Shown here: one piece after another, positions 1 to 64,000 of the stretch
Layout: the number at the start of each line of letters is the position of its first letter
How positions within the stretch are numbered: the first letter of the stretch is position 1
From: Jannaschia sp. Os4
GTDB lineage: Bacteria > Pseudomonadota > Alphaproteobacteria > Rhodobacterales > Rhodobacteraceae
Length of the DNA: 64,000 bases
Assembly: GCF_016820245.1 (NCBI RefSeq)
Contig: NZ_JAFCAR010000004.1
Span: 620,001 to 684,000 of the forward strand
Direction: 5' to 3'
Made by a program: the position numbers and the translations under genes
Notes under the pieces: generated by a model
What the model saw: only the letters and a program-made list of their open reading frames with translations
Databases searched by the model: none
What the model was told of the DNA's origin: nothing

Positions 1-1408
1 CGAGGGCGAACGGGATCGCCTCGAGCCCCACGGGCGAGAGGATCAGCCCCGCCAGCAGCGCGGGCATCACCAAGAGCCCCATGGCGGGCACGGCGGCGAG
101 GTTGGCCACGAGCCCCCACGGCACCATCCGGTTGAAATGCGCGGCGGCGAACGGCCCCGTCGCCGCGCCCGCCACGGCCGAGGCGACCACGAGGCCGATC
201 ACCGGGCCTGCCCAGCGGGGGCCGCGCCGTCCGAGGGCGCGGAACGCGAGGACGAGCGCGGCGGTGGCGGCGAACGACATCTGGAAGCCGGGACCGGTCA
301 GGGCCTCCGGCATGAGGGCGAGCACGATCAGCGCGGCGAGGGCCACGCCGCGCAGGGTCAGCGCGCGGCGGCCCAAGAGGACGGCGCCCAGCACCACGGC
401 CGTCATCACGAAGGCCCGCTGGGTGGCCACGCCCATGCCGGAGACGTGGAGGTAGGCGAAGGCGACGGGCAGCGCGACCGCCGCCGCGATGCCCTTCACC
501 GGCCACCGCAGCGCGGCATGGGGCCAGAGCGAGAGAGACGCGCGCACGACCCAGAACACGAGCCCCGCGAGGAGTCCCATGTGCAGGCCCGAGATCGCGA
601 GCAGGTGGGCGAGGTTCGAGTCGCGCAGCGCCTGCACGGTCGCGGGGTCCAGCGCGGCGCGGTCGCCGGTGACGATCGCGGCGGCGACCGCGCCGCCCTG
701 CCCCGGCATGGACGTCCGGAGATGGTCGGTCAGCGCGGCGCGGACGCGGGCGACGGGGCCCGCGCGGCTCTCCGGCGCGGCGAGCAGGACGGGGACGCGA
801 GTGTAGCCGACCGCGCCCAGCCGCAGGAACCACGCGTGGCGCTGGAAGTCGAAGCCGCCCGGCTCGGTCGGCCCGGCGGGGGGCGCGAGGTGGGCCGTCG
901 TCATCACCCGCGCGCCGATGGGGGGCACCCACGGGTCGTCGCCGTGCAGCGAGAGCCGGACGCGCTCCGGGGTGCGGGCCGGGTCCATGTCGAGGCGCAC
1001 GCGGTCGAGGGTGATGCGCGGCTTGTCGGAGGCGGAGCGGTCGACCTTGATCACGCGGCCCTCGACCGGGCCGTAGCTGCGCCATTCGAGGACCGGGCCC
1101 GCGACCGACATCGTGCGCGTCTGGGCCGCCGCGAGGCCGGCGAGGGTGAAGAGCAGGACGAGGGCGGGCCATCCCCGGCCCGCGCGCCCGGACCACGCCG
1201 CCCAGCCGAGCGTCGCGCACAGGAGGCCGAGGAGGAGGGGCGCGGCGTCGGGCGGCTCGGCCGGGAGGGCGAAGTAGGCGCCGACGCCGGTCCCGAAGGC
1301 GGTCGCGCACCACGGCAGGCGGCGCCCGCGCATCGCGCCGCCCCACGCCTCGATGCGGTCCGCGAGCGTCGCGCGCCCGTGGACCATGCCGGTGGCCGTC
1401 TCGGTCAT
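1..1408 (-). CDS. comEC: ComEC/Rec2-family DNA uptake channel (3' end beyond the left edge)
   Basis: This is an inner-membrane channel that carries single-stranded DNA into the cytoplasm during transformation. In Rhodobacter it is also needed to receive gene transfer agent DNA. The minus frame is open from the ATG at 1408 to position 1, so the C-terminal part is missing. The translation has hydrophobic N-terminal helices, a DUF4131-like soluble stretch (FDFQRHAWFLRLGAVGYTR near 843-789) and the ComEC signature NLAHLLAISGLHMGLLAG (about 631-578), followed by several membrane helices. The start is supported by AAGGCGGGG about 8 bases upstream. It is divergent from gltX across a perfect CtrA-type site at 1472-1486. 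The family call is secure; function in this strain is inferred. Confidence 0.93.
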   Translation of the reverse strand, partial: MTETATGMVHGRATLADRIEAWGGAMRGRRLPWCATAFGTGVGAYFALPAEPPDAAPLLLGLLCATLGWAAWSGRAGRGWPALVLLFTLAGLAAAQTRTMSVAGPVLEWRSYGPVEGRVIKVDRSASDKPRITLDRVRLDMDPARTPERVRLSLHGDDPWVPPIGARVMTTAHLAPPAGPTEPGGFDFQRHAWFLRLGAVGYTRVPVLLAAPESRAGPVARVRAALTDHLRTSMPGQGGAVAAAIVTGDRAALDPATVQALRDSNLAHLLAISGLHMGLLAGLVFWVVRASLSLWPHAALRWPVKGIAAAVALPVAFAYLHVSGMGVATQRAFVMTAVVLGAVLLGRRALTLRGVALAALIVLALMPEALTGPGFQMSFAATAALVLAFRALGRRGPRWAGPVIGLVVASAVAGAATGPFAAAHFNRMVPWGLVANLAAVPAMGLLVMPALLAGLILSPVGLEAIPFAL

Positions 1409-1471
1409 GGACCCCGCCTTGCCGCGCAACGCCCCCCCCGGTAGGAGCGCCGCGACCCTCGCAGGGCCGCG

Positions 1472-1487
1472 TTAACCGCGCGTTAAC
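1472..1487. promoter_or_regulatory. CtrA-type binding site TTAA-N7-TTAAC
   Basis: TTAA at 1472-1475, seven bases, then TTAAC at 1483-1487. The site lies inside the palindromic stretch GTTAACCGCGCGTTAAC. It matches the full CtrA consensus of alphaproteobacteria exactly. It sits 64 bases upstream of the comEC start and 28 bases upstream of the gltX start. Control of comEC is the likelier role, because competence genes are known CtrA targets in Rhodobacter; that is inference. Confidence 0.6.
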
Positions 1488-1514
1488 GGCCCGCGCCGCA
1501 CCGCAGGAGCCGTC

Positions 1515-2900
1515 ATGCCCGACATCGTCACCCGCTTCGCCCCCTCGCCCACCGGCGACCTTCATATCGGGGGGGCGCGCACGGCGCTGTTCAACTGGCT
1601 CTTCGCGCGGGCGAACGGCGGGCGGTTCGTGCTGCGGATCGAGGACACGGACAAAGCGCGCTCGACGCAGGCGGCGACGGACGCGATCTTCGAGGGGCTG
1701 GCGTGGCTCGGCCTCGACTGGGACGGCGAGGCGGTGTCCCAAGCGTCGCGGGCCGCCCGCCACGCCGAGGTGGCCCAGTCGATGCTGGAGGCGGGCCACG
1801 CCTATCGCTGCTGGTCGTCGCAGGACGAGATCGCCGCCGCGCGCGAGGCGGCCAAGGCCGAGGGACGCGCGACCCTGTTCCAGTCCCCGTGGCGGGAGGC
1901 CGAGGCCCCCGGCGAGGGGCCGTCCGTGATCCGCCTGAAGGCCCCGCGCGAGGGCGAGACCGTGATCCGCGATGCCGTGCAGGGCGACGTCACCACGCGC
2001 AACGCGCAGCTCGACGACATGGTGCTGCTGCGGGCCGACGGGACGCCGACCTACATGCTGGCCGTCGTGGTGGACGACCACGACATGGGCGTGAGCCACG
2101 TGATCCGCGGCGACGACCATCTCAACAACGCGGCGCGGCAGGCGCAGATCTACCGCGCGATGGGGTGGGACGAGCCGGTCTGGGCGCACATCCCGCTGAT
2201 CCACGGGGCGGACGGCAAGAAGCTGTCCAAGCGCCACGGGGCGACGGCGGTGGGCGAGTACGCCGTGATGGGCTACCCCGCGCGGGCGATGCGCAACTAC
2301 CTCGCGCGGCTGGGATGGAGCCACGGGGACGCGGAGTATTTCGACGATGCGCAGGCCCGTGCGTTGTTCGGGCTGGAGGGGATCGGCCGGGCGCCCGCGC
2401 GGCTGGACCTGAAGAAGCTGGAGAACCTCTCGGGGCAGCACCTGTCCGCGATGGAGGACGCGGCGGTGGTGGACGCGGCGCTCGACTGGGCGCGGCGGGC
2501 CGGGGAGCCGCCGCTGGACCCCGCCCGGCTGGCCGTCGCGGTGCCCTTGGTGAAGGAGGGCGCGCGAACCCTGCCGCAGGTCGTGGAGAAGGCGCGCTTC
2601 GCCTTGGTGGACCGCCCGGTCGCGCCCGATGACAAGGCCGCCAAGGCCTTGGCCGGCGAGGGGGCGGAGGTGCTCGCCGAATTGACGCCGCACCTGCAAA
2701 ATGCAAATTGGGACCGCGACGCCTTGGAGGCGGCCGCCGGCCGGGTGGCCGAAGCGCGGGGGGTCGGCCTGGGCAAGGTCGCGGCCCCGCTGCGCGCCGC
2801 CCTCGCCGGGCGGACCGCGACGCCGAGCGTCTTCGACATGATGGTCGCCTTGGGTCGGGAGGAGACCCTCGCGCGCCTTTCGGACGCCGCGACGGCCTGA
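1515..2900 (+). CDS. gltX: Glutamyl-tRNA synthetase
   Basis: This class I aminoacyl-tRNA synthetase charges tRNA-Glu with glutamate in the cytoplasm. The 461 residues fit the alphaproteobacterial family. The N-terminus reads [20 protein letters not shown], where HIGG is the class I HIGH motif (about residues 17-20). The KMSKS loop is present as KKLSKRHGA (about residues 236-244). The C-terminal third is the helical anticodon-binding domain. The gene starts at ATG 1515 after GCAGGAGCCGTC, which contains a GGAG ribosome site. Many alphaproteobacteria have two gltX paralogues, one of which can mischarge tRNA-Gln for the amidotransferase route; I cannot tell from this window which one this is. 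Confidence 0.97.
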
Positions 2901-2986
2901 CCGCGCGGCCCGCCCCGCGGAACGGTGTTTCGCTGATAAAACAAAGTCCTGCGCGGTGACGTTCAGGCCAATACGAGGGATCGCCC

Positions 2987-4294
2987 ATGGACGGCAGCCG
3001 CACCGACGACACCCGCAAGGCCCATCTCGAGATCGGCGGGGAGTCCTACGACCTGCCGATCCACTCGCCCTCCGAAGGACCCGACGTGGTCGACATCCGC
3101 AAGCTCTACGCGCAGGCGGGCGTCTTCACCTACGATCCGGGCTTCACCTCCACCGCCTCGTGCGATTCCGCGATCACCTACATCGACGGCGACGCAGGCG
3201 TCTTGCTGCACCGCGGCTATCCCATCGATCAGCTCGCCCAGAAGTCGCACTACCTCGAGGTGTGCTACCTGCTGCTCTACGGTGAGCTGCCGACCGGCGC
3301 GCAGTTGGAGGATTTCACCCAGCGCGTGACGATGCACACGATGCTGCACGAGCAGATGCACTACTTCTTCCGGGGCTTCCGCCGCGACGCGCACCCGATG
3401 GCGATCATGGTCGGCGTGGTCGGCGCCATGGCCGCGTTCTACCACGACTCGACGGACATCAACGACCCGTGGCAGCGCGAGGTCGCCTCGATCCGCATGA
3501 TCGCCAAGATGCCGACCATCGCGGCGATGGCCTACAAGTACTCGATCGGCCAGCCCTTCGTGTACCCGCAGAACGACCTCGATTACGCGTCTAACTTCCT
3601 GCAGATGTGCTTCTCGGTCCCCTCGGCGCAGTATCAGGTCGATCCGATCCTCGCCCGCGCGATGGACCGCATCTTCACCCTTCACGCGGATCACGAGCAG
3701 AACGCCTCCACCTCGACGGTGCGGCTGGCCTCGTCGTCGGGCGCGAACCCCTTCGCCTGCATCGCCGCCGGCATCGCGTGCCTGTGGGGGCCGGCCCATG
3801 GCGGCGCGAACCAGGCCTGCCTCGAGATGCTGCGCGAGATCGGCACCGTGGACCGCATCCCCGAGTTCATCGCCCGGGCGAAGGACAAGAACGACCCGTT
3901 CCGCCTGATGGGGTTCGGTCACCGGGTCTACAAGAACTTCGACCCCCGCGCGACCGTGATGAAGGAGAGCGCGGACGAGGTTCTGGACCTGCTGGGCGTC
4001 GAGGACAACGACACGCTCAAGGTCGCCAAGGAGCTGGAGAAGCAGGCGCTCGACGATCCGTACTTCGCCGAGAAGAAGCTGTTCCCGAACGTCGACTTCT
4101 ACTCGGGCATCATCCTCGAGGCGATGGGCTTCCCGACCTCGATGTTCACGCCGATCTTCGCGCTGTCGCGCACGGTGGGCTGGATCTCGCAGTGGAAGGA
4201 GCAGCTCTCCGATCCGGCGATGAAGATCGGGCGCCCGCGCCAGCTCTACACCGGCCCCTCGCAGCGCGACTACGTCGACGTCGAGAACCGCTGA
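2987..4294 (+). CDS. gltA: Citrate synthase (type II)
   Basis: It condenses oxaloacetate and acetyl-CoA into citrate, the entry step of the TCA cycle. The 435 residues match the hexameric type II family. The N-terminal domain with [18 protein letters not shown] is present. The active-site blocks are visible: histidines in ADHEQNAST and [11 protein letters not shown], and [14 protein letters not shown] with the catalytic His/Arg block around residues 305-318. The C-terminus reads [15 protein letters not shown]. The ribosome site GAGGG precedes ATG 2987. It follows gltX by 86 bases, and a strong hairpin downstream suggests that transcription ends there. Confidence 0.97.
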
Positions 4295-4300
4295 CCCTCG

Positions 4301-4327
4301 CGGCGCGGACCCGAGCGGTCCGCGCCG
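4301..4327 (+). terminator. Hairpin after gltA
   Basis: An 11-bp perfect stem (CGGCGCGGACC paired with GGTCCGCGCCG) with a CGAGC loop starts 7 bases after the gltA stop. There is no T-run, as is common for terminator hairpins in very GC-rich genomes. It is a probable terminator or mRNA-end stabiliser. Confidence 0.6.
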
Positions 4328-4406
4328 CCTCCGCCCCCGCATCGCCCCGCCGATGCCGCTTTCCTCGGTCACGACCGCGTGAGCCCCTGCCCCGCGTGAC
4401 GATGCC

Positions 4407-7103
4407 ATGACCTCCGATCCGACCGAGTCCGCCGCCGCCCGCTGCCCGTTCCTCGCGCAGCTGTCCGAGATGCCGCGCCTCACGGAGGCCCGCTACGCCG
4501 ACGGCGTGTCGGAGATGCACGAGGGCGCCGACCCGCTGGAGGTGGCGCGCACGCTCTTCGATCAGGACGGCCCGACCGAGGCGGCCTCCGGGGCCTCGGC
4601 GCTCTTCACGACGTGGGGCCAGTTCCTCGACCACGACCTGTCGCTGACGCCGGATGGCGAGGACGTGATGTTCGCGGGCGCCTTCGGGGACCACGACGTG
4701 ACCCGGTCGGAGGCGATGGAAGGAAGCGGCGGGACCGGCCCGCTGCAGTTCGGGAACGCGATCTCGTGGCAGATCGATGGCTCGATGGTCTACGGCTCCA
4801 ACGAGGGGCGCGAGGCCGACCTCCGCGCCTTCGAGGGCGGTCGGCTGCGGATGGACGAGGATCCGAACTCCATGTTCGGGCTGCTGCCGACCGCCACGCC
4901 GGACGTGGTCATGGCGGGCGACACCGAGGGCGAGGACGCCGTCTTCCTCGCGGGCGACGTGCGGGCGAACGAAAACCCGAACCTGCTGTCGCTCCACACG
5001 CTGATGGCCCGCGAGCACAACCACTGGGCGGAGCGGCTGGCCGAGGCGCATCCCGACTGGGACGACGAGCAGCTGTTCCAGGGCGCACGTCAGATCGTCG
5101 AGTTCCAGATCCAGAAGATCACCTACGAGGAATGGCTCCCGCTCCTCGTGGGCAATGCGGTGGGCGATCCGGAGGGTCTGGCGCACGACCCGGACGCGGT
5201 GGGCGAGGTGGCGCTCGAGTTCTCCACCGCGGCCTTCCGGTTCGGGCACACGATGGTGGCCGACCACCTCCTCCGGGTGGGCGACGCGGGCGCGGACACG
5301 GGCTCGCTGTCGCTCATGGACGCGTTCTTCGACCCGTCCCACGTCCGCGAGGGCGGCATCGACGACTTCCTGCGCGGCATGGCGGGCCAGTCGGCGGAGG
5401 AGCTGGACACGAAGGTCGTCGACGCGCTGAACTTCTTCCTCGCCACGCCGGAGGGGGTGTCGGGCTTCTCCCTGCCCGCGCTGAACCTGATGCGCGCCGC
5501 CGATCATGGCATCGGCTCCTACGTGGACGTCCGCGCGCAACTGCTCGGCGACATCGACCCCGCGACGCTGGACCCGCAGGACTTCTCGATCATCACGGAC
5601 GACCCGGCGCTGCAGGCGGAGCTGGCCGCGGCCTACGACGACGTCCACCAGGTCGACCTGTGGGTCGGCGGCTTGGCCGAGGACCACCTCCCCGGCTCGA
5701 TGGCGGGTCCGCTCTTCACCCATATCATCGCGGACCAGTTCGTGCGCACCGCCACGGCGGACGAGACCTTCCTCGCCCTCGACCCCGCGCTGGGGGCGGA
5801 GATCATCGCCGACGCGCGGGCGGGCGGGCTCGCGGACGTGATCCTGCGGAACACCCATGTCGATCACCTGCAGGACGATCCCTTCCTGATGGGGGCGCGC
5901 GCCCTCGTGCCGATGGAGGACATGGCGGGCGACGGGCGGGACGACGACGTGTCGCTCGTCTCGGCCCAGATCGACCGCGTGGCCCTCGGTTCGGGCGACG
6001 ACGCGCTCTCCCTGACCGGCGGGAGCCAGGTCGGGGCGGTGCGGATGGCCGATGGCGACGACGAGGTGGTGCAGGGGTCCGGCTCGGTCCGCCGGATCGA
6101 CACGGGCGACGGCGACGACACGATCCGGTTGTCGGGCACCGCGCGGGCCGACCGGATCGACGGCGGCGGCGGGGACGATTCGATCGGGCTGTCCGACCTC
6201 GCGCGGAGCGACCGGATTGACGGGGGCGACGGGGACGACGCGATCACGTTGGACGGGCGGGCGGCGGCGGGCCGGATCGACGGCGGGCGAGGGGACGACT
6301 CGGTCTCGCTCGGGCCGGACGCCACCGCCGACATCGTGCGGCTAGCCCAAGGGGACGACACCCTCTCGCTCGAGGGGCCTGGCCTGCGGCAGGCCGTCGG
6401 CGGCGGCGGCGGCACGGACGTGCTGCAGCTGTCCGGCGACGTGGTCGAGGTGATCCCGGTCAACGCCTCCGGCTCGAACGGCATCGTCCGCTGGGCCGAC
6501 GGGTCCGAGACCCGCTACGTCGGCTTCGAGGAGGTGCGCGTGGCACCCTGCTTCGCCGCGGGGACGCGGATCCTGGCGGCGCGGGGGAAGCGGCGGGTCG
6601 AGGACCTGCGCGCGGGCGACCTCGTGATGACGCTGGACCGCGGCCTGCGCCCTCTGGCGTGGGTCGGGCGCCGGGTGGTGGCCGCACAGGGGGCTCTGGC
6701 GCCGATCCGCTTCGAGACGGGCGTGCTCGGGAACGTCGCCCCGCTCGTGGTCTCGCCGCAGCACCGGGTGCTGCTGCGCTCGGCCCACGCCGCGCTCCTG
6801 TTCGGGGTGGAGGAGGTGCTGGCGCCAGCCGCCGCGCTCCTCGACCGTCCGGGGGTCCAGCGTCTGGAGGGCGGCGTGGTGGAGTACGTCCACCTGCTCT
6901 TCGACCGCCACGAGATCGTGCTGTCCGACGGCGCGCCGACCGAGAGCTTCCATCCGGGCGCGACCGTGCTGCCGGCGATGGAGGCGGCGGCGCGGGACGA
7001 GGTGCTCGCGCTGTTCCCCGACCTCGCCCGCCCCCGCCCCGCCCGCCGGCCCGCACGTCCGCTGCTCTCGGGGCGCGAGGCGCGGCTCTTGGCGGCGACC
7101 TAG
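4407..7103 (+). CDS. Heme peroxidase (animal type) fused to RTX-like repeats and a Hint domain
   Basis: This 898-residue protein has three parts. Residues ~15-510 are an animal-type (peroxidasin/peroxinectin-like) heme peroxidase. Distal WGQFLDHDL gives His76, the catalytic Arg lies in GDVRANENPNLL near 186, and the proximal His is in FRFGHTMV near 280. Residues ~511-660 hold about six irregular RTX-like repeats of the form RIDGGxGDDxI, suggesting calcium binding and type I secretion. Residues ~715-898 are a Hint_2 domain starting at PCFAAGTRI with the block [10 protein letters not shown]. There is no N-terminal signal peptide, which agrees with C-terminal secretion. Such peroxidases oxidise halides or phenolics extracellularly; the substrate here is unknown. 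Its Hint domain closely resembles that of the 1793-residue protein at 22083-27464. Its stop overlaps the convergent DUF6456 gene. Confidence 0.9.
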   Translation: MTSDPTESAAARCPFLAQLSEMPRLTEARYADGVSEMHEGADPLEVARTLFDQDGPTEAASGASALFTTWGQFLDHDLSLTPDGEDVMFAGAFGDHDVTRSEAMEGSGGTGPLQFGNAISWQIDGSMVYGSNEGREADLRAFEGGRLRMDEDPNSMFGLLPTATPDVVMAGDTEGEDAVFLAGDVRANENPNLLSLHTLMAREHNHWAERLAEAHPDWDDEQLFQGARQIVEFQIQKITYEEWLPLLVGNAVGDPEGLAHDPDAVGEVALEFSTAAFRFGHTMVADHLLRVGDAGADTGSLSLMDAFFDPSHVREGGIDDFLRGMAGQSAEELDTKVVDALNFFLATPEGVSGFSLPALNLMRAADHGIGSYVDVRAQLLGDIDPATLDPQDFSIITDDPALQAELAAAYDDVHQVDLWVGGLAEDHLPGSMAGPLFTHIIADQFVRTATADETFLALDPALGAEIIADARAGGLADVILRNTHVDHLQDDPFLMGARALVPMEDMAGDGRDDDVSLVSAQIDRVALGSGDDALSLTGGSQVGAVRMADGDDEVVQGSGSVRRIDTGDGDDTIRLSGTARADRIDGGGGDDSIGLSDLARSDRIDGGDGDDAITLDGRAAAGRIDGGRGDDSVSLGPDATADIVRLAQGDDTLSLEGPGLRQAVGGGGGTDVLQLSGDVVEVIPVNASGSNGIVRWADGSETRYVGFEEVRVAPCFAAGTRILAARGKRRVEDLRAGDLVMTLDRGLRPLAWVGRRVVAAQGALAPIRFETGVLGNVAPLVVSPQHRVLLRSAHAALLFGVEEVLAPAAALLDRPGVQRLEGGVVEYVHLLFDRHEIVLSDGAPTESFHPGATVLPAMEAAARDEVLALFPDLARPRPARRPARPLLSGREARLLAAT

Positions 7104-8191
7104 GCGGTCCGCGGCCCGTCGTAGTGGTCGCGCAGGCGCTGGAGCGCGATCCGCAGGACGATCTTGCCCGACCGGGCGGACCAGCCCATCCGCTTCTCCG
7201 CGGTCTCGAGGCCTTCGAGGAGGCAACAGACGCGGAGCGCCACGTCCGCGAGGCCGGGACCCAGCGCGCGCAGCGCCTCGGACACGCGGCGGCGGGCGTC
7301 CGACGGCCCCTCGCAGGGGCCGCGTCCCGACGGCGCGGCATCGCAGCCCGCGGTCAGGAACCGCTCCCAGTTCTGGCCGACCCGCGGGCCCATCTGCGCG
7401 CGCTCGTACTCCTCGCGCAGCCGCTCGCCCGCGACCACGAGGTCGAGGGGCAGGAACGGCTTGCCGTCCCGGTCCCGCTTGCGGGCGAGGCCGCCGAGGG
7501 GCGACTCGGACAGGTTCACCTGCGCCTCCATCGCCCCGTCGGGCCCGTCGATGGTCGCGGCGACGCGCTCGCCCTGCTGGTGAAGGAAGGGCGAGGCGGC
7601 CTCGGCCATCCCGCGCGCGGCGGCCTTGGCGCGCAGCTTGTCCGACAGCATGCGGGCCAGCGCCGCCCGCCCCGGCTCGGTCAGCGCGTAGCGCGTGACG
7701 GTGCCCGCATGGGTGCAGCGGACCCAGTCCTTGAGGACGAAAGCCTGCGCGACGGCGCGGGGCAGCGTGGCGATCCGCGCGAGCCCGGCCTCCGTCTCGC
7801 GCATGACCACCGCTTGGTGGAGGCCGCGCCCGACGGCGAGGAAGGCGCCGGGTTCGGTGAGGCGGCGCAGGATGCGGCGCCCCTCGCGGGCGAGGGTGGC
7901 GTCGTCGACCAGATCTGAGCGCAAGGTGGGAGCTGACATGGAACCATCCTCTTCGGTGGGATCGAGTGGGGCGACCGCCTCGGCGAGGCGATCGAGGGCG
8001 TCGTCGAGCAGCGGATCGTCCCGTCGTGCCTCCAGCCGCCGGACGTGCCGCAGCACGGTGGACGGCGCGCAGCGCTCCGCCCGCGCGAGGTCGCGGAGGG
8101 ACCGCCCGGCGCAGGCATGGCCCACGTAGAGGCGGGCCGGGCGCGGGACCCAGTCGGGAAAATCGGTGGCGGAGGCGGCGATTGCAGGCAT
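7100..8191 (-). CDS. DUF6456 protein with N-terminal helix-turn-helix
   Basis: This is a 363-residue putative DNA-binding protein. Residues ~15-60 (YVGHACAGRSLRDLARAERC, then APSTVLRHVRRLE) look like a helix-turn-helix. Residues ~95-180 (ILRRLTEPGAFLAV, then YALTEPGRAALARML) look like a winged-helix segment. The C-terminal ~150 residues (SPLGGLARKRDRDGKPFLP, GEIRLREEY-like and QNWERFLTAG) match what I recall of the DUF6456 domain of Rhodobacterales. The TAG stop overlaps the stop of the convergent peroxidase gene in a shared CTAG. It is divergent from the DUF6477-like gene across a 204-base region with a CtrA-like site and a 9-bp palindrome. A transcriptional regulator role is inferred. Confidence 0.72.
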   Translation of the reverse strand: MPAIAASATDFPDWVPRPARLYVGHACAGRSLRDLARAERCAPSTVLRHVRRLEARRDDPLLDDALDRLAEAVAPLDPTEEDGSMSAPTLRSDLVDDATLAREGRRILRRLTEPGAFLAVGRGLHQAVVMRETEAGLARIATLPRAVAQAFVLKDWVRCTHAGTVTRYALTEPGRAALARMLSDKLRAKAAARGMAEAASPFLHQQGERVAATIDGPDGAMEAQVNLSESPLGGLARKRDRDGKPFLPLDLVVAGERLREEYERAQMGPRVGQNWERFLTAGCDAAPSGRGPCEGPSDARRRVSEALRALGPGLADVALRVCCLLEGLETAEKRMGWSARSGKIVLRIALQRLRDHYDGPRTA

Positions 8192-8243
8192 GGCGGTGGG
8201 GCGGTGCGCTGTGGATGACGCGGCCCACGAACTCGGCGAACGG

Positions 8244-8258
8244 TTACCGAGAAGTTAA
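8244..8258. promoter_or_regulatory. CtrA-like site TTAC-N7-TTAA
   Basis: TTAC (8244-8247), seven bases, TTAA (8255-8258). It differs from the CtrA consensus at one half-site base. It lies 53 bases upstream of the DUF6456 start, between two divergent genes. Confidence 0.4.
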
Positions 8259-8280
8259 TAGTCCCGGTTCAGAGCGCAGA

Positions 8281-8301
8281 CCGTTTACGGATCGTAAACG
8301 G
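8281..8301. promoter_or_regulatory. Perfect 9-bp inverted repeat, probable operator
   Basis: CCGTTTACG-GAT-CGTAAACGG is a perfect 9-bp inverted repeat with a 3-base centre. It is A/T-rich for this genome and lies midway between the divergent DUF6456 and DUF6477-like genes. This fits a dimeric repressor or activator site, possibly autoregulation by the DUF6456 protein. The identity of the binder is inference. Confidence 0.5.
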
Positions 8302-8395
8302 CAAGGACGCGCCGAACGCTGGTCCCGCCTCAAACGCAACACCCTTCCGCCACAGTTCACGATGGCCGCCGAATCGAACCCTCGGAGGCCCTTCC

Positions 8396-8674
8396 ATGTG
8401 CAAGCTCACTCAAGACGTCGCCGCCCTGTCCCGCCCGGATACCTTGGTGAAGGCCGCCGCCGCCGGGCAGCCCACGTACGAGCGACGCCGCGACCTGCGC
8501 CGCATGCTACGCGCCGCAATCCCGGCGACGCCGCGCGCCGCGCTGGAGGCGCTGCTGCCGATCGAGGCCGCGCTGGAGAAGCGGCGGCGCGACGGGGACA
8601 CGAAGTACTCGATCACCCGCCACGTCGACATCCTCATCGCGCTGATGGCGGAGGGGCGCGCACTGCGGGCCTGA
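8396..8674 (+). CDS. Small DUF6477-like protein
   Basis: This is a 92-residue basic, helical protein with no signal peptide. The pattern TLVKAAAAGQPTYERRRDLR, then ALLPIEAALEKRRRDGDTKY and SITRHVDILIALMAEGRAL, resembles the small DUF6477 family that I recall sitting next to DUF6456 genes in Rhodobacterales. The function is unknown. It starts at ATG 8396 with CTCGGAGG spaced 7-8 bases upstream. It is divergent from the DUF6456 gene and shares its regulatory region. Confidence 0.68.
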   Translation: MCKLTQDVAALSRPDTLVKAAAAGQPTYERRRDLRRMLRAAIPATPRAALEALLPIEAALEKRRRDGDTKYSITRHVDILIALMAEGRALRA

Positions 8675-8729
8675 GGGGGAGTGCTTCCCTACGGATGAAC
8701 GGCGGGGCCGAGGGCGGCCCCGTGCCCGA

Positions 8730-10262
8730 TCAGGAGAAGGCATCCGGCATCGACGCCTTCTTCTTGGCGACGTACTCGTCCAACGCCTCGCGGATCGCGG
8801 GATCGAGCGGCGGCTGCTCGTAGGCCGCAAGCAGCTTCTCAACCCGCGCCGCCGCCAAGGCCCGCGTGTCGCGCGCGCCCTCGTCGGCCCATGTCTCGAA
8901 CGGCTTGTAGTCGAGGAGCTCCGAGCGCCAGAACGCCGTCTCGTAGTGGCGTTGCGTGTGCCCCGCCCCGAGGTAATGCCCGCCGGGCCCCACCTCGTGC
9001 AGCGCGTCCATCGCCTGCGCCTCCTCGTCCACCTGCACGCCCTTGGCGAGCCGGTGCAGGACGCCCAACTGGTCGGCGTCCATCACGAACTTCTCGAAGT
9101 CCGCCACCAGCCCGCCCTCCAGCCAGCCGCAGGCGTGGAGCATGAAGTTCACGCCCGACAGCAGCCCCATGTTGAGCGAGTTGGCCGTCTCGTAGGCCGC
9201 CTGCGCGTCGGGCAGCTTTGAGCCGCAGAACGACCCCGCCGACCGGAACGGCAGGTTCAGGCGGCGCGCCAGCTGCCCCGCGCCGTAGGTGACGAGCGAG
9301 GCCTCGGGCGTGCCGAAGGTGGGCGCGCCGGACCCCATGTCGATGGAGGTGACGAAGGCCCCGAAGATGACCGGCGCGCCAAGGCGAACGAGCTGGGCGT
9401 AGGCCACGCCCGCCAGCACCTCGGCCAGCACCTGCGTCAGCGTGCCGGCCACGGAGACCGGCGCCATCGCGCCGCCCACGATGAAGGGCGACACGATGCA
9501 GGCTTGGTTGGCCGCCGCGTAGTGCTCCAGCGCGCCCATCATCACGTTGTCGAAGGTCAGCGGCGAGTTGATGTTGACCAGCGACGTCATCACCGTCCGG
9601 TCGTCGAGGCCCCCGAACAGGATGTCCGACATCTCGATCGAATCGAGGGCGCGGACCGGCTCGGTCACCGATCCCATGTAGGGCTTGTCCGACAGGACCA
9701 TGTGCGCGCGCAGCATGTCGAAGTGGCGCTTGTTGACGGCCACGTCCGTCGGCTCGCAGACCGTGCCGCCGGAATGCTGCAGCCACTTGGACATGTAGCC
9801 CAGCTTCACGAACTTCTCGAAGTCGGCCATCGTGGCGTAGCGGCGCCCGTCGCCGTCGCGCACGAAGGGCGGGCCGTAGACCGGCGCGAGGACGAGGTTG
9901 CGACCGCCGATCTCGACGCTGCGCTCGGGGTTCCGGGCATGTTGGGTGAAGGTCGCGGGCGCGGTCGCGCAGAGCGTGCGGGCGAGGCCGCGCGGGATGC
10001 GCACCCGCTCGCCGTCCACGTCGGCGCCCGCCTCCTTCCACCGCTTCAGCGCGGCGGGGTTCTCGACGAAGGCGACGCCGATCTCCTCCAGCACGGTCTC
10101 GGCGTTGTGCTCGATGATCTGGAGGGCTTCCTCGTCCAGCACCTCGAAGTCGGGGATCGCGCGGGTGATCTTGCCCGCCTGCTCCACCGCGCCGGAGGTC
10201 CGTGCCGCGCGCCGCGCCGCGCCGCCCCCGCTCCGCCGTCTGCGCCCCTCGGTCCCGTCCAT
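8730..10262 (-). CDS. MttB-family (trimethylamine methyltransferase-like) protein
   Basis: This 510-residue protein belongs to the MttB superfamily. It has the TIM-barrel family pattern, with [54 protein letters not shown] and the C-terminal [15 protein letters not shown]. Members move a methyl group from a quaternary or tertiary amine to a corrinoid protein. The frame has no in-frame TAG, so this is a non-pyrrolysine member, like the glycine-betaine or proline-betaine enzymes. The substrate cannot be read from sequence. No corrinoid protein or RamA-type reactivase is nearby, so it is an orphan here. The N-terminus is unusually Arg-rich ([16 protein letters not shown]), and a later start is possible. 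Confidence 0.85.
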
Positions 10263-10387
10263 GCCCGCTCCCCCGTGCTCTCGCGCGTGGACATAGCGCG
10301 CGGCGCGCGGACGCCCCGGCCAGTCCGCGCCGCATGGGGGCGGAACGCGACCTTGCCGCCCCGTCCCGGCGGCCCTATCCCCCGCCC

Positions 10388-11962
10388 ATGCAGCACCCGC
10401 CCGCGACTCCCGATCCCTCCGACCACGAACGCCTGCTGATCGTCGATTTCGGCTCTCAGGTGACGCAGCTCATCGCCCGCCGCCTTCGGGAACTGAGCGT
10501 CTATTGCGAGATCCACCCGTTCCAGAAGGTCGACGCCGCCTTCCTGCGCGCCTTCGCGCCCAAGGCGGTGATCCTGTCGGGCGGCCCGGCCTCGGTGCCC
10601 GACGCGGGCTCGCCCCGCCCGCCGGCGGAGGTGTTCGGGCTGGGCGTCCCCGTCCTCGGCATCTGCTACGGCCAGCAGGTCATGCAGCACATGCTGGGCG
10701 GCGAGGTGCGGCGCGGCGAGGGCACGGCCGAGTTCGGGCGCGCCTACGTGGAGCGGAGCCGTCCCCTGCCCCTGACGGACGGCTGGGACGACCGCGAGCA
10801 GGTGTGGATGTCCCACGGCGACCACGTCGCCGCGCTGGCGCCGGGGTTCGAGGTGTTCGGCACCTCGCCGGGCGCGCCCTACGCCATCACCGCCGACACG
10901 GACCGCGGGTTCTACGCCGTCCAGTTCCATCCGGAGGTGCACCACACGCCCAAGGGCCGGACGCTCTACGAGAACTTCGTGAAGGCGGCGGGCTTCGCGC
11001 GCGACTGGACGATGGGCGCCTACCGCGAGCAGGCGATCGAGGCGATCCGCGCGCAGGTGGGCGACGCCAAGGTGATCTGCGCGCTGTCCGGCGGGGTCGA
11101 TTCGTCGGTCGCCGCCGCCCTCATCCACGAGGCGGTGGGCGACCAGCTCACCTGCGTGTTCGTGGATCACGGCCTGCTGCGGAAGGACGAGGGGAAGGAG
11201 GTCGTGGCGATGTTCCGCGACCACATGAACCTGCAGGTCATCCACGCCCGCGAGGAGGACCGCTTCCTCGGCGAGCTGGAGGGCGTCTCCGACCCCGAGA
11301 CCAAGCGCAAGATCATCGGGCGCCTCTTCATCGACGTGTTCCAAGAGCAGGCGGACCGGATCGAGGGCGCCAAGTTCCTCGCCCAGGGCACGCTCTACCC
11401 GGACGTCATCGAATCCGTCTCATTCAGCGGCGGCCCCTCGGTCACCATCAAGTCCCACCACAACGTCGGCGGCCTACCGGAGAAGATGGGCCTCACCCTC
11501 GTCGAGCCGCTGCGCGAGCTCTTCAAGGACGAGGTCCGCGCGCTGGGACGGGAACTGGGCCTGCCCGCCCACTTCATCGGGCGCCACCCCTTCCCCGGCC
11601 CCGGCCTCGCCATCCGCTGCCCGGGCGAGATCACGCGCGAGAAGCTCGACATCCTGCGCGAGGCGGACGCGGTGTTCATCGACCAGATCCGCCGCCACGG
11701 CCTCTACGACGACATCTGGCAGGCCTTCGCCGCGATCCTGCCCGTCCGCACCGTGGGCGTGATGGGCGACGGGCGGACCTACGACTGGGCCTGCGCGATC
11801 CGCGCGGTCACCAGCGTCGACGGGATGACGGCGGACGTCTATCCGTTCAGCCACGAGTTCCTGCTGGAGACGTCGACGCGGATGATCAACGAGGTGCGCG
11901 GCATCAATCGCGTGACCTACGACATCACGAGCAAACCCCCCGGCACCATCGAGTGGGAGTGA
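10388..11962 (+). CDS. guaA: GMP synthase (glutamine-hydrolysing)
   Basis: It converts XMP, glutamine and ATP to GMP, the last step of guanine nucleotide synthesis. The 524 residues from ATG 10388 match the family length of about 520. The N-terminal class I glutamine amidotransferase has GICYGQQVM (nucleophile Cys) and FHPEVHHT (His-Glu). The ATP-pyrophosphatase domain has the P-loop [15 protein letters not shown] near residue 234. The C-terminal dimerisation domain ends in [14 protein letters not shown], a GuaA hallmark. An earlier in-frame open region upstream overlaps the promoter and lacks family similarity, so 10388 is preferred. Confidence 0.97.
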
Positions 11963-11965
11963 TGA

Positions 11966-11987
11966 ATCGCGCGCACCGTCGCGCGAT
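11966..11987 (+). terminator. Hairpin after guaA
   Basis: An 8-bp stem ATCGCGCG/CGCGCGAT with a 6-base loop lies 3 bases after the guaA stop. A second short hairpin (GTTCGC-GCA-GCGAAC) follows at 12006-12020. These are probable transcript-end structures; there is no T-run. Confidence 0.45.
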
Positions 11988-12117
11988 CCCAGTAGGCAAG
12001 CGCATGTTCGCGCAGCGAACGTGACGCTCACCCCCTCTCAACCCTCGGCGCACCCCATCCGCCGCGCCCCAAGGGATGGGCGAAGCCCTACGCACGCGCT
12101 ATGCCCAAGCGTCGGTC

Positions 12118-12137
12118 GGGTGGGCTATCGCCCACCC
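12118..12137. terminator. Hairpin GGGTGGGC-TATC-GCCCACCC between convergent genes
   Basis: A perfect 8-bp stem with a TATC loop lies between the 3' ends of guaA and the acetyltransferase gene, a position that fits a bidirectional terminator. Its form also resembles the small dispersed palindromes seen between convergent genes in GC-rich bacteria. Confidence 0.5.
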
Positions 12138-12150
12138 TGCGGCGTCGGGA

Positions 12151-12645
12151 TCAGCGCCCCACCACCCCGCTCCGCCGTTCCAGCAGCACCGTGTCCCGCC
12201 ACCGCCCGGCGAACGGCCCGTGCGCCATCCGCCCGATGCGCGCGCGCCGCCCCACCTCGCGGAAGCCCGCCGCGCCGAACACCTTCAACGAGCCCTCGTT
12301 CTCGGGGAAGATCGATGCCGCCAGCGTCCACCACCCCGCCATCTCGGATGCGTCGACCAACTCCGCCAAGAGGCGCGCGCCGACGCCCCGCCCCCGCACT
12401 CGGGACGCGACGTACAGGCTCACCTCCCCCACCCCGCGGTAGGTCTCGCGCGACGATGACGGCGCGACGGCGGCCCAGCCGGCGACCAGCCCCCGGTCCT
12501 CCGCCACGAGGCAGAGCGGGAACGCCGCCCAGTCGTCGGCGTCGAGCGGCACGTCCCGGAACGACGCGTGCCCCGTGGCCAGCCCCTCGGCGTGGACGGC
12601 ACCCGCCTCGAAGGCGTCCGAGGGACGGGCGGACCGGACGATCAT
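12151..12645 (-). CDS. GNAT-family N-acetyltransferase
   Basis: This 164-residue acetyltransferase resembles phosphinothricin/amino-acid acetyltransferases. MIVRSARPSDAFEAGAVHAE opens the fold. The acetyl-CoA binding motif A is SLYVASRVRGRGVGARLLAE (about residues 76-95, R/Q-x-x-G-x-G/A pattern). NEGSLKVFGAAGFREVGRR follows, as in phosphinothricin-type enzymes. The substrate is unknown. Its ATG at 12645 overlaps the stop of the upstream ATPase gene as ATGA, so the two are translationally coupled. Confidence 0.88.
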   Translation of the reverse strand: MIVRSARPSDAFEAGAVHAEGLATGHASFRDVPLDADDWAAFPLCLVAEDRGLVAGWAAVAPSSSRETYRGVGEVSLYVASRVRGRGVGARLLAELVDASEMAGWWTLAASIFPENEGSLKVFGAAGFREVGRRARIGRMAHGPFAGRWRDTVLLERRSGVVGR

Positions 12646-14192
12646 CGCCCGCGGAAGAGCCCGCCGAGGACGCCGCGCACGATGGACTTGCCGACCCGGG
12701 TCCCCATCTGGCGGGCGACGGACTTGGCGAAGGCCTCGCCGATGGTGTCGCTGCGGCTGGAGCGCGTGCGCGGCCTGGACGTGGAGCGTCCGACCTTGCC
12801 GCCGGAGTAGCGCCGCCCGGTGCGGTACTCCCGCTCCCGCGCCTCGGCGCGCTCCTCCTCGGCCTCGGCCTCGGCGGCGGCCTTCGCGGCCTCGTCGGCC
12901 CGGCGCTGGAGCTTCTCGAAGGCCGAATCGCGATCCACCGCCTCGGCGTAGCGCGCGCCGACGGTGCTGCCCGCCATCACGTCCCGCCGCTCGGCCTCGG
13001 TCAGCGGCCCCAGCCGCGAGGACGGGGGCCGGATCAGGGTGCGCTGCGCCACCCCGGGAATGCCCTTGCGCTCCAACAGCGAGGTCACCGCCTCGCCGAC
13101 GCCGACTTCGCGGATCGCGTCCTCCACGTCGAAGTCGGGGTTCTCGCGGTAGTTCATCGCCGCCTGCCGCAACGCCTTGCGGTCCTTCGCGGTGTAGGCG
13201 CGCAGCGCGTGCTGCACGCGGTTGCCCAACTGCCCGAGGATGTCCTCGGGCACGTCTTCGGGGTTCTGCGTGACGAAGTAGACGCCCACCCCCTTGGACC
13301 GGATCAGGCGCGCCACCTGCTCCACCTTCTCGACCAGCGCGCGAGGCGCCCCGTCGAACAGGAGGTGCGCCTCGTCGAAGAAGAACACGAGCTTCGGCTT
13401 GTCCGGGTCGCCGACCTCGGGCAGCGTCTCGAACAGTTCGGAGAGCAGCCACAGCAGCAGCGTCGCGTAGAGGCGCGGGCTCTGCATGAGGCGGTCGGCA
13501 GCGAGGATGTTGACCATGCCGCGCCCGTCCGCGTCCGTGCGGATCAGGTCCGTCAGCTCCAGCGCGGGCTCGCCGAACAGGTTGGTCCCCCCCTGCCCTT
13601 CCAGCACCAGCAGCCGCCGCTGGATCGCGCCCACGCTCGCCGTCGAGACGTTGCCGTAGCGCAGGGACAGCGTCTTGCGGTTCTCGCCCACCCACGTCAG
13701 CAGCGCCTGCAGGTCCTTGAGGTCCAAGAGCGCGAGTCCCTCCTCGTCGGCGACGCGGAAGGCGACGTTGAGCACGCCCTCCTGCGCCTCCGACAGCTCC
13801 AAGAGGCGCGCCAGCAGCAGGGGCCCCATCTCGGCCACCGTGGTGCGGATCGGATGCCCCTGCTCCCCCCAGACGTCCCAGAAGGTCACGGGGGCCGCGC
13901 GATACTCTAGGTCGAGGCCGATCTTGCCCGCGCGCTCCATGAACGGGCCGTGCAGCTTGTGGCCCTCGGACCCCGGCGCGGCCATCCCGGACAGGTCGCC
14001 CTTCACGTCCGACAGGATCACCGGGACGCCCGCGTCCGAGAAGCCCTGGGCGAGGATCTGCAGGGTCACGGTCTTGCCGGTGCCCGTCGCGCCCGCCACG
14101 AGGCCGTGCCGGTTCGCGTAGTCCAGGCGCAAGTGCTGGGGGGCGCCGTGGTCCGGGCCGCCGCCGCCCACGAAGATGGTCCCGTCGGTCAT
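12642..14192 (-). CDS. HerA-like / DUF853 (YjgR-type) ATPase
   Basis: This 516-residue cytoplasmic P-loop ATPase belongs to the HerA/FtsK-like DUF853 family (E. coli YjgR). Walker A is GATGTGKT (residues 34-41), DVKGDLSG follows, and Walker B is KLVFFFDEAHLLFDG near 270. The Arg-rich coiled C-terminus (residues ~420-500, EAEEERAEAREREYRTGRR) and the end SIVRGVLGGLFRGR are typical. The role of the family is not settled; the fold suggests a hexameric DNA- or protein-moving motor. The start at 14192 is chosen because GAGGGAGGA lies 4 bases upstream; the open frame further upstream overlaps a putative small-RNA region. It is coupled to the downstream GNAT gene. Confidence 0.9.
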   Translation of the reverse strand: MTDGTIFVGGGGPDHGAPQHLRLDYANRHGLVAGATGTGKTVTLQILAQGFSDAGVPVILSDVKGDLSGMAAPGSEGHKLHGPFMERAGKIGLDLEYRAAPVTFWDVWGEQGHPIRTTVAEMGPLLLARLLELSEAQEGVLNVAFRVADEEGLALLDLKDLQALLTWVGENRKTLSLRYGNVSTASVGAIQRRLLVLEGQGGTNLFGEPALELTDLIRTDADGRGMVNILAADRLMQSPRLYATLLLWLLSELFETLPEVGDPDKPKLVFFFDEAHLLFDGAPRALVEKVEQVARLIRSKGVGVYFVTQNPEDVPEDILGQLGNRVQHALRAYTAKDRKALRQAAMNYRENPDFDVEDAIREVGVGEAVTSLLERKGIPGVAQRTLIRPPSSRLGPLTEAERRDVMAGSTVGARYAEAVDRDSAFEKLQRRADEAAKAAAEAEAEEERAEAREREYRTGRRYSGGKVGRSTSRPRTRSSRSDTIGEAFAKSVARQMGTRVGKSIVRGVLGGLFRGR

Positions 14193-14328
14193 GTGATCCT
14201 CCCTCTCGCGGGCGGGCGTAGCAAAGGCGCGCGCCGCCGCACAGGGCGTTGCCACGCAGGGGACGGCGTCGCGGCACGGGCGCATCGTCGCCGGCTCGGA
14301 AACGACGCCATTCGGGCCGATCTTCCTG

Positions 14329-14356
14329 TTGACGCCCCCCCGCCCGTGGGTAAGGT
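14329..14356 (+). promoter_or_regulatory. Sigma-70-like promoter TTGACG-N16-TAAGGT
   Basis: A -35 TTGACG at 14329-14334, a 16-base spacer and a -10 TAAGGT at 14351-14356. It points toward the hairpin pair at 14371-14430 and the IalB gene. Confidence 0.5.
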
Positions 14357-14362
14357 CCGTCC

Positions 14363-14430
14363 CCAATAAGTCGGCCAGTCCGACGGGGAGAAGAAGACCG
14401 GAAGGGGGTTCGTTCTGCGGGCCCCTTTTC
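14363..14430 (+). ncRNA. Candidate small RNA or structured leader
   Basis: Downstream of the promoter at 14329 lie a hairpin GTCGG-CCAGT-CCGAC (14371-14385), a purine-rich linker (GGGGAGAAGAAGACCGG), and a second stem AAGGGG/CCCCTT followed by TTTT, which looks like a weak intrinsic terminator ending near 14429. This layout suits a ~65-nt small RNA or an attenuated leader of the IalB gene. No match to a named family is recognised. Confidence 0.4.
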
Positions 14431-14550
14431 GCATTGCCCCCCGGTCCCGGACCTGCGGAATACCGGAGGCGCCGCGCCGCTCATCCCCCCTGCCGTCCCG
14501 CGCCGCCCCATGCTAGGCGACGATCGACATCAGACCGGGAGACCCGCCGC

Positions 14551-15228
14551 ATGACCCTTCGCGCCCCCCTCGCCGCCGCGCTCTGGCTCGCGCTCGCCGC
14601 AGCGCCGGGCGTCGCCCAAGAGACGACCGCCGAGACCACCGCAGGCGCCGCCGAGGCCGAGGCCGACGGCACGGCGGGAGAAGGGGCCGCCCCCGGCGCG
14701 ACGCAGATCCCGAACACCGAGCTGTCGACGGGGGCGCCCGCCGCGGGCGCTCCGGAGACCGCCGTCCAGACGGGGCCGCAGATCTACGTCCGCGAGGAGC
14801 ACGGGGACTGGGAGGTGCGCTGCCTCGACGCGCCCGAGGGTCAGGAGGATCCCTGCCAGCTCTACCAGCGGCTCTCGGACCAGGAGGGCAACCCGACGGC
14901 GGACGTGAACTTCTTCGACCTGCCGGACGGCGGGCAGGTGGCCGGCGGCGCGACGATCCTGACGCCGCTGCGCACGCTGCTCACGGCGCAGGTGACGATC
15001 ACCATCGATGGCGGCCAGCCGCGCCGCTACCCCTACTCGTTCTGCGACGCGGGCGGCTGCTATGCCCGGCTGGGCTTCACCGCCGAGGACCTGCAGCGCT
15101 TCCGCCGGGGCGCCTCGGCCACGGTGGTGGTGGTGCCCGCGCTCGCGCCCGACCAGCCGGCCGAACTGACCATGTCGCTGACCGGCTTCACCGCCGGCCT
15201 CGCGGCCGTCGAGGTGGCGAACCAGTGA
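14551..15228 (+). CDS. IalB-family (invasion-associated locus B) periplasmic protein
   Basis: This 225-residue exported protein has a signal peptide (residues 1-22, LAAALWLALAAAPGVAQ), then a 50-residue low-complexity Thr/Ala/Glu/Gly linker (about 23-75) and the IalB domain (about 80-225). The domain shows GDWEVRCLD near 86, paired cysteines (CLDAPEGQEDPCQLYQ; SFCDAGGCYARLG) and a C-terminal beta region. In Bartonella IalB aids erythrocyte entry, but in free-living alphaproteobacteria the family is common and its role is unknown. Convergent with the ketoacyl synthase gene across a perfect palindrome. Confidence 0.87.
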   Translation: MTLRAPLAAALWLALAAAPGVAQETTAETTAGAAEAEADGTAGEGAAPGATQIPNTELSTGAPAAGAPETAVQTGPQIYVREEHGDWEVRCLDAPEGQEDPCQLYQRLSDQEGNPTADVNFFDLPDGGQVAGGATILTPLRTLLTAQVTITIDGGQPRRYPYSFCDAGGCYARLGFTAEDLQRFRRGASATVVVVPALAPDQPAELTMSLTGFTAGLAAVEVANQ

Positions 15229-15235
15229 CGCGGCG

Positions 15236-15257
15236 GACGGCGGCCTAGGCCGCCGTC
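15236..15257. terminator. 22-bp perfect palindrome at convergent gene ends
   Basis: A gap-free palindrome with 11-bp arms is centred on CCTAGG. It contains the TAG stop of the ketoacyl synthase gene (minus) and lies 8 bases after the IalB stop (plus). The position and strength fit a bidirectional terminator. Confidence 0.55.
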
Positions 15258-16453
15258 ACCGCCAGCACGGCGTTCTGCCCGCCGAAGGCGAAGGCGTTCG
15301 AGAGGGCCGCCCTCACGGTCGCGGGCCGGGCCGCGTTCGGCACGCAGTCCACCGGGCAGTCCGGGTCCGCCTCCCGCCAGTTGGCGGTGGGCGCGATCAC
15401 GCCCTCCTCCAAGGCCATCAGCACCGCGAGCAGCTCGATCGCCCCCGTCGCGCCGATGCAGTGCCCGTGCATCGCCTTGGTCGACGAGACCGGGGGGACC
15501 GATCCGAACACGTCCCCCAGCGCCGCCGACTCCGTCCGGTCGTTCGCCGCCGTTCCCGTCCCGTGGGCGTTGACGTAGCCGATGTCGGACGGGTCGAGCC
15601 CCGCGTCGCGCAGCGCCCCCGTCATCGCGGCCACCGCGCCCGCGCGGTCGGGCTGCACGATGTCGGCGGCGTCCGAGGTCATCGCGATGCCCGCGATCTC
15701 GCCGAGGATCGGGGCCCCCCGCGCGCGCGCATGTGCCTCCTCCTCGAGGACGACCACCGCCGCCCCCTCGCCCTGCACCATGCCCGAGCGGGTCGCGCAG
15801 AACGGGCGGCAGGTGTCCGACGACATCACGCGCAGCCCTTCCCATGCCTTCACGCCCCCGAAGCAGAGCATCGCCTCGGTCCCGCCCGACACCATCACGT
15901 CGGCCATCCCCGCGCGGATCGTCATCACCGCCTGCGCGATGGCATGGTTCGACGAGGCGCAGGCGGAGGACACCGTCATCGACGGGCCGGTCAGGCCGTA
16001 GCGCATCGAGACGTGCGCGGGCGGCGCGTTGTTCATCAGGCGCGGCACGACGAAGGGGTGCACCCGGTTGCGCTGCTCCTCGTAGACGAGGCGGAAGTTC
16101 TCGTCCTGCGTCTGCAGCCCGCCGCCCGAGGTGCCGAGGATGACGCCCGCGCGCGACGGCTCGACCCCGCCCTCGGCCAGCCCGGCCTGCGCCATCGCTT
16201 CCGCCGCGGCGATCAGGGCGAACTGCGTGACGGGATCGTAGAGCGTCAGCTCCTGCCGCGAGAACCGCGCCGCCGGGTCGTAGCCCTCGACCTGCGCCCC
16301 CACCGCGATGGAGAGGCGGTCCGCGTCCCGCACCCGGAGTGGCCCGATGGCGGAGCGCCCCGCCTTCATCGCCGCCCGCGTCGCCGCGACGTCCCCGCCC
16401 AAGGCGTTGATCGTGCCCGCGCCGGTGATCACGACGCGCCGCCCGGCGCTCAT
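15245..16453 (-). CDS. Beta-ketoacyl-ACP synthase (FabF/NodE-like)
   Basis: This 402-residue condensing enzyme elongates an acyl chain on an ACP. The Cys-His-His set is intact: Cys165 in VSSACASSNHA, His297 in NAHGTGT, and His331 in STKAMHGHCIGATG. The length fits the KAS II class. The gene overlaps the dedicated ACP gene upstream (ATGA at 16450-16453) and follows an LpxD-like acyltransferase. This suggests it makes a special acyl chain for lipid A or another envelope lipid rather than bulk fatty acids. The substrate is inferred from the neighbours. Confidence 0.9.
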   Translation of the reverse strand: MSAGRRVVITGAGTINALGGDVAATRAAMKAGRSAIGPLRVRDADRLSIAVGAQVEGYDPAARFSRQELTLYDPVTQFALIAAAEAMAQAGLAEGGVEPSRAGVILGTSGGGLQTQDENFRLVYEEQRNRVHPFVVPRLMNNAPPAHVSMRYGLTGPSMTVSSACASSNHAIAQAVMTIRAGMADVMVSGGTEAMLCFGGVKAWEGLRVMSSDTCRPFCATRSGMVQGEGAAVVVLEEEAHARARGAPILGEIAGIAMTSDAADIVQPDRAGAVAAMTGALRDAGLDPSDIGYVNAHGTGTAANDRTESAALGDVFGSVPPVSSTKAMHGHCIGATGAIELLAVLMALEEGVIAPTANWREADPDCPVDCVPNAARPATVRAALSNAFAFGGQNAVLAVTAA

Positions 16454-16728
16454 GTGCGCTTCTGCTCCGCGATCAGCCGCTCGACGGCCGCGGTGATGGC
16501 CGCCACGGAGGAGATGTCGAACGCGCTCTCCGCGGGGGCGTTCGCGTTGAACGGCACGCGGATGTCGAACGCCTCCTCGATGGCGAAGATCGCCTCGACA
16601 AGCCCCATGGAATCCACGCCGATCTCGGCGGGCACGGTCTCCGGCGTCACGGTCTCCTCGGGCACCATCGCCTGCTCGGCCACGATGGCGCGCACCGTCG
16701 TGGCGACGTCCTTGCGCGCGTCAGTCAC
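16450..16728 (-). CDS. Acyl carrier protein (dedicated)
   Basis: This 92-residue acidic carrier has the phosphopantetheine site GVDSMG (Ser40). Its helix 2-3 sequence VEAIFAIEEAFDIRVPF recalls specialised ACPs such as AcpXL (FAIDKEFGIKIP) more than the housekeeping AcpP. The start is a GTG at 16728, 8 bases inside the end of the LpxD-like gene; no ATG is available at the right place. Its stop overlaps the ATG of the ketoacyl synthase. The tight coupling implies that the carrier, condensing enzyme and acyltransferase work on the same acyl chain. Confidence 0.88.
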   Translation of the reverse strand: MTDARKDVATTVRAIVAEQAMVPEETVTPETVPAEIGVDSMGLVEAIFAIEEAFDIRVPFNANAPAESAFDISSVAAITAAVERLIAEQKRT

Positions 16729-17812
16729 CGGTGGCCTCCCCCGCGGCGGCCGCGCGCAGCGCCGCCACCTGCGCGGCGAGGCGCGGCAGGCGGCGGACAT
16801 GCTTGTCGAGGCTGATCCGCGTCTTCATCTCCAGCGCGGGTGAGCCCCAGAGGACCTTGCCCGCTGGCACCCGCGTCACGATCAAGGTCCCCGCTCCCGT
16901 CACCACGTCGTCCCCGATCTCGATGTTGTCCGCGACGCCGACCTGCCCCGCCAGCACCACGCGGCTTCCGATCCGCGCCGAGCCCGCGACGCCGACGCAG
17001 CCGCACAGGAGGCAGTCCTCGCCGATGCGGACGTTGTGGCCGACATGCACGAGGTTATCGATCTTGGTGCCCCGCCCGATTACCGTGGACGCCACGGTGC
17101 CCCGGTCGATGGTCGAGTTGCAGCCCACCTCCACGTCGTCGCCGATCTCGACCGTCCCCAGCGAGTGGATGCGGGTCCAGCCCTGCGCCACAGGTGCGCG
17201 CGCGTCCCCGCCCAGCGAGCGGCGCGCCCGCTCGACGGTCGATTCCTCGGGGGTCACGAAGGACAGGCCGTCCCCGCCCACGACGCAGCCGGCTTGGCCG
17301 ACGAAGCGGTGCCCGATCCGCACCCGGTGGGAGATCACGGCGCTCGTCATCAGCAGCGCGTCGTCCCCGACCGCCGCCCCCGCGTCCACGGAGACCCGCG
17401 CCATGATCCGCGCCCTGTCGCCGATCACGGCGTCCCGCCCGACCGTCACGAAGGGTCCGATCCGTGGGTCCGCCCCGATCGACGCGGTCGGGTGCACGAC
17501 GGCGGTCGGGTGGATGCCGGGCTCGATCTCCGGGCCCTCGTCCAGCGCCCGCGTCACCGTCGCCATGGCGAGCCGCGCGCGGGGCACGGTGACGGCGGCC
17601 TCGAGCCCCATCGCCTCCCAGTCGGCGCCCTCCCACAGGATGGCCGCGCGCGCGCGCCCCGCGGAAAGCCCCGCGGCGTAGGCGGGCGACATGGCGAGCG
17701 CGATGTCCCGGGGGCCGGCCTCCGACGGCTCGGCCGCGCCCGATATCTCGACCGCGCCGTCCCCGAGGACGGGGCGGCCCAGCGCCTCCGCGATCTGGTC
17801 GAGCGTGAGCAT
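16721..17812 (-). CDS. LpxD-like UDP-3-O-acyl-glucosamine N-acyltransferase
   Basis: This 363-residue acyl-ACP-dependent acyltransferase has an N-terminal uridine-binding-like domain (residues 1-105) and a left-handed beta-helix of hexapeptide repeats (about 110-330; PTAVVHPTASIGADPRIG, then FVTVGRDAVIGDRARI). It contains the active-site-like NLVHVGHNVRIGEDC block. The C-terminus has a short helical extension. LpxD adds the N-linked 3-hydroxyacyl chain in lipid A synthesis. This copy is not in an lpxD-fabZ-lpxA cluster, so it may be a paralogue with another acceptor or acyl chain. ATG 17812 begins MLTLDQIAEALGRPV, the usual LpxD start. Confidence 0.85.
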   Translation of the reverse strand: MLTLDQIAEALGRPVLGDGAVEISGAAEPSEAGPRDIALAMSPAYAAGLSAGRARAAILWEGADWEAMGLEAAVTVPRARLAMATVTRALDEGPEIEPGIHPTAVVHPTASIGADPRIGPFVTVGRDAVIGDRARIMARVSVDAGAAVGDDALLMTSAVISHRVRIGHRFVGQAGCVVGGDGLSFVTPEESTVERARRSLGGDARAPVAQGWTRIHSLGTVEIGDDVEVGCNSTIDRGTVASTVIGRGTKIDNLVHVGHNVRIGEDCLLCGCVGVAGSARIGSRVVLAGQVGVADNIEIGDDVVTGAGTLIVTRVPAGKVLWGSPALEMKTRISLDKHVRRLPRLAAQVAALRAAAAGEATGD

Positions 17813-17840
17813 GACGGGCGTCCTCCGATGCCCGCCGCAC

Positions 17841-19427
17841 CTAGCTGCGGCGCGCCGCCGTTTCCACCCCGGCCGCCCGCAGCGCCTCGAGGATCGCGGC
17901 GTCACGCCCGTAGACGTCCCCGCGATACTGCGCCCGCCCTTCGGCATCGACCCACGCGGACCAGTGCACGAGATGCACGCCGACCGGCGCGGCGATGTCG
18001 ACGCGGCGCTCCCGCCGGGTGCGCAGGATGCCGTCGAAGAAGGCTCGGCTGTCCGCCTCCTGCGGGGCGAGCAGGTGGTAGGCCAGCCCGAACGGGTCGC
18101 CCACCCGGACGCATCCGTGGCTGAACGCGCGGACGTCGCGCCCGAAGAGCGACTTGGCCTGCGTGTCGTGGAGGTAGATGTTCCACGGGTTCGGGAACAT
18201 GAACTTCACCCGCCCCAAGGCATTCCCGTTCCCCGGCGGCTGCTTGAGCGAGTAGGGGAAGTTGCGCGCGGTGTAGCGGCTGAAGTTGATCGACGACCGG
18301 CTCACCTCGCGCCCGTTGCGGTAGATGCGCAGGTGCCGCGCGCCGCCCCGGCGCAGGGCGGGGAGGTATTCGTTCACGGTGATCGAGCGCGGCACGTGCC
18401 ACGTCGGGTTCACCACCATGTGGGTCATGGTGTGGCTGAACTCGGGGGTGCGCCGGTCCGCGTCGGGGTGCCCGACCACCACCACCGTGTCGAAGGTGAC
18501 CTTGCCGTCGTCCACCACGTAGGCGTGCTGCTCGGCGAGGTTCACGAGGATGTGGCGCGGCTCCAGCGGCTTGTTCATCCAGCGCTGCCGCTCCAGGCCC
18601 ACCGCCACCTGCTGCAGGCGGCGCGTCACGGGCACGTTGAGCGCCCGGATCGTCCCCGTCCCCGCGACGCCGTCGGCGGCGAGCCCGTGGTCCCCTTGGA
18701 ACGCCCGCACCGCCTCGGTCAGCGCGTCGTCGTAGGTCGCGGTGGCCGACCGCTCCGCATAGCCCATCCGCACCAGCCGGTCGCGCAGCGCGACCACCGC
18801 CGCGCCGGACGCGCCCGGCACCAGCCTTCCGCCGGGCACCTCGGGCCCCCAGCCGCCCCGCGCGGCCATCTCCTCCAGCCGCAGCTTCTCGCGAAGCAGG
18901 CGGGCGTATCGCGGGGTCGCGGGCCACAGGTCGTGCATCACCGCGGCCGGATCCCCCCCGGCCCACGCGTCGAGGAGCGCTGCCTCGTCGCGGCGCGGGA
19001 CCTCCAGCACGAGGGTCCGGTCCACGGTCTTCGGGTCCAGCACCCCGGACGAGATGTCGTGCGCGAGCCGCAGGAAGCGGCGCGTCATCGCCACGTCCAG
19101 CTCGGCGCGGGCCGCGGGGGTGGCGGCGGCGGCGAACTCGGCGCGCAGCCCGTCGACCGTCAGGCCCCGGGCCGGCAGCGCATGCAGCGGCGTCCGCGCG
19201 AGCGCCGACAGGAACGCCGCCCGCCGCGCCTCCGCGCCCTCGCCCGACCAGACCGGCGCGAAGTCGCGCTCGCGGTAGAACGCGGCGACCGCCCCGTCCG
19301 CGTCCCCGTCCGCGATCGCGGCCGCCATGGCGGCGGCGAAGGGGGTGATCGTCGTGGCGCCGGCGGGCACGGCGAAGGCCAAGGCGGCGGCCAGCGCCGC
19401 GGCGGACAGGAGACGGGTCGGGCGCAT
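17841..19427 (-). CDS. L,D-transpeptidase (YcbB/LdtD type)
   Basis: This 528-residue periplasmic enzyme forms or edits 3-3 peptidoglycan crosslinks. It has an N-terminal signal peptide (LLSAAALAAALAFAVPAGA) and a YcbB-type scaffold domain. A peptidoglycan-binding domain (VVALRDRLVRMGY, then AVRAFQGDHGLAADGVAGTG) lies near residues 215-270. The YkuD catalytic domain carries HTMTHMVVNPTWHVP and the catalytic SHGCVRVGDP near 430-440. The stop is 28 bases before the LpxD-like start, so a four-gene envelope operon with lpxD, acp and KAS is likely. It is divergent from the DUF882 gene. Confidence 0.92.
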   Translation of the reverse strand: MRPTRLLSAAALAAALAFAVPAGATTITPFAAAMAAAIADGDADGAVAAFYRERDFAPVWSGEGAEARRAAFLSALARTPLHALPARGLTVDGLRAEFAAAATPAARAELDVAMTRRFLRLAHDISSGVLDPKTVDRTLVLEVPRRDEAALLDAWAGGDPAAVMHDLWPATPRYARLLREKLRLEEMAARGGWGPEVPGGRLVPGASGAAVVALRDRLVRMGYAERSATATYDDALTEAVRAFQGDHGLAADGVAGTGTIRALNVPVTRRLQQVAVGLERQRWMNKPLEPRHILVNLAEQHAYVVDDGKVTFDTVVVVGHPDADRRTPEFSHTMTHMVVNPTWHVPRSITVNEYLPALRRGGARHLRIYRNGREVSRSSINFSRYTARNFPYSLKQPPGNGNALGRVKFMFPNPWNIYLHDTQAKSLFGRDVRAFSHGCVRVGDPFGLAYHLLAPQEADSRAFFDGILRTRRERRVDIAAPVGVHLVHWSAWVDAEGRAQYRGDVYGRDAAILEALRAAGVETAARRS

Positions 19428-19663
19428 GGGGATTCCCTCGGTCGTTCAACCACCGGTATAGCAATTCGCCACGCCGAGGGAGCGTTCACGAATTCGTAAG
19501 AACGAAACCGGTACACCCCATGTCGAATCGCGGGCCATGCGAGTCGGTCGTTTCCGAAGCGTGGCAGATTACCGCTCACGCAAAACCGGATGGGCCGAAT
19601 CGCTGTGAATGCGCCTCAAATATGCCACAAGTCATGCGTCATCTGGGGGATGACACACAGCGA

Positions 19664-19680
19664 GGTCGGATTAACCGACC
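19664..19680. promoter_or_regulatory. Inverted repeat GGTCGG-ATTAA-CCGACC
   Basis: A perfect 6-bp inverted repeat with an ATTAA centre lies between the divergent L,D-transpeptidase and DUF882 genes. The same 276-base region also holds a 10-bp palindrome ACGAATTCGT at 19488-19497. Either could be an operator. The first also supports placing the DUF882 start downstream, at 19704. Confidence 0.35.
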
Positions 19681-19703
19681 CGCAGGGCACGGGACAGAAC
19701 AAC

Positions 19704-20282
19704 GTGACGCAACCGATCAGTTCGGGGGCTTTCGCCCCGACGCGCCGTGGCATCCTCGGTGCATTCGCAGCCACGGCGGTCGCCGCGGCACCCCACTACG
19801 CCAACGCCGCCGGCTTCCTTCGGGGCGGCGGAGACATCCGCAGGTTGCGGATGACCAACGCCCGGACGGGCGAGGCGATCGACACGATCTACTGGATCGA
19901 GGGCCGCTACGTCCGGGACGCGCTGCGCGAGATCAACTTCTTCTTCCGCGACTGGCGCCGGAACGAGGTGAAGCAGATCGACAACCGCACGGTCGACATC
20001 ATCGCCGCGACCCACAACCTCGTGGATGCCTCGGAGCCGTTCCTGCTCCTGTCGGGCTACCGCTCGCCGGCGACCAACCAGATGCTGCGCCGCCGCTCCG
20101 GCGGGGTCGCCAAGAACTCGCTCCACCTCAAGGGCCAGGCCGCCGACCTCCGGCTGTCGTCGCGCACGCCGCGCCAAGTAGCACGCGCCGCCGCCGCCTG
20201 CCGCGCGGGCGGCGTGGGCAAGTACTCCCGCTCCAACTTCACCCATGTCGACTGCGGCACCGTCCGCGCGTGGGGGAGCTGA
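19704..20282 (+). CDS. DUF882 / YcbK-type (M15-like) Tat-exported protein
   Basis: This is a peptidoglycan-linked protein of the DUF882 family (distantly related to peptidase M15A). A Tat signal PTRRGILGAFAATAVAAAP near the N-terminus leads into AAGFLRGGGDIRRLRM. The DUF882 core has YWIEGRYVRDALREINFF, LLSGYRSPATNQMLRRR, NSLHLKGQAADLRL and a C-terminal THVDCG. The His-x6-Asp and His-x-Asp ligands of the M15 zinc site appear present. The start is uncertain: GTG 19704 gives a compact Tat signal (192 residues), while ATG 19650 or 19590 would add an odd extension across an inverted repeat. The divergent L,D-transpeptidase fits a shared cell-wall role. Confidence 0.83.
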   Translation: MTQPISSGAFAPTRRGILGAFAATAVAAAPHYANAAGFLRGGGDIRRLRMTNARTGEAIDTIYWIEGRYVRDALREINFFFRDWRRNEVKQIDNRTVDIIAATHNLVDASEPFLLLSGYRSPATNQMLRRRSGGVAKNSLHLKGQAADLRLSSRTPRQVARAAAACRAGGVGKYSRSNFTHVDCGTVRAWGS

Positions 20283-20338
20283 CCTAGGACGAGGGACGGG
20301 GCGAGAGGCGGACAAACCGCCCGCAGCTCCACTCGACG

Positions 20339-20369
20339 GACGGCCCGGCGCACCGCACGCCGGGCCGTC
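20339..20369. terminator. Strong hairpin between convergent DUF882 and FbpC-type genes
   Basis: A 12-bp perfect stem (GACGGCCCGGCG with CGCCGGGCCGTC) and a 7-base loop lie between the two 3' ends. It is probably a terminator for both directions. Confidence 0.6.
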
Positions 20370-20389
20370 TCTCGTTCCGGGGGCCGGTC

Positions 20390-21487
20390 CTACGCGTCGC
20401 GCGCCTTCGGGAAGACAAAGCAGCGGTCCCGGCGGATCGAGAGCCACAGGGGCGTGCCCGGCTTGGGCAGGAAGATCGCGGGCACGGTCGCCGTCACCCG
20501 CGTCGAACCGTCGGCCATGGTGAACTCGACCAAGCTCTCGCGCCCCATGAACCGCGCCCGCTCCACCACGCCCCGCGCGGGCACCCCCTCGGCGGGCGTC
20601 GGCGCAGGCCCCCGCCCCTCCCGGTCGAAGTCGAGGCGCACGTGCTGGGGCCGGAACACGATCTCCACCTCCGTCCCGTCCGCGAGGCCCGGCGCGAGGA
20701 ACTGGCCGAACGGCGTGTCGCAGAGCGCGCCCTCCACCGTCGCGGCCAGCTGGTTGACGTCGCTGAAGAAGGCCGCCGCGTCCCGATCCGCTGGCGCGGT
20801 GTAGAGGTTGTAGGGCGCGGCCATCTGCACGATCCGCCCGCCCCGCATCAGCGCGATGGAGTCGGCCATCCGCATCGCCTCGTCTGGCTCGTGGGTCACG
20901 AGCAGGACGGCCGTGCCCTCCGCCTTGAGCACTGCGAGCGTGTCGTCGCGGATCCCGTCGCGCAGCCGGTTGTCCAACCCGGAGAACGGCTCGTCCATCA
21001 GCAGGACCTTAGGCCGCGGGGCCAAGGCCCGCGCGAGCGCGACGCGTTGCTGCTCGCCGCCCGACAGCTGGTGCGGATGCATGTCGCCGTAGCCCGACAG
21101 CGCGACCCGCTCCAGCAGCTCGGCCACGCGCGCCGCCTTCTCCGCGCGCGACCCGGCGAGCCCGAACCCGACGTTCTGCGCGACCGTCAGGTGGGGGAAC
21201 AGTGCGAAGTCCTGGAACATCAGCCCGACGCCCCGCTCCTCCGGCGGCAGGTGGACGCCCGGTCCCTCGACCGTGCGTCCCGACAGGCGGATCTCGCCAT
21301 CGTCGGCCCGGTCCAGCCCCGCGATTAGTCGCAGCGTCGTCGACTTGCCGCAGCCCGACGGGCCGAGCAGGCACGTCACCTGCCCCGCCGCCACGGTCAG
21401 GTCCACGCCGTCCACCACGGGCCGCCCGCCGAGCACGCGGGTCAGGCCCCGCACCTCCAGCGCAGGATCCTCGGTGGACATGGACAA
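20390..21487 (-). CDS. FbpC-type ABC transporter ATP-binding protein
   Basis: This 365-residue ATPase belongs to the ferric-iron/polyamine-type importers. Walker A is LLGPSGCGKST (near residue 39), the signature is LSGGEQQRVALARAL, Walker B is KVLLMDEPFSGLDNRLRD, and the C-terminal TOBE-like domain covers about residues 270-365. The pattern GLDNRLRD is usual for iron(III) FbpC proteins. No binding protein or permease is next to it, so it is an orphan subunit in this window and the substrate is uncertain. The gene ends 22 bases after a strong convergent terminator. Confidence 0.88.
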   Translation of the reverse strand: MSMSTEDPALEVRGLTRVLGGRPVVDGVDLTVAAGQVTCLLGPSGCGKSTTLRLIAGLDRADDGEIRLSGRTVEGPGVHLPPEERGVGLMFQDFALFPHLTVAQNVGFGLAGSRAEKAARVAELLERVALSGYGDMHPHQLSGGEQQRVALARALAPRPKVLLMDEPFSGLDNRLRDGIRDDTLAVLKAEGTAVLLVTHEPDEAMRMADSIALMRGGRIVQMAAPYNLYTAPADRDAAAFFSDVNQLAATVEGALCDTPFGQFLAPGLADGTEVEIVFRPQHVRLDFDREGRGPAPTPAEGVPARGVVERARFMGRESLVEFTMADGSTRVTATVPAIFLPKPGTPLWLSIRRDRCFVFPKARDA

Positions 21488-21544
21488 TTCCCGACGGTTT
21501 CCGTCAGGCGGAGATAGACGGGGGCCCCACGCGCCGCAACCGCG

Positions 21545-21973
21545 TCAGAGCACGCCCTCGGCCCGCCGGCGCTCGCCCCGCGCGTAGGCCCAGAGCAGGA
21601 GCGACAGCGCCAAGGTCAGAAGCGCGATCGCCGTCACCGGCCCGTCCGTCAGGGTCTGCACCGGGGGCGCGGCGAGCAGCAGCGCCCAGACCGTCAACGC
21701 CCCCTGCGCGATGGCCGCGATGCCGAGCATCCACGCCGCCGCCGCCACCCGCGCGGCGAGGCAGAGGGCCCCCACCAAGGCGAGCGTCGCCCACACGCCG
21801 AACGCGCCATGCGCCCAGCCCGGCAAGGTCGTCAGCCACTCGATCTGCGCGGGCGGGTAGTCGGCGAGCCAGCCGATCCGCAGCCCGTAGGCGACCAGCA
21901 CGTATTCGGCCATCACCACGAGGCCCCAGACCACCGCGATGAGCGACATGATGTAGAGATGCGCGCGGCCCAT
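21545..21973 (-). CDS. Small four-helix membrane protein of unknown function
   Basis: This 142-residue hydrophobic protein has four predicted membrane helices (about residues 7-29, 52-76, 78-101 and 109-131) and a short basic C-terminus (ARGERRRAEGVL). The family is not recognised. A conserved-looking loop LADYPPAQIEWLTTLPGWAH joins helices 1 and 2. The start MGRAHLYIM has GGAGGACCC upstream. It lies 57 bases upstream of the FbpC-type gene on the same strand, so the two may be cotranscribed. Confidence 0.7.
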   Translation of the reverse strand: MGRAHLYIMSLIAVVWGLVVMAEYVLVAYGLRIGWLADYPPAQIEWLTTLPGWAHGAFGVWATLALVGALCLAARVAAAAWMLGIAAIAQGALTVWALLLAAPPVQTLTDGPVTAIALLTLALSLLLWAYARGERRRAEGVL

Positions 21974-22036
21974 CCGGGTCCTCCTCCGTCCTGCGTGGAG
22001 CGCCGGATAGCACGGCCCGCCGCCCCCTTACATGCG

Positions 22037-22061
22037 AAAAGGGGCGCCCGCGGCGCCCCTT
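22037..22061 (-). terminator. Intrinsic terminator after the RTX-Hint gene
   Basis: Read on the minus strand, a perfect 10-bp stem (AAGGGGCGCC/GGCGCCCCTT) with a 3-base loop is followed by a short T-run (TTTT). It lies 22 bases past the stop of the 1793-residue gene. Confidence 0.75.
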
Positions 22062-22082
22062 CCCCGATATCCTCGGCCCCGG

Positions 22083-25000
22083 TCAGGAGGCCAGCAACAG
22101 CTCCGCCTCGACCCGCTTGAGCAGCCGGCGCGCGGCGGTGTAGCCCGCCCGGCCCTCGACCGTACGCAGTTCGGGGAACAGCTTGAGGATCTCCTCGCGC
22201 TGCGCCTTGCCGATGCCCGCCAGCGAGTGGTCGCCGGGCTGGAAGCTCTCCGTCCACGCGCCGTCCGACAGGATAACCTCGTGGTTGTCGAACATGACGT
22301 GGATGTAGGCCGTCTCAACCGCGTCCATCCGCTCGATCCCCGGACGCCCGACCAGATGCTTGGCCGCGACCAAGACCTCGCGCTCGTCGAAGTAGAGCAT
22401 CGTCTCCTCGCCGGTGATGAGCACCCGGTGCTGGGGCGAGACGACCATGTCCCGCTCCGGCAGGCCGTGGCCCAATGCGCCCTTGGCGATCCTGACCGGG
22501 CGCAGCGCCGGATCGGCCTCCATCTCGGCGGCCTCCACGTCCCTGCGGCCCGTCCAGCGGATCACCTGGATGCCGTTGTCGCGGGTGATGACCCGGTCGC
22601 CGACCTCCAGCGTCTCGACGGACACCTCGCCGCGCGGCGTCGCGATCAGCGTGCCGGGCGTGAAGCACGGGATGACCTGCTCGATCTCCTCGAACTTCAG
22701 GGTGTCGCCGTTCTCGAAGGCGACGATCCCGTCCTCGCGATCGTCCGAGGTGTAGAGGATCGAGTCGACCCCCTCGCCCGTCAGGTCGAGGATGTCGAAG
22801 TCGTCCCCGCCCGAGCCGCCGTCGATCATGTCGTCGGCCGAGCCGCCGATGATCACGTCGCGGTCGTCGCCGCCATCGATCATGTCGGCGTCGTCGTCGG
22901 TGTTCAGGATCGTGTCGGCGCCCGACCCGCCCGTCACCGTGTCCGACCCCGCACCGCCGTCGATCTCGTCGGCGCCGCCGTTGCCCGCGATCCGGTCGTC
23001 GCCGGTCCCGCCGGTGATCGTGTCGGCGTCCTGGCCACCGGTGATCTCGTCGTCCCCGGCCCCGCCGTCGAGCGTGTCCTCGCCGCCGTTGCCGTTGATC
23101 GAGTCGTCGCCGTCGCCGCCCGTGATCAGGTCGTCGTCGCCGCCGCCGCGGAGGGTGTCGTCGCCCACGCCGCCGTCGAGCGTGTCCTGACCCGGCCCGC
23201 CGAGGATCGAGTCGTCGCCCTTGCCGCCGAGGAGCGAGTCGTCGCCCGCGCCGCCCAGCAGCGTGTCGTTGTCGATCCCGCCGTCGAGGGTGTCGTTCCC
23301 CTCGCCGCCGATCAGGGTGTCGTTGTCGTCCTGGCCGAACAGCTGGTCGTCGCCCGCGCCCCCGTCGAGGAGGTCGTCCCCGTTGTCGAGGATCGGGTCC
23401 ATGTTATCCATGATGTTCGCCGGATCGAGATCCGGGTTCGGCCCGAGCCCGCCGTAGATGACGTCGTCGCCATCGTCGCCGGTCACGGTGTCCGAGCCCT
23501 CGCCCGCGATGACCGAGTCGTCGCCGTCGCCGGCGGTGATCTCGTCGTCGTCGAAGCCCGCGTCGATCGTGTCGTCGCCGGTGCCGCCGAGGATCGTGTC
23601 GCGGTCGTCGCCGGTCGAGATCGAGTCGTCGCCGTCGCCCCCGTCCACGAAGTCGCGGTCGTCCTCCGGGTCGCCGTCCACGCCGACGATGGGATCGGTC
23701 GGGAAGCCGCGATCCGGCAGGCCGATGACGCCCGCGTCAATCGTGTCGTCGCCCGCGCCCCCGACGAGGCTGTCGGACCCGATGCCGCCTTCGACGGAGT
23801 CGTCGCCCGTCCCGGCATCCACGGTGTCGTCGCCCTCGCCGGCGCGCACGGTGTCGTCCCCGCCGCCCGCGCGGATGCTGTCGTCGTTCGAGCCCAGCTC
23901 GCCCGACTCACCGCCCAGCGCGTCGTGGTTGTCCACGAAGTCGCCGTTCGGGTCGCCCTCGTAGTCCGCGTCGATCAGCTCGCCGTCGTCGGAGCCTTCG
24001 ACGATCCCGTCCGGGAACGGCTCCGGCTCGACGCCGATGATGGTCTCGATGTTCACGAACTTGGCGGTCTCGCCCGTCCGCTCGCCCGCATCGTCGAGGA
24101 AGAAGACCACCCCGTTCTCCGGGTTGTCGCGCTCGAGCTCCACCTCGACGTCCAGACCGGTCAGGTCCAGGGCGTCGAAGTCGTCGCCGCCCTCGCCGCC
24201 GTCGATCATGTCGCCCGGCGTGATGCCCACGAAGGTGTCGCGGTCATCGCCGCCCGAGAGCATGTCCATGCCCGCGCCGCCGACGATGGTGTCGTCGCCG
24301 TCGCCGCCCTCGATGGTGTCGTCGCCCGCGCCGCCGTCGAGGGAGTCGCTCTGCGCGCCCCCGTCGATCAGGTCGTCGCCTTCGCCGCCCTCGACCGTGT
24401 CGGCGCCGCCGCCGGCCATGATGTCGTCGTCGCCGTCGCCGCCAAGAATCGAGTCGGCCGTGCCGCCGCCCTTGATGGTGTCCGCACCCGCGCCGCCATC
24501 CAGGGTGTCCGCACCGGAGCCGCCCTCGATGAGGTCGTCCCCGTCGCCGCCGAGGATCGAGTCGTCCTGGCTGGAGCCGAGCAGCGTGTCCGCGCCGGCA
24601 CCGCCGTCGAGCGTGTCGCTGCCGCCGTTGCCGACGATCCGGTCGTCGCCTTCGCCGCCCGACAGCGAGTCGTCGCCCGAGCCGCCGATGACGGTGTCGT
24701 CGCCCGCGCCCGCGTCGACGGTATCGTTGCCTTCGCCGGCGTCGATCTTGTCGTCGCCCGCGCCCCCATCGATCAGGTCGTCGCCCTCGTTGCCCTCGAT
24801 CGAGTCGCGGCCGTCGCCGCCGATCAGCGTGTCGTCGCCGTCGCGGCCCCGCAGCGAATCGTCGCCCGCGTTGCCCAAGAGCTCGTCGTCGCCGCCTTGG
24901 CCGTCGAGGAAGTCGTCGCCCTCGCCGCCGATCGCGGTGTCGGACCCGTCGCCGCCCAGCACGAGGTCGTCGCCGTCCCCGCCCTTCAGCGCGTCGTTCC

Positions 25001-27464
25001 CGGCCCCGCCGTCGAGCGTGTCGTCGCCGCCCTCGCCGAACAGCATGTCGTCGCCGTCGCCGCCGTTCAGCGTGTCCTCGCCGTCCTGGCCGTGGACCCA
25101 GTCGTCGCCGGTGCCGCCGTCGACGGAGTCGTTGCCCGCGCCCATCCAGATCTCGTCGTCGTCGGCCCCGCCCTCGGCGGTGTCGGCGCCCGACCCGCCG
25201 ACGATGGTGTCCTCGCCGTCGCCGCCCTGCAGGAGGTCGTCGTCCTCCTCGCCGAACAGCTTGTCGTCGCCCTCGGAGCCTCGGAGCGTGTCGTCGCCCA
25301 CGCCGCCGTAGAGGGTGTCGTCGCCCGCGCCGCCGTCGAACAGGTCGTCGCCCGCGCCTTGGTCCGCGCCAGGCGCGTCGTCGATCAAGTCGTCGCCCGC
25401 GCCGCCGTCCACGGTGTCGTCGCCGTCGCCGGTGAAGACGGTGTCGTCGCCGCCGCCCGCGCGGACGCTGTCGTCGTTGGAGCCGAGATCGCCCGACTCG
25501 CCGCCCAAGGCGTCGTTGTTGTCGATGCGGTCGCCTTCCTCGCCGATGTCGCGCTCGTCGTAGTCCGCGTCGATCAGCTGGCCGTCGTCGTTGCCCTCGA
25601 CGATGCCGTCGAGCTTCGGCTCCGGCTCGACGCCGATGATCGTCTCGATGTTGACGAAGGACGCGGTCTCGCCGGTGCGGACGCCCGCGTCGTCGAGGAA
25701 GAAGATCGTGCCGTTCTCGGGGTTGTCGTCCGACAGCTCCACCTGGACGTTCAGGCCCGTCAGGTCGAGCGCGTCGAAGTCGTCGCCGCCCTCGCCGCCG
25801 TCGATCACGTCGCCCGCGGTGATGTCGATAAAGAGATCGCGGTCGTCGCCGCCCTCCATCGTATCCGCGCCGCCATCACCTTCCAGCGTGTCGTTGCCCG
25901 CGCCACCCTTGATGGCGTCGTCGCCGTCGCCGCCGTCGAGAAAGTCGTCCCCGCCCTCGCCGAACAGCATGTCGTCGCCGGCGTTCCCGTCGAGCGTGTC
26001 GTCGCCGTCCTGGCCGTGCATCCAGTCGGCGCCGTCGCCGCCTGCGGCCGAGTCGTCGCCCGACCCCATCCAAATCTCGTCACGGCCCGCGCCGCCCGAG
26101 GCGGAATCGTCGCCGGCGCCGCCGACGATGGTGTCGTCGCCGTCCTCGCCCATCAGGGTGTCGCGCCCGTCGCCGCCGTTGAGCTTGTCGTCGCCGTCCC
26201 CGCCCTTGATGGCGTCGTCGCCCGCGCCGCCCACGAGGGAGTCGTCGCCGCCCTCGCCGAACAGCATGTCGTCGCCGCCGTCGCCCTTCAGCGTGTCGTC
26301 GCCGTCCTGGCCGTGCATCCAGTCGGCGCCGTCGCCGCCGGTGGCGTGGTCGTCGCCCGAGCCCATCCAGATCTCGTCGCGGCCCGCGCCGCCCTCGGCC
26401 TTGTCGTCGTCCGCCCCGCCGAGCAGCGTGTCGTCGCCGTCGCCGCCGAGCAGGGTGTCCTTGCCGGCGTCGCCGGACAGACGGTCGTCGCCCTTCCCGC
26501 CCGCCACGAGGTCGTCGCCCGCGCCGCCGTGCAGCGTGTCGTTCGCGCCGTCGTCCTCGGCCACGCCGAGCCCGCCGCCGTTGATGTTGGAGGAGTCGTA
26601 GCCGACGATCGTGTCGTCGCCGTCCCCGCCGCGGATGGAGTCCGCGCCGTTGCGCCCCTCGATCCGGTCGTGGCCCGCGCCGCCATCGATCGTGTCGCGG
26701 CCCGCTCCGCCGTAGATCGAGTCGTTGCCCTCGTTGCCCAGCAGCGAGTCGTCGCCCGACCCGCCGTCGATCTGGTCGTTGCCGGTGCCGCCGTCGACGG
26801 TGTCGTCGCCCGCGCCGGAGCGGATGGTGTCGTCGCCCGCGCCCGCGCGCACGCTGTCGTCGTCCGAGCCGACGCGGCCCGACGCGCCGCCCAGCGCGTC
26901 GCCGTTGTCGATGCGGTCGCCCTCCGGGTCGCCGGTGTAGTGCGCGTCGATCACCTCGCCCGCCGAGGTGCCCTCGACGATGCCGTCCAGCGCCGGGGCC
27001 GGCGTGAACTTGAGGTCGTCGATCGCGCCGGAGCCGCCGAGGATCACCTCCATGCGGCCCACGCCGTCCGTGTCGATGTGGACGTCCTTGGCCCCGTTGT
27101 TCGTCGTCGCCACGTCGATCTGGCGGATGAACTTGCCGTCCTCGTCGTAGAGCTTAATCCAAGCCCCCTCCTCGACGTCCAGCACGGTGAGGGAGTGGAG
27201 GTCGACCTCCCCGTCGAAGTCGAAGACGAACTTGCCGCCGCCCGCGTTGTCGTCGGGGTCGCCCTGGTCGCCGTCCTCGGACAGGATCAGGATCTTGCCC
27301 TGGTCCTTGTAGGCGAGGTCGTGGTCGCCGCCCGTCGGCTTGTTCGAGTCGAACACCATGACGGGGTTGTGCGGGTTGCCCGAGGAGATCGTGACGCCGG
27401 GGAACTGGTTCGAGACGATCGCGCCGGTGTGAAGGGCGTTGAAGTCGAGCGTGGTCTTGGTCAT
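22083..27464 (-). CDS. Giant RTX calcium-binding protein with C-terminal Hint domain
   Basis: This 1793-residue acidic protein is probably secreted by a type I system. Residues 1-155 are a unique N-terminal domain ([19 protein letters not shown], later [12 protein letters not shown]) that could bind carbohydrate or act as a lectin-like lobe. Residues ~160-1590 hold well over 60 GGxGDDxL/I-type repeats in three related modules, each opening with DGIVEG (near 159, 618 and 1151). Each closes with a DFDxLDLTG cap, and the first two caps continue into [13 protein letters not shown]. Residues ~1600-1793 are a Hint_2 domain beginning [10 protein letters not shown] with [10 protein letters not shown]. 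There is no signal peptide. The Hint domain may self-cleave. No HlyB/HlyD/TolC genes are nearby. Adhesion or biofilm matrix is a guess. Confidence 0.9.
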
Positions 27465-28214
27465 GGCGATACGGTCCTTACCTCAAGCCGCGCCGGAGCG
27501 CGTTGACGACACGGCGGTCGGGCATGTGTTTGCGGTCGCCACGGTCGTGACGCGAAAAACGGACGAGGACATGACGGGCAGCGGGCGCCCGGCTGTCGCA
27601 AGGGTGGTGTTCATACGGTCGTTCCTCGTCCTCTAAACGCCCCCGTGCGGGCAGGACGATGGCGGCCAGGGTCGCGGGGCGGGCGGCACGCGTCGCGGGA
27701 AGAGCCGGGGCGACGCCCCGTCGCGGCCCCCTCCGGCCCCCACCGGACGCGACCCGCGCGATCCGCGGTGGCGGACCCCGATCCCGATTGACGCGACCAC
27801 CCCCATGGTCGGCAGACATCGCCCCCTCCGGGAGCGGATAAACGCCTAGCGGGTTTCTCGTTGTGCTGGAAGCGGTTTGACGACGACGTCGCGACGCAAC
27901 TCGCCCGATCGCGCGGGCCCGCGGTCGGAATGTGGCCCGAAACGGGCCGTTCGTGCGTGTTTTCGTTTCCAACGACGAAACGATCCCCCGCGAGCGCACA
28001 TGGATTACGCAGGGTAAACCCCAACGTAGCCGTCATCGGAGGTCCGCCCACGGACGACTGCCTAGATTTCGTGCAGGGGATTGGATCGGCTGGGGAAACG
28101 GCAATGCGCCGAGCGCGACGAATTGTCTGTTTTCCAGCGGGAGACGATCGGGGCCGGATTCCCGCCCCATTTCGCCCGCGGCTGGACGGGGACGGCGCGG
28201 CGGGGGGGCCGTCT
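27465..28214. other. 750-base intergenic region upstream of the RTX-Hint gene
   Basis: No convincing protein gene is visible. It contains the leader of the RTX-Hint gene (ribosome site TAAGGACC), a possible 43-codon upstream ORF (27483-27614), a small hairpin GGCCCG-AAA-CGGGCC (27934-27948), and an A/T-richer stretch around 27840-28030 that could hold promoters. Longer open frames here are low-complexity by-products of GC bias. Confidence 0.5.
27483..27614 (-). CDS. Possible 43-residue upstream ORF before the RTX-Hint gene
   Basis: ATG 27614 is preceded by GAGGAACGACCGT, a plausible ribosome site, and opens a 43-codon frame (MNTTLATAGRPLPVMSSSVF at its start; Thr/Ser/Val-rich) that stops 18 bases before the RTX-Hint ATG. 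Both starts are preceded by GACCGTAT, which hints at a duplicated translation-start context. It could be a leader peptide, or chance. No homologue is recognised. Confidence 0.2.
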   Translation of the reverse strand: MNTTLATAGRPLPVMSSSVFRVTTVATANTCPTAVSSTRSGAA

Positions 28215-28299
28215 TGGTACCCGCGGCCGGACTCGAACCGGCAAGCCTTGCGGCGGCGGATTTTGAATCCGCTGCGTCTACCAATTCCGCCACGCGGGC
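28215..28299 (-). tRNA. tRNA-Leu (anticodon CAA)
   Basis: It folds as a class II tRNA: acceptor GCCCGCG paired with CGCGGGT (first pair G-U), D-arm GCGGAATTGGTAGACGC, anticodon arm GCGGA-TTCAAAA-TCCGC with CAA at the middle of the loop, a long variable arm (CGCCGCAAGGCTTG), T-loop TTCGAGT and an encoded CCA end at 28215-28217. The length is 85 nt. It reads UUG codons. It lies 46 bases downstream of the YpfJ-type gene on the same strand. Confidence 0.95.
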
Positions 28300-28345
28300 A
28301 CGGGACGAGTGCGGGCCGCCTATGCCGGGCCGTCGCCCGCGTCAA

Positions 28346-29239
28346 TCACAGCCGGTCGGTGCCGAACGTGTCGCAGGCCGCCATGTCCCCCGTCTCCCAT
28401 CCGGTCGTGAACCAGCGCGAGCGCTGCTCCGAGGTGCCGTGGGTGAAGGTGTGCGGCATCGGCACCCGCCCGGCCCGCTCCGCGAGGTGGTCGTCCCCGA
28501 TCCGGCGGGCCGCGTTCACGGCCTCGTCCACGTCGCCCGGCTCCAAGGTGCCGAACCGCTGCTGCGCCGCCCGCGCCCAGATGCCGGAGTAGCAGTCCGC
28601 CTGAAGCTCGATCCGCACGGAGATCGCGTTCGACTCGCCCTCCGACACCCGCCGCCGGATCGCGTTGGCCTCGCCGAGGAAGCCCAGCTCCTGCTGCACG
28701 TGATGGGCCACCTCGTGCGCGACCACGTAGGCGGCGGCGAAGTCGCCCCGCGCGCCCAGCTGCCGCTCCATCGTCGTGAAGAACTCCGTGTCGAGGTAGA
28801 TCTTCCCGTCCGCGGGGCAGTAGAACGGCCCCGTCGCCCCCGAGGCCCCGCCACAGGGCGACTGGGTCACACCGGAATAGAGCACGAGCGTCGCCGGGTC
28901 GTAGGCCCGCCCGACCTGCCGCTGGAACAGGTCAGCCCAGACCTCCTCCGTGTCCGCCAGCACGACGGAAACGAACTGCGCCTCCTGCTGCTCGGCCTCC
29001 GAGATGGGGCGCGTCTGCGTCGGCACGCCCGACACGACCTGCCCGCCCCCCGAAAGGAGCGGCGTCACGTCGATCCCGAGGAACCAGCCCAGCGCCAGCA
29101 CGATGATCAGGCCGAACCCGCCGAGCTTGGCCGTCCCGCCCGCGCGCCCGCCGCCGATCCGCACCGTCCGCCCCCCGAAGCCGCCGCGCCCCCGCCGGTC
29201 CTCGATGTTGCGGCTCCCGCGGCGACCTCTCCAGCGCAT
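28346..29239 (-). CDS. YpfJ-type neutral zinc metallopeptidase (membrane-anchored)
   Basis: This 297-residue protein has an Arg/Gly-rich cytoplasmic N-terminus (MRWRGRRGSRNIEDRRG), one membrane helix (about residues 45-62, FGLIIVLALGWFLGI) and a periplasmic zinc peptidase domain. The zinc motif is AHEVAHHVQQ near residue 175, with the downstream ELQADCYSG as the usual third-ligand block. The family is YpfJ (PF04228). Its substrate is unknown. ATG 29239 follows AAGGAGGGCGCC; an earlier in-frame start would lack such a site. It is divergent from the VTT/DedA-type gene. Confidence 0.92.
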   Translation of the reverse strand: MRWRGRRGSRNIEDRRGRGGFGGRTVRIGGGRAGGTAKLGGFGLIIVLALGWFLGIDVTPLLSGGGQVVSGVPTQTRPISEAEQQEAQFVSVVLADTEEVWADLFQRQVGRAYDPATLVLYSGVTQSPCGGASGATGPFYCPADGKIYLDTEFFTTMERQLGARGDFAAAYVVAHEVAHHVQQELGFLGEANAIRRRVSEGESNAISVRIELQADCYSGIWARAAQQRFGTLEPGDVDEAVNAARRIGDDHLAERAGRVPMPHTFTHGTSEQRSRWFTTGWETGDMAACDTFGTDRL

Positions 29240-29341
29240 GGCGCCCTCCTTCCGGCTGTGCGTCACCCTAGCGCACACCCCGGCGGGCCGGTTCCCTCCC
29301 CCGCCTTGACCCCTCCCCCGGCTCGTGGTCACGCCCCGCCC

Positions 29342-29920
29342 ATGCTGCGCCGCCTCTACGACTGGACCCTCTCATGGGCCGCCCATCCCCGGGCGCTCTG
29401 GGTGCTGGCCGTCGTATCGTTCGCGGAATCCTCCGTCTTCCCGATCCCGCCCGACGTGCTCCTGATCCCGATGGTCCTCGCGCGCCCGGGCCGGGCGTGG
29501 CTGACCGCGGGCGTCTGCACGATCGCCTCCGTGGCGGGGGCGCTCCTCGGCTACGCCATCGGCGCCTTCGCATGGGAGGCGGTGGGCCAGCCGGTCCTGA
29601 CGTGGCTCGGCAAGGGGGACAGCTTCGACACCTTCCGCGCGACCTACGACGACTGGGGCCTGTGGGCGGTCCTCGTCGCCGGCCTCACGCCCTTCCCCTT
29701 CAAGGTCATCACGATCCTGTCCGGCGCCCTCGGCATGTCGCTCGCCGCCTTCGTCGCCTCCTCGCTGGTCGCCCGCGGGCTGCGGTTCTTCGTGGTCGCC
29801 GCGATCCTGTGGAAGGTCGGCGATCCGGCGCGTCATTTCATCGAGCGCCACCTCGCCCTTGTCTTCGCCGCCGCCCTCGTGGTCCTGATCGGGGGCATCT
29901 GGGGGATCCGTTTCCTGTGA
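29342..29920 (+). CDS. VTT/DedA-family (YqaA-type) membrane protein
   Basis: This 192-residue integral membrane protein of the SNARE-associated/VTT (DedA-like) family has FAESSVFPIPPDVLLIPMVL near residue 26, then AGALLGYAIGAFAWEAVG and the VAGLTPFPFKVITILSGALG block around 118-137, which is typical of the YqaA branch. DedA proteins are linked to lipid-carrier recycling and membrane homeostasis. The stop overlaps the GTG start of dsbB (GTGA, 29917-29920), so the two are coupled and a periplasmic or envelope theme is likely. Confidence 0.9.
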   Translation: MLRRLYDWTLSWAAHPRALWVLAVVSFAESSVFPIPPDVLLIPMVLARPGRAWLTAGVCTIASVAGALLGYAIGAFAWEAVGQPVLTWLGKGDSFDTFRATYDDWGLWAVLVAGLTPFPFKVITILSGALGMSLAAFVASSLVARGLRFFVVAAILWKVGDPARHFIERHLALVFAAALVVLIGGIWGIRFL

Positions 29921-30405
29921 GACCGCTGCTCGCCACCGCGACGACCGGCCACGCCGCCCTGCTCGGCGGGGCCTTCCTGTTCCAGCTCGCGGGCTACGCC
30001 CCCTGCGCGATGTGCCTCTGGCAGCGCTGGCCCCACGCGGCGGCGATCCTGCTGGGCATCCTCGCGCTGTCCACCGGGATGCCGCGCCTGATGGCCGGGC
30101 TCGCCGCCCTCGCCGCCGCGACGACGGCCGCCATCGGCGCGTTCCACGCGGGCGTCGAGCAGGGCTGGTGGGACGGCCCGTCGTCCTGCACGGGCGGGGG
30201 GGACGGCATCGGCGGCCTGTCCGGGGCCGACCTGCTGTCGACCGCAGTCACCGACGCCGTCGTCATGTGCGACGAGATCGCCTGGTCCTTCGCGGGCCTC
30301 TCCATGGCGGGCTGGAACGCGATGTTCTCCGTCGCCCTCGCCTGCATCTGGATCGCGGCCGCCCGCGCGCCCGAGACCGACCCCGAGGAGTCCATCGCCG
30401 CATGA
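29917..30405 (+). CDS. dsbB: Disulfide bond formation protein DsbB
   Basis: This four-helix inner-membrane protein reoxidises the periplasmic thiol oxidase DsbA and passes electrons to quinone. The 162 residues start at a GTG (29917). The first redox pair is Cys30-Ala-Met-Cys33 in APCAMCLWQRWPH. The second is Cys91 (PSSCTGG) and Cys118 (VVMCDEIAWSFAG). The terminal SMAGWNAMFS is typical. It is coupled to the VTT/DedA-type gene upstream and to the aminotransferase downstream by 4-base overlaps. No dsbA is in the window. Confidence 0.93.
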   Translation: MRPLLATATTGHAALLGGAFLFQLAGYAPCAMCLWQRWPHAAAILLGILALSTGMPRLMAGLAALAAATTAAIGAFHAGVEQGWWDGPSSCTGGGDGIGGLSGADLLSTAVTDAVVMCDEIAWSFAGLSMAGWNAMFSVALACIWIAAARAPETDPEESIAA

Positions 30406-31598
30406 TCCCCACCAACCCGGACGTCGCCGCCACCACCCCGCCCCCGGTGATGGAGGCGCGGCGCTGGATCGAGGCCACCACGTTCTCCGCCGACCGCCCG
30501 CTCCTCAACCTGTCCCAAGCCGCGCCCGCGGACCCGCCGCCCGACGCCCTGCGCACCGAGATGGCGCGCATCCTCGTCGAGGAGACGGAGCCCCACCTCT
30601 ACGGCCCCGTCCTCGGCCTGCCCGCCCTGCGCGCCCGCGTCGCGGCCGACTGGACGGCGGCCTATGGCGGCGCGGTCCGGCCCGAGCAGGTCGCCATCAC
30701 CTCGGGCTGCAACCAAGCCTTCACCGCGATCATGGCCACGCTCGCCGCGCGCGGGGACGAGGTGATCCTGCCGACGCCGTGGTACTTCAACCACAAGATG
30801 TGGCTCGACATGCAGGGCGTCACCACCCGCCCCTTGGAGACCAGCCCCGACCTCCTGCCCGACCCGGAGGCGGCGGAGGCGCTCGTCACGCCCAAGACCC
30901 GCGCCATCGTCCTCGTGACGCCCAACAATCCCGGCGGCGTGGAATACCCCGCCGCGACGGTCGCCGCCTTCCGCGACCTCGCCCGGCGCCACGGCCTCGC
31001 CCTCGTGATCGACGAGACCTACCGCGACTTCGACGCGCGGGACGCTGCGCCTCATGACCTCTTCGCCGACCCGGACTGGGACGACACGGTCGTGCACCTC
31101 TATTCCTTCTCCAAGGCCTACCGCCTGACCGGCCACCGCGTCGGCGCCGTCTGCGCGTCCGAGGACCGGCTCGCGCAGGTCGAGAAGTGGCTCGACACGG
31201 TGACCATCTGCCCCAACGGCCTCGGCCAGCGCGCCGCGCTCTGGGGGATGGAGAACCTCTCCGGCTGGCTCGCGGGCGAGCGCCGCGAGATCCTCTCCCG
31301 CCGCGACGCGATGGAGGACGGGTTCGCCGGCCTGCCGGAATGGCGCCTGCTCGGCTGCGGCGCCTACTTCGCCTATGTCCGCCACCCTTGGGACGCGTCC
31401 TCGACCGAGGTGGCCAAGGCCCTCGTCGACCGCGCCGCGCTGCTGACGCTGCCGGGCACCATGTTCGGCCCCCTCCGCGCCGAGGGCGGGACGGGCCGCG
31501 CCGAAGTCACCCTGCGCATCGCCTTCGCCAACGCCGACCGCGACGGCATCGCCGTCCTCTTCGACCGCCTGCGCGAGGTCACGGCCGCCGGTCTCTGA
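30402..31598 (+). CDS. Class I/II pyridoxal-phosphate aminotransferase
   Basis: This 398-residue fold-type I aminotransferase has LYGPVLGLPALRARVAADW near residue 66, then TSGCNQAFTAIMATLAARG, VTPNNPGG near 171, VIDETYRDF near 203, and the PLP-binding lysine at about 238 in SFSKAYRLTGHRVG. The C-terminus carries the conserved TLRIAFAN (Arg binding the substrate carboxylate). The subfamily is close to aspartate/aromatic-type enzymes; the amino acid is not determined. ATG 30402 overlaps the dsbB stop. Confidence 0.9.
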   Translation: MIPTNPDVAATTPPPVMEARRWIEATTFSADRPLLNLSQAAPADPPPDALRTEMARILVEETEPHLYGPVLGLPALRARVAADWTAAYGGAVRPEQVAITSGCNQAFTAIMATLAARGDEVILPTPWYFNHKMWLDMQGVTTRPLETSPDLLPDPEAAEALVTPKTRAIVLVTPNNPGGVEYPAATVAAFRDLARRHGLALVIDETYRDFDARDAAPHDLFADPDWDDTVVHLYSFSKAYRLTGHRVGAVCASEDRLAQVEKWLDTVTICPNGLGQRAALWGMENLSGWLAGERREILSRRDAMEDGFAGLPEWRLLGCGAYFAYVRHPWDASSTEVAKALVDRAALLTLPGTMFGPLRAEGGTGRAEVTLRIAFANADRDGIAVLFDRLREVTAAGL

Positions 31599-31750
31599 CG
31601 CCCGGCCCGGACCCCGCCCCGGCGCGGCGCGTCCGCCTCGGGGATGAACCAGGGGGGTGCACGGGGGGCGCCGCCCTCCGGCCCCCGTCTTGCCCCCGCC
31701 CCCGCACGCCCCTATCCCGTCGCCCGGAACACCGAGGGGGACGCGGACAG

Positions 31751-33640
31751 ATGGCCAGCCAAGACGAAGAGCGGCACGAGAAGCGCAAGAAGCGCAAGGC
31801 GTCCAACGCCCTCGTCTGGGCGATCCTCGCGCTCCTGATCCTCGCCCTCGGCGGCTTCGGGATCGGCGGCTTCGGGGGAACCGTCCGCTCCGTCGCCGAG
31901 GTCGGCGACGTGGAGGTCGACGCCACCACCTACGCCCGCGCCCTCCAGTCCGAGCAGCGCCGGCTGGCGCAGGCCACCGGCGGCGCGATCGGCGTCCCCG
32001 AGATGCGGGCCTTGGGCCTCGACGCGCAGGTCCTGCAGCGCCTCCTCGCCGCCGCCGCCTTGGAGGACGAGGCCGACGACCTCGCCATCTCCGTGGGCGA
32101 CGCCGAGGTGGCGCGGGCCATCCGCGAGAACGGCGCCTTCGGCGGGGTCTCCGGCAGGTTCGACCGCGAGGGCTATGCCGCCGTTCTCCGCCAGAACGGC
32201 CTGACCGAGCGCCAGTTCGAGGCCCGCACCCGCTCCGACCTCGCCTCCTCCGTGCTGCAGGACGCCGTCCTCGGGGGCATCCGCGCGCCCGACGCGCAGG
32301 CCGAGTTCTTCGCCGCGTGGCTCTCGGAATCCCGGGACGCCACCCTCGCGGACGTCACCGTCTCGATGCTGGAGGGCGGCCCCCTCGCGCCCTCCGACGA
32401 CGACCTCGCCACGTTCCTCGAGGCCGAGGCCGACCGGTTCCGCACCCCCGAGCGCAAGCGCCTCACCTACGCATGGCTCGATCCCGCCACCGTGGCGCGC
32501 GGCATGGATGTCTCCGCCGAGGACCTGACGGCGGCCTACGAGGCCCGCGCCGACGAGTTCCGCCGCCCCGCCCGCGTCCTCGCCGAGCGGCTCGCCTTCG
32601 CCGACGCCGAGGCCGCCGCCGCGGCCCGCGCCGAGATCGAGGCGGGCGAGAGCACCTTCGACGCCCTCGTGGAGGCCCGCGGCCTGACCTTGGAGGACGT
32701 GGACCAAGGCGAGCTCTCCGCCGACGACCTCTCGGACGCCGCCGCCGCGGCCGTCTTCGCGCTCACCGAGCCCGGCCTCGCCGGTCCCGTCGAGACGCCG
32801 CTGGGGCCCGCGCTCTTCCGCGTCAACGCCGTGCTCGACGCCTCCGAGACACCGCTTGCGGAGGTCGAGGACGAGCTGCGACTCGAGATCGCCGCCGAGC
32901 GCGCCGAGCGCGAGATCGAGGGCCTGCGCGACACGATGGACGACCTGCTCGCGGGCGGGGCCACGCTGGAGGAGCTGGAGGCCGAGATCGGCGCCACGGT
33001 CGCCACGCTCGACTGGTTCGACGGCGCCTCCGAGGGGCCGGCGGGCTATGCCGCGCTGCGGCAAGCTGCGTCCGAGGTCCAGGAGGGCGACTTCCCCGAG
33101 GTGATCGACCTCGACGACGGGGGCCTGATCGCCATCCGCCTTGACGAGACCCTGCCCGCCGAACTGCCCGCGCTCGACGAGATCCGCGACGAGGTGGCCG
33201 CCGTGTGGACGGCTGCCTCCACGCGCGAGCGGCTGGAGGACCGCGCCCGCGCCCTCGCCGGGCAACTGCGCGACGGGGCCACGTTCGAGGAGCTGGGCCT
33301 GACGCCCGTCCCTGCCGAGGACGCCGAGCGGGCCACGCCCCTGCCGGGCCGCGCCCCCGCGGTGACCGACGCCCTGTTCGAGCTGTCGGAGCCGGGCGAG
33401 GTGGCGGCGCTCGCAGGCGACGACCTGTCCGCGACGATCGTCCGGCTGGACGCCATCGACGTGCCCGACCTCGGCGAGGGCGAGGCCGCCGCGCTGGTCG
33501 ACACGGTACGCGCCCAGCTGACGCGCGGCTATGCCGAGGACCTGTTCGAGGCCTATGGCCGCGCGGTCCAGCAGGGCGCGGGCGTGCAGGTGAACCAAGC
33601 GGCGGTGAACGCGGTGCTGTCCCAGCTCGGCGGCCTCTGA
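31751..33640 (+). CDS. ppiD: PpiD-like membrane-anchored peptidyl-prolyl isomerase / periplasmic chaperone
   Basis: This 629-residue protein has a short basic cytoplasmic tail (DEERHEKRKKRKAS), one membrane helix (about residues 22-42, ALVWAILALLILALGGFGIG) and a large periplasmic part. An N-terminal SurA_N-like helical segment (about 55-160, with FDREGYAAVLRQNGLTERQF) is followed by acidic parvulin-like regions. PpiD helps newly exported proteins fold near the translocon. The parvulin motifs are weak, so chaperone activity without isomerase activity is possible. The stop overlaps the trpE start (TGATG), a linkage I recall from Rhodobacterales. Confidence 0.9.
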   Translation: MASQDEERHEKRKKRKASNALVWAILALLILALGGFGIGGFGGTVRSVAEVGDVEVDATTYARALQSEQRRLAQATGGAIGVPEMRALGLDAQVLQRLLAAAALEDEADDLAISVGDAEVARAIRENGAFGGVSGRFDREGYAAVLRQNGLTERQFEARTRSDLASSVLQDAVLGGIRAPDAQAEFFAAWLSESRDATLADVTVSMLEGGPLAPSDDDLATFLEAEADRFRTPERKRLTYAWLDPATVARGMDVSAEDLTAAYEARADEFRRPARVLAERLAFADAEAAAAARAEIEAGESTFDALVEARGLTLEDVDQGELSADDLSDAAAAAVFALTEPGLAGPVETPLGPALFRVNAVLDASETPLAEVEDELRLEIAAERAEREIEGLRDTMDDLLAGGATLEELEAEIGATVATLDWFDGASEGPAGYAALRQAASEVQEGDFPEVIDLDDGGLIAIRLDETLPAELPALDEIRDEVAAVWTAASTRERLEDRARALAGQLRDGATFEELGLTPVPAEDAERATPLPGRAPAVTDALFELSEPGEVAALAGDDLSATIVRLDAIDVPDLGEGEAAALVDTVRAQLTRGYAEDLFEAYGRAVQQGAGVQVNQAAVNAVLSQLGGL

Positions 33641-35148
33641 TGCAGCCCGCCTTCGACGCGTTCGCCCCCGCCTTCGAGCGGGGCGAGAACCAGGTCCTGT
33701 GGACGACGCTGCCCGCCGACCTCGACACGCCGGTATCCCTGTTCCTGAAGCTGGCCGAGGCCGCGCCGTGGTCCTTCGTGCTGGAGTCGGTCACGGGCGG
33801 CGAGGTGCGCGGCCGCTACTCCATCGTGGGGATGCGCCCCGACCTGATCTGGCAGTGCCGGGGCGAGACCTCGCGCGTCAACCGCTCGGCCCGCTGGGAC
33901 CCTGACGCGTGGGAGGACACGGGCGCGCCCCTGGAGGCCCTGCGCGCGCTCATCGCGGAGAGCCGAGTCGACCTGCCCGAGGGCCTGCCGGCGGCCAGCG
34001 CGGGCCTCTTCGGCTATCTTGGCTACGACATGATCCGGCTGGTGGAGCGGCTGCCCCAGACGAACCCCGACCCGCTGGACCTGCCCGACGCCACGCTGGT
34101 GCGCCCCTCCGTCGTCGCGGTGCTGGACGGCGTGAAGGGCGAGGTGACGCTGGTGGCGCCGGTCTGGGCCGGGTCGGGCAGCGCCCGCGCCGCCTATGCG
34201 CAGGCCGCCGAGCGGCTGCAGGACGCGCTCGCCTCCCTCGACCGCGCCATCCCCGAGACGCGCGACGTGTTCGGGGCCGGGGCCGAGCCCTACGACCCCG
34301 GCGAAGGCGTCTCGAACTTCACGCGCGCCGGCTACCACGCCGCCGTGGAGCGCGCGCGCGACTACATCGCGGCGGGCGACATCTTCCAGGTGGTGCCGTC
34401 GCAGCGCTGGACGCACGACTTCCCGCTGCCCCCCTTCGCGCTCTACCGCGCCTTGCGGCGGACGAACCCCTCGCCCTTCATGTTCTACCTCGACATGGGC
34501 GGCTTCCAGATCGTCGGCGCCTCCCCCGAGATCCTCGTGCGCGCCTTCGACGGCGAGGTCACGATCCGGCCCATCGCGGGCACCCGCAGGCGCGGCGCCA
34601 CCCCCGAGGAGGACCGCGCGCTGGAGGCCGACCTGCTGTCGGACGAGAAGGAGCGGGCCGAGCACCTGATGCTGCTGGACCTCGGGCGCAACGACGTGGG
34701 CCGGGTCGCCAAGATCGGCACCGTGCGCCCGACCGAGGAGTTCATCGTCGAGCGCTACAGCCACGTCATGCACATCGTGTCCAACGTGGTGGGCGAGCTG
34801 GCGGAGGAGCACGACGCGCTCTCGGCCCTGCTCGCGGGCCTGCCCGCGGGGACCGTGTCGGGCGCCCCTAAGGTCCGCGCGATGGAGATCATCGAGGAAC
34901 TGGAGCCCGAGAAGCGCGGCGTTTACGGCGGGGGCTGCGGCTACTTCGGGGCGAACGGCGACATGGACATGTGCATCGCCCTGCGGACGGCGGTGGTGAA
35001 GGACCGCAAGCTCTACGTGCAGGCGGGCGGCGGCGTCGTCTGGGACAGCGACCCCGAGGCCGAGTTCCAGGAGACGGTGAACAAGTCCAACGCCATCCGC
35101 GCGGCGGCGGCCGAGGCCGGTCGCTTCGCGGGGCGGGGGAACCGCTAG
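33640..35148 (+). CDS. trpE: Anthranilate synthase component I
   Basis: It converts chorismate to anthranilate, with ammonia supplied by TrpG, as the first step of tryptophan synthesis. The 502 residues match TrpE. The N-terminal inhibitory-site motif LES is present in SFVLESVTGGEVRGRYSI. The catalytic domain shows IFQVVPSQRW, PSPFMFYLDMGGFQIVGASP, RPIAGTRRRGATPEED, LLDLGRNDVGRVA and GTVSGAPKVRAMEII. There is no TrpG fusion; trpG and the other trp genes are not in the window. Its start overlaps the ppiD stop by one base, so it probably lacks its own leader and attenuator. Confidence 0.97.
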   Translation: MQPAFDAFAPAFERGENQVLWTTLPADLDTPVSLFLKLAEAAPWSFVLESVTGGEVRGRYSIVGMRPDLIWQCRGETSRVNRSARWDPDAWEDTGAPLEALRALIAESRVDLPEGLPAASAGLFGYLGYDMIRLVERLPQTNPDPLDLPDATLVRPSVVAVLDGVKGEVTLVAPVWAGSGSARAAYAQAAERLQDALASLDRAIPETRDVFGAGAEPYDPGEGVSNFTRAGYHAAVERARDYIAAGDIFQVVPSQRWTHDFPLPPFALYRALRRTNPSPFMFYLDMGGFQIVGASPEILVRAFDGEVTIRPIAGTRRRGATPEEDRALEADLLSDEKERAEHLMLLDLGRNDVGRVAKIGTVRPTEEFIVERYSHVMHIVSNVVGELAEEHDALSALLAGLPAGTVSGAPKVRAMEIIEELEPEKRGVYGGGCGYFGANGDMDMCIALRTAVVKDRKLYVQAGGGVVWDSDPEAEFQETVNKSNAIRAAAAEAGRFAGRGNR

Positions 35149-35191
35149 GGCGCCCGCGCGTATCTTCGGGCAACCTCAGGGAGACCCACAG

Positions 35192-35698
35192 ATGCGCCTC
35201 GCCCCCTTCGCCGCCGCCGTCCTGCTCGCCGCCCCCGCCTTCGCGGACGGGCACGTGATCGAGAACCTGTCGGGCACGCTCCTCGACCGCGAGGGCAACA
35301 ACATCGGCTCGGTCGCCGTGCTGCAGACCGCGTCCGGGATCGTGCGCCTGACCGTGGCGGGCATCGACATGGAGCCGGGCGCCTACGGCATCCACTTCCA
35401 CGAGACCGGGGTCTGCGAGGGCGACTTCTCCTCGGCGGGCGGCCATATCGGCGAGGGCGACTCGAACCACGGCCTCGTCGCAGGCGGGCCGCATGCGGGC
35501 GACAACCCGAACGGCTTCGTCCCCGAGGGCGCGACGGCGCTGAACTACGAATCGTTCAACGAGCGCATCTCCTTCGAACAGCTGCTCGACGCGGACGGCG
35601 CGGCGCTGATCGTGCATTCCGGGCCCGACGACTACGTCTCCCAGCCATCGGGCGACGCGGGCGACCGGATCGCCTGCTCCGTGCTCGAGAACGACTGA
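35192..35698 (+). CDS. sodC: Periplasmic Cu/Zn superoxide dismutase
   Basis: It removes superoxide in the periplasm. The 168 residues include a signal peptide (MRLAPFAAAVLLAAPAFADG). The metal ligands are present: GIHFHETGVC (two copper His and the disulfide Cys), GGHIGEGDSNHGLVAGGPHAGD (bridging and zinc His plus Asp) and ALIVHSGPDDY (copper His). The second disulfide Cys and the substrate-guiding Arg lie in GDRIACSVLEND. CAGGGAG precedes ATG 35192. Its transcription unit may be separate from trpE, which ends 43 bases upstream. Confidence 0.95.
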   Translation: MRLAPFAAAVLLAAPAFADGHVIENLSGTLLDREGNNIGSVAVLQTASGIVRLTVAGIDMEPGAYGIHFHETGVCEGDFSSAGGHIGEGDSNHGLVAGGPHAGDNPNGFVPEGATALNYESFNERISFEQLLDADGAALIVHSGPDDYVSQPSGDAGDRIACSVLEND

Positions 35699-35737
35699 CG
35701 CTTGCCCTCCGGCGCCCGCCCGCGACAGGGTGGGCGC

Positions 35738-36349
35738 ATGATCACGCTGCACCTCGCCCGGGGGACCATCGCCCTCGCCGCCCACGCCGCCTTGGAGGTC
35801 ACGGGGCTCGACCACCGCCTCGCATGGGTCGACTTCCGCGCCGCCGAGCAGCGGGGCGAGGCCTACGCGCGGGTGAACCCGAAGGGCCGCGTGCCCGCGC
35901 TGGAGACCGATCGCGGCATCCTGACCGAGACGCCCGCGATCCTCGAATGGATCGCGCAGGCGGCGCCGGATGCGGGCCTGATGCCCGCCGACCCGTGGCA
36001 GGCGGCCAAGGCGCGGGCATGGATGGCGTGGTGCGCCTCGACGGCCCACGTGAACCACGCCCACAAGATGCGCGGCGCGCGCTGGGCCGACGACGAGGCC
36101 GCGTGGGCGGCCATGACGGCGAAGGTGCCGCAGACGATGCTGGAGACCGCACGATTTGCCGAGGCGGGCATGGAGGGGGCGTTCCTTCTCGGGGACGCGC
36201 CCACGGTCGCGGACCTGCACTGGTTCGCCATCGCCCGCTGGCTGGAGGGCGACGGCGTCGACCTCTCGGCGGTGCCGGGCGTGGCGGCGCACATGTCGCG
36301 GATGCGGGAGGTGCCGGGCGTGGCGCGGGCCGAGGCGATGCACGGCTGA
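35738..36349 (+). CDS. Glutathione S-transferase family protein
   Basis: This 203-residue protein starts MITLHLARGTIALAAHAAL, a thioredoxin-like N-terminal domain (residues 1-76). It includes NPKGRVPALETDRGILTETP, with the cis-Pro and glutathione-binding block. An all-helical C-terminal domain follows (about 85-203; TVADLHWFAIARWL holds the capping motif). It lacks an obvious catalytic Ser/Cys at the usual N-terminal spot. The substrate is unknown. ATG 35738 lies 39 bases after sodC on the same strand, so an oxidative-stress pairing is plausible. Confidence 0.88.
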   Translation: MITLHLARGTIALAAHAALEVTGLDHRLAWVDFRAAEQRGEAYARVNPKGRVPALETDRGILTETPAILEWIAQAAPDAGLMPADPWQAAKARAWMAWCASTAHVNHAHKMRGARWADDEAAWAAMTAKVPQTMLETARFAEAGMEGAFLLGDAPTVADLHWFAIARWLEGDGVDLSAVPGVAAHMSRMREVPGVARAEAMHG

Positions 36350-36363
36350 GCCGCGCCGCGCCG

Positions 36364-36855
36364 CTAGCCGACGGTCCGCACCCACGCCGCCGCCTGCCGC
36401 ACGATCACCTCCGGCGGCTCGCGCAGATCGAACGTCCGGGCGCACTCGTCCGGCCCCGGCATCTCCAGCGTCTCCAACTGGCTGTCGAGCAGGGAGACCG
36501 GCATGAAATGCCCTTCCCGCGCCGCCATGCGCGCGGCGATCACCGCCTTGGGGCCATGCAGGTGGACGAACGCCACGGCGCCCGCCGCCGCCTCGATCCG
36601 CCGCCGGTAGGCCGCCTTCAGCGCGGAGCACGCGACCACCACCGGCCCCTCCGCCCGCGCCATCTCCGCCCCAATGGCGTCCAGCCACGGCCAGCGGTCC
36701 GCGTCCGTAAGCGGCGTGCCACGGGCCATCTTCGCACGGTTCGCCTCCGGGTGCAGGTCGTCGCCGTCCACGAACCTACCGCCGAGCGCCTCGGCCAGCA
36801 TCGCGCCCGTCAGGCTCTTGCCCGTGGACGTGACGCCCATCACGATGACCTTCAT
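36364..36855 (-). CDS. gntK: Gluconokinase
   Basis: It phosphorylates D-gluconate to 6-phosphogluconate. The 163 residues match the GntK family. The P-loop is GVTSTGKS (residues 7-14), followed by FVDGDDLHPEANRAKMARG with the GDDxHP signature, then PVVVACSALKAAYR and EGHFMPVSLLDSQLETLE. It stands alone, with no gluconate transporter or repressor nearby. It is divergent from the DUF1638 gene (58 bases apart) and convergent with the GST gene. Confidence 0.95.
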   Translation of the reverse strand: MKVIVMGVTSTGKSLTGAMLAEALGGRFVDGDDLHPEANRAKMARGTPLTDADRWPWLDAIGAEMARAEGPVVVACSALKAAYRRRIEAAAGAVAFVHLHGPKAVIAARMAAREGHFMPVSLLDSQLETLEMPGPDECARTFDLREPPEVIVRQAAAWVRTVG

Positions 36856-36912
36856 GCGCGGCCCTCCCGCTCCGGGGGTAGGCCGCCGCCCGCAGCGCGC
36901 GCAAGGACCCCG

Positions 36913-37593
36913 ATGGACCAGCCCCCCAGACGACGCGGCGGACGCGCGGGACGGCAGGCGACGGCCCGTCCCGACACCGCCGAGGCGCCGACGCTCCGCG
37001 CGCCGCTTCTGCCCTCGGGCGCAGGGTCGGTGCTGGTGATCGCCTGCGGGGCGCTGGCGCGCGAGGTGCTGGCCGTGAAGCGGCAGGCGGGGCTTGGGCA
37101 TGTCGACCTCCACTGCCTGCCCGCGATCCTGCACAACCGCCCCGAGCGCATCGCCCCCGCCGTGTCGAACGCGCTGGACGCGGCCACCGCCTACGACCGC
37201 GTGTTCGTGGCCTATGGCGATTGCGGCACCGGGGGCGCATTGGCCGCGCTCTGCACCGCGCGCGGGGTGGAGATGCTGCCCGGCGCGCATTGCTACGCCT
37301 TCTTCGAGGGCATCGAGGCCTTCGCCGCCCGCGACGACGGGGCGGCGTTCTACCTCACGGACTTCCTCGCGGCGCAGTTCGACGCCTTCGTCACGCAGCC
37401 ACTGGGCCTCGACCGCCACCCGGAGCTGCGGGACGCGTATTTCGGAAACTACCGCGCGCTCGTCTACCTCGCGCAGACGGACGACCCGGCGCTGGACGCG
37501 AAGGCCGAGGCGGCCGCCGCGACGCTGGGGCTGGCCTACGAGCGGCGGCGCACCGGGTTCGGGGCGCTGGGGGCGGCGGTGGCGGCCCTTTAG
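36913..37593 (+). CDS. DUF1638 protein
   Basis: This 226-residue protein matches the DUF1638 pattern: VLVIACGALAREVLAVKR near residue 40, HCLPAILHNRPERIAPAV, VFVAYGDCGTGGALAALC, and AHCYAFFEGIEAF. Many conserved Cys/His positions suggest a metal or corrinoid-related site; the family often lies near methyltransferase or corrinoid genes. The function is unknown. An Arg-rich N-terminal extension of about 35 residues (RRRGGRAGRQATARPD) precedes the domain, and a later start is possible. It precedes purL by 60 bases. Confidence 0.83.
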   Translation: MDQPPRRRGGRAGRQATARPDTAEAPTLRAPLLPSGAGSVLVIACGALAREVLAVKRQAGLGHVDLHCLPAILHNRPERIAPAVSNALDAATAYDRVFVAYGDCGTGGALAALCTARGVEMLPGAHCYAFFEGIEAFAARDDGAAFYLTDFLAAQFDAFVTQPLGLDRHPELRDAYFGNYRALVYLAQTDDPALDAKAEAAAATLGLAYERRRTGFGALGAAVAAL

Positions 37594-37653
37594 GACGCGG
37601 CCGGGGCCCGCCGTGCCTTCCCCCCTCCCCGCCGCCACGGTAAGGCGCGCCCC

Positions 37654-39828
<2,175 letters not shown>

Positions 39829-39897
39829 GGCCGCCCCCTCTGGCGCCCCCGCGGCCCGGGCTGTATCCTCACCCGACCCCACGCGCGGAGGACCCCC

Positions 39898-40146
39898 ATG
39901 GCGATGCAGGCCCACGAGATCGAGGCGCTGATCCGCGACGCCTTCCCGGAGGCGCAGATCACCATCACCGACCTCGCCGGCGACGGGAACCACTATGCCG
40001 CGGAGGTCATCGACGACAGCTTCCGGGGCCTCACCCGCGTGGCGCAGCAGCGCGCCGTCTACGCCGCGCTCAAGGGCAAGATGGACGGTCCCTCCGGCGA
40101 GCTGCACGCCCTCGCCTTGACCACCCGCGCGCCCCTGCCCACCTGA
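39898..40146 (+). CDS. bolA: BolA-family protein
   Basis: This 82-residue protein of the BolA/IbaG fold partners with monothiol glutaredoxins in iron-sulfur handling. The pattern IRDAFPEAQITITDLAGDGN, then HYAAEVIDDSF and RGLTRVAQQRAVYAAL, shows the class II BolA helix-turn-helix-like loop and the invariant RV/QR helix. A conserved His is in DGNHYAAEV. grxD lies two genes downstream, matching the physical partnership. A second Met (position 3) could be the start. Confidence 0.92.
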   Translation: MAMQAHEIEALIRDAFPEAQITITDLAGDGNHYAAEVIDDSFRGLTRVAQQRAVYAALKGKMDGPSGELHALALTTRAPLPT

Positions 40147-40148
40147 CC

Positions 40149-40391
40149 ATGGAGTTCGCGCTCTCCGCCCTGATCGCTGGAGGCATCCTCGTGGTGCTGG
40201 CGGTGCGGGCCGTCTTCGTCGTCCGGTCCGAGCCCGACCGCCCGCGCGGCGTCGAGCCGGGCGAGGGCTACACCAAGATCCTGTCCGAGTACTCCTCGGG
40301 CGTGGGCGGCGGCGAGCGCCTGATAACCCGGGTCCCCCGCGACCCCGACGCCTACGCGCGGGCCTTCGTGCCCCGGAAGGAGAGACGATGA
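40149..40391 (+). CDS. Small membrane protein between bolA and grxD
   Basis: This 80-residue protein has one N-terminal membrane helix (ALSALIAGGILVVLAVRAVFVV, about residues 4-25) and a polar tail (EPDRPRGVEPGEGYTKILSE, then VGGGERLITRVPRDPD). The family is not recognised. It starts 2 bases after the bolA stop and its own stop overlaps the grxD ATG (ATGA), so the three form one unit. A membrane link for the BolA-Grx4 complex is a guess. Confidence 0.75.
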   Translation: MEFALSALIAGGILVVLAVRAVFVVRSEPDRPRGVEPGEGYTKILSEYSSGVGGGERLITRVPRDPDAYARAFVPRKERR

Positions 40392-40759
40392 ACACGACCA
40401 CGGATGCCGCGACCCGCATCGAGGACATGGTGAAGGCGAGCGACGTCGTCCTCTTCATGAAGGGCACCAAGGCGATGCCGCAATGCGGCTTCTCCGCCAA
40501 GGTGGCGGGCGTGCTGAACTACATGGAGGTCGAGTACGGCGACGTGAACGTGCTCGAGGACGCCGATATCCGGCAAGGGATCAAGGACTTCTCCGACTGG
40601 CCGACCATCCCGCAGCTCTACGTGAAGGGCGAGTTCGTGGGCGGCTGCGACATCGTCACCGAGATGGTCCTGTCGGGCGAGCTGGATGACATGCTGGCCG
40701 CCAAGGGCGTGGCCTTCGACAAGCAGGCCGCCGACCGCATCCGCGAGCACAACGCCTGA
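40388..40759 (+). CDS. grxD: Monothiol glutaredoxin (Grx4/GrxD type)
   Basis: This 123-residue glutaredoxin binds and transfers [2Fe-2S] clusters, commonly as a heterodimer with BolA. The active site is PQCGFS (Cys33-Gly-Phe-Ser36). It is followed by WPTIPQLYVKGEFVGGCDIV near residues 75-94, with the glutathione-binding cis-Pro and GG-C-D. The overlap with the upstream small membrane gene and the nearby bolA support a shared iron-sulfur role. Confidence 0.96.
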   Translation: MNTTTDAATRIEDMVKASDVVLFMKGTKAMPQCGFSAKVAGVLNYMEVEYGDVNVLEDADIRQGIKDFSDWPTIPQLYVKGEFVGGCDIVTEMVLSGELDDMLAAKGVAFDKQAADRIREHNA

Positions 40760-40777
40760 GGGGCCGGGGGCCGGGAC

Positions 40778-40972
40778 CTAGAGCCCGACCACCGACCGGA
40801 TCGTGATCCACGTCTGGGCGAGCTGCGCCTTGCCCTGCACGACCCGCGCCGACAGGTTCACCTCCTCGCTGCCCGCCATCACGAGGATGACGGTCACCGC
40901 CGTCAGGAACATCGCGGTGGAGGACACCCATTCGCGCGTCGCGCCGCTCTCGTCGTAAAGGAACCGCTCCAT
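40778..40972 (-). CDS. Small single-helix membrane protein
   Basis: This 64-residue protein begins MERFLYDESGATREWVSSTA, with a central membrane helix (about residues 18-36, MFLTAVTVILVMAGSEEV flank) and a polar C-terminus. The family is not recognised. The start is ATG 40972, because GAAGGA sits 7 bases upstream; a longer frame begins with TTG. It lies downstream of der on the same strand and convergent with grxD. Confidence 0.6.
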   Translation of the reverse strand: MERFLYDESGATREWVSSTAMFLTAVTVILVMAGSEEVNLSARVVQGKAQLAQTWITIRSVVGL

Positions 40973-41048
40973 CGGTCCATCCTTCGTCAACCAACGGATC
41001 GACTCTAAGGGATGATTCGGGCGCGGGCGGGGCGGGAGTTCGGCGCGA

Positions 41049-42485
<1,437 letters not shown>

Positions 42486-42605
42486 GGAGGGCCTCCGGAG
42501 GTCAGGCGGCCCACATAGGGGAGGCGGCGGAAAAGGTGTAGGGCGGCGTTCGCCCCGCCGCGGCCGACGTCCCGTCGGGCCCGTCCGCCGACCGCGCCGT
42601 CCCGC

Positions 42606-43916
42606 TCAGCGGTAGGCGTGGAGCAGCCCCTTGCGCGACACCACGTACATGACGTCGCCCACCACGATGGGCCGCGACGCCGCGCCGCCCGCGATGGGCA
42701 GGCTCGCGCTCACCGCGCCCGACGCGGGGTCGAAGCCCCGGACCTGCCCGTCCCCGGACGCGACCCAAAGGCGCCCGCCGGCCAGCACCGGGCCGTGATG
42801 GCCGTAGATGCCCTTGCGCCGCCGCAGCCGGTCGTTGCGGAAGAACGGCAGGTCGGCGCGCCAGACGACCTCGCCGGTGGCGGCGTCCATGCGGACGAGC
42901 TGCGCCCGGTCGGTGACCGCGAAGACCGCGCCGCCCGCGACCGCCATCGGGCTGATGGCGCCCTCGCGCGCGGTCCAGACCCGCTCGCCCGACTGGGGGT
43001 CGATGGCGACGATGCGCCCGCCCGCCGTGCCGGCGTAGACCGTGCCGTTCGCGACGACCGGGTCGCCCGTGATGTCGCCCACGTCGTTGTAGGCCACGCC
43101 CGCCCGCTCGCCCGAGATCGCCGCGCCCCACGCGCGCAGCCCGCTGTCGGCCAAGGCCCCCACCACCTCGGCCGAGGCGAAGGGCAGGATGGCGAGGCGG
43201 CCCGTCAGCGCCGGGGCGGGCGCGGTGGCCATCGCCTGCGTCGCGGGGGTGGCGGACACGTCCCAGCGGATGCGGCCCGTGTCCGCGTCCAGCGACCACG
43301 CGCGGTTGTCGCGGCTGACCACGTAGACGCGGCCCCCCTGCGCCTTGGGCGCGGTAACGGGCGCGTCCAGCCGCTGGGTCCAGCGGCGCGCCCCCGTGGC
43401 CGCGTCCAGCGCATGCAGGCGCCCGTAGCCCGTGGTGGCGAAAAGCGTGCCGTCCACCACCGCGAGGCCGCCGCCCGCGGCATCCCGCGCCTTGTCGCCC
43501 GACGGCACGAGCGAAGCGGACCACACCTTGCCCCCGCCGGCGGAGGTGGCGGTGACCATCGACTGGCTGTCCATCGTGAAGACCAGCCGCCCGTCGCTCA
43601 CGGGGTCCGTGGCGATCCGCTGGCGGCGCGAGTCGCCCGATCCGATCCGGGTCGCGAAGAGCGGCTGCGGCGCGCCCGACAGCCGCGCGTGCCCGGGGTC
43701 GTTGTCGGCGTCGCCGACCCGCATGGGCCACGCGGCGCGGCTGACCTGCGCGGGCAGCGAGATCGGGACCGGCCCGACCGCCCCGTCGGCGGAGGCGACG
43801 ACCGGCAGCGCGTCCTGCGGGCGGACGTCGATCCGCTCGCCGGGCAGCAGGACCTCGCGCTCGCTGCAGGCCCCGAGGGCCAGGGACGCGCCAAGAAGCA
43901 GTGCCGTGAACCGCAT
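42606..43916 (-). CDS. bamB: BamB-like outer-membrane assembly lipoprotein (PQQ/beta-propeller repeats)
   Basis: This 436-residue lipoprotein has a lipobox LGAC with Cys17 in its N-terminal signal (LLLGASLALGACSE). It carries repeated PQQ-like beta-propeller blades (for example VYVVSRDNRAWSLDADTGRI, VYAGTAGGRIVAIDPQSGER, WVASGDGQVRGFDPASGAV). BamB supports the BAM complex that inserts outer-membrane barrels. It lies between the yfgM-like and der genes, an order that strongly supports the call. Confidence 0.92.
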   Translation of the reverse strand: MRFTALLLGASLALGACSEREVLLPGERIDVRPQDALPVVASADGAVGPVPISLPAQVSRAAWPMRVGDADNDPGHARLSGAPQPLFATRIGSGDSRRQRIATDPVSDGRLVFTMDSQSMVTATSAGGGKVWSASLVPSGDKARDAAGGGLAVVDGTLFATTGYGRLHALDAATGARRWTQRLDAPVTAPKAQGGRVYVVSRDNRAWSLDADTGRIRWDVSATPATQAMATAPAPALTGRLAILPFASAEVVGALADSGLRAWGAAISGERAGVAYNDVGDITGDPVVANGTVYAGTAGGRIVAIDPQSGERVWTAREGAISPMAVAGGAVFAVTDRAQLVRMDAATGEVVWRADLPFFRNDRLRRRKGIYGHHGPVLAGGRLWVASGDGQVRGFDPASGAVSASLPIAGGAASRPIVVGDVMYVVSRKGLLHAYR

Positions 43917-43957
43917 GGGGAGACCCCTTTCGACTGTCCCGTCCGGCGCGTCCCGTC

Positions 43958-44608
43958 TCACGCGGGCTCCGCCTCCAATCCGAGCGCGACGATGGTCTGC
44001 CGGGCGCGCTGGCGCAAGGCTTGGCTCGCCTCGGCGTCCTCCGTGAGGACGCGCAGCAACGTCGCCGCCGTGGCCGGATCGCCCGCCGCGATGGCCGCGA
44101 AGGCCTGCTGCTCCACCGCGAGGGTCCGGAAGGGCCGTCCCGGCGTCGCAAGGTCCGCGAGGATCGCGGCGTCGCGTGCCGCGTCGCCAGACCCGCCCAA
44201 CCAGATCGCCTTGAGCAGGGCGAGGTCGCGGTATTCCGGCGCCACGCCCGCGTCGTCGCCCAGCGCGATCAGCGCCGCGGCCGCCGCCGCCGGGTCCGCC
44301 TCCGCGAGGCTGCCCGCCCGCGCCATCTCCAGCACGACGCGCTGCTCGGGAACCGCGGGCTCCAGCGCCGCGAGCGCCGCGCTGCGCGCCTCGGCGTCGG
44401 GCAGCTCCAGCGCCGCCAGCACCGCGTCGCCGAAGGCCTGCGCCCGCGCCGCGTCGCGTGCCTTGCGCCACTCGTTGAACGCCGCGCCGCCGACCAGCAG
44501 CGCCACGGCGAGCACCGCGACCCAGCCCCAGCGCCGCAGGAGCATGGACATGCGGTCGCGCCGCAACTCCTCGGTCACCTCGTCGATGAAGCTGTCCGGA
44601 TTCGACAT
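43958..44608 (-). CDS. YfgM-like tetratricopeptide membrane protein
   Basis: This 216-residue protein has a short cytoplasmic N-terminus (SNPDSFIDEVTEELRRDRMS), one membrane helix (about residues 28-45, WVAVLAVALLVGGAAF) and a periplasmic Ala-rich TPR-like domain (TPR_21). In E. coli YfgM binds the SecYEG translocon and PpiD. The yfgM-bamB-der order is kept here, and a ppiD-like gene is in the same window about 10 kb away. ATG 44608 precedes the start of bamB by about 40 bases of spacer. Confidence 0.87.
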   Translation of the reverse strand: MSNPDSFIDEVTEELRRDRMSMLLRRWGWVAVLAVALLVGGAAFNEWRKARDAARAQAFGDAVLAALELPDAEARSAALAALEPAVPEQRVVLEMARAGSLAEADPAAAAAALIALGDDAGVAPEYRDLALLKAIWLGGSGDAARDAAILADLATPGRPFRTLAVEQQAFAAIAAGDPATAATLLRVLTEDAEASQALRQRARQTIVALGLEAEPA

Positions 44609-44725
44609 GCCCGCCCCTCGCCCCGTCCCCGCGTCGGTCGGCGCGCGTCTAGCCCGCGCCCGCCGCGAACGGAAGGCCGGGACGGCGGATGGGGCGGGAA
44701 GGGGCGGTTTCTGCGCTGCGGCACC

Positions 44726-44754
44726 TTGCCTTGGGCCCGCCCGCCCCCTAGTTC
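44726..44754 (+). promoter_or_regulatory. Promoter of the RND efflux operon
   Basis: A -35 TTGCCT at 44726-44731, a 17-base spacer and a -10 TAGTTC at 44749-44754. The predicted start falls at or within the inverted repeat that follows, as expected for a repressed efflux operon. Confidence 0.45.
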
Positions 44755-44770
44755 TGAACCGATCAGTTCA
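44755..44770. promoter_or_regulatory. TetR-type operator TGAAC-N6-GTTCA
   Basis: A perfect 5-bp inverted repeat TGAAC-CGATCA-GTTCA directly overlaps the -10 edge and start site of the efflux promoter. The form TGAACCGAT...GTTCA is like operators of TetR-family repressors of RND pumps. No tetR gene is adjacent, so the regulator must lie elsewhere. Confidence 0.55.
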
Positions 44771-44810
44771 CATGCCGGCCCCCGAGTCGGTCCCCGCACC
44801 CGGACCCGCC

Positions 44811-46550
44811 ATGCGCCTTTTCCCCGTCCTCACCGCGATCATCGTCTGCGTCGTCCTGTTCTACGCGGTGCTCCAGCGCGACGTTCTGCTGGGCTTCGTC
44901 GCCGAGGTCACGGGGGAGGAGGCGCCCGAGGTCGAGGTCGTGTCCGAGGCCGAGCCCGTCTCGATCACCGCTGCCGGGGATGCGGAGGCGCGCGTCCTGC
45001 CCTCCGTCGTGGCCCTCGCCAGCGCGGCGCAGGTGGTCCCCGACGTGGTGCTGCTGCGCGGTCAGACCGAGGCGGCCCGCCAAGTGACGGTCGCAGCGGA
45101 GACCTCCGGCCTCGTGGTGTCCGAGCCCCTGCCCCGCGGCACCCGCGTCGAGGCGGGGCAGCTCCTGTGCGAGCTGGACCCCGGAACCCGCGTCGCCGTC
45201 CTCGCCGAGGCGCAGGCGCGCTTGGCCGAGGCGCGCGCCCGCGTCCCCGAGGCGGAGGCGCGGGTGGCGGAGGCCATCGCCCGCCGCCCCGAGTCCGACG
45301 CGCGCGTGGCCGAGGCCGCCGCCGCGCTCCCCGCCGCCCGCGCCCGCGTGGCCGAGGCGGAGGCCGCCATCCCTGCCGCCGCCGCCCGCCTGCGCGAGGC
45401 GGAGGCGCGCCTGCCCGAGATGCAGGCCCGCGTGGCCGTGGCGGAGGCGTCGCGCGCCGATGCCCAAGCCCGCGTGGCCGAGGCGGAGGCGCGGCTGGAG
45501 GAAGCGCGCATCAACCTCAACGCCGCCGAGCGGCTGGGCGAGGACGGCTTCGCCTCGCAGACGCGCGTCGCCAACGCGCAGGCCGCCTTCCGCGCCGCCG
45601 AGGCCGGGCTGACGGCCGCGCTGACCGGCGTCGACTCGGTCGAGGCGGACATCGAGGCGGCCCGCGCCGCGGTGGAAGGCGCCCGGGCGGGCATCGAGAA
45701 CGCCCGCAGCCAGGTCTCGGGGGCGGAGGCCGCGCTGGAATCGGCCCGCAGCCAGGTCGCGGGCGCCGAGGCGGCCATCGAGAACGCGCGCGCGGGCGTG
45801 ACAGGCGCCGAGGCGGGCGTCGAGAGCGCGCGCGCGGGCATCGAGGGCAGCACGGCGGGCATCCAAGCCGCGGAGGCGGGCGTCGAGGCCGCGCAGGCCG
45901 AGATCGACCGCCTGACGATCACGGCCCCGTTCGGCGGCGTGCTGGAGTCGGACACCGCCGAGCTCGGCACCCTCCTGCAGCCGGGCACCGCCTGCGCCAC
46001 GATCCTGCAGCTCGACCCGATCGAGCTCGTGGGCTTCGTGGCCGAGGGCGACGTGGACCGGGTCGAGGTCGGGGCGCGCGCGGGGGCGCAGCTGCTCACC
46101 GGGCGCGAGGTGACCGGCACCGTGCGCTTCCTCGGGCGTCAGGCCGACCCCGTGACCCGCACCTTCCGCGTCGAGGTCGAGGTGCCCAACCCCGACCTGC
46201 GCATCCGCGACGGCCAGACCGTCGAGATGCTGATCGAGACCCAGCCCACCCGTGCCCACCTGATCCCCGCCTCCGCGCTGACGCTGGACGACGCGGGGCG
46301 CCTCGGCGTGCGGATCGTGGAGGACGGCCGCGTCACCTTCGTACCGACCGAACTGGTCCGCGACACGCCCGACGGCGTCCTGCTGGCCGGGCTGCCCGAC
46401 ACGGCGGACGTGATCGTCGTGGGCCAGGAATACGTGACCGAGGGCGTCGAGGTGGAGGTCGCCTACCGCGACGCGCCCGTGGGTGAGGCCCCGTCGGCGG
46501 CGGAGGCCGCGACGGACGATCCCCTGATCATCCCGGAGGTGACGCAATGA
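44811..46550 (+). CDS. RND efflux periplasmic adaptor (membrane fusion protein) with very long coiled coil
   Basis: This 579-residue adaptor from ATG 44811 (MRLFPVLTAIIVCVVLFYAV) has one N-terminal membrane helix. Its lipoyl half-motifs (SGLVVSEPLPRGTRVEAGQL; ITAPFGGVLESDTAELGTLL) flank an unusually long Ala-rich coiled-coil region (about residues 126-363, many ARVAEAEA heptads). Beta-barrel and membrane-proximal domains follow (GFVAEGDVDRVEVGARAGAQ). It links the RND pump to an outer-membrane channel. An upstream ATG at 44772 exists, but it would start 1 base after the operator, leaving no leader. The stop overlaps the permease start (ATGA). Confidence 0.88.
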   Translation: MRLFPVLTAIIVCVVLFYAVLQRDVLLGFVAEVTGEEAPEVEVVSEAEPVSITAAGDAEARVLPSVVALASAAQVVPDVVLLRGQTEAARQVTVAAETSGLVVSEPLPRGTRVEAGQLLCELDPGTRVAVLAEAQARLAEARARVPEAEARVAEAIARRPESDARVAEAAAALPAARARVAEAEAAIPAAAARLREAEARLPEMQARVAVAEASRADAQARVAEAEARLEEARINLNAAERLGEDGFASQTRVANAQAAFRAAEAGLTAALTGVDSVEADIEAARAAVEGARAGIENARSQVSGAEAALESARSQVAGAEAAIENARAGVTGAEAGVESARAGIEGSTAGIQAAEAGVEAAQAEIDRLTITAPFGGVLESDTAELGTLLQPGTACATILQLDPIELVGFVAEGDVDRVEVGARAGAQLLTGREVTGTVRFLGRQADPVTRTFRVEVEVPNPDLRIRDGQTVEMLIETQPTRAHLIPASALTLDDAGRLGVRIVEDGRVTFVPTELVRDTPDGVLLAGLPDTADVIVVGQEYVTEGVEVEVAYRDAPVGEAPSAAEAATDDPLIIPEVTQ

Positions 46551-49500
46551 CCGGAATCGTCGACTGGGCCGCCGCCCGCGCGCGGATGGTCCTCGCGTTC
46601 ATCGTGCTCTCGGTGCTCGCGGGGACGCTCGCCTACGTGACCCTCCCCAAGGAGGGCGAGCCGGACATCGACGTGCCGGTCCTCGCCATCACCGTCCCCT
46701 TCCCGGGCATCAGCGCCTCCGATTCCGAGAAGCTGCTGGTCAAGCCGATGGAGACGGAACTGTCCGAGCTGGACGGCCTCAAGGAGATCACCGCCACCGC
46801 CGCGGAGGGCGTGGCGCTGATGTTCCTCGAGTTCGAGTTCGGCTGGGACAAAGGCGAGACCATCGCCGACGCCCGCGACGCCATGAACCGGGCCGAGGCC
46901 GACTTCCCGTCCGGCGCGGACCAGTACACCATCTCGGAGATCAACTTCTCCGAGTTCCCGATCCAGATCGTCAGCCTCTCGGGCATCGCGCCCGAGCGCA
47001 CGCTGCTGCGGCTGGCCAAGGACATGCAGGACCGCCTCGAGTCGCTCACGCCGGTCCTCGAGGCGGGGCTCGCGGGGCATCGCGACGAGATGGTCGAGGT
47101 GCTGATCGACCCGCTCGCGCTGGAGGCCTACAACGTCACCGCCGCCGAGCTGCTCAACGTGGTGACGCAGAACAACCTGCTGGTCGCCACCGGCGAGGTC
47201 GAGACCGGGTCCGGCGCGTTCCCGGTCAAGATCCCCGGCTCCTTCGACAGCGTGCAGGACGTCTACGCGCTGCCGGTGAAGACCAACGGCGACCGCATCG
47301 TCACCTTGGGCGACCTCGCCGCCATCAACCTGACCTTCGAGGACCGCCAAGGGACCGCGCGCTACAACGGCGAGACCACGGTCGCGCTGCAGGTGGTGAA
47401 GCGGAAGGGCTTCAACATCATCGACACCGCCGCGCTCGTCGAGCAGGAGGTCGCCGCCGAGGTCGCCATGTGGCCCACGGAGCTGCAGGACAGCGTCGAG
47501 GTGACGATCACCCTCGACCAGTCGCGCACCGTGGAGTCGATGGTCTCCCAGCTCGAGGGCTCCGTGCTCACGGCCATCGCGCTGGTCATGGTGGTGGTGC
47601 TGGCCGCGCTCGGCACCCGCTCCGCGCTGCTCGTGGGCTTCGCGATCCCGACCTCGTTCCTTCTGTGCTTCGCGAACATGGGCGCGGCGGGGCTGACGAT
47701 CTCGAACATCGTGATGTTCGGCCTGATCCTCGCGGTGGGGATGCTCGTGGACGGCGCCATCGTCGTTACCGAATACGCCGACAAGCGCATCCAAGAGGGC
47801 AAGGGCCCGATGCAGGCCTACGTCGAGGCCGCCAAGCGGATGTTCTGGCCCGTCGTGTCGTCGACCGCGACGACGCTCTGCGCGTTCCTGCCGATGCTGT
47901 TCTGGCCGGGCATCCCCGGCGAGTTCATGGGGATGCTGCCCGTCACCCTGATCTTCGTGCTGTCGGCCTCGCTGGTGGTCGCGCTCGTCTACCTGCCGGT
48001 CATGGGCGGCGTGGCAGGGCGGCTCTCGCGGGTGCTGGAGAACGTCGGCGACGCCATGCGCGCCAACCTCCACTGGGCGATCCGCGTGGCCCTCGTGGCG
48101 CTCGGCGGGTTCCTCATGGTGCAGGGCATCCTCCAGACGATCGAGCCGGCCTACCTCCTCGCGGCGGCGCCCGCCGCCGCCGGCTCCGCCGCGGGGGCCG
48201 CGCTCTTCGTGGGGTCGGCCTTCCTGCTGTCGTCGGCGATCCACTCGGTCCGCTGGGAGCGGCGCGCGCGCCGGGTCCGCTCGGGCTACCGGCGCTCGGC
48301 CTTCGGCCACTTCGTCGCGCTGCTGGTGGCGAACCCGATCGGCCCGCTGGTCTCGATCGGGGTCGTGGGCTTCGTGGTCGTCTCGACGTTCACCTACTTC
48401 GCGGCCAACAACAACGGCGTCGAGTTCTTCGTCGAATCCGAGCTCGAGCAGGCCAACGTCTACGTCCGCGCCCGCGGCAACCTCTCGCTCGCGGAGAAGG
48501 ACGCCTTGCTGCGCGAGGCCGAGGCCATCGTGCTCGACACGCCCGGCATCCAGTCCGCCTTCGCCTTCGCGGGCGACGGCGGCCTCTCGACGGGCGGCCC
48601 CGGCGGCGGCGGCGCGCCGCGCGACACGATCGGGCAGGTCCAGTTCGAGATGATCCCGTGGGAGGAGCGGCCCACCGTCTCGATCCCGTGGTTCGACATC
48701 CCGCTGATCGGCACCGTGAACCAGACCGTCGTGGACCCCGCCTACGACGGCAACACCGTGGCCGACGCCATGCTGGAGCGGCTGCGCACCCTGCCCGGCC
48801 TGCGCTTCGACCTCGCGGCCAACGACGGCGGCCCCGCGCAGGGCAAGCCCGTCCACCTGCGCCTGACCGGCGACGACTGGATCGAGCTGCAGGAGGCGGC
48901 GACGATCATGGCCGCCACCTTCGACGCGACCCCCGGCCTGATCGACGTCGAGGACTCGCGCCCCCTGCCCGGCATCGACTGGGAGATCGACGTCGACCTC
49001 GAGAGCGCGGGCCGCTTCGGCGCCGACGTCGCGACCGTGGGCGCGATGGTGCAGCTCGTGACGCGCGGCATCCTGCTCGACACGATGCGCGTGGACAGCT
49101 CCGACGAGGAGATCGACATCCGCGTCCGCCTCCCCGAGGAGGACCGCGTGCTGTCCACCCTCGACAGCCTCAAGGTCCGCACGCCCAACGGCCTCATCCC
49201 GCTCGCCAACTTCATCGAGCGCCGCCCCGTCCCGCGGCTCGCCCAGATCGACCGGGTCGAGCAGGAGCGCTACTTCGACGTGAAGGCGGACGTGGCGCCG
49301 GGCCTCGTCGTGACGCCCGACGGCGACGTCCTGCCCGCCGACCGGGCCGAGGGCGCGCCTGTCACCCCGAACGAGCGGATCGGCGTCCTGACGGAGCAGC
49401 TCGACGACCTGCTGCCCGCCTCCGTCTCGTGGGAGTGGACCGGCGACCAAGAGGAGCAGGCCGAGTCCCAGGCCTTCCTGCAGACCGCGTTCATGGGCGC

Positions 49501-50257
49501 GCTGGGGCTGATGTTCATCATCCTGCTGGCGCAGTTCAACTCGGTCTACAACGCCGTGCTCGTGCTGCTGGCCGTGGTGCTGTCGGTGACCGGCGTGCTG
49601 ATCGGGATGCTCGTGATGGGCCAGCCCTTCTCGATCATCATGACGGGCACCGGGATCGTCGCGCTCGCGGGGATCGTGGTGAACAACAATATCGTCCTGA
49701 TCGACACCTACCAGGAATACTCTCGCACCATGCCCCGGATCGAGGCGATCGTGCGCACCGCCGAGGACCGCATCCGCCCCGTCCTGCTGACGACGCTGAC
49801 GACGATGGCGGGCCTCGCGCCGATGATGCTGGGCCTCAGCCTCGACTTCGTCGGCGGCGGCTACTCGATCGGCTCGCCCACGGCGCTGTGGTGGATCCAG
49901 CTGGCGACGGCGGTGGTGTGGGGCCTCGGGGTGGCGACGGTGCTGACGCTCCTCTTCACGCCCTCGATGCTGGCGCTCCGGGTGTGGTTCTGGACCATCG
50001 CCGCGATGATCTTCCGCTCCGTCGCCCGGCTCGGGGCCTCCAAGCTGTCGCGCCGCGGCCAGGACTGGGCGCTGCGGCGGCAGGCGCGCAAGGTGAAGTC
50101 GCCCACGCTGCTCTGGGCCGAGGAGGAGACGGTGACGGATGCCGCGACCGCCTCGGAGGTCGCGCCCCCCGCGCAGGTCCCGACCGCCGCCGTCGTCGTC
50201 GAGGACGAGGACCGCGACCCGACCCTGCCCCATCCGCCGCTCCGCGCCGCGGAGTGA
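46547..50257 (+). CDS. RND-family efflux permease, enlarged (1236 residues)
   Basis: This is a proton-driven inner-membrane exporter (AcrB/HAE1-like). RND features: EGEPDIDVPVLAITVPFPGI near the N-terminus, LEFEFGWDKGETIADARDAM, DQSRTVESMVSQLEGSVLTA, ILAVGMLVDGAIVVTEYADK (helix 4, a single Asp where HAE1 pumps have two), and MTGTGIVALAGIVVNNNIVL in helix 10. The protein is about 200 residues longer than usual. Part of this is a hydrophobic insert at about residues 508-590 with two extra predicted helices and a basic patch (RWERRARRVRSGYRR), and part is a 90-residue C-terminal tail. Its substrate is unknown. It is coupled to the adaptor; no outer-membrane factor gene is present. Confidence 0.9.
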   Translation: MTGIVDWAAARARMVLAFIVLSVLAGTLAYVTLPKEGEPDIDVPVLAITVPFPGISASDSEKLLVKPMETELSELDGLKEITATAAEGVALMFLEFEFGWDKGETIADARDAMNRAEADFPSGADQYTISEINFSEFPIQIVSLSGIAPERTLLRLAKDMQDRLESLTPVLEAGLAGHRDEMVEVLIDPLALEAYNVTAAELLNVVTQNNLLVATGEVETGSGAFPVKIPGSFDSVQDVYALPVKTNGDRIVTLGDLAAINLTFEDRQGTARYNGETTVALQVVKRKGFNIIDTAALVEQEVAAEVAMWPTELQDSVEVTITLDQSRTVESMVSQLEGSVLTAIALVMVVVLAALGTRSALLVGFAIPTSFLLCFANMGAAGLTISNIVMFGLILAVGMLVDGAIVVTEYADKRIQEGKGPMQAYVEAAKRMFWPVVSSTATTLCAFLPMLFWPGIPGEFMGMLPVTLIFVLSASLVVALVYLPVMGGVAGRLSRVLENVGDAMRANLHWAIRVALVALGGFLMVQGILQTIEPAYLLAAAPAAAGSAAGAALFVGSAFLLSSAIHSVRWERRARRVRSGYRRSAFGHFVALLVANPIGPLVSIGVVGFVVVSTFTYFAANNNGVEFFVESELEQANVYVRARGNLSLAEKDALLREAEAIVLDTPGIQSAFAFAGDGGLSTGGPGGGGAPRDTIGQVQFEMIPWEERPTVSIPWFDIPLIGTVNQTVVDPAYDGNTVADAMLERLRTLPGLRFDLAANDGGPAQGKPVHLRLTGDDWIELQEAATIMAATFDATPGLIDVEDSRPLPGIDWEIDVDLESAGRFGADVATVGAMVQLVTRGILLDTMRVDSSDEEIDIRVRLPEEDRVLSTLDSLKVRTPNGLIPLANFIERRPVPRLAQIDRVEQERYFDVKADVAPGLVVTPDGDVLPADRAEGAPVTPNERIGVLTEQLDDLLPASVSWEWTGDQEEQAESQAFLQTAFMGALGLMFIILLAQFNSVYNAVLVLLAVVLSVTGVLIGMLVMGQPFSIIMTGTGIVALAGIVVNNNIVLIDTYQEYSRTMPRIEAIVRTAEDRIRPVLLTTLTTMAGLAPMMLGLSLDFVGGGYSIGSPTALWWIQLATAVVWGLGVATVLTLLFTPSMLALRVWFWTIAAMIFRSVARLGASKLSRRGQDWALRRQARKVKSPTLLWAEEETVTDAATASEVAPPAQVPTAAVVVEDEDRDPTLPHPPLRAAE

Positions 50258-50264
50258 GCCCCGC

Positions 50265-50288
50265 CCCCCCGGCCCGCGGTCCGGGGGG
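50265..50288 (+). terminator. GC-rich hairpin after the RND permease gene
   Basis: An 8-bp stem (CCCCCCGG/CCGGGGGG) with an 8-base loop lies 7 bases after the stop. Probable terminator; no T-run. Confidence 0.45.
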
Positions 50289-50352
50289 CATGGCCGCCGG
50301 GGCCGGGACGGACCTTCCCGCAGGCGGGCCACGCCCCGCCGCAGGACTTGCG

Positions 50353-50365
50353 AATGCTTCGCATT
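50353..50365. promoter_or_regulatory. Mur/Fur-family-like operator AATGC-TTC-GCATT
   Basis: A perfect inverted repeat AATGC-TTC-GCATT within TTGCGAATGCTTCGCATTG lies 34 bases upstream of the sitA start and abuts a TTGACA -35 element (50364-50369). Manganese-uptake operons of alphaproteobacteria are controlled by the Fur-family regulator Mur through such sites; the match is by eye. Confidence 0.5.
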
Positions 50366-50398
50366 GACAACGCACGCGCCTCACCCACATTGGCTCGC

Positions 50399-51277
50399 AT
50401 GAGACGCATCCTGCTGGCCCTCGCCCTCCTCGCGGCCCCCGCGGCCTCCTCCGCCGACGAGCTCAAGGTCGCCACCACCTTCACCATCCTCGCCGACATG
50501 GCCCGCAACGTGGCGGGCGACGCGGCCGAGGTGGTCTCGATCACGAAGCCCGGCGCCGAGGTGCACGGCTACCAGCCCACGCCCCGCGACATCCTCGCCG
50601 CGCAGGACGCCGACCTGATCCTGTGGAACGGCCTGAACCTCGAGCTCTGGTTCGAGCAGTTCTTCACCCGCCTGCGCGACGTCCCCTCCGCCACGGTGTC
50701 CGAGGGGATCGACCCGATCCCCGTGGCGGGCGGCGACTACGACGGGCGGCCCAACCCCCACGGCTGGATGGGGCTGAAGCCCGCGCTGACCTACGTGGAC
50801 AACATCGCGGCCGCCCTGTCCGAGCACGACCCGGAGAACGCGGGCCTCTACGCGGCCAACGCGGCGGCCTACAAGGCGGAGATCGAGGCCACCATCGGCC
50901 CGCTCCGCGACGCCATCCGCGCCCTCCCCGAGGAGGACCGCTGGCTCGTGACCTCGGAGGGCGCGTTCAGCTACCTCGCCCGCGACTTCGGGCTGAAGGA
51001 GCTGTTCCTCTGGCCGATGAACTCCGACGCGCAGGGGACGCCGCAGCAGGTCCGCACGGTGATCGACACCGTCCGGTCCGAGGGCATCCCGGTCGTGTTC
51101 AGCGAATCCACCGTCTCCCCCGACCCCGCGAACCAAGTCGCCCGCGAGACCGGCGCCCGCTACGGCGGCGTGCTCTACGTCGACAGCCTCTCGGCGGCGG
51201 ACGGGCCGGTCCCGACCTACCTCGACCTGCTGCGCGTCACCTCCGAGACCATCCTGCGGGGCCTCGCCGGTGAATGA
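50399..51277 (+). CDS. sitA: Manganese/zinc ABC transporter, substrate-binding protein (SitA-like)
   Basis: This is a cluster A-I (ZnuA/SitA) periplasmic binding protein of 292 residues from ATG 50399. The signal peptide is MRRILLALALLAAPAASSAD. Metal ligands are evident: His in GAEVHGYQPTPRD, His in NPHGWMGLKPAL, Glu in WLVTSEGAFSYLARDFGL, and the final Asp in YVDSLSAADGPVPTY. There is no His-rich loop, which favours manganese (SitA/PsaA) over zinc (ZnuA). It leads a four-gene operon and is preceded by a Fur-family-like operator. If the TTGACA element is the -35, the mRNA would start very near the ATG. Confidence 0.92.
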   Translation: MRRILLALALLAAPAASSADELKVATTFTILADMARNVAGDAAEVVSITKPGAEVHGYQPTPRDILAAQDADLILWNGLNLELWFEQFFTRLRDVPSATVSEGIDPIPVAGGDYDGRPNPHGWMGLKPALTYVDNIAAALSEHDPENAGLYAANAAAYKAEIEATIGPLRDAIRALPEEDRWLVTSEGAFSYLARDFGLKELFLWPMNSDAQGTPQQVRTVIDTVRSEGIPVVFSESTVSPDPANQVARETGARYGGVLYVDSLSAADGPVPTYLDLLRVTSETILRGLAGE

Positions 51278-52154
51278 GGCCTCGCCCCTCGCGCCGGCCC
51301 CCGCGACCGAGGCCCTCGGCGCGGGCATCGCCGCCGAGGGGCTGACCGTGACCTATCCCGGTGGCGTCACCGCGCTGCGCGACGCCACCTTCGCCCTGCC
51401 CACCGGCACCATCGCCGGCCTCGTCGGCGTGAACGGGGCGGGCAAGTCCACGCTCTTCAAGGCCCTGATGGGCTTCCTCCCCGCGCGCCGCGGCACCGTC
51501 CGCATCCTCGGGCGGCCCGTGGCGGACGCGCTGCGCGACAACCTCGTGGCCTACGTCCCCCAAGCCGAGGAGGTGGACTGGTCCTTCCCCGTCCTCGTCC
51601 GCGACGTCGTCACCATGGGCCGCTACGGGCGCATGGGCCTGCTGCGGCGCGCCTCCGCCGAGGACCGCCGCATCGTCGCCGAGTCGCTCGCCCGCGTCGG
51701 CATGTCCGACTTCGCCGACCGCCAGATCGGCGCCCTCTCGGGCGGGCAGCGCAAGCGCGTGTTCCTCGCCCGCGCCCTCGCGCAGGAGGGCCGGGTCATC
51801 CTGCTCGACGAGCCGTTCACCGGCGTCGACGTCGCCACGGAGGACGCCATCGTGACGCTGCTGCGCGAGATGCGGGACGAGGGCCGCGTGATGCTGGTCT
51901 CGACGCACAACCTCGGGTCGGTCCCGCGGTTCTGCGACCGCACGGTGCTTGTGAAGGGCACCGTCCTCGACCACGGCCCCACGGCGGAGGTCTTCACCCC
52001 GGCCAACCTCAAGCGCGCCTTCGGGGGCGTGCTCCGCCGCTACGAGCTGGGCGGATCCGACCTCCACGACGACCATGCGGACGACGCGCGCAAGGTCACG
52101 GTTCTGACCGACGACGAGCGGCCCTTCGTCATCTACGGCGACGACCATGACTGA
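51270..52154 (+). CDS. sitB: Manganese/zinc ABC transporter, ATP-binding protein (SitB-like)
   Basis: This 294-residue ATPase has Walker A GVNGAGKST (near residue 50), Q-loop VAYVPQAEEVDWSFP, signature LSGGQRKRVFLARAL, Walker B VILLDEPFTGVD and H-loop STHNLGSV. PQxxxVDW is typical of the Mn/Zn/Fe chelate importer family. The C-terminus is acidic and His-containing (SDLHDDHADDARKV), possibly a metal-sensing tail. The start is a GTG at 51270, overlapping sitA by 8 bases. Confidence 0.94.
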   Translation: MNEASPLAPAPATEALGAGIAAEGLTVTYPGGVTALRDATFALPTGTIAGLVGVNGAGKSTLFKALMGFLPARRGTVRILGRPVADALRDNLVAYVPQAEEVDWSFPVLVRDVVTMGRYGRMGLLRRASAEDRRIVAESLARVGMSDFADRQIGALSGGQRKRVFLARALAQEGRVILLDEPFTGVDVATEDAIVTLLREMRDEGRVMLVSTHNLGSVPRFCDRTVLVKGTVLDHGPTAEVFTPANLKRAFGGVLRRYELGGSDLHDDHADDARKVTVLTDDERPFVIYGDDHD

Positions 52155-52178
52155 GCGCGGCCGGGAGGCGCCCGCCTG

Positions 52179-53012
52179 ATGGACGTCCTGCTCGAGCCCT
52201 TCGCCTATGCCTACATGCGCGACGCGATCTGGGTCTCCGCCCTCGTGGGGGCGACCTGCGCGTTCCTGTCGGCCTTCCTGATGCTCAAGGGCTGGAGCCT
52301 CATCGGCGACGCCCTCTCCCATGCCGTCGTCCCCGGCGTCGCGGGGGCCTACCTGCTGGGCCTGCCCTTCGCGCTCGGCGCGTTCCTGTCGGGCGGGCTG
52401 GCGGCCGCGGCGATGCTGCTCCTGACCGAGCGGACCGGCCTCAAGACCGACACCGTGATCGGCGTGATCTTCACCGGGTTCTTCGGGCTCGGCCTCTTCA
52501 TCTCATCGCTCTCCCCCGCCCCCGTCGACCTGCAGACCATCGTGCTGGGCAACATCCTCGCCATCACGCCCGGGGACCGCATGCAGGTGGTGATCATCTC
52601 GACCGTCACCTTGGCGACGCTCCTGCTGACGTGGCGGACGCTCCTCATCGTGTTCTTCGACGAGGCGCACGCCCGCGCGATCGGCCTGCGGCCCAAGGCA
52701 TGGAAGGCCCTGCTCTTCGCGCTCCTCGCCGCGTGCGCCGTGGCCGCGATGCAGACCGTGGGCGCCTTCCTCGTGGTGGCCATGGTCGTCACGCCCGGCG
52801 CGACCGCCTACCTGCTGACCGACCGCTTCGGGCCACTCCTCGCGCTGGCCGTCTCCTTCGGCACCCTGTCCTGCGCGGTCGGTGCCTACCTCTCCTACTT
52901 CCTCAACGGCGCCACCGGCGGGGTGATCGTGACGCTCCAGACGCTGCTCTTCGCGCTGGCCTTCGCCTTCGCGCCGACCCACGGCCTCCTCGCCCGGAGG
53001 CGCGCGGCCTGA
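52179..53012 (+). CDS. sitC: Manganese/zinc ABC transporter, permease 1 (SitC-like)
   Basis: This 277-residue permease of the ABC-3 family has eight to nine predicted membrane helices. The signature LKGWSLIGDALSHAVVPGVA near residue 36 and the AHARAIGLRPKAWKALLF coupling segment are present. The presence of two different permeases in the operon is the Sit arrangement. The stop overlaps the sitD start (TGATG). Confidence 0.93.
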   Translation: MDVLLEPFAYAYMRDAIWVSALVGATCAFLSAFLMLKGWSLIGDALSHAVVPGVAGAYLLGLPFALGAFLSGGLAAAAMLLLTERTGLKTDTVIGVIFTGFFGLGLFISSLSPAPVDLQTIVLGNILAITPGDRMQVVIISTVTLATLLLTWRTLLIVFFDEAHARAIGLRPKAWKALLFALLAACAVAAMQTVGAFLVVAMVVTPGATAYLLTDRFGPLLALAVSFGTLSCAVGAYLSYFLNGATGGVIVTLQTLLFALAFAFAPTHGLLARRRAA

Positions 53013-53839
53013 TGGACCTCCTCCTGCCCCTGCAGCTGCCCTTCCTGCGCGACGCGCTGCTCGCCGCGGTGCTGGTCGCGCTGCCCTGCGGGCTGCTGTC
53101 GCCCTACCTCGTGCTCAAGGGCTGGGGCCTGATCGGCGACGCGATCAGCCACGCCGTCCTGCCGGGCGTCGCGCTGGCCTACATCCTCGGCCTGCCCCTC
53201 ATCCTCGGGGCCTTCGCCGCGGGGATGGGCTCCGCTTGGCTCACCGGCTGGCTCGACACGCGGAGCCGAATCAAGCGCGACACCCTGATGGGCGTGGTCT
53301 TCGCCGGCATGTTCGCGATCGGGCTCGTGATGATCGCGGGGATGGGCGCGGGCGTGCATCTCGACCACATCCTGTTCGGCAACCTCCTCGGCGTGGAGCC
53401 GCACGAGCTGCGGACCGCGCTCGTCGTCGCCGCGATCGTGGTGGGCACGGTCGCGCTGCGCTGGCGGGACCTGCTGCTCCACGCCTTCGACCCCGCCCAC
53501 GCGCGGGCCGCGGGCCTCAACGTCGCCCTCCTGCACCATGGGCTGATCGCGCTCGTGGCGGCCTGCGTGGTCGCCGCGCTCGGCGCGGTGGGGATCGTGC
53601 TGGTGATCGCCCTGCTCGTCACGCCGGGCGCCATCGGAAGCCTCCTGACGCGGAGCTTCGGCACCATGCTGCTCGTCTCCGCGTCGAGCGCGGCGCTCGC
53701 GGCGATCGGCGGGGTCTGGGCCTCGGTCTTCCTTGACAGCGCGCCCGCCGCGACCATCGTCGTCCTGCTCACCGCGATGTTCCTCGCGGCCCTCGCTTGG
53801 CGCGCCGCCCGATCCCGCGCCGCCCTGCGCGAAGAATAG
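53012..53839 (+). CDS. sitD: Manganese/zinc ABC transporter, permease 2 (SitD-like)
   Basis: This 275-residue permease of the ABC-3 family is paralogous to the upstream one (LKGWGLIGDAISHAVLPGVA; DPAHARAAGLNVALLHHGLI). SitC and SitD pair in the membrane to form the metal path. It starts at ATG 53012, sharing one base with the sitC stop. It ends the operon; a promoter and small-RNA candidate begin 40 bases later. Confidence 0.93.
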   Translation: MDLLLPLQLPFLRDALLAAVLVALPCGLLSPYLVLKGWGLIGDAISHAVLPGVALAYILGLPLILGAFAAGMGSAWLTGWLDTRSRIKRDTLMGVVFAGMFAIGLVMIAGMGAGVHLDHILFGNLLGVEPHELRTALVVAAIVVGTVALRWRDLLLHAFDPAHARAAGLNVALLHHGLIALVAACVVAALGAVGIVLVIALLVTPGAIGSLLTRSFGTMLLVSASSAALAAIGGVWASVFLDSAPAATIVVLLTAMFLAALAWRAARSRAALREE

Positions 53840-53879
53840 GCGCACGCCGCGACGCAGCGTCGTTTCTGCAATTGCACAG

Positions 53880-53907
53880 TTGACCATGCTGCCGCGCAGC
53901 ATAATCT
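53880..53907 (+). promoter_or_regulatory. Promoter with a palindrome filling the spacer (TTGACC-N16-TAATCT)
   Basis: A -35 TTGACC (53880-53885) and a -10 TAATCT (53902-53907). The spacer is occupied by ATGCTG-CCGCG-CAGCAT (53886-53902), which contains CTGC-CGC-GCAG. That core has the form CTGC-N3-GCAG reported for the polyhydroxybutyrate regulator PhaR in Paracoccus. The promoter drives the small-RNA candidate that follows. Confidence 0.5.
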
Positions 53908-53913
53908 GGAACG

Positions 53914-54000
53914 CATCGGAGCGGCGCTTCTCCTCCCTTTTGCGCCGATCCGGAGAACGTCGCGGCCCCGCCCTCTCCTCCTCCCTGGGCGGGGCCGCAG
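53914..54000 (+). ncRNA. CTCCTCCC-motif small RNA (cuckoo/CcsR-like) candidate
   Basis: Two hairpins each expose CTCCTCCC in the loop. Hairpin 1 has stem CGGCGC/GCGCCG (53922-53947) with loop motif at 53930-53937. Hairpin 2 has a perfect 12-bp stem (53962-53973 with 53987-53998) with loop motif at 53978-53985. This is the layout of the CcsR/cuckoo RNAs of Rhodobacter, stress-induced RNAs whose loops mimic an anti-Shine-Dalgarno sequence. A promoter ends 7 bases upstream. The length would be about 87 nt. There is no T-run after hairpin 2, and no DUF1127 gene is adjacent, unlike the R. sphaeroides CcsR locus. The exact ends are inferred. Confidence 0.65.
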
Positions 54001-54095
54001 TTCCGCCCCAATTCCGTCCTCGATTTTGCAACAATCCGCGCGATCCTGACGTTCGGGTCCCGACTCTAGGGACTCGACAGCAAAGGATCCGACGG

Positions 54096-54194
54096 ATGAC
54101 CCGCCCCCAGCCCGTCCCGCGCTCCCCCGCCGACCCCGCCCCGCGCAAGCCGCGGCCCAAGCCGGTGCGCTTCACCGACTGGGCGTCGATCTGA
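54096..54194 (+). CDS. Possible 32-residue small protein
   Basis: ATG 54096 is preceded by AAAGGATCC, with AAGGA about 8 bases upstream. The frame encodes a very basic, Pro-rich peptide ending KPVRFTDWASI. Such short ORFs with an FTDWASI-like end seem familiar from Rhodobacterales, but I cannot confirm this. It may have its own promoter around TTTTGCAACAATCC (54024-54037), or be read through from the small RNA upstream. Confidence 0.4.
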   Translation: MTRPQPVPRSPADPAPRKPRPKPVRFTDWASI

Positions 54195-54232
54195 CTCGAC
54201 GCGGCCCCGGCGCCTGAGACAAGCTTCGGCCC

Positions 54233-54565
54233 ATGGCCGAACTCGAGACCGTCCGGAACGTCGGCCCCGCCCTCGCGGGGGCGCTGCGATCCGCCGGGAT
54301 CGCCGATGCCGTCGCGCTGCGCGCCCTCGGCACGGATGCCGCCTACGGACGGCTCGTCGAGGCGGGCGCGCGCCCGCACTTCATCGGATACTACGCCTTG
54401 GAGATGGGCCTGCAGGGGCGTCCGTGGAACGACTGCAGGGGCGAGGAGAAGGCCGCGCTGCGCGCCCGGTTCGACGCCGTCGTGGCCCGCAGCCGTCCGC
54501 GCGACGCCGACGCGGCCGCGTTCGAGGCGATGATGGACGCGATCGGGGTGATCGAGCCGCGCTAA
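54233..54565 (+). CDS. TfoX/Sxy C-terminal domain protein
   Basis: This 110-residue protein matches the stand-alone TfoX C-terminal domain, a helix-hairpin-helix-like fold: ELETVRNVGPALAGALRSAG at residues 3-22, then LGTDAAYGRLVEAGARP and ALEMGLQGRPWNDCRGEEKA near 50-70. In gammaproteobacteria TfoX/Sxy activates competence genes, but the isolated C-terminal domain has no proven role. Its stop overlaps that of the convergent NUDIX gene. Confidence 0.87.
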   Translation: MAELETVRNVGPALAGALRSAGIADAVALRALGTDAAYGRLVEAGARPHFIGYYALEMGLQGRPWNDCRGEEKAALRARFDAVVARSRPRDADAAAFEAMMDAIGVIEPR

Positions 54566-55200
54566 AGCCTCGCCATCCGCGATCCCGCACCGCGGTTGTC
54601 GAGGAACGGCACCCCCGGCGCGGCCCGCCCCTCGGCATGGGCGACCACCTCGCCCAGCACCACCTCCGTCACGAAGGGCACGTCGAGGGCCCGCGCCTCC
54701 GCCAAGGGGACCCAGTGCAGGTGGCTCAACTCGTCCTCGGCGTGGCTGAAGTCGTCCGGATCGGTCTCCAGCGCCGCCGCGTCGGCGAGGAAGAAACGCG
54801 CATCGAAGCGGCGGGGACGCCCGGGCGGCGTCACCGCCCGGAACACGAAGGAGAGCGCCGAGGGGTCCGGGCGGCGCGCCGCCCAGCCGGGCCAGCCGCA
54901 GCCGTCGCCCGGACGCGACAGCCGCTGGCCCGTCTCCTCGGCCAGTTCGCGGAGCGCGGCCGCGACGAGCGCCTCGGGCGGGCGGTCGGACTCGGTGGAG
55001 AGGGCGTTCCGCATCCCCGCGCGCAGCGGGGCGCCGAACGGGACCGCCGCGTCGCCCTCCTCGACCGCGCCGCCGGGGAACACGAACTTGGACGGCATGA
55101 ACGCGGCCCTCGCCCCCCGCTGGCCCATCAGCACGGACGGGCCCGCCGCACCGTCGCGCAGCAGGATCACCGTGGCCGCGTCTCGGAGGGGCGGGCTCAC
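54562..55200 (-). CDS. NUDIX hydrolase
   Basis: This 212-residue pyrophosphohydrolase has the Nudix box with GGAVEEGD near residue 42, an insertion, then ALRELAEETGQRL (RExxEE core) near 77. The spacing between the G and RELAEE parts is long, as in the NUDT19/CoA-diphosphatase-like branch. The substrate is not determined. It starts at GTG 55200, overlapping the DUF983 stop (GTGA), and ends in a CTA shared with the convergent TfoX-C gene. Confidence 0.88.
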   Translation of the reverse strand: MSPPLRDAATVILLRDGAAGPSVLMGQRGARAAFMPSKFVFPGGAVEEGDAAVPFGAPLRAGMRNALSTESDRPPEALVAAALRELAEETGQRLSRPGDGCGWPGWAARRPDPSALSFVFRAVTPPGRPRRFDARFFLADAAALETDPDDFSHAEDELSHLHWVPLAEARALDVPFVTEVVLGEVVAHAEGRAAPGVPFLDNRGAGSRMARL

Positions 55201-55613
55201 TCGGCGGCGGGGGCGCGGTCGGGCCACGCGGGCGGGTCGGTCTCGTGGCCGAACCCGTGCATCCGGTTGGCCCACTGCACGCCCACGAGCGCGCCCTTGA
55301 GGCGCGGCAGGAACCAGAGGGACATAAGCACGCTGCCGATCCCGAAGATCGCCATGAACTCCCACGGCGAAGGCTCGCGGGCGACGTAGTACCAGAGCAT
55401 CGCTGGCCCGACGACGTGCCCCACGATCAGCAGCGTCAGGTAGGGCGGGCCGTCGTCGGCTCGGTGGTGGTGGAACGCCTGCCCGCACGCGTCGCAGTGG
55501 TCGCGCGTCTTGAGGTACTTCACCATCAGCGCGCCCTCCCCGCAGCGGGGGCAGGTGCGGCGCCAGCCGTTCCACACGGCGGGCCAGACGGGACGGTCGG
55601 TCGAGTCGGTCAT
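55197..55613 (-). CDS. DUF983 zinc-ribbon membrane protein
   Basis: This 138-residue protein opens with a zinc ribbon (RTCPRCGEGALMVKYLKTRD, then HCDACGQAFHHHRADDG; two CxxC pairs) and continues with two membrane helices (about residues 55-75 and 82-102). This is the DUF983 family, whose function is unknown. Start choice: ATG 55613 has GGGGAGG directly against it, while TTG 55622 is the alternative with slightly better spacing. It is coupled to the NUDIX gene, a pairing I recall from other Rhodobacterales. Confidence 0.87.
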   Translation of the reverse strand: MTDSTDRPVWPAVWNGWRRTCPRCGEGALMVKYLKTRDHCDACGQAFHHHRADDGPPYLTLLIVGHVVGPAMLWYYVAREPSPWEFMAIFGIGSVLMSLWFLPRLKGALVGVQWANRMHGFGHETDPPAWPDRAPAAE

Positions 55614-55753
55614 CCTCCCCAACTCGCCCGCACCGCCGGGGTTCGTCCGGCGGACGCGAAAATTGTCGCGGGCGGGCGACGGAAACCGCCCGCCCGGTCG
55701 TGACAGACGTGGACGCGGTCGACGGGACCGCGCGACAACGAAGGACAGCGACC

Positions 55754-56221
55754 ATGACCATGCGCCCCATCCCCCTCGCCCTGATCGCCCTCGCGGGGGC
55801 CGCCAGCCTCGCGACCCCGCTTCTGGCGGACGGCCCGCGCACCAAGCCCGCCTTCACCGAGGTGGACGCGGACGGCGACGGCGCCGTGACCGAGGCGGAA
55901 CTGCGCGCCTACGGCGCGACCCGTGGCCAAGCCCGCTTCGCCCGCGTCGACATGGACGGGGACGGGAGCCTGAGCCGCGCGGAACTGGAGGCGGCCGGGC
56001 AGACCCGCGCCGCGTCGCGCATCGAGCGGATGCTGGAGCGCGCGGACACGGACGGCGACGGTGCGCTGAGCCGCGCGGAACTAGAGGCCGCGCGCGGCGA
56101 CCAGGACGGGCGGCGCGGCGGGGGCCGGATGTTCGGACGGCTCGACGCGGACGGCGACGGCCGCGTGAGCGCCGCCGAGTGGGACGCCTTCGAGCCGCGC
56201 CGCGGCCGGGCGAAGAACTGA
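55754..56221 (+). CDS. Exported EF-hand protein (four calcium loops)
   Basis: This 155-residue protein has a signal peptide (LALIALAGAASLATPLLADG) and four EF-hand loops: DADGDGAVTEAE, DMDGDGSLSRAE, DTDGDGALSRAE and DADGDGRVSAAE, spaced about 30-40 residues apart. It likely binds calcium in the periplasm or outside. AAGGA precedes ATG 55754. The ECF sigma-factor gene starts 4 bases after its stop, so it heads a four-gene unit with sigma, anti-sigma candidate and periplasmic sensor-like genes. Confidence 0.92.
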   Translation: MTMRPIPLALIALAGAASLATPLLADGPRTKPAFTEVDADGDGAVTEAELRAYGATRGQARFARVDMDGDGSLSRAELEAAGQTRAASRIERMLERADTDGDGALSRAELEAARGDQDGRRGGGRMFGRLDADGDGRVSAAEWDAFEPRRGRAKN

Positions 56222-56225
56222 CCCC

Positions 56226-56813
56226 GTGTGGCGGGGGCGGCGCGATGACCTGTCGGACCTCGACGACCACGCCCTCCTCCGCCGCGCGGCCGAGGGGGAC
56301 GGGCGGGCGGCGGGCGTGCTCGTCGAGCGGCTCGGCCCCCGCCTCCTCGCCTCGGTCGCGCGCCTCCTCGGCGGGGACCGGGCCGAGGCCGAGGACGTCG
56401 TGCAGGAGGCGTTCCTGCGCCTGTGGCGCAAGGGGGCCGACTGGGACGCGGGCGGCGCCGCCGCGCCGGGGACGTGGCTCCACCGGGTGGCCGCGAACCT
56501 CGCGCTGGACCGCCGCCGCCGGGCCGGCGCGCGGTGGGACGAGCTGGACGACGCCCATGCCGACGACGCGCCGGGCGCGGAGGCGCGCCTGATGGCGGGC
56601 GAGCGCGTCGAGGCGCTGGAGGCGGCGCTCGCCGCCCTGCCCGAGCGGCAGCGCGTCGCGGTCGTGCTGCGCCACGTGGAGGGCTACGCCAATCCCGAGA
56701 TCGCGGCCATGATGGACGTGGGCGTCGAGGCGGTGGAGAGCCTGACGTCCCGTGGCAGGCGGCGGCTGGCGGCGCTGCTCGGGCCACGCAAGGAGGAGTT
56801 GGGCCATGGATGA
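56226..56813 (+). CDS. ECF-family RNA polymerase sigma factor
   Basis: This 195-residue sigma-70 ECF protein has region 2 (residues ~20-85: LVERLGPRLLASVARLL, DRAEAEDVVQEAFLRLWRKG) and region 4 (about 130-185: ALPERQRVAVVLRHVEGYAN, then IAAMMDVGVEAVESLTSRGR). The VESLTSRGR signature is typical of ECF groups paired with short membrane anti-sigma proteins. It starts at GTG 56226 and overlaps the downstream anti-sigma candidate by 8 bases. Confidence 0.93.
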   Translation: MWRGRRDDLSDLDDHALLRRAAEGDGRAAGVLVERLGPRLLASVARLLGGDRAEAEDVVQEAFLRLWRKGADWDAGGAAAPGTWLHRVAANLALDRRRRAGARWDELDDAHADDAPGAEARLMAGERVEALEAALAALPERQRVAVVLRHVEGYANPEIAAMMDVGVEAVESLTSRGRRRLAALLGPRKEELGHG

Positions 56814-57063
56814 CCTCGACCGCGACCTGCGCGCCCTGTCACGCGCCGAGGCGCCGTTGCCGCCCCACCTGCGCGGGCGGATCGTGGGCGGCCTGCCCCG
56901 TCCTCGCCCCCTGCCCCGCCTCGCGTGGGTGGGCCTGCCCGCCGCGCTCGCCGCCGGGCTGGCGATCGGAATGCTGGACCCCGTGGCGGTGATCGCGCCG
57001 CTCTCCGGCGGGGAGGCCGAGTTCGCGGACCTCGCCGTGCTGTCGTGGGAGGACCTCGAATGA
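56806..57063 (+). CDS. Small single-helix protein, candidate anti-sigma factor
   Basis: This 85-residue protein has a cytoplasmic N-terminal stretch (DDLDRDLRALSRAEAPLPPH), one membrane helix (about residues 39-60, LAWVGLPAALAAGLAIGML) and a short acidic periplasmic tail (GGEAEFADLAVLSWEDLE). Topology and position directly after an ECF sigma gene suggest an anti-sigma factor, but it lacks the His-x3-Cys-x2-Cys zinc motif. It overlaps both the sigma gene and the next gene (ATGA at 57060-57063). Confidence 0.75.
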   Translation: MDDLDRDLRALSRAEAPLPPHLRGRIVGGLPRPRPLPRLAWVGLPAALAAGLAIGMLDPVAVIAPLSGGEAEFADLAVLSWEDLE

Positions 57064-57485
57064 GACGCTGGGTGCCCTGGGCCTTGGCCGCCTCGCTGGC
57101 GGTGAACCTCCTGGTCGCCGGCGCGGTGGTCGGCGCGATGGCGATGGGCGGCGGGGACCGGGCGCGCGGCTTCGGCGGGCCGCCCGAGCTGGCCCTCGCC
57201 CGCGCGCTCCCGAAGGAGGAGCGGGCGCGCTTGCGGGAGGCGTTGCGCGATGCTGCGGTGCGGCGAGGCGACCGGACCCGGACCCGCGACGCCGTGGTGG
57301 CGGCGCTGCGGGCGGAGCCGTTCGACGCGGCGGCGCTGGAGCTCGCGCTGGTGGAGGCGGTCGAGCGCCAGCGCGCGCCGCGCGCCGAGGCGGCCGCCGC
57401 CATCGCCGCCGCCGTCGGGCGGCTGGCCCCGGAGGAGCGGGCCGCGCTGGTCGAGGCGATCGGGCGGCGGACGCGCCTCAGGTGA
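57060..57485 (+). CDS. Periplasmic heavy-metal sensor/Spy-like protein (CnrX type)
   Basis: This 141-residue protein has one N-terminal membrane helix (about residues 5-32, VPWALAASLAVNLLVAGAVV) and a helical periplasmic domain with LARALPKEERARLREALRDA and LAPEERAALVEAIGRR. This is the helical-hairpin pattern of CnrX/Spy/CpxP-type proteins (periplasmic heavy-metal sensor family). In CnrYXH systems CnrX senses metal and frees the sigma factor from the anti-sigma. A similar circuit here is inferred. Metal-binding His/Cys/Met residues are scarce, so another signal is possible. Convergent with the PleD-type gene. Confidence 0.83.
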   Translation: MRRWVPWALAASLAVNLLVAGAVVGAMAMGGGDRARGFGGPPELALARALPKEERARLREALRDAAVRRGDRTRTRDAVVAALRAEPFDAAALELALVEAVERQRAPRAEAAAAIAAAVGRLAPEERAALVEAIGRRTRLR

Positions 57486-58878
57486 TGTGGGCCACGCGGT
57501 TCCGCCCGCCCTCCTTGGCGGAGTAGAGCGCGCGGTCGGCCACGCGCAGGGCCGCGTCCTCGCCCGCGTCGTCCATCACGGCGGTCCCAAGGGACAGGGT
57601 CACGCGCACCTCCACGCCGTCCTCCAGCGCGATGGCGCTCGCCTCGACGGCGCGGCGCAGGCGCTCGGCCACGGCGCGGGTCGCCTCGGCGTCCGTGTCG
57701 GGCAGGATCACGAGGAACTCCTCGCCGCCCAGCCGCGCCACGAGGTCCTCCGTCCGCAGGTTCAGCCGCATGACCTGCGCCACCCGCGTCAGCACGAGGT
57801 CCCCGGCCGCATGGCCCCAGCGGTCGTTGACCGCCTTGAAGTGGTCGATGTCCACCATGGCCACCCCCACGCGCCCCCCCTCGCGGCGGCAGCGCTCGGC
57901 CACGCGGCGCAGGTGGGCGAGGGCGTAGCGCCGGTTGTGGAGGCCCGTCAGCGGGTCCGTCACGGCCATCTGCAGCCCGGTGTCGAGGTTGCGGCGCATC
58001 CGGTCCCCGCGCAGCTTGCGCGCGAGATGGGTGCGGATGCGGGCGGCCAACTCGTCGGGCGGGACGTCGCGCGCCACCGCGTCGGCGGCCCCGAGGTCGA
58101 GCGCGGTCGCCGCGCGCTCGCCGCCCGCTTCGGGCAGGAGCGCGACGTAGGCCGCATGCCGCGAGGCGGGGCGCGCGCGCATCTCGCTCATCAGGCGCAG
58201 GCCGGTCCCCGGCTGCGCGGCGTCGTCGTCGATCACCACCACGTCCGGCATGGTCTCGGGGGCAAGGTCGAGCGCCGCGTCCGGGTCGAGCGCGGCGACG
58301 CCGCCGCGGAAGCGCTGGCCCAGCGCCCGGCGCAGCCCCTCGGCGGCGGCCGTCGGCGGCGCGATCAGCGCGATGCGACCCTCGGGCTCGGCGGGCGCGG
58401 GGGACGCGAAGGCGGCCTGCCCGCGCTCGCCGAAGCCCATCGGGCGGGGGGCCTCGACCGCGTCCCACCCGAACAGGGCGCCGCGGCTCTCGTACTCCCG
58501 CTCCTCGCCGCGCGCGCGCAGCAGGGAGCGGACCCGCGCGAGCAGCGCGACCTCCTCGACGGGCTTGCAGAGGTAGTCGTCCGCCCCCGCCGACAGCCCG
58601 TCGATGCGGGCGTCCGCCTCGGGCGAGGCGGTGACGATGATGACCGGGATGGAGGCCAGCGCGGGATCCGCGCGCAGCGCCCGGCAGGTGTCCGCCCCCG
58701 ACAGGCCCGGCATGACCATGTCGAGGATGACGATGTCCGGCTGCTCGGCCGCCGCGACCTCCAGCGCCTCCGCGCCGGACGCCGCCATGAGCACGTCGTA
58801 GCGCGCGGCGGTCAGCTTGACCTTGAGGATCGCTCTGTTCGTCGCCACGTCGTCGACGACGAGAATGCGGCCTGTCAT
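57478..58878 (-). CDS. pleD: PleD-type response regulator with diguanylate cyclase (REC-REC-GGDEF)
   Basis: This 466-residue protein makes c-di-GMP. REC1 (residues 1-120) has the phospho-acceptor Asp53 in DIVILDMVMPGLSG. A second, diverged REC (about 165-285, DVVVIDDD) follows. The GGDEF domain ends the protein, with GGEEF at about 384-388 and an inhibitory RxxD site (RTED) five residues upstream, so catalysis and feedback control should both work. The start at 58878 gives MTGRILVVDD, the usual PleD beginning; an upstream in-frame ATG at 58926 adds 16 unusual residues. No divK is next to it. Divergent from the DUF3572 gene across a CtrA-like site. Confidence 0.92.
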   Translation of the reverse strand: MTGRILVVDDVATNRAILKVKLTAARYDVLMAASGAEALEVAAAEQPDIVILDMVMPGLSGADTCRALRADPALASIPVIIVTASPEADARIDGLSAGADDYLCKPVEEVALLARVRSLLRARGEEREYESRGALFGWDAVEAPRPMGFGERGQAAFASPAPAEPEGRIALIAPPTAAAEGLRRALGQRFRGGVAALDPDAALDLAPETMPDVVVIDDDAAQPGTGLRLMSEMRARPASRHAAYVALLPEAGGERAATALDLGAADAVARDVPPDELAARIRTHLARKLRGDRMRRNLDTGLQMAVTDPLTGLHNRRYALAHLRRVAERCRREGGRVGVAMVDIDHFKAVNDRWGHAAGDLVLTRVAQVMRLNLRTEDLVARLGGEEFLVILPDTDAEATRAVAERLRRAVEASAIALEDGVEVRVTLSLGTAVMDDAGEDAALRVADRALYSAKEGGRNRVAHIT

Positions 58879-58939
58879 TCGAAACCCGTTCTCCGCCCCG
58901 CCAATGGGGCGATATGACACCGGCATGGGGCCACAGTCG

Positions 58940-58954
58940 TTAACGGACCGTTAC
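58940..58954. promoter_or_regulatory. CtrA-like site TTAA-N7-TTAC
   Basis: TTAA (58940-58943), seven bases, TTAC (58951-58954), within the near-palindrome GTTAACGGACCGTTAC. It lies between the divergent pleD and DUF3572 genes. One base differs from the full CtrA consensus. Confidence 0.45.
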
Positions 58955-58984
58955 TGTTTCGCATTCGTGACGAAAGGGAGACGC

Positions 58985-59272
58985 ATGCAGGGGAACCATG
59001 GGCAGGATCGCGCCGAGATGCTGGGGCTGCAGGCGCTCGGCTGGCTGGCGGAGACGGACCGCCTCGGCGCCTTCGCGGGCGCGACGGGGGCCGACCTCGA
59101 CACGGTGAGGGCCGGGGCCGCCGATCCGGCGTTCCTCGGCGCGGTGCTCGACTTCGTGATGTCGGACGACGCGGCGGCGCGCGCCTTCTGCGAGGAGAAC
59201 GGCCTCGCCGCCGAGGATCTGGTGCGGGCGCGGGCGGCGCTGCCGGGGGGCGACCACGTCCACTGGACGTGA
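58985..59272 (+). CDS. DUF3572 protein
   Basis: This 95-residue, mostly helical, acidic protein matches the DUF3572 family: AEMLGLQALGWLAETDRLGA near residue 10, DPAFLGAVLDFVMSDDAAAR, and AFCEENGLAAEDLVRARAAL. It has no signal peptide. The function is unknown, but in alphaproteobacteria the gene commonly neighbours divK/pleD. AAGGGAG precedes ATG 58985. Its expression may share the CtrA-like site with pleD. Confidence 0.88.
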   Translation: MQGNHGQDRAEMLGLQALGWLAETDRLGAFAGATGADLDTVRAGAADPAFLGAVLDFVMSDDAAARAFCEENGLAAEDLVRARAALPGGDHVHWT

Positions 59273-59288
59273 CCGCCCGCCCCCAAGC

Positions 59289-61112
59289 TCACTCGGTCAT
59301 CCACCACACGTCCGGCTGGAACCCGATCCAGTCGCCGTAGATCGGCAGCGTCTCGGGATATTGCAGCTCGTCCGCGTGGGCGAGGTAGCTGATCGGGTTG
59401 TGCGAGGTGGGGATCACGTAGCGCCCCGCCGTCAGCACCCGGTCCAGCGCGCGCACGGCGGCGACGTAGTCCTCTTGGGTGTCCGCCGAGAGCATCGCCT
59501 CGACCATGCCGTCGATGGCCGGGTCGGTCGCGCCCATCCAGTTGCGGCTGCCCTCCTGGCCGGCCGCCTCGGACCCCCAGTAGGCGAGCTGCTCGTTGCC
59601 GGGCGACAGCGACACGCCCCAGACGTTCCACGTCATGTCGAAGTCGAAGGCCGTGGTCCGCTCCTTGAACTGGGCGGAGTCGATGGACGTCACCGTCGGC
59701 TCGATCCCGAGCCGCTTGAGCGCCTCGGTGTAGATGTCGACGATGGACGCCACCTCGGACGAGCCCTGCGGCAGCATGATCTCGAAGGTCACGACCGCGC
59801 CGTCCGGCCCCCGCAGGGCGCCGTCGTCGCCGATCACGTAGCCCGCCTCCTCGAGGAGGGCCGTGGCGCGGCGCAGGCCGCCCCGGTTGGCGACCTCGCC
59901 GTTCGTCTCGGGCAGCGCGTAGCCCTCCAGCGTGCCGGGCAGCAGGTCGTCGGCGTAGGGCGCCAGCAGCTCGGCCACGCGCCCCTCGGCCGGGCCGTCC
60001 TGCATCCCGAGCGGCGAGTTCGCGAAGTAGGAGGTGATCCGCGGCAGCGCGCCGTCGTTGAGCACCGCGTTCATGTACTCGAAGTTGTAGGCCTCGATCA
60101 TCGCCTGCCGCACGCGCCAGTCGTCGAAGGGCGCGCGGCGCGTGTTCATCACGAGGCCGGTCATGCCCGTGGGCCGCTGGTGCGGGATCTCGGACAGGAC
60201 CACGTCGCCCGACTGCACGGCGGGGAAGTCGTAGTCGCGGTTCCACTTCGCGGCGTTCGTCTCGCGGAAGGTGGAGAGCTCGCCCGCCTTGAACGCCTCG
60301 AAATGCGCGGTGGCGTCGCCGAAGAACTCCATGCGGATCGTGTCGACGTTGTTGGTCCCGACCCGCACGGGCAGGTCCGCGCCCCAGTAGCCCTCGTTCC
60401 GCGACAACTCCACGAAGCGGCCGGCGTCGACGTCGGTGATCACGTAGGGGGCGGAGGTGATCGGCACCTCGTCCAGCCCGCTCTCGAAGAAGGCCTCCTC
60501 GCGGCCCTCCCACTGCGCGGCCTTCATCACGGGGCGCATCCCGAGGATCATCAGCAGCTCGCGGTCGGGCGAGTCGATGGTGAAGCGCACGCCGCGCTCG
60601 CCGACCTGCTCCAGCGCCGTGACCCGGTTGAACGCGCCGCGGTAGCGCCCGTGGGCGCCCTCCTGCCCGAGGATGTTGAACGACCAGATCACGTCCTGCG
60701 GCGTGACGGGGGTGCCGTCCGAGAAGCGCGCGTCCGCGTCGAGCGTGTAGGTCACCTGCGTCTCGTCCTCGGAGACCTCGACCGACTCCGCGAGCAGCGC
60801 GTAGTTGGTGAACGGCTCCCCGTAGGAGCGGTGCATCAGCGTCTCGTAGGCGAGGAACCGGAGCTGCCACGGCACCCGGCCCTTCTGGATGTGGGGGTTG
60901 AGGCTGTCGAAGCTGCCGACCTGCCCGTCCGAGAACGCGCCGCCCTTGGGGGCGTCCGGGTTCACGTGCGGCAGGTGCGCGAAGCCGGGCTCCATCTCGG
61001 GCTCGCCGTAGAGCGCGATGCCGTGCCCGTCGGCCCAAGCCGGGGCGCCCGCGGCCCCCGCCAGCAGGAGCGCGGCGGTCGCGGCGCGCAGGGTCGTCGT
61101 GGTGGGTTGCAT
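59289..61112 (-). CDS. Extracellular solute-binding protein family 5 (YejA-like)
   Basis: This 607-residue periplasmic binding protein of peptide/nickel-type ABC importers has a signal peptide (ATAALLLAGAAGAPAWADGH). HGIALYGEPEMEPGFAHLPH and NPDAPKGGAFSDGQVGSFDS follow, a pattern of the YejA branch (oligopeptide, microcin C). The WNVWGVSLSPGNEQLAYWGS segment and C-terminal GRYVIPTSHNPISYLAHADE are also typical. The permease and ATPase genes (yejBEF) are not adjacent in this window, unless they lie beyond another unit. Upstream it has a 590-base non-coding region that also holds a small-RNA candidate on the other strand. Confidence 0.92.
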   Translation of the reverse strand: MQPTTTTLRAATAALLLAGAAGAPAWADGHGIALYGEPEMEPGFAHLPHVNPDAPKGGAFSDGQVGSFDSLNPHIQKGRVPWQLRFLAYETLMHRSYGEPFTNYALLAESVEVSEDETQVTYTLDADARFSDGTPVTPQDVIWSFNILGQEGAHGRYRGAFNRVTALEQVGERGVRFTIDSPDRELLMILGMRPVMKAAQWEGREEAFFESGLDEVPITSAPYVITDVDAGRFVELSRNEGYWGADLPVRVGTNNVDTIRMEFFGDATAHFEAFKAGELSTFRETNAAKWNRDYDFPAVQSGDVVLSEIPHQRPTGMTGLVMNTRRAPFDDWRVRQAMIEAYNFEYMNAVLNDGALPRITSYFANSPLGMQDGPAEGRVAELLAPYADDLLPGTLEGYALPETNGEVANRGGLRRATALLEEAGYVIGDDGALRGPDGAVVTFEIMLPQGSSEVASIVDIYTEALKRLGIEPTVTSIDSAQFKERTTAFDFDMTWNVWGVSLSPGNEQLAYWGSEAAGQEGSRNWMGATDPAIDGMVEAMLSADTQEDYVAAVRALDRVLTAGRYVIPTSHNPISYLAHADELQYPETLPIYGDWIGFQPDVWWMTE

Positions 61113-61211
61113 GGCTCGATCCTCTCCCCTCGTTTGGGGATCGTTGAAGCCGCGTTAACCGGGGCGGGCAAGCCCTTCAAAACCCCGTGAATCCGGCGCG
61201 CGAGTTTGTGC

Positions 61212-61240
61212 TTGGACTCTATGACGTGAACGTCTATGTT
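61212..61240 (+). promoter_or_regulatory. Sigma-70 promoter with a palindromic operator in the spacer
   Basis: A -35 TTGGAC (61212-61217), a 17-base spacer and a -10 TATGTT (61235-61240). The spacer contains the perfect inverted repeat GACGT-GA-ACGTC (61223-61234), ending exactly at the -10. It drives the small-RNA candidate downstream and looks built for repression or activation by a dimeric regulator. Confidence 0.65.
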
Positions 61241-61246
61241 TGACCC

Positions 61247-61325
61247 ACTGCTCGATAGGTTTCTTGCCTGTATGAAACCTGCCTCAATGACTGGACGCCG
61301 ACCTCGTGTCGGCGTCTTTTTCTTT
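61247..61325 (+). ncRNA. Orphan small RNA candidate (~75-80 nt)
   Basis: Between the promoter at 61212 and a strong terminator, the transcript would hold one hairpin AGGTTTC-N10-GAAACCT (61257-61280, loop TTGCCTGTAT), a short single-stranded linker (GCCTCAATGACTG) and a terminator hairpin GACGCCGAC-CTCGT-GTCGGCGTC (61294-61316) followed by TTTTTCTTT. No ORF of note fits inside. Structure and spacing are those of a bona fide intergenic small RNA. I do not recognise a known family. The ends are inferred. Confidence 0.72.
61294..61325 (+). terminator. Rho-independent terminator of the small RNA
   Basis: A perfect 9-bp stem GACGCCGAC/GTCGGCGTC with a 5-base loop is followed by TTTTTCTTT. It is the clearest intrinsic terminator in the window. 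Confidence 0.85.
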
Positions 61326-61702
61326 GGAGGCGACGGCAGTTGCGCGGCATCCCGGAGATGTCCCGGATCGCCCCGAAACCCAACGATGCTTGCGTTTTCT
61401 CGCGAATCTCCCATCCGCTCGACATGCCCGCGCCGGTCGTCGCGCCCGCTCTGATCGGCGGACTTCGCCCCCAGGCCGCCGGAGCGGATCGGGTCGTCAA
61501 CCTATGCGCGAATCACCCTCGCCGATGAGCTAGCAAAGAGCCGATTCGCCATCAAGCGCGGGGGCGGCAGGACGTCGCGTCCGCCTGCGGGCGCGGCAGG
61601 CCTGCACTGGAAACGGGCACGGGGCGGAAGGTCCGGCGCCTCTGGAACGCGGCACCGGGACGGGGCATTCCCCTTCCGTCCGCGACACGCACAGGTGCCT
61701 CC

Positions 61703-62482
61703 ATGACCGCTCCCCTCTCCGGCCGCACGGCCATCGTCACCGGCTCCAACTCCGGCATCGGGCTGGGCATGGCCCGCGAGCTGGCCCGCGCCGGCGCGGA
61801 CGTCGTGCTCAACTCCTACACGGACCGCGACGAGGACCACGCGTTGGCCGAGGAGATCGCGGCGGAGACCGGGACGAAGGCGCGCTACATCGCGGCGGAC
61901 CTGTCGGACGGGGCGGCGGCGCGCGGCCTCGTCGAGCAGGCGGGCGCCTGCGACATCCTCGTGAACAACGCGGGCATCCAGCACGTCGCGGGCATCGAGG
62001 AGTTCCCGACCGCGAAGTGGGACGCGATCCTCGCCATCAACCTCTCCTCGGCCTTCCACACGGCGGCGGTCGCGGTGCCCACGATGCGCGCGGCGGGCTG
62101 GGGCCGGGTCATCAACGTGGCCTCCGCCCACGGGCTCACCGCCTCGCCCTACAAGTCCGCCTACGTCGCGGCGAAGCACGGGGTCGTGGGCCTGACCAAG
62201 GTGATCGCGCTGGAGACGGCGGAGGAGCCGATCACCGCAAACGCGATCTGCCCCGGCTACGTCCTCACCCCGCTGGTCGAGTCGCAGATCCCCGACACCA
62301 TGGAGAAGTACGGCATGGACCGCGAGACAGCCGTGCGCGAGGTGCTGCTGACCCGCCAGCCGTCCAAGGAGTTCGCCACCACCGAGCAGCTCGGCGGCAC
62401 GGCGGTGTTCCTGTGCTCGGACCACGCCGCGCAGATCACCGGCACGACGATCAGCGTGGACGGCGGCTGGACCGCGCTGTGA
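61703..62482 (+). CDS. bdhA: 3-hydroxybutyrate dehydrogenase
   Basis: This 259-residue short-chain dehydrogenase/reductase oxidises (R)-3-hydroxybutyrate to acetoacetate with NAD, a step in using polyhydroxybutyrate. The NAD-binding motif is [12 protein letters not shown] (residues 14-25), followed by [15 protein letters not shown]. The catalytic set is Ser in INVASAHGL and Tyr/Lys in SAYVAAKHG. The NAGIQHV and [20 protein letters not shown] blocks are typical of BdhA. The stop overlaps the GTG start of arsH. A patatin-like lipase follows, as often seen for PHB genes. Confidence 0.94.
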
Positions 62483-63201
62483 GCCCTTGGACCGACGCGG
62501 ATCACGGGCTGGCGGGCTACCGCGCCGTCGACCCGGACGACCTCCGCGCGCCGATCCGGTCGAGCCACAGGCCGCGCATCCTGATCCTCTACGGCAGCCT
62601 GCGGGAGCGCTCGTTCTCCCGCCTCGCCGCCGAGGAGGGCGCGCGGATGCTCGTGGGGCTCGGGGCGGAGGTGCGGTTCTACGACCCCCGCGGCCTGCCC
62701 CAGCCCGACGGGGCCGAGGCCGACCATCCCAAGGTGGCGGAGCTGCGCGAGGCGGCGACGTGGTGCGAGGGCATGGTCTGGTCCTCGCCCGAGCGGCACG
62801 GCGCGATGACCGGCATCATGAAGAGCCAGATCGACTGGATCCCGCTCTCGCTGGGCGGCGTGCGCCCGACGCAGGGCAAGACGCTGGCCGTGATGCAGGT
62901 CTCCGGCGGGTCGCAGTCGTTCAACACCGTCAACCAGCTCCGCATCCTCGGGCGCTGGATGCGGCTGCTGACGATCCCCAACCAGTCCTCCCTGCCCCGC
63001 GCGTGGGACGAGTTCGACGAGGCCGGGCGACTGGCCGACGGCCCCCTCAAGCGCCGCATCGCGGACGTGATGGAGGAGCTGGTGCGCTTCACGTGGCTCA
63101 CCCGCGACCTGCACGGCGTGCTGCTGGACCGCTACTCCGAGCGCGAGGAGCCGCCCGAGGCGCTGTCGGCGCGCGTCAACCAGTCGAAGGCCGCCCCATG
63201 A
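62479..63201 (+). CDS. arsH: ArsH-type NADPH-dependent FMN reductase
   Basis: This 240-residue flavoprotein of the ArsH family has the FMN-binding [20 protein letters not shown] near residue 34, then [40 protein letters not shown] and the [10 protein letters not shown] segment. ArsH proteins reduce quinones or oxidise organoarsenicals. No other ars gene is near, so a quinone- or stress-related role is as likely as arsenic. It starts at GTG 62479, overlapping the bdhA stop, and ends 4 bases into the patatin-like gene. Confidence 0.9.
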
Positions 63202-64000
63202 CCAAGCGGATCAACCTCGCCCTGCAGGGAGGCGGCGCGCATGGCGCGTTCACGTGGGGGGCGCTCGACGCGATCCTCGACGACGAGCGGATCGAGGTCG
63301 CCGCCATCTCGGGCACCTCGGCGGGCGCGCTCAACGGGGCCGCGCTCAAGGCGGGGCTGGTGAAGGGCGGGCGGGACGGGGCGCGCGAGAACCTCGCATG
63401 GCTCTGGGACCAGGTCGGCGCGCAGGAGGACGGCCACTGGGACGGCTGGCTGGAGGCATGGTCCCCCCGCGCCGTGTCCAAGGCCATCGAGATGTCGCCG
63501 CCCTACATGATCTGGGACATGCTCTCGCGCGGGATCTCGCCCTACTCCACGCCGGAGTTCACGTCCCAGGCCCTGCGCCGCATCGTGGAGCGGTTCGACT
63601 TCGACGACGTCTGCACGCCGGAGGGGGGGCCGCGCCTCCATGTCTGCGCGACCTCCGTCCGCACCGGCAAGATCCGGGTGTTCGAGGACGGGGAGATCTC
63701 GTCCGACGCCATCCTCGCCTCGGCCTGCCTGCCCACGCTGTTCCCGGCGGTCGAGATCGACGGCGAGGCCTACTGGGACGGCGGCTACACCGGGAATCCG
63801 GCCCTCTTCCCCTTGTTCGTCAACGACTTGCCGCGCGACGTTCTCGTGGTGAACATCAACCCGCTCGAGCGTGCGGAGGTGCCGACGACCGCCGCCGACA
63901 TCCAGAACCGCATCAACGAGATCAGCTTCAACACCTCGCTCCTGCGGGAGCTGCGCGCGATCGACTTCGTCCAGCGCCTGATCCACGAGGGCACGATTCC
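63198..64000 (+). CDS. Patatin-like phospholipase (3' end beyond the right edge)
   Basis: The frame is open from ATG 63198 to the window edge, so only the first ~267 residues are seen. The oxyanion loop is QGGGAHGAF (near residue 10), the nucleophile elbow is SGTSAG (near 39) and the catalytic Asp lies in [13 protein letters not shown] (near 195). It is a serine-aspartate lipase of the patatin family. The neighbour bdhA and the known patatin-like PHB depolymerases suggest a role in PHB breakdown; phospholipase activity is the alternative. Confidence 0.9.

Follow-up and report, generated by a model that had tools for sequence, protein, structure and literature searches.

The anti-Shine-Dalgarno (anti-SD) loop motif of bacterial small RNAs has been defined previously (PMC3927594 and PMC10746234, cited from excerpts). 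CcsR1–4, the cuckoo RNAs of the CIN1 locus of Rhodobacter sphaeroides (RF02791), consist, like the RNA described here, of two hairpins with CCUCCUCCC-type loops, and their array is co-transcribed with ccaF1, has an RpoHI/RpoHII promoter and is processed by RNase E (PMC10253847, excerpt). ar14/NfeR1 (RF02344), from Sinorhizobium and other rhizobia, is likewise a solitary anti-SD RNA with its own sigma-70 promoter and the identical loop motif, but it has three hairpins with CCUCCUCCC loops, is under LsrB/NtrC control and silences ntrB by pairing at the start region (PMC10746234, excerpt). A third RNA, MmgR (alpha-r8) of Sinorhizobium meliloti, is a PhaR-repressed sRNA tied to PHB accumulation (PMC12542648, excerpt), and its family carries a 10-mer of the anti-SD kind (PMC12559287, excerpt). 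According to excerpts of the same PhaR study, PhaR of R. sphaeroides has CTGCNNNGCAG as its site; in S. meliloti, a pair of palindromes flanks the −35 element of both phaP1 and phaP2, and PhaR binds and represses the promoter of MmgR (PMC12542648).

A sequence-only reading had described two stem-loops whose loops contain CTCCTCCC, with a perfectly paired 12-bp stem in the second, and we confirmed both features at positions 53916 to 53998 on the (+) strand of the window (i.e., the whole 64-kb stretch of DNA that was analyzed). The host, Jannaschia sp. Os4, is a marine bacterium. Specifically, hairpin 1 (53916–53953, (+) strand; a folding prediction) has the loop TTCTCCTCCCTTTT (53928–53941), which contains CTCCTCCC and falls short of the full CCTCCTCCC, and hairpin 2 (53962–53998, (+) strand), with the 12-bp stem, has the loop TCTCCTCCTCCCT (53974–53986), which contains CCTCCTCCC. 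The predicted small RNA spans 53914 to 54003 on the (+) strand, with the start placed from the −10 element and an uncertain 3′ end; a terminator scan of the (+) strand found no T-rich terminator 3′ of hairpin 2. A covariance model built from 12 locus sequences matched the window at 53907–54009 (85.4 bits). The minimum free energy (MFE) of a 106-nt stretch was −56 kcal/mol (z = −4.35), which none of 200 shuffled sequences equaled, and the loop bases were predicted to be unpaired (mean, 0.88 to 1.0 across 16 loci), so that the locus shows the paired hairpins with an anti-SD motif in unpaired loops that characterize cuckoo RNAs in the broad sense. The octamer CTCCTCCC by itself is not enriched in the GC-rich 64-kb window (5 found versus 5.06 expected); what exceeds chance is its conservation, not its count.

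Both hairpins proved to be kept in relatives, as expected of a conserved structured RNA. Using blastn, we obtained matches in 13 of 40 genomes, comprising the own genome, 11 other Jannaschia genomes with the same locus and G009, where the match sits elsewhere and not at the solitary-RNA locus. The covariance model yielded a solitary match (59 to 107 bits) in 17 of 20 Jannaschia genomes, five of which lie outside the 12-sequence training set, and no solitary RNA in the other three (G008, G012 and G017). A scan with the promoter pattern returned eight matching stretches, all from Jannaschia. In an alignment of the 17 solitary sequences that had been fitted to the structure, 20 of 26 base pairs change on both sides yet stay paired, a number reached in 0 of 500 shuffles (shuffled mean, 10.7), whereas versions slid by 1 to 3 columns give 5 to 12. 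RNAalifold, applied to a structure-free alignment, recovered hairpin 2 (both sides changed in 6 of its 12 pairs) and missed hairpin 1, which folds individually in each of 12 sequences, is short in J. aquimarina and has a stem whose sequence varies with compensatory changes.

Matches beyond these loci were of a different kind. Among the weaker covariance-model matches listed (n = 21), the 13 examined as loci all adjoin a CcaF1/DUF1127 match, i.e., they are CcsR arrays. At least 226 of 388 family genomes match the model at E 1e-6 under strict filters. All 28 loci inspected from other genera contain four or more CTCCTCC motifs, and 25 of them have a CcaF1 match, while L142 and L155 carry a different DUF1127-like protein instead. 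With 80 further stretches, three of which repeat earlier places, 105 distinct family loci were classed (among L138–L265). A combined search for a PhaR box and two TCCTCC motifs matched 15 places in 14 of 394 family genomes; two of these are the solitary RNA. Of the remaining 13, four were examined: a CcaF1 match adjoins the arrays L106 and L111, the hairpins of L107 form an array-like series, and L116 looks different. No solitary relative was thus seen outside Jannaschia among the loci examined. Judged from its sequence, the locus is a predicted solitary small-RNA gene of Jannaschia that is cuckoo/ar14-like and anti-Shine-Dalgarno in form.

The original assignment to the CcsR/cuckoo type thus holds in the sense of a solitary, two-hairpin cuckoo RNA but not for CcsR1 as Rfam defines it: a covariance search with the CcsR1 model (RF02791) scored 25.4 bits in the window and at most 30.1 bits over the 17 solitary loci, far under the gathering cut-off of 65.3 bits. 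The CcsR1 cut-off is narrow, because the array of the own genome (20.8 bits) misses it too. The best Rfam scores of the solitary loci came from ar14 (RF02344; 33.7 bits in the window and up to 49.0 bits among the 17 loci, with a cut-off of 58.8 bits), a cut-off that the array of the own genome likewise fails to reach, and no Rfam family matched the solitary RNA above threshold. The separation from MmgR, which we treat as another RNA family, is based on this same result. The solitary RNA further differs from CcsR/CIN1 in its promoter and in its neighbors, as no CcaF1/DUF1127 match was found near it in the window, in 11 loci of 19.5 kb or in five loci of 3.1 kb.

The block immediately 5′ of the RNA, TTTCTGCAnnTGCAnnnTTGACCnnnCTGCnGnGCAGCTTA, is about as conserved as the RNA itself in the alignment of 12 loci. 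It comprises dyad 1 (CTGC-N4-GCA, 53866–53876), directly 5′ of a −35 element (TTGACC, 53880–53885, (+) strand; TTGAC[CT] in 12 of 12 aligned loci), followed by dyad 2 (CTGCCGCGCAG, 53889–53899) in the 16-bp spacer and a −10 element (TAATCT, 53902–53907, (+) strand), the aligned position of which is kept as TTA/TAA. Dyad 2, the predicted PhaR site, is identical to CTGCNNNGCAG in 10 of 17 loci, and the other seven deviate from it by a single mismatch (in L090 it reads GTGCATTGCAG). The N4 form of dyad 1 recurs before a PHB depolymerase gene, and dyad 1 is weaker in some RNA loci. Although a strict consensus scan called no promoter here, the conserved TTGACC-16-TAATCT arrangement supports the earlier proposal that the RNA has its own promoter, which looks to be of the sigma-70 type with PhaR-like operators. 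The proposal of separate control likewise gains support, in that this promoter is unlike that of the CcsR arrays. Nothing in its sequence indicates a singlet-oxygen or heat promoter.

Genes of PHB metabolism share this operator layout. In the pha locus of the own genome, CTGCNNNGCAG occurs before phaP and before phaR (2 sites in 10 kb versus 0.35 expected). A phaR gene is present in 20 of 20 Jannaschia genomes, including the three that lack the solitary RNA, and a phaP promoter with two dyads flanking the −35 element was found in 17 of 20; L121, L129 and L130 yielded no such pair and were left out of the phaP set. The gene called phaP is putative, as it is named by its genomic place and had no match in Pfam or NCBIfam. 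We derived a matrix from the 34 phaP dyads alone, leaving RNA promoters out of the training. Run over each 3-kb locus, it gave its highest score within the promoter region of the RNA in 16 of 17 cases; in L087 and L089 this top score is at dyad 1, and in L090 the promoter ranks fifth. Among the 63,982 positions of the window, dyad 2 has the second-highest score, surpassed only by a site inside an 817-aa ORF. Across the 20 Jannaschia genomes, the double-dyad pattern occurs at 27 distinct places, nine of which precede the solitary RNA, eight a PHB depolymerase gene (Esterase_PHB, NF050058) and one phaP, while the other nine precede none of the tested genes.

It is the placement of the double dyads, not their number, that constitutes the evidence. 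Their total is no higher than in a reversed control (30 rows versus 35 for the genus; 2 matches versus 13 and 11 in controls for the own genome), and the one CTGCNNNGCAG present in the 64-kb window is not above chance, with 1.73 expected. The phaP matrix is also not specific to PhaR, because the boxes of CcsR arrays score 12 or more with it in 94 of 108 loci (91 of 105 without repeats). These boxes do differ in the third base of N3, which is a pyrimidine in 17/17 solitary, 34/34 phaP and 8/8 depolymerase sites versus 12/91 array boxes, in a comparison where the array boxes were chosen by the phaP matrix itself and the L090 box is not its dyad 2. Taken together, dyads of the CTGCNNNGCAG type lie over the core promoter of the RNA and are conserved in relatives, with the same operator sequence and layout as the PhaR-repressed phasin and PHB-depolymerase promoters; those promoters drive proteins, whereas what is controlled here is predicted to be a non-coding RNA. 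In MmgR, by comparison, the PhaR site lies between the −10 element and the start region, not in two dyads flanking the −35 element. The best reading is a predicted PhaR control of a cuckoo/ar14-type anti-SD RNA, and it is this control that is new. Among the papers listed in a literature search that included few subscription papers, none connected PhaR to CcsR/cuckoo RNAs or VtlR to CcsR.

Combining structure, conservation, promoter dyads and an operator layout common to PHB genes, we consider it probable that the locus encodes a solitary, trans-acting anti-SD sRNA of ~90 nt that is repressed by PhaR, made upon PHB accumulation and lowers the translation of its targets. In the absence of PHB, PhaR would occupy both dyads flanking the −35 element and block RNA polymerase. 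PHB granules would then titrate PhaR off the sigma-70-type promoter, and the RNA would be made, appearing alongside phasin and PHB depolymerase. The CUCCUCCC loops of its two stem-loops would pair with Shine-Dalgarno sequences in trans, the mode of action shown for NfeR1 (PMC10746234), and several target mRNAs, most plausibly those of uptake systems and/or phasin, would lose translation.

As the solitary ar14 RNAs of rhizobia are activated by LsrB, the possibility that a LysR-type regulator such as VtlR or LsrB controls the RNA needed testing here. In this alternative, the anti-SD sRNA stands and its dyads are bound by such a regulator. In rhizobia, Agrobacterium and Brucella, regulators of this kind control NfeR1, AbcR and DUF1127 genes, with LsrB activating NfeR1 via TGCA-N6-GCAT (PMC10746234, excerpt) and VtlR controlling AbcR and DUF1127 genes (PMC7486931, PMC12595884); the published VtlR site is CAATGCAGCCATGCA (quoted in PMC12595884). 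The site types are alike enough to be confused: array boxes resemble PhaR-type boxes, and phaP promoters fall within three mismatches of the VtlR 15-mer in 10 of 17 cases. L090 even has an exact LsrB-type TGCA-N6-GCAT just 5′ of the −35 element, and the best VtlR-like match in the window has four mismatches. However, the 15-mer occurs within three mismatches in none of 17 solitary promoters, versus 97 of 105 family arrays and 12 of 12 Jannaschia arrays (1.3 to 1.7% of shuffled regions), and TGCA-N6-GCAT is confined to L090 among the 17 solitary loci, with a GCAC variant in one more; the window promoter has neither. In addition, when dyad 2 is scored with both matrices, the phaP-type one comes out ahead of the array-type one in 15 of 17 loci (reversed by ~1 bit in L016 and L086), and dyad 2 lies inside the spacer, the position of a repressor. 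We therefore regard binding of these dyads by a VtlR/LsrB-kind regulator as unlikely.

In the CcsR arrays, the corresponding sequence is the promoter box TGCAT[AG]GC[AG]GCATTG (also given as TGCATRGCRGCATTG; reverse complement, CAATGCTGC[CT]ATGCA), mostly ~330 to 370 nt 5′ of the first hairpin in the 105 family loci, in the Jannaschia arrays (L091–L103) and in the own array. It is often trailed ~30 nt on by TTGTGCAnnYGCAGCAT. The box suggests VtlR/LsrB-type control of the DUF1127-sRNA operons, and general PhaR control of CcsR arrays was rejected on the basis of the N3 bases, the published VtlR site and the mismatch counts. The own array, an ordinary DUF1127-CcsR array in which five CTCCTCC motifs and additional variants come after the gene for a 73-aa DUF1127 protein (PF06568), lies ~100 kb upstream of the solitary RNA (L002/L044). 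The sequence-only reading was right that the locus here is solitary, but it is not the only cuckoo locus of the genome.

Synteny in relatives is partly kept. A small proline-rich ORF of 32 aa (54096–54194, (+) strand; ending in ...KPRPKPVRFTDWASI) and, farther 3′, a gene with a TfoX_C domain (PF04994; 54233–54565, (+) strand; by tblastn) each accompany the RNA in 16 of 17 loci (the window among them), and RND efflux is encoded upstream in 15 of 17, within the length of sequence available for each locus. The sitABCD operon, named earlier as the setting of the RNA, is not borne out as such: it adjoins the RNA in 6 of 12 long loci (the window and 5 of the 11 others of 19.5 kb), and neither sitA nor sitD was matched in the other five loci, of 3.1 kb. 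The RNA is retained in loci that lack any one of these neighbors, be it RND efflux, the small ORF, TfoX_C or sitABCD. Because sitABCD varies among loci, it is an incidental neighbor, and a link to metals was rejected. No TfoX_C gene was found in G008, G009, G012 or G017, in a search run without a positive control. The small ORF differs mainly at third codon positions (43/93/275 differences by position); its product has 29 to 35 aa, a C-terminus of [RK]F[TSI]DWA[SA]I and no Pfam match, and relatives at E 1e-3 or better occur in 7 of 120 family genomes, the own included (e.g., L167–L172). Between hairpin 2 and the small ORF, a partly conserved stretch (e.g., in L017, L018, L020 and L086) contains GTTTCC and, ~10 nt on, TA[CT]A[AG]T. 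It may be a second promoter for the ORF and is not evident in the window.

This gene order raises the alternative that the hairpins form the 5′ leader of a transcript with the small ORF and TfoX_C and act in cis on translation or stability. Such a leader would agree with the order of the two genes and with the missing clear terminator after hairpin 2, but pairing of a loop with the Shine-Dalgarno sequence was predicted above P 0.3 in only 1 of 16 loci, and the RNA persists where either gene is absent, namely without the small ORF in L089 and without TfoX_C in L090. Furthermore, small-ORF homologues of other genera have no adjoining hairpin pair, with no pair of CTCCTCC motifs within 100 nt in the five loci examined. 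A cis-acting leader is thus quite unlikely, and we treat the small ORF as a conserved neighbor of the RNA. A merely detached CcsR/cuckoo RNA that has kept the RpoHI/RpoHII stress expression of the Rhodobacter array would have the same loops, the two-hairpin form and the weak CcsR1 similarity, but it is highly improbable given the score below the CcsR1 cut-off, the lack of a CcaF1/DUF1127 match at the loci searched and a solitary promoter that differs in kind from the array promoter.

Under the PhaR-repressed, trans-acting reading, Jannaschia may possess two anti-SD RNA systems of the same loop design, with the DUF1127-CcsR array under VtlR/LsrB-type control and the solitary RNA freed from PhaR by PHB, a scenario to which we give about an even chance. 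As identical loops should give anti-SD RNAs the same targets, the difference between the two must lie in the timing of their synthesis, and a solitary copy on a PHB sensor beside an array on another regulator in one cell would make this idea testable. If the reading is true, the solitary RNA would slow translation in response to storage, as the counterpart of the PhaR-repressed MmgR of rhizobia, and the predicted wiring would tie carbon storage to the control of protein synthesis. MmgR would then be joined by a second PhaR-controlled sRNA, which would suggest that a tie between storage and riboregulation recurs in Alphaproteobacteria. The analysis also brought to light a probable VtlR box in the CcsR arrays of Rhodobacteraceae.

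Two further observations concern the family loci. A UvrD/AddA-like helicase gene adjoins the arrays as a recurrent Rhodobacteraceae synteny, with a tblastn match in 63 of 108 loci (e.g., L141, L142 and L155). In genome G123, model matches fall on three separate contigs, namely L191 (C11), L222 (C5) and L255 (C4); neither L191 nor L222 shows a DUF1127 match. In L222, a strong PhaR-type box (20.8 bits, N3 CTT) lies 89 nt before the first hairpin, making this locus a possible further PhaR-linked cuckoo locus outside Jannaschia.
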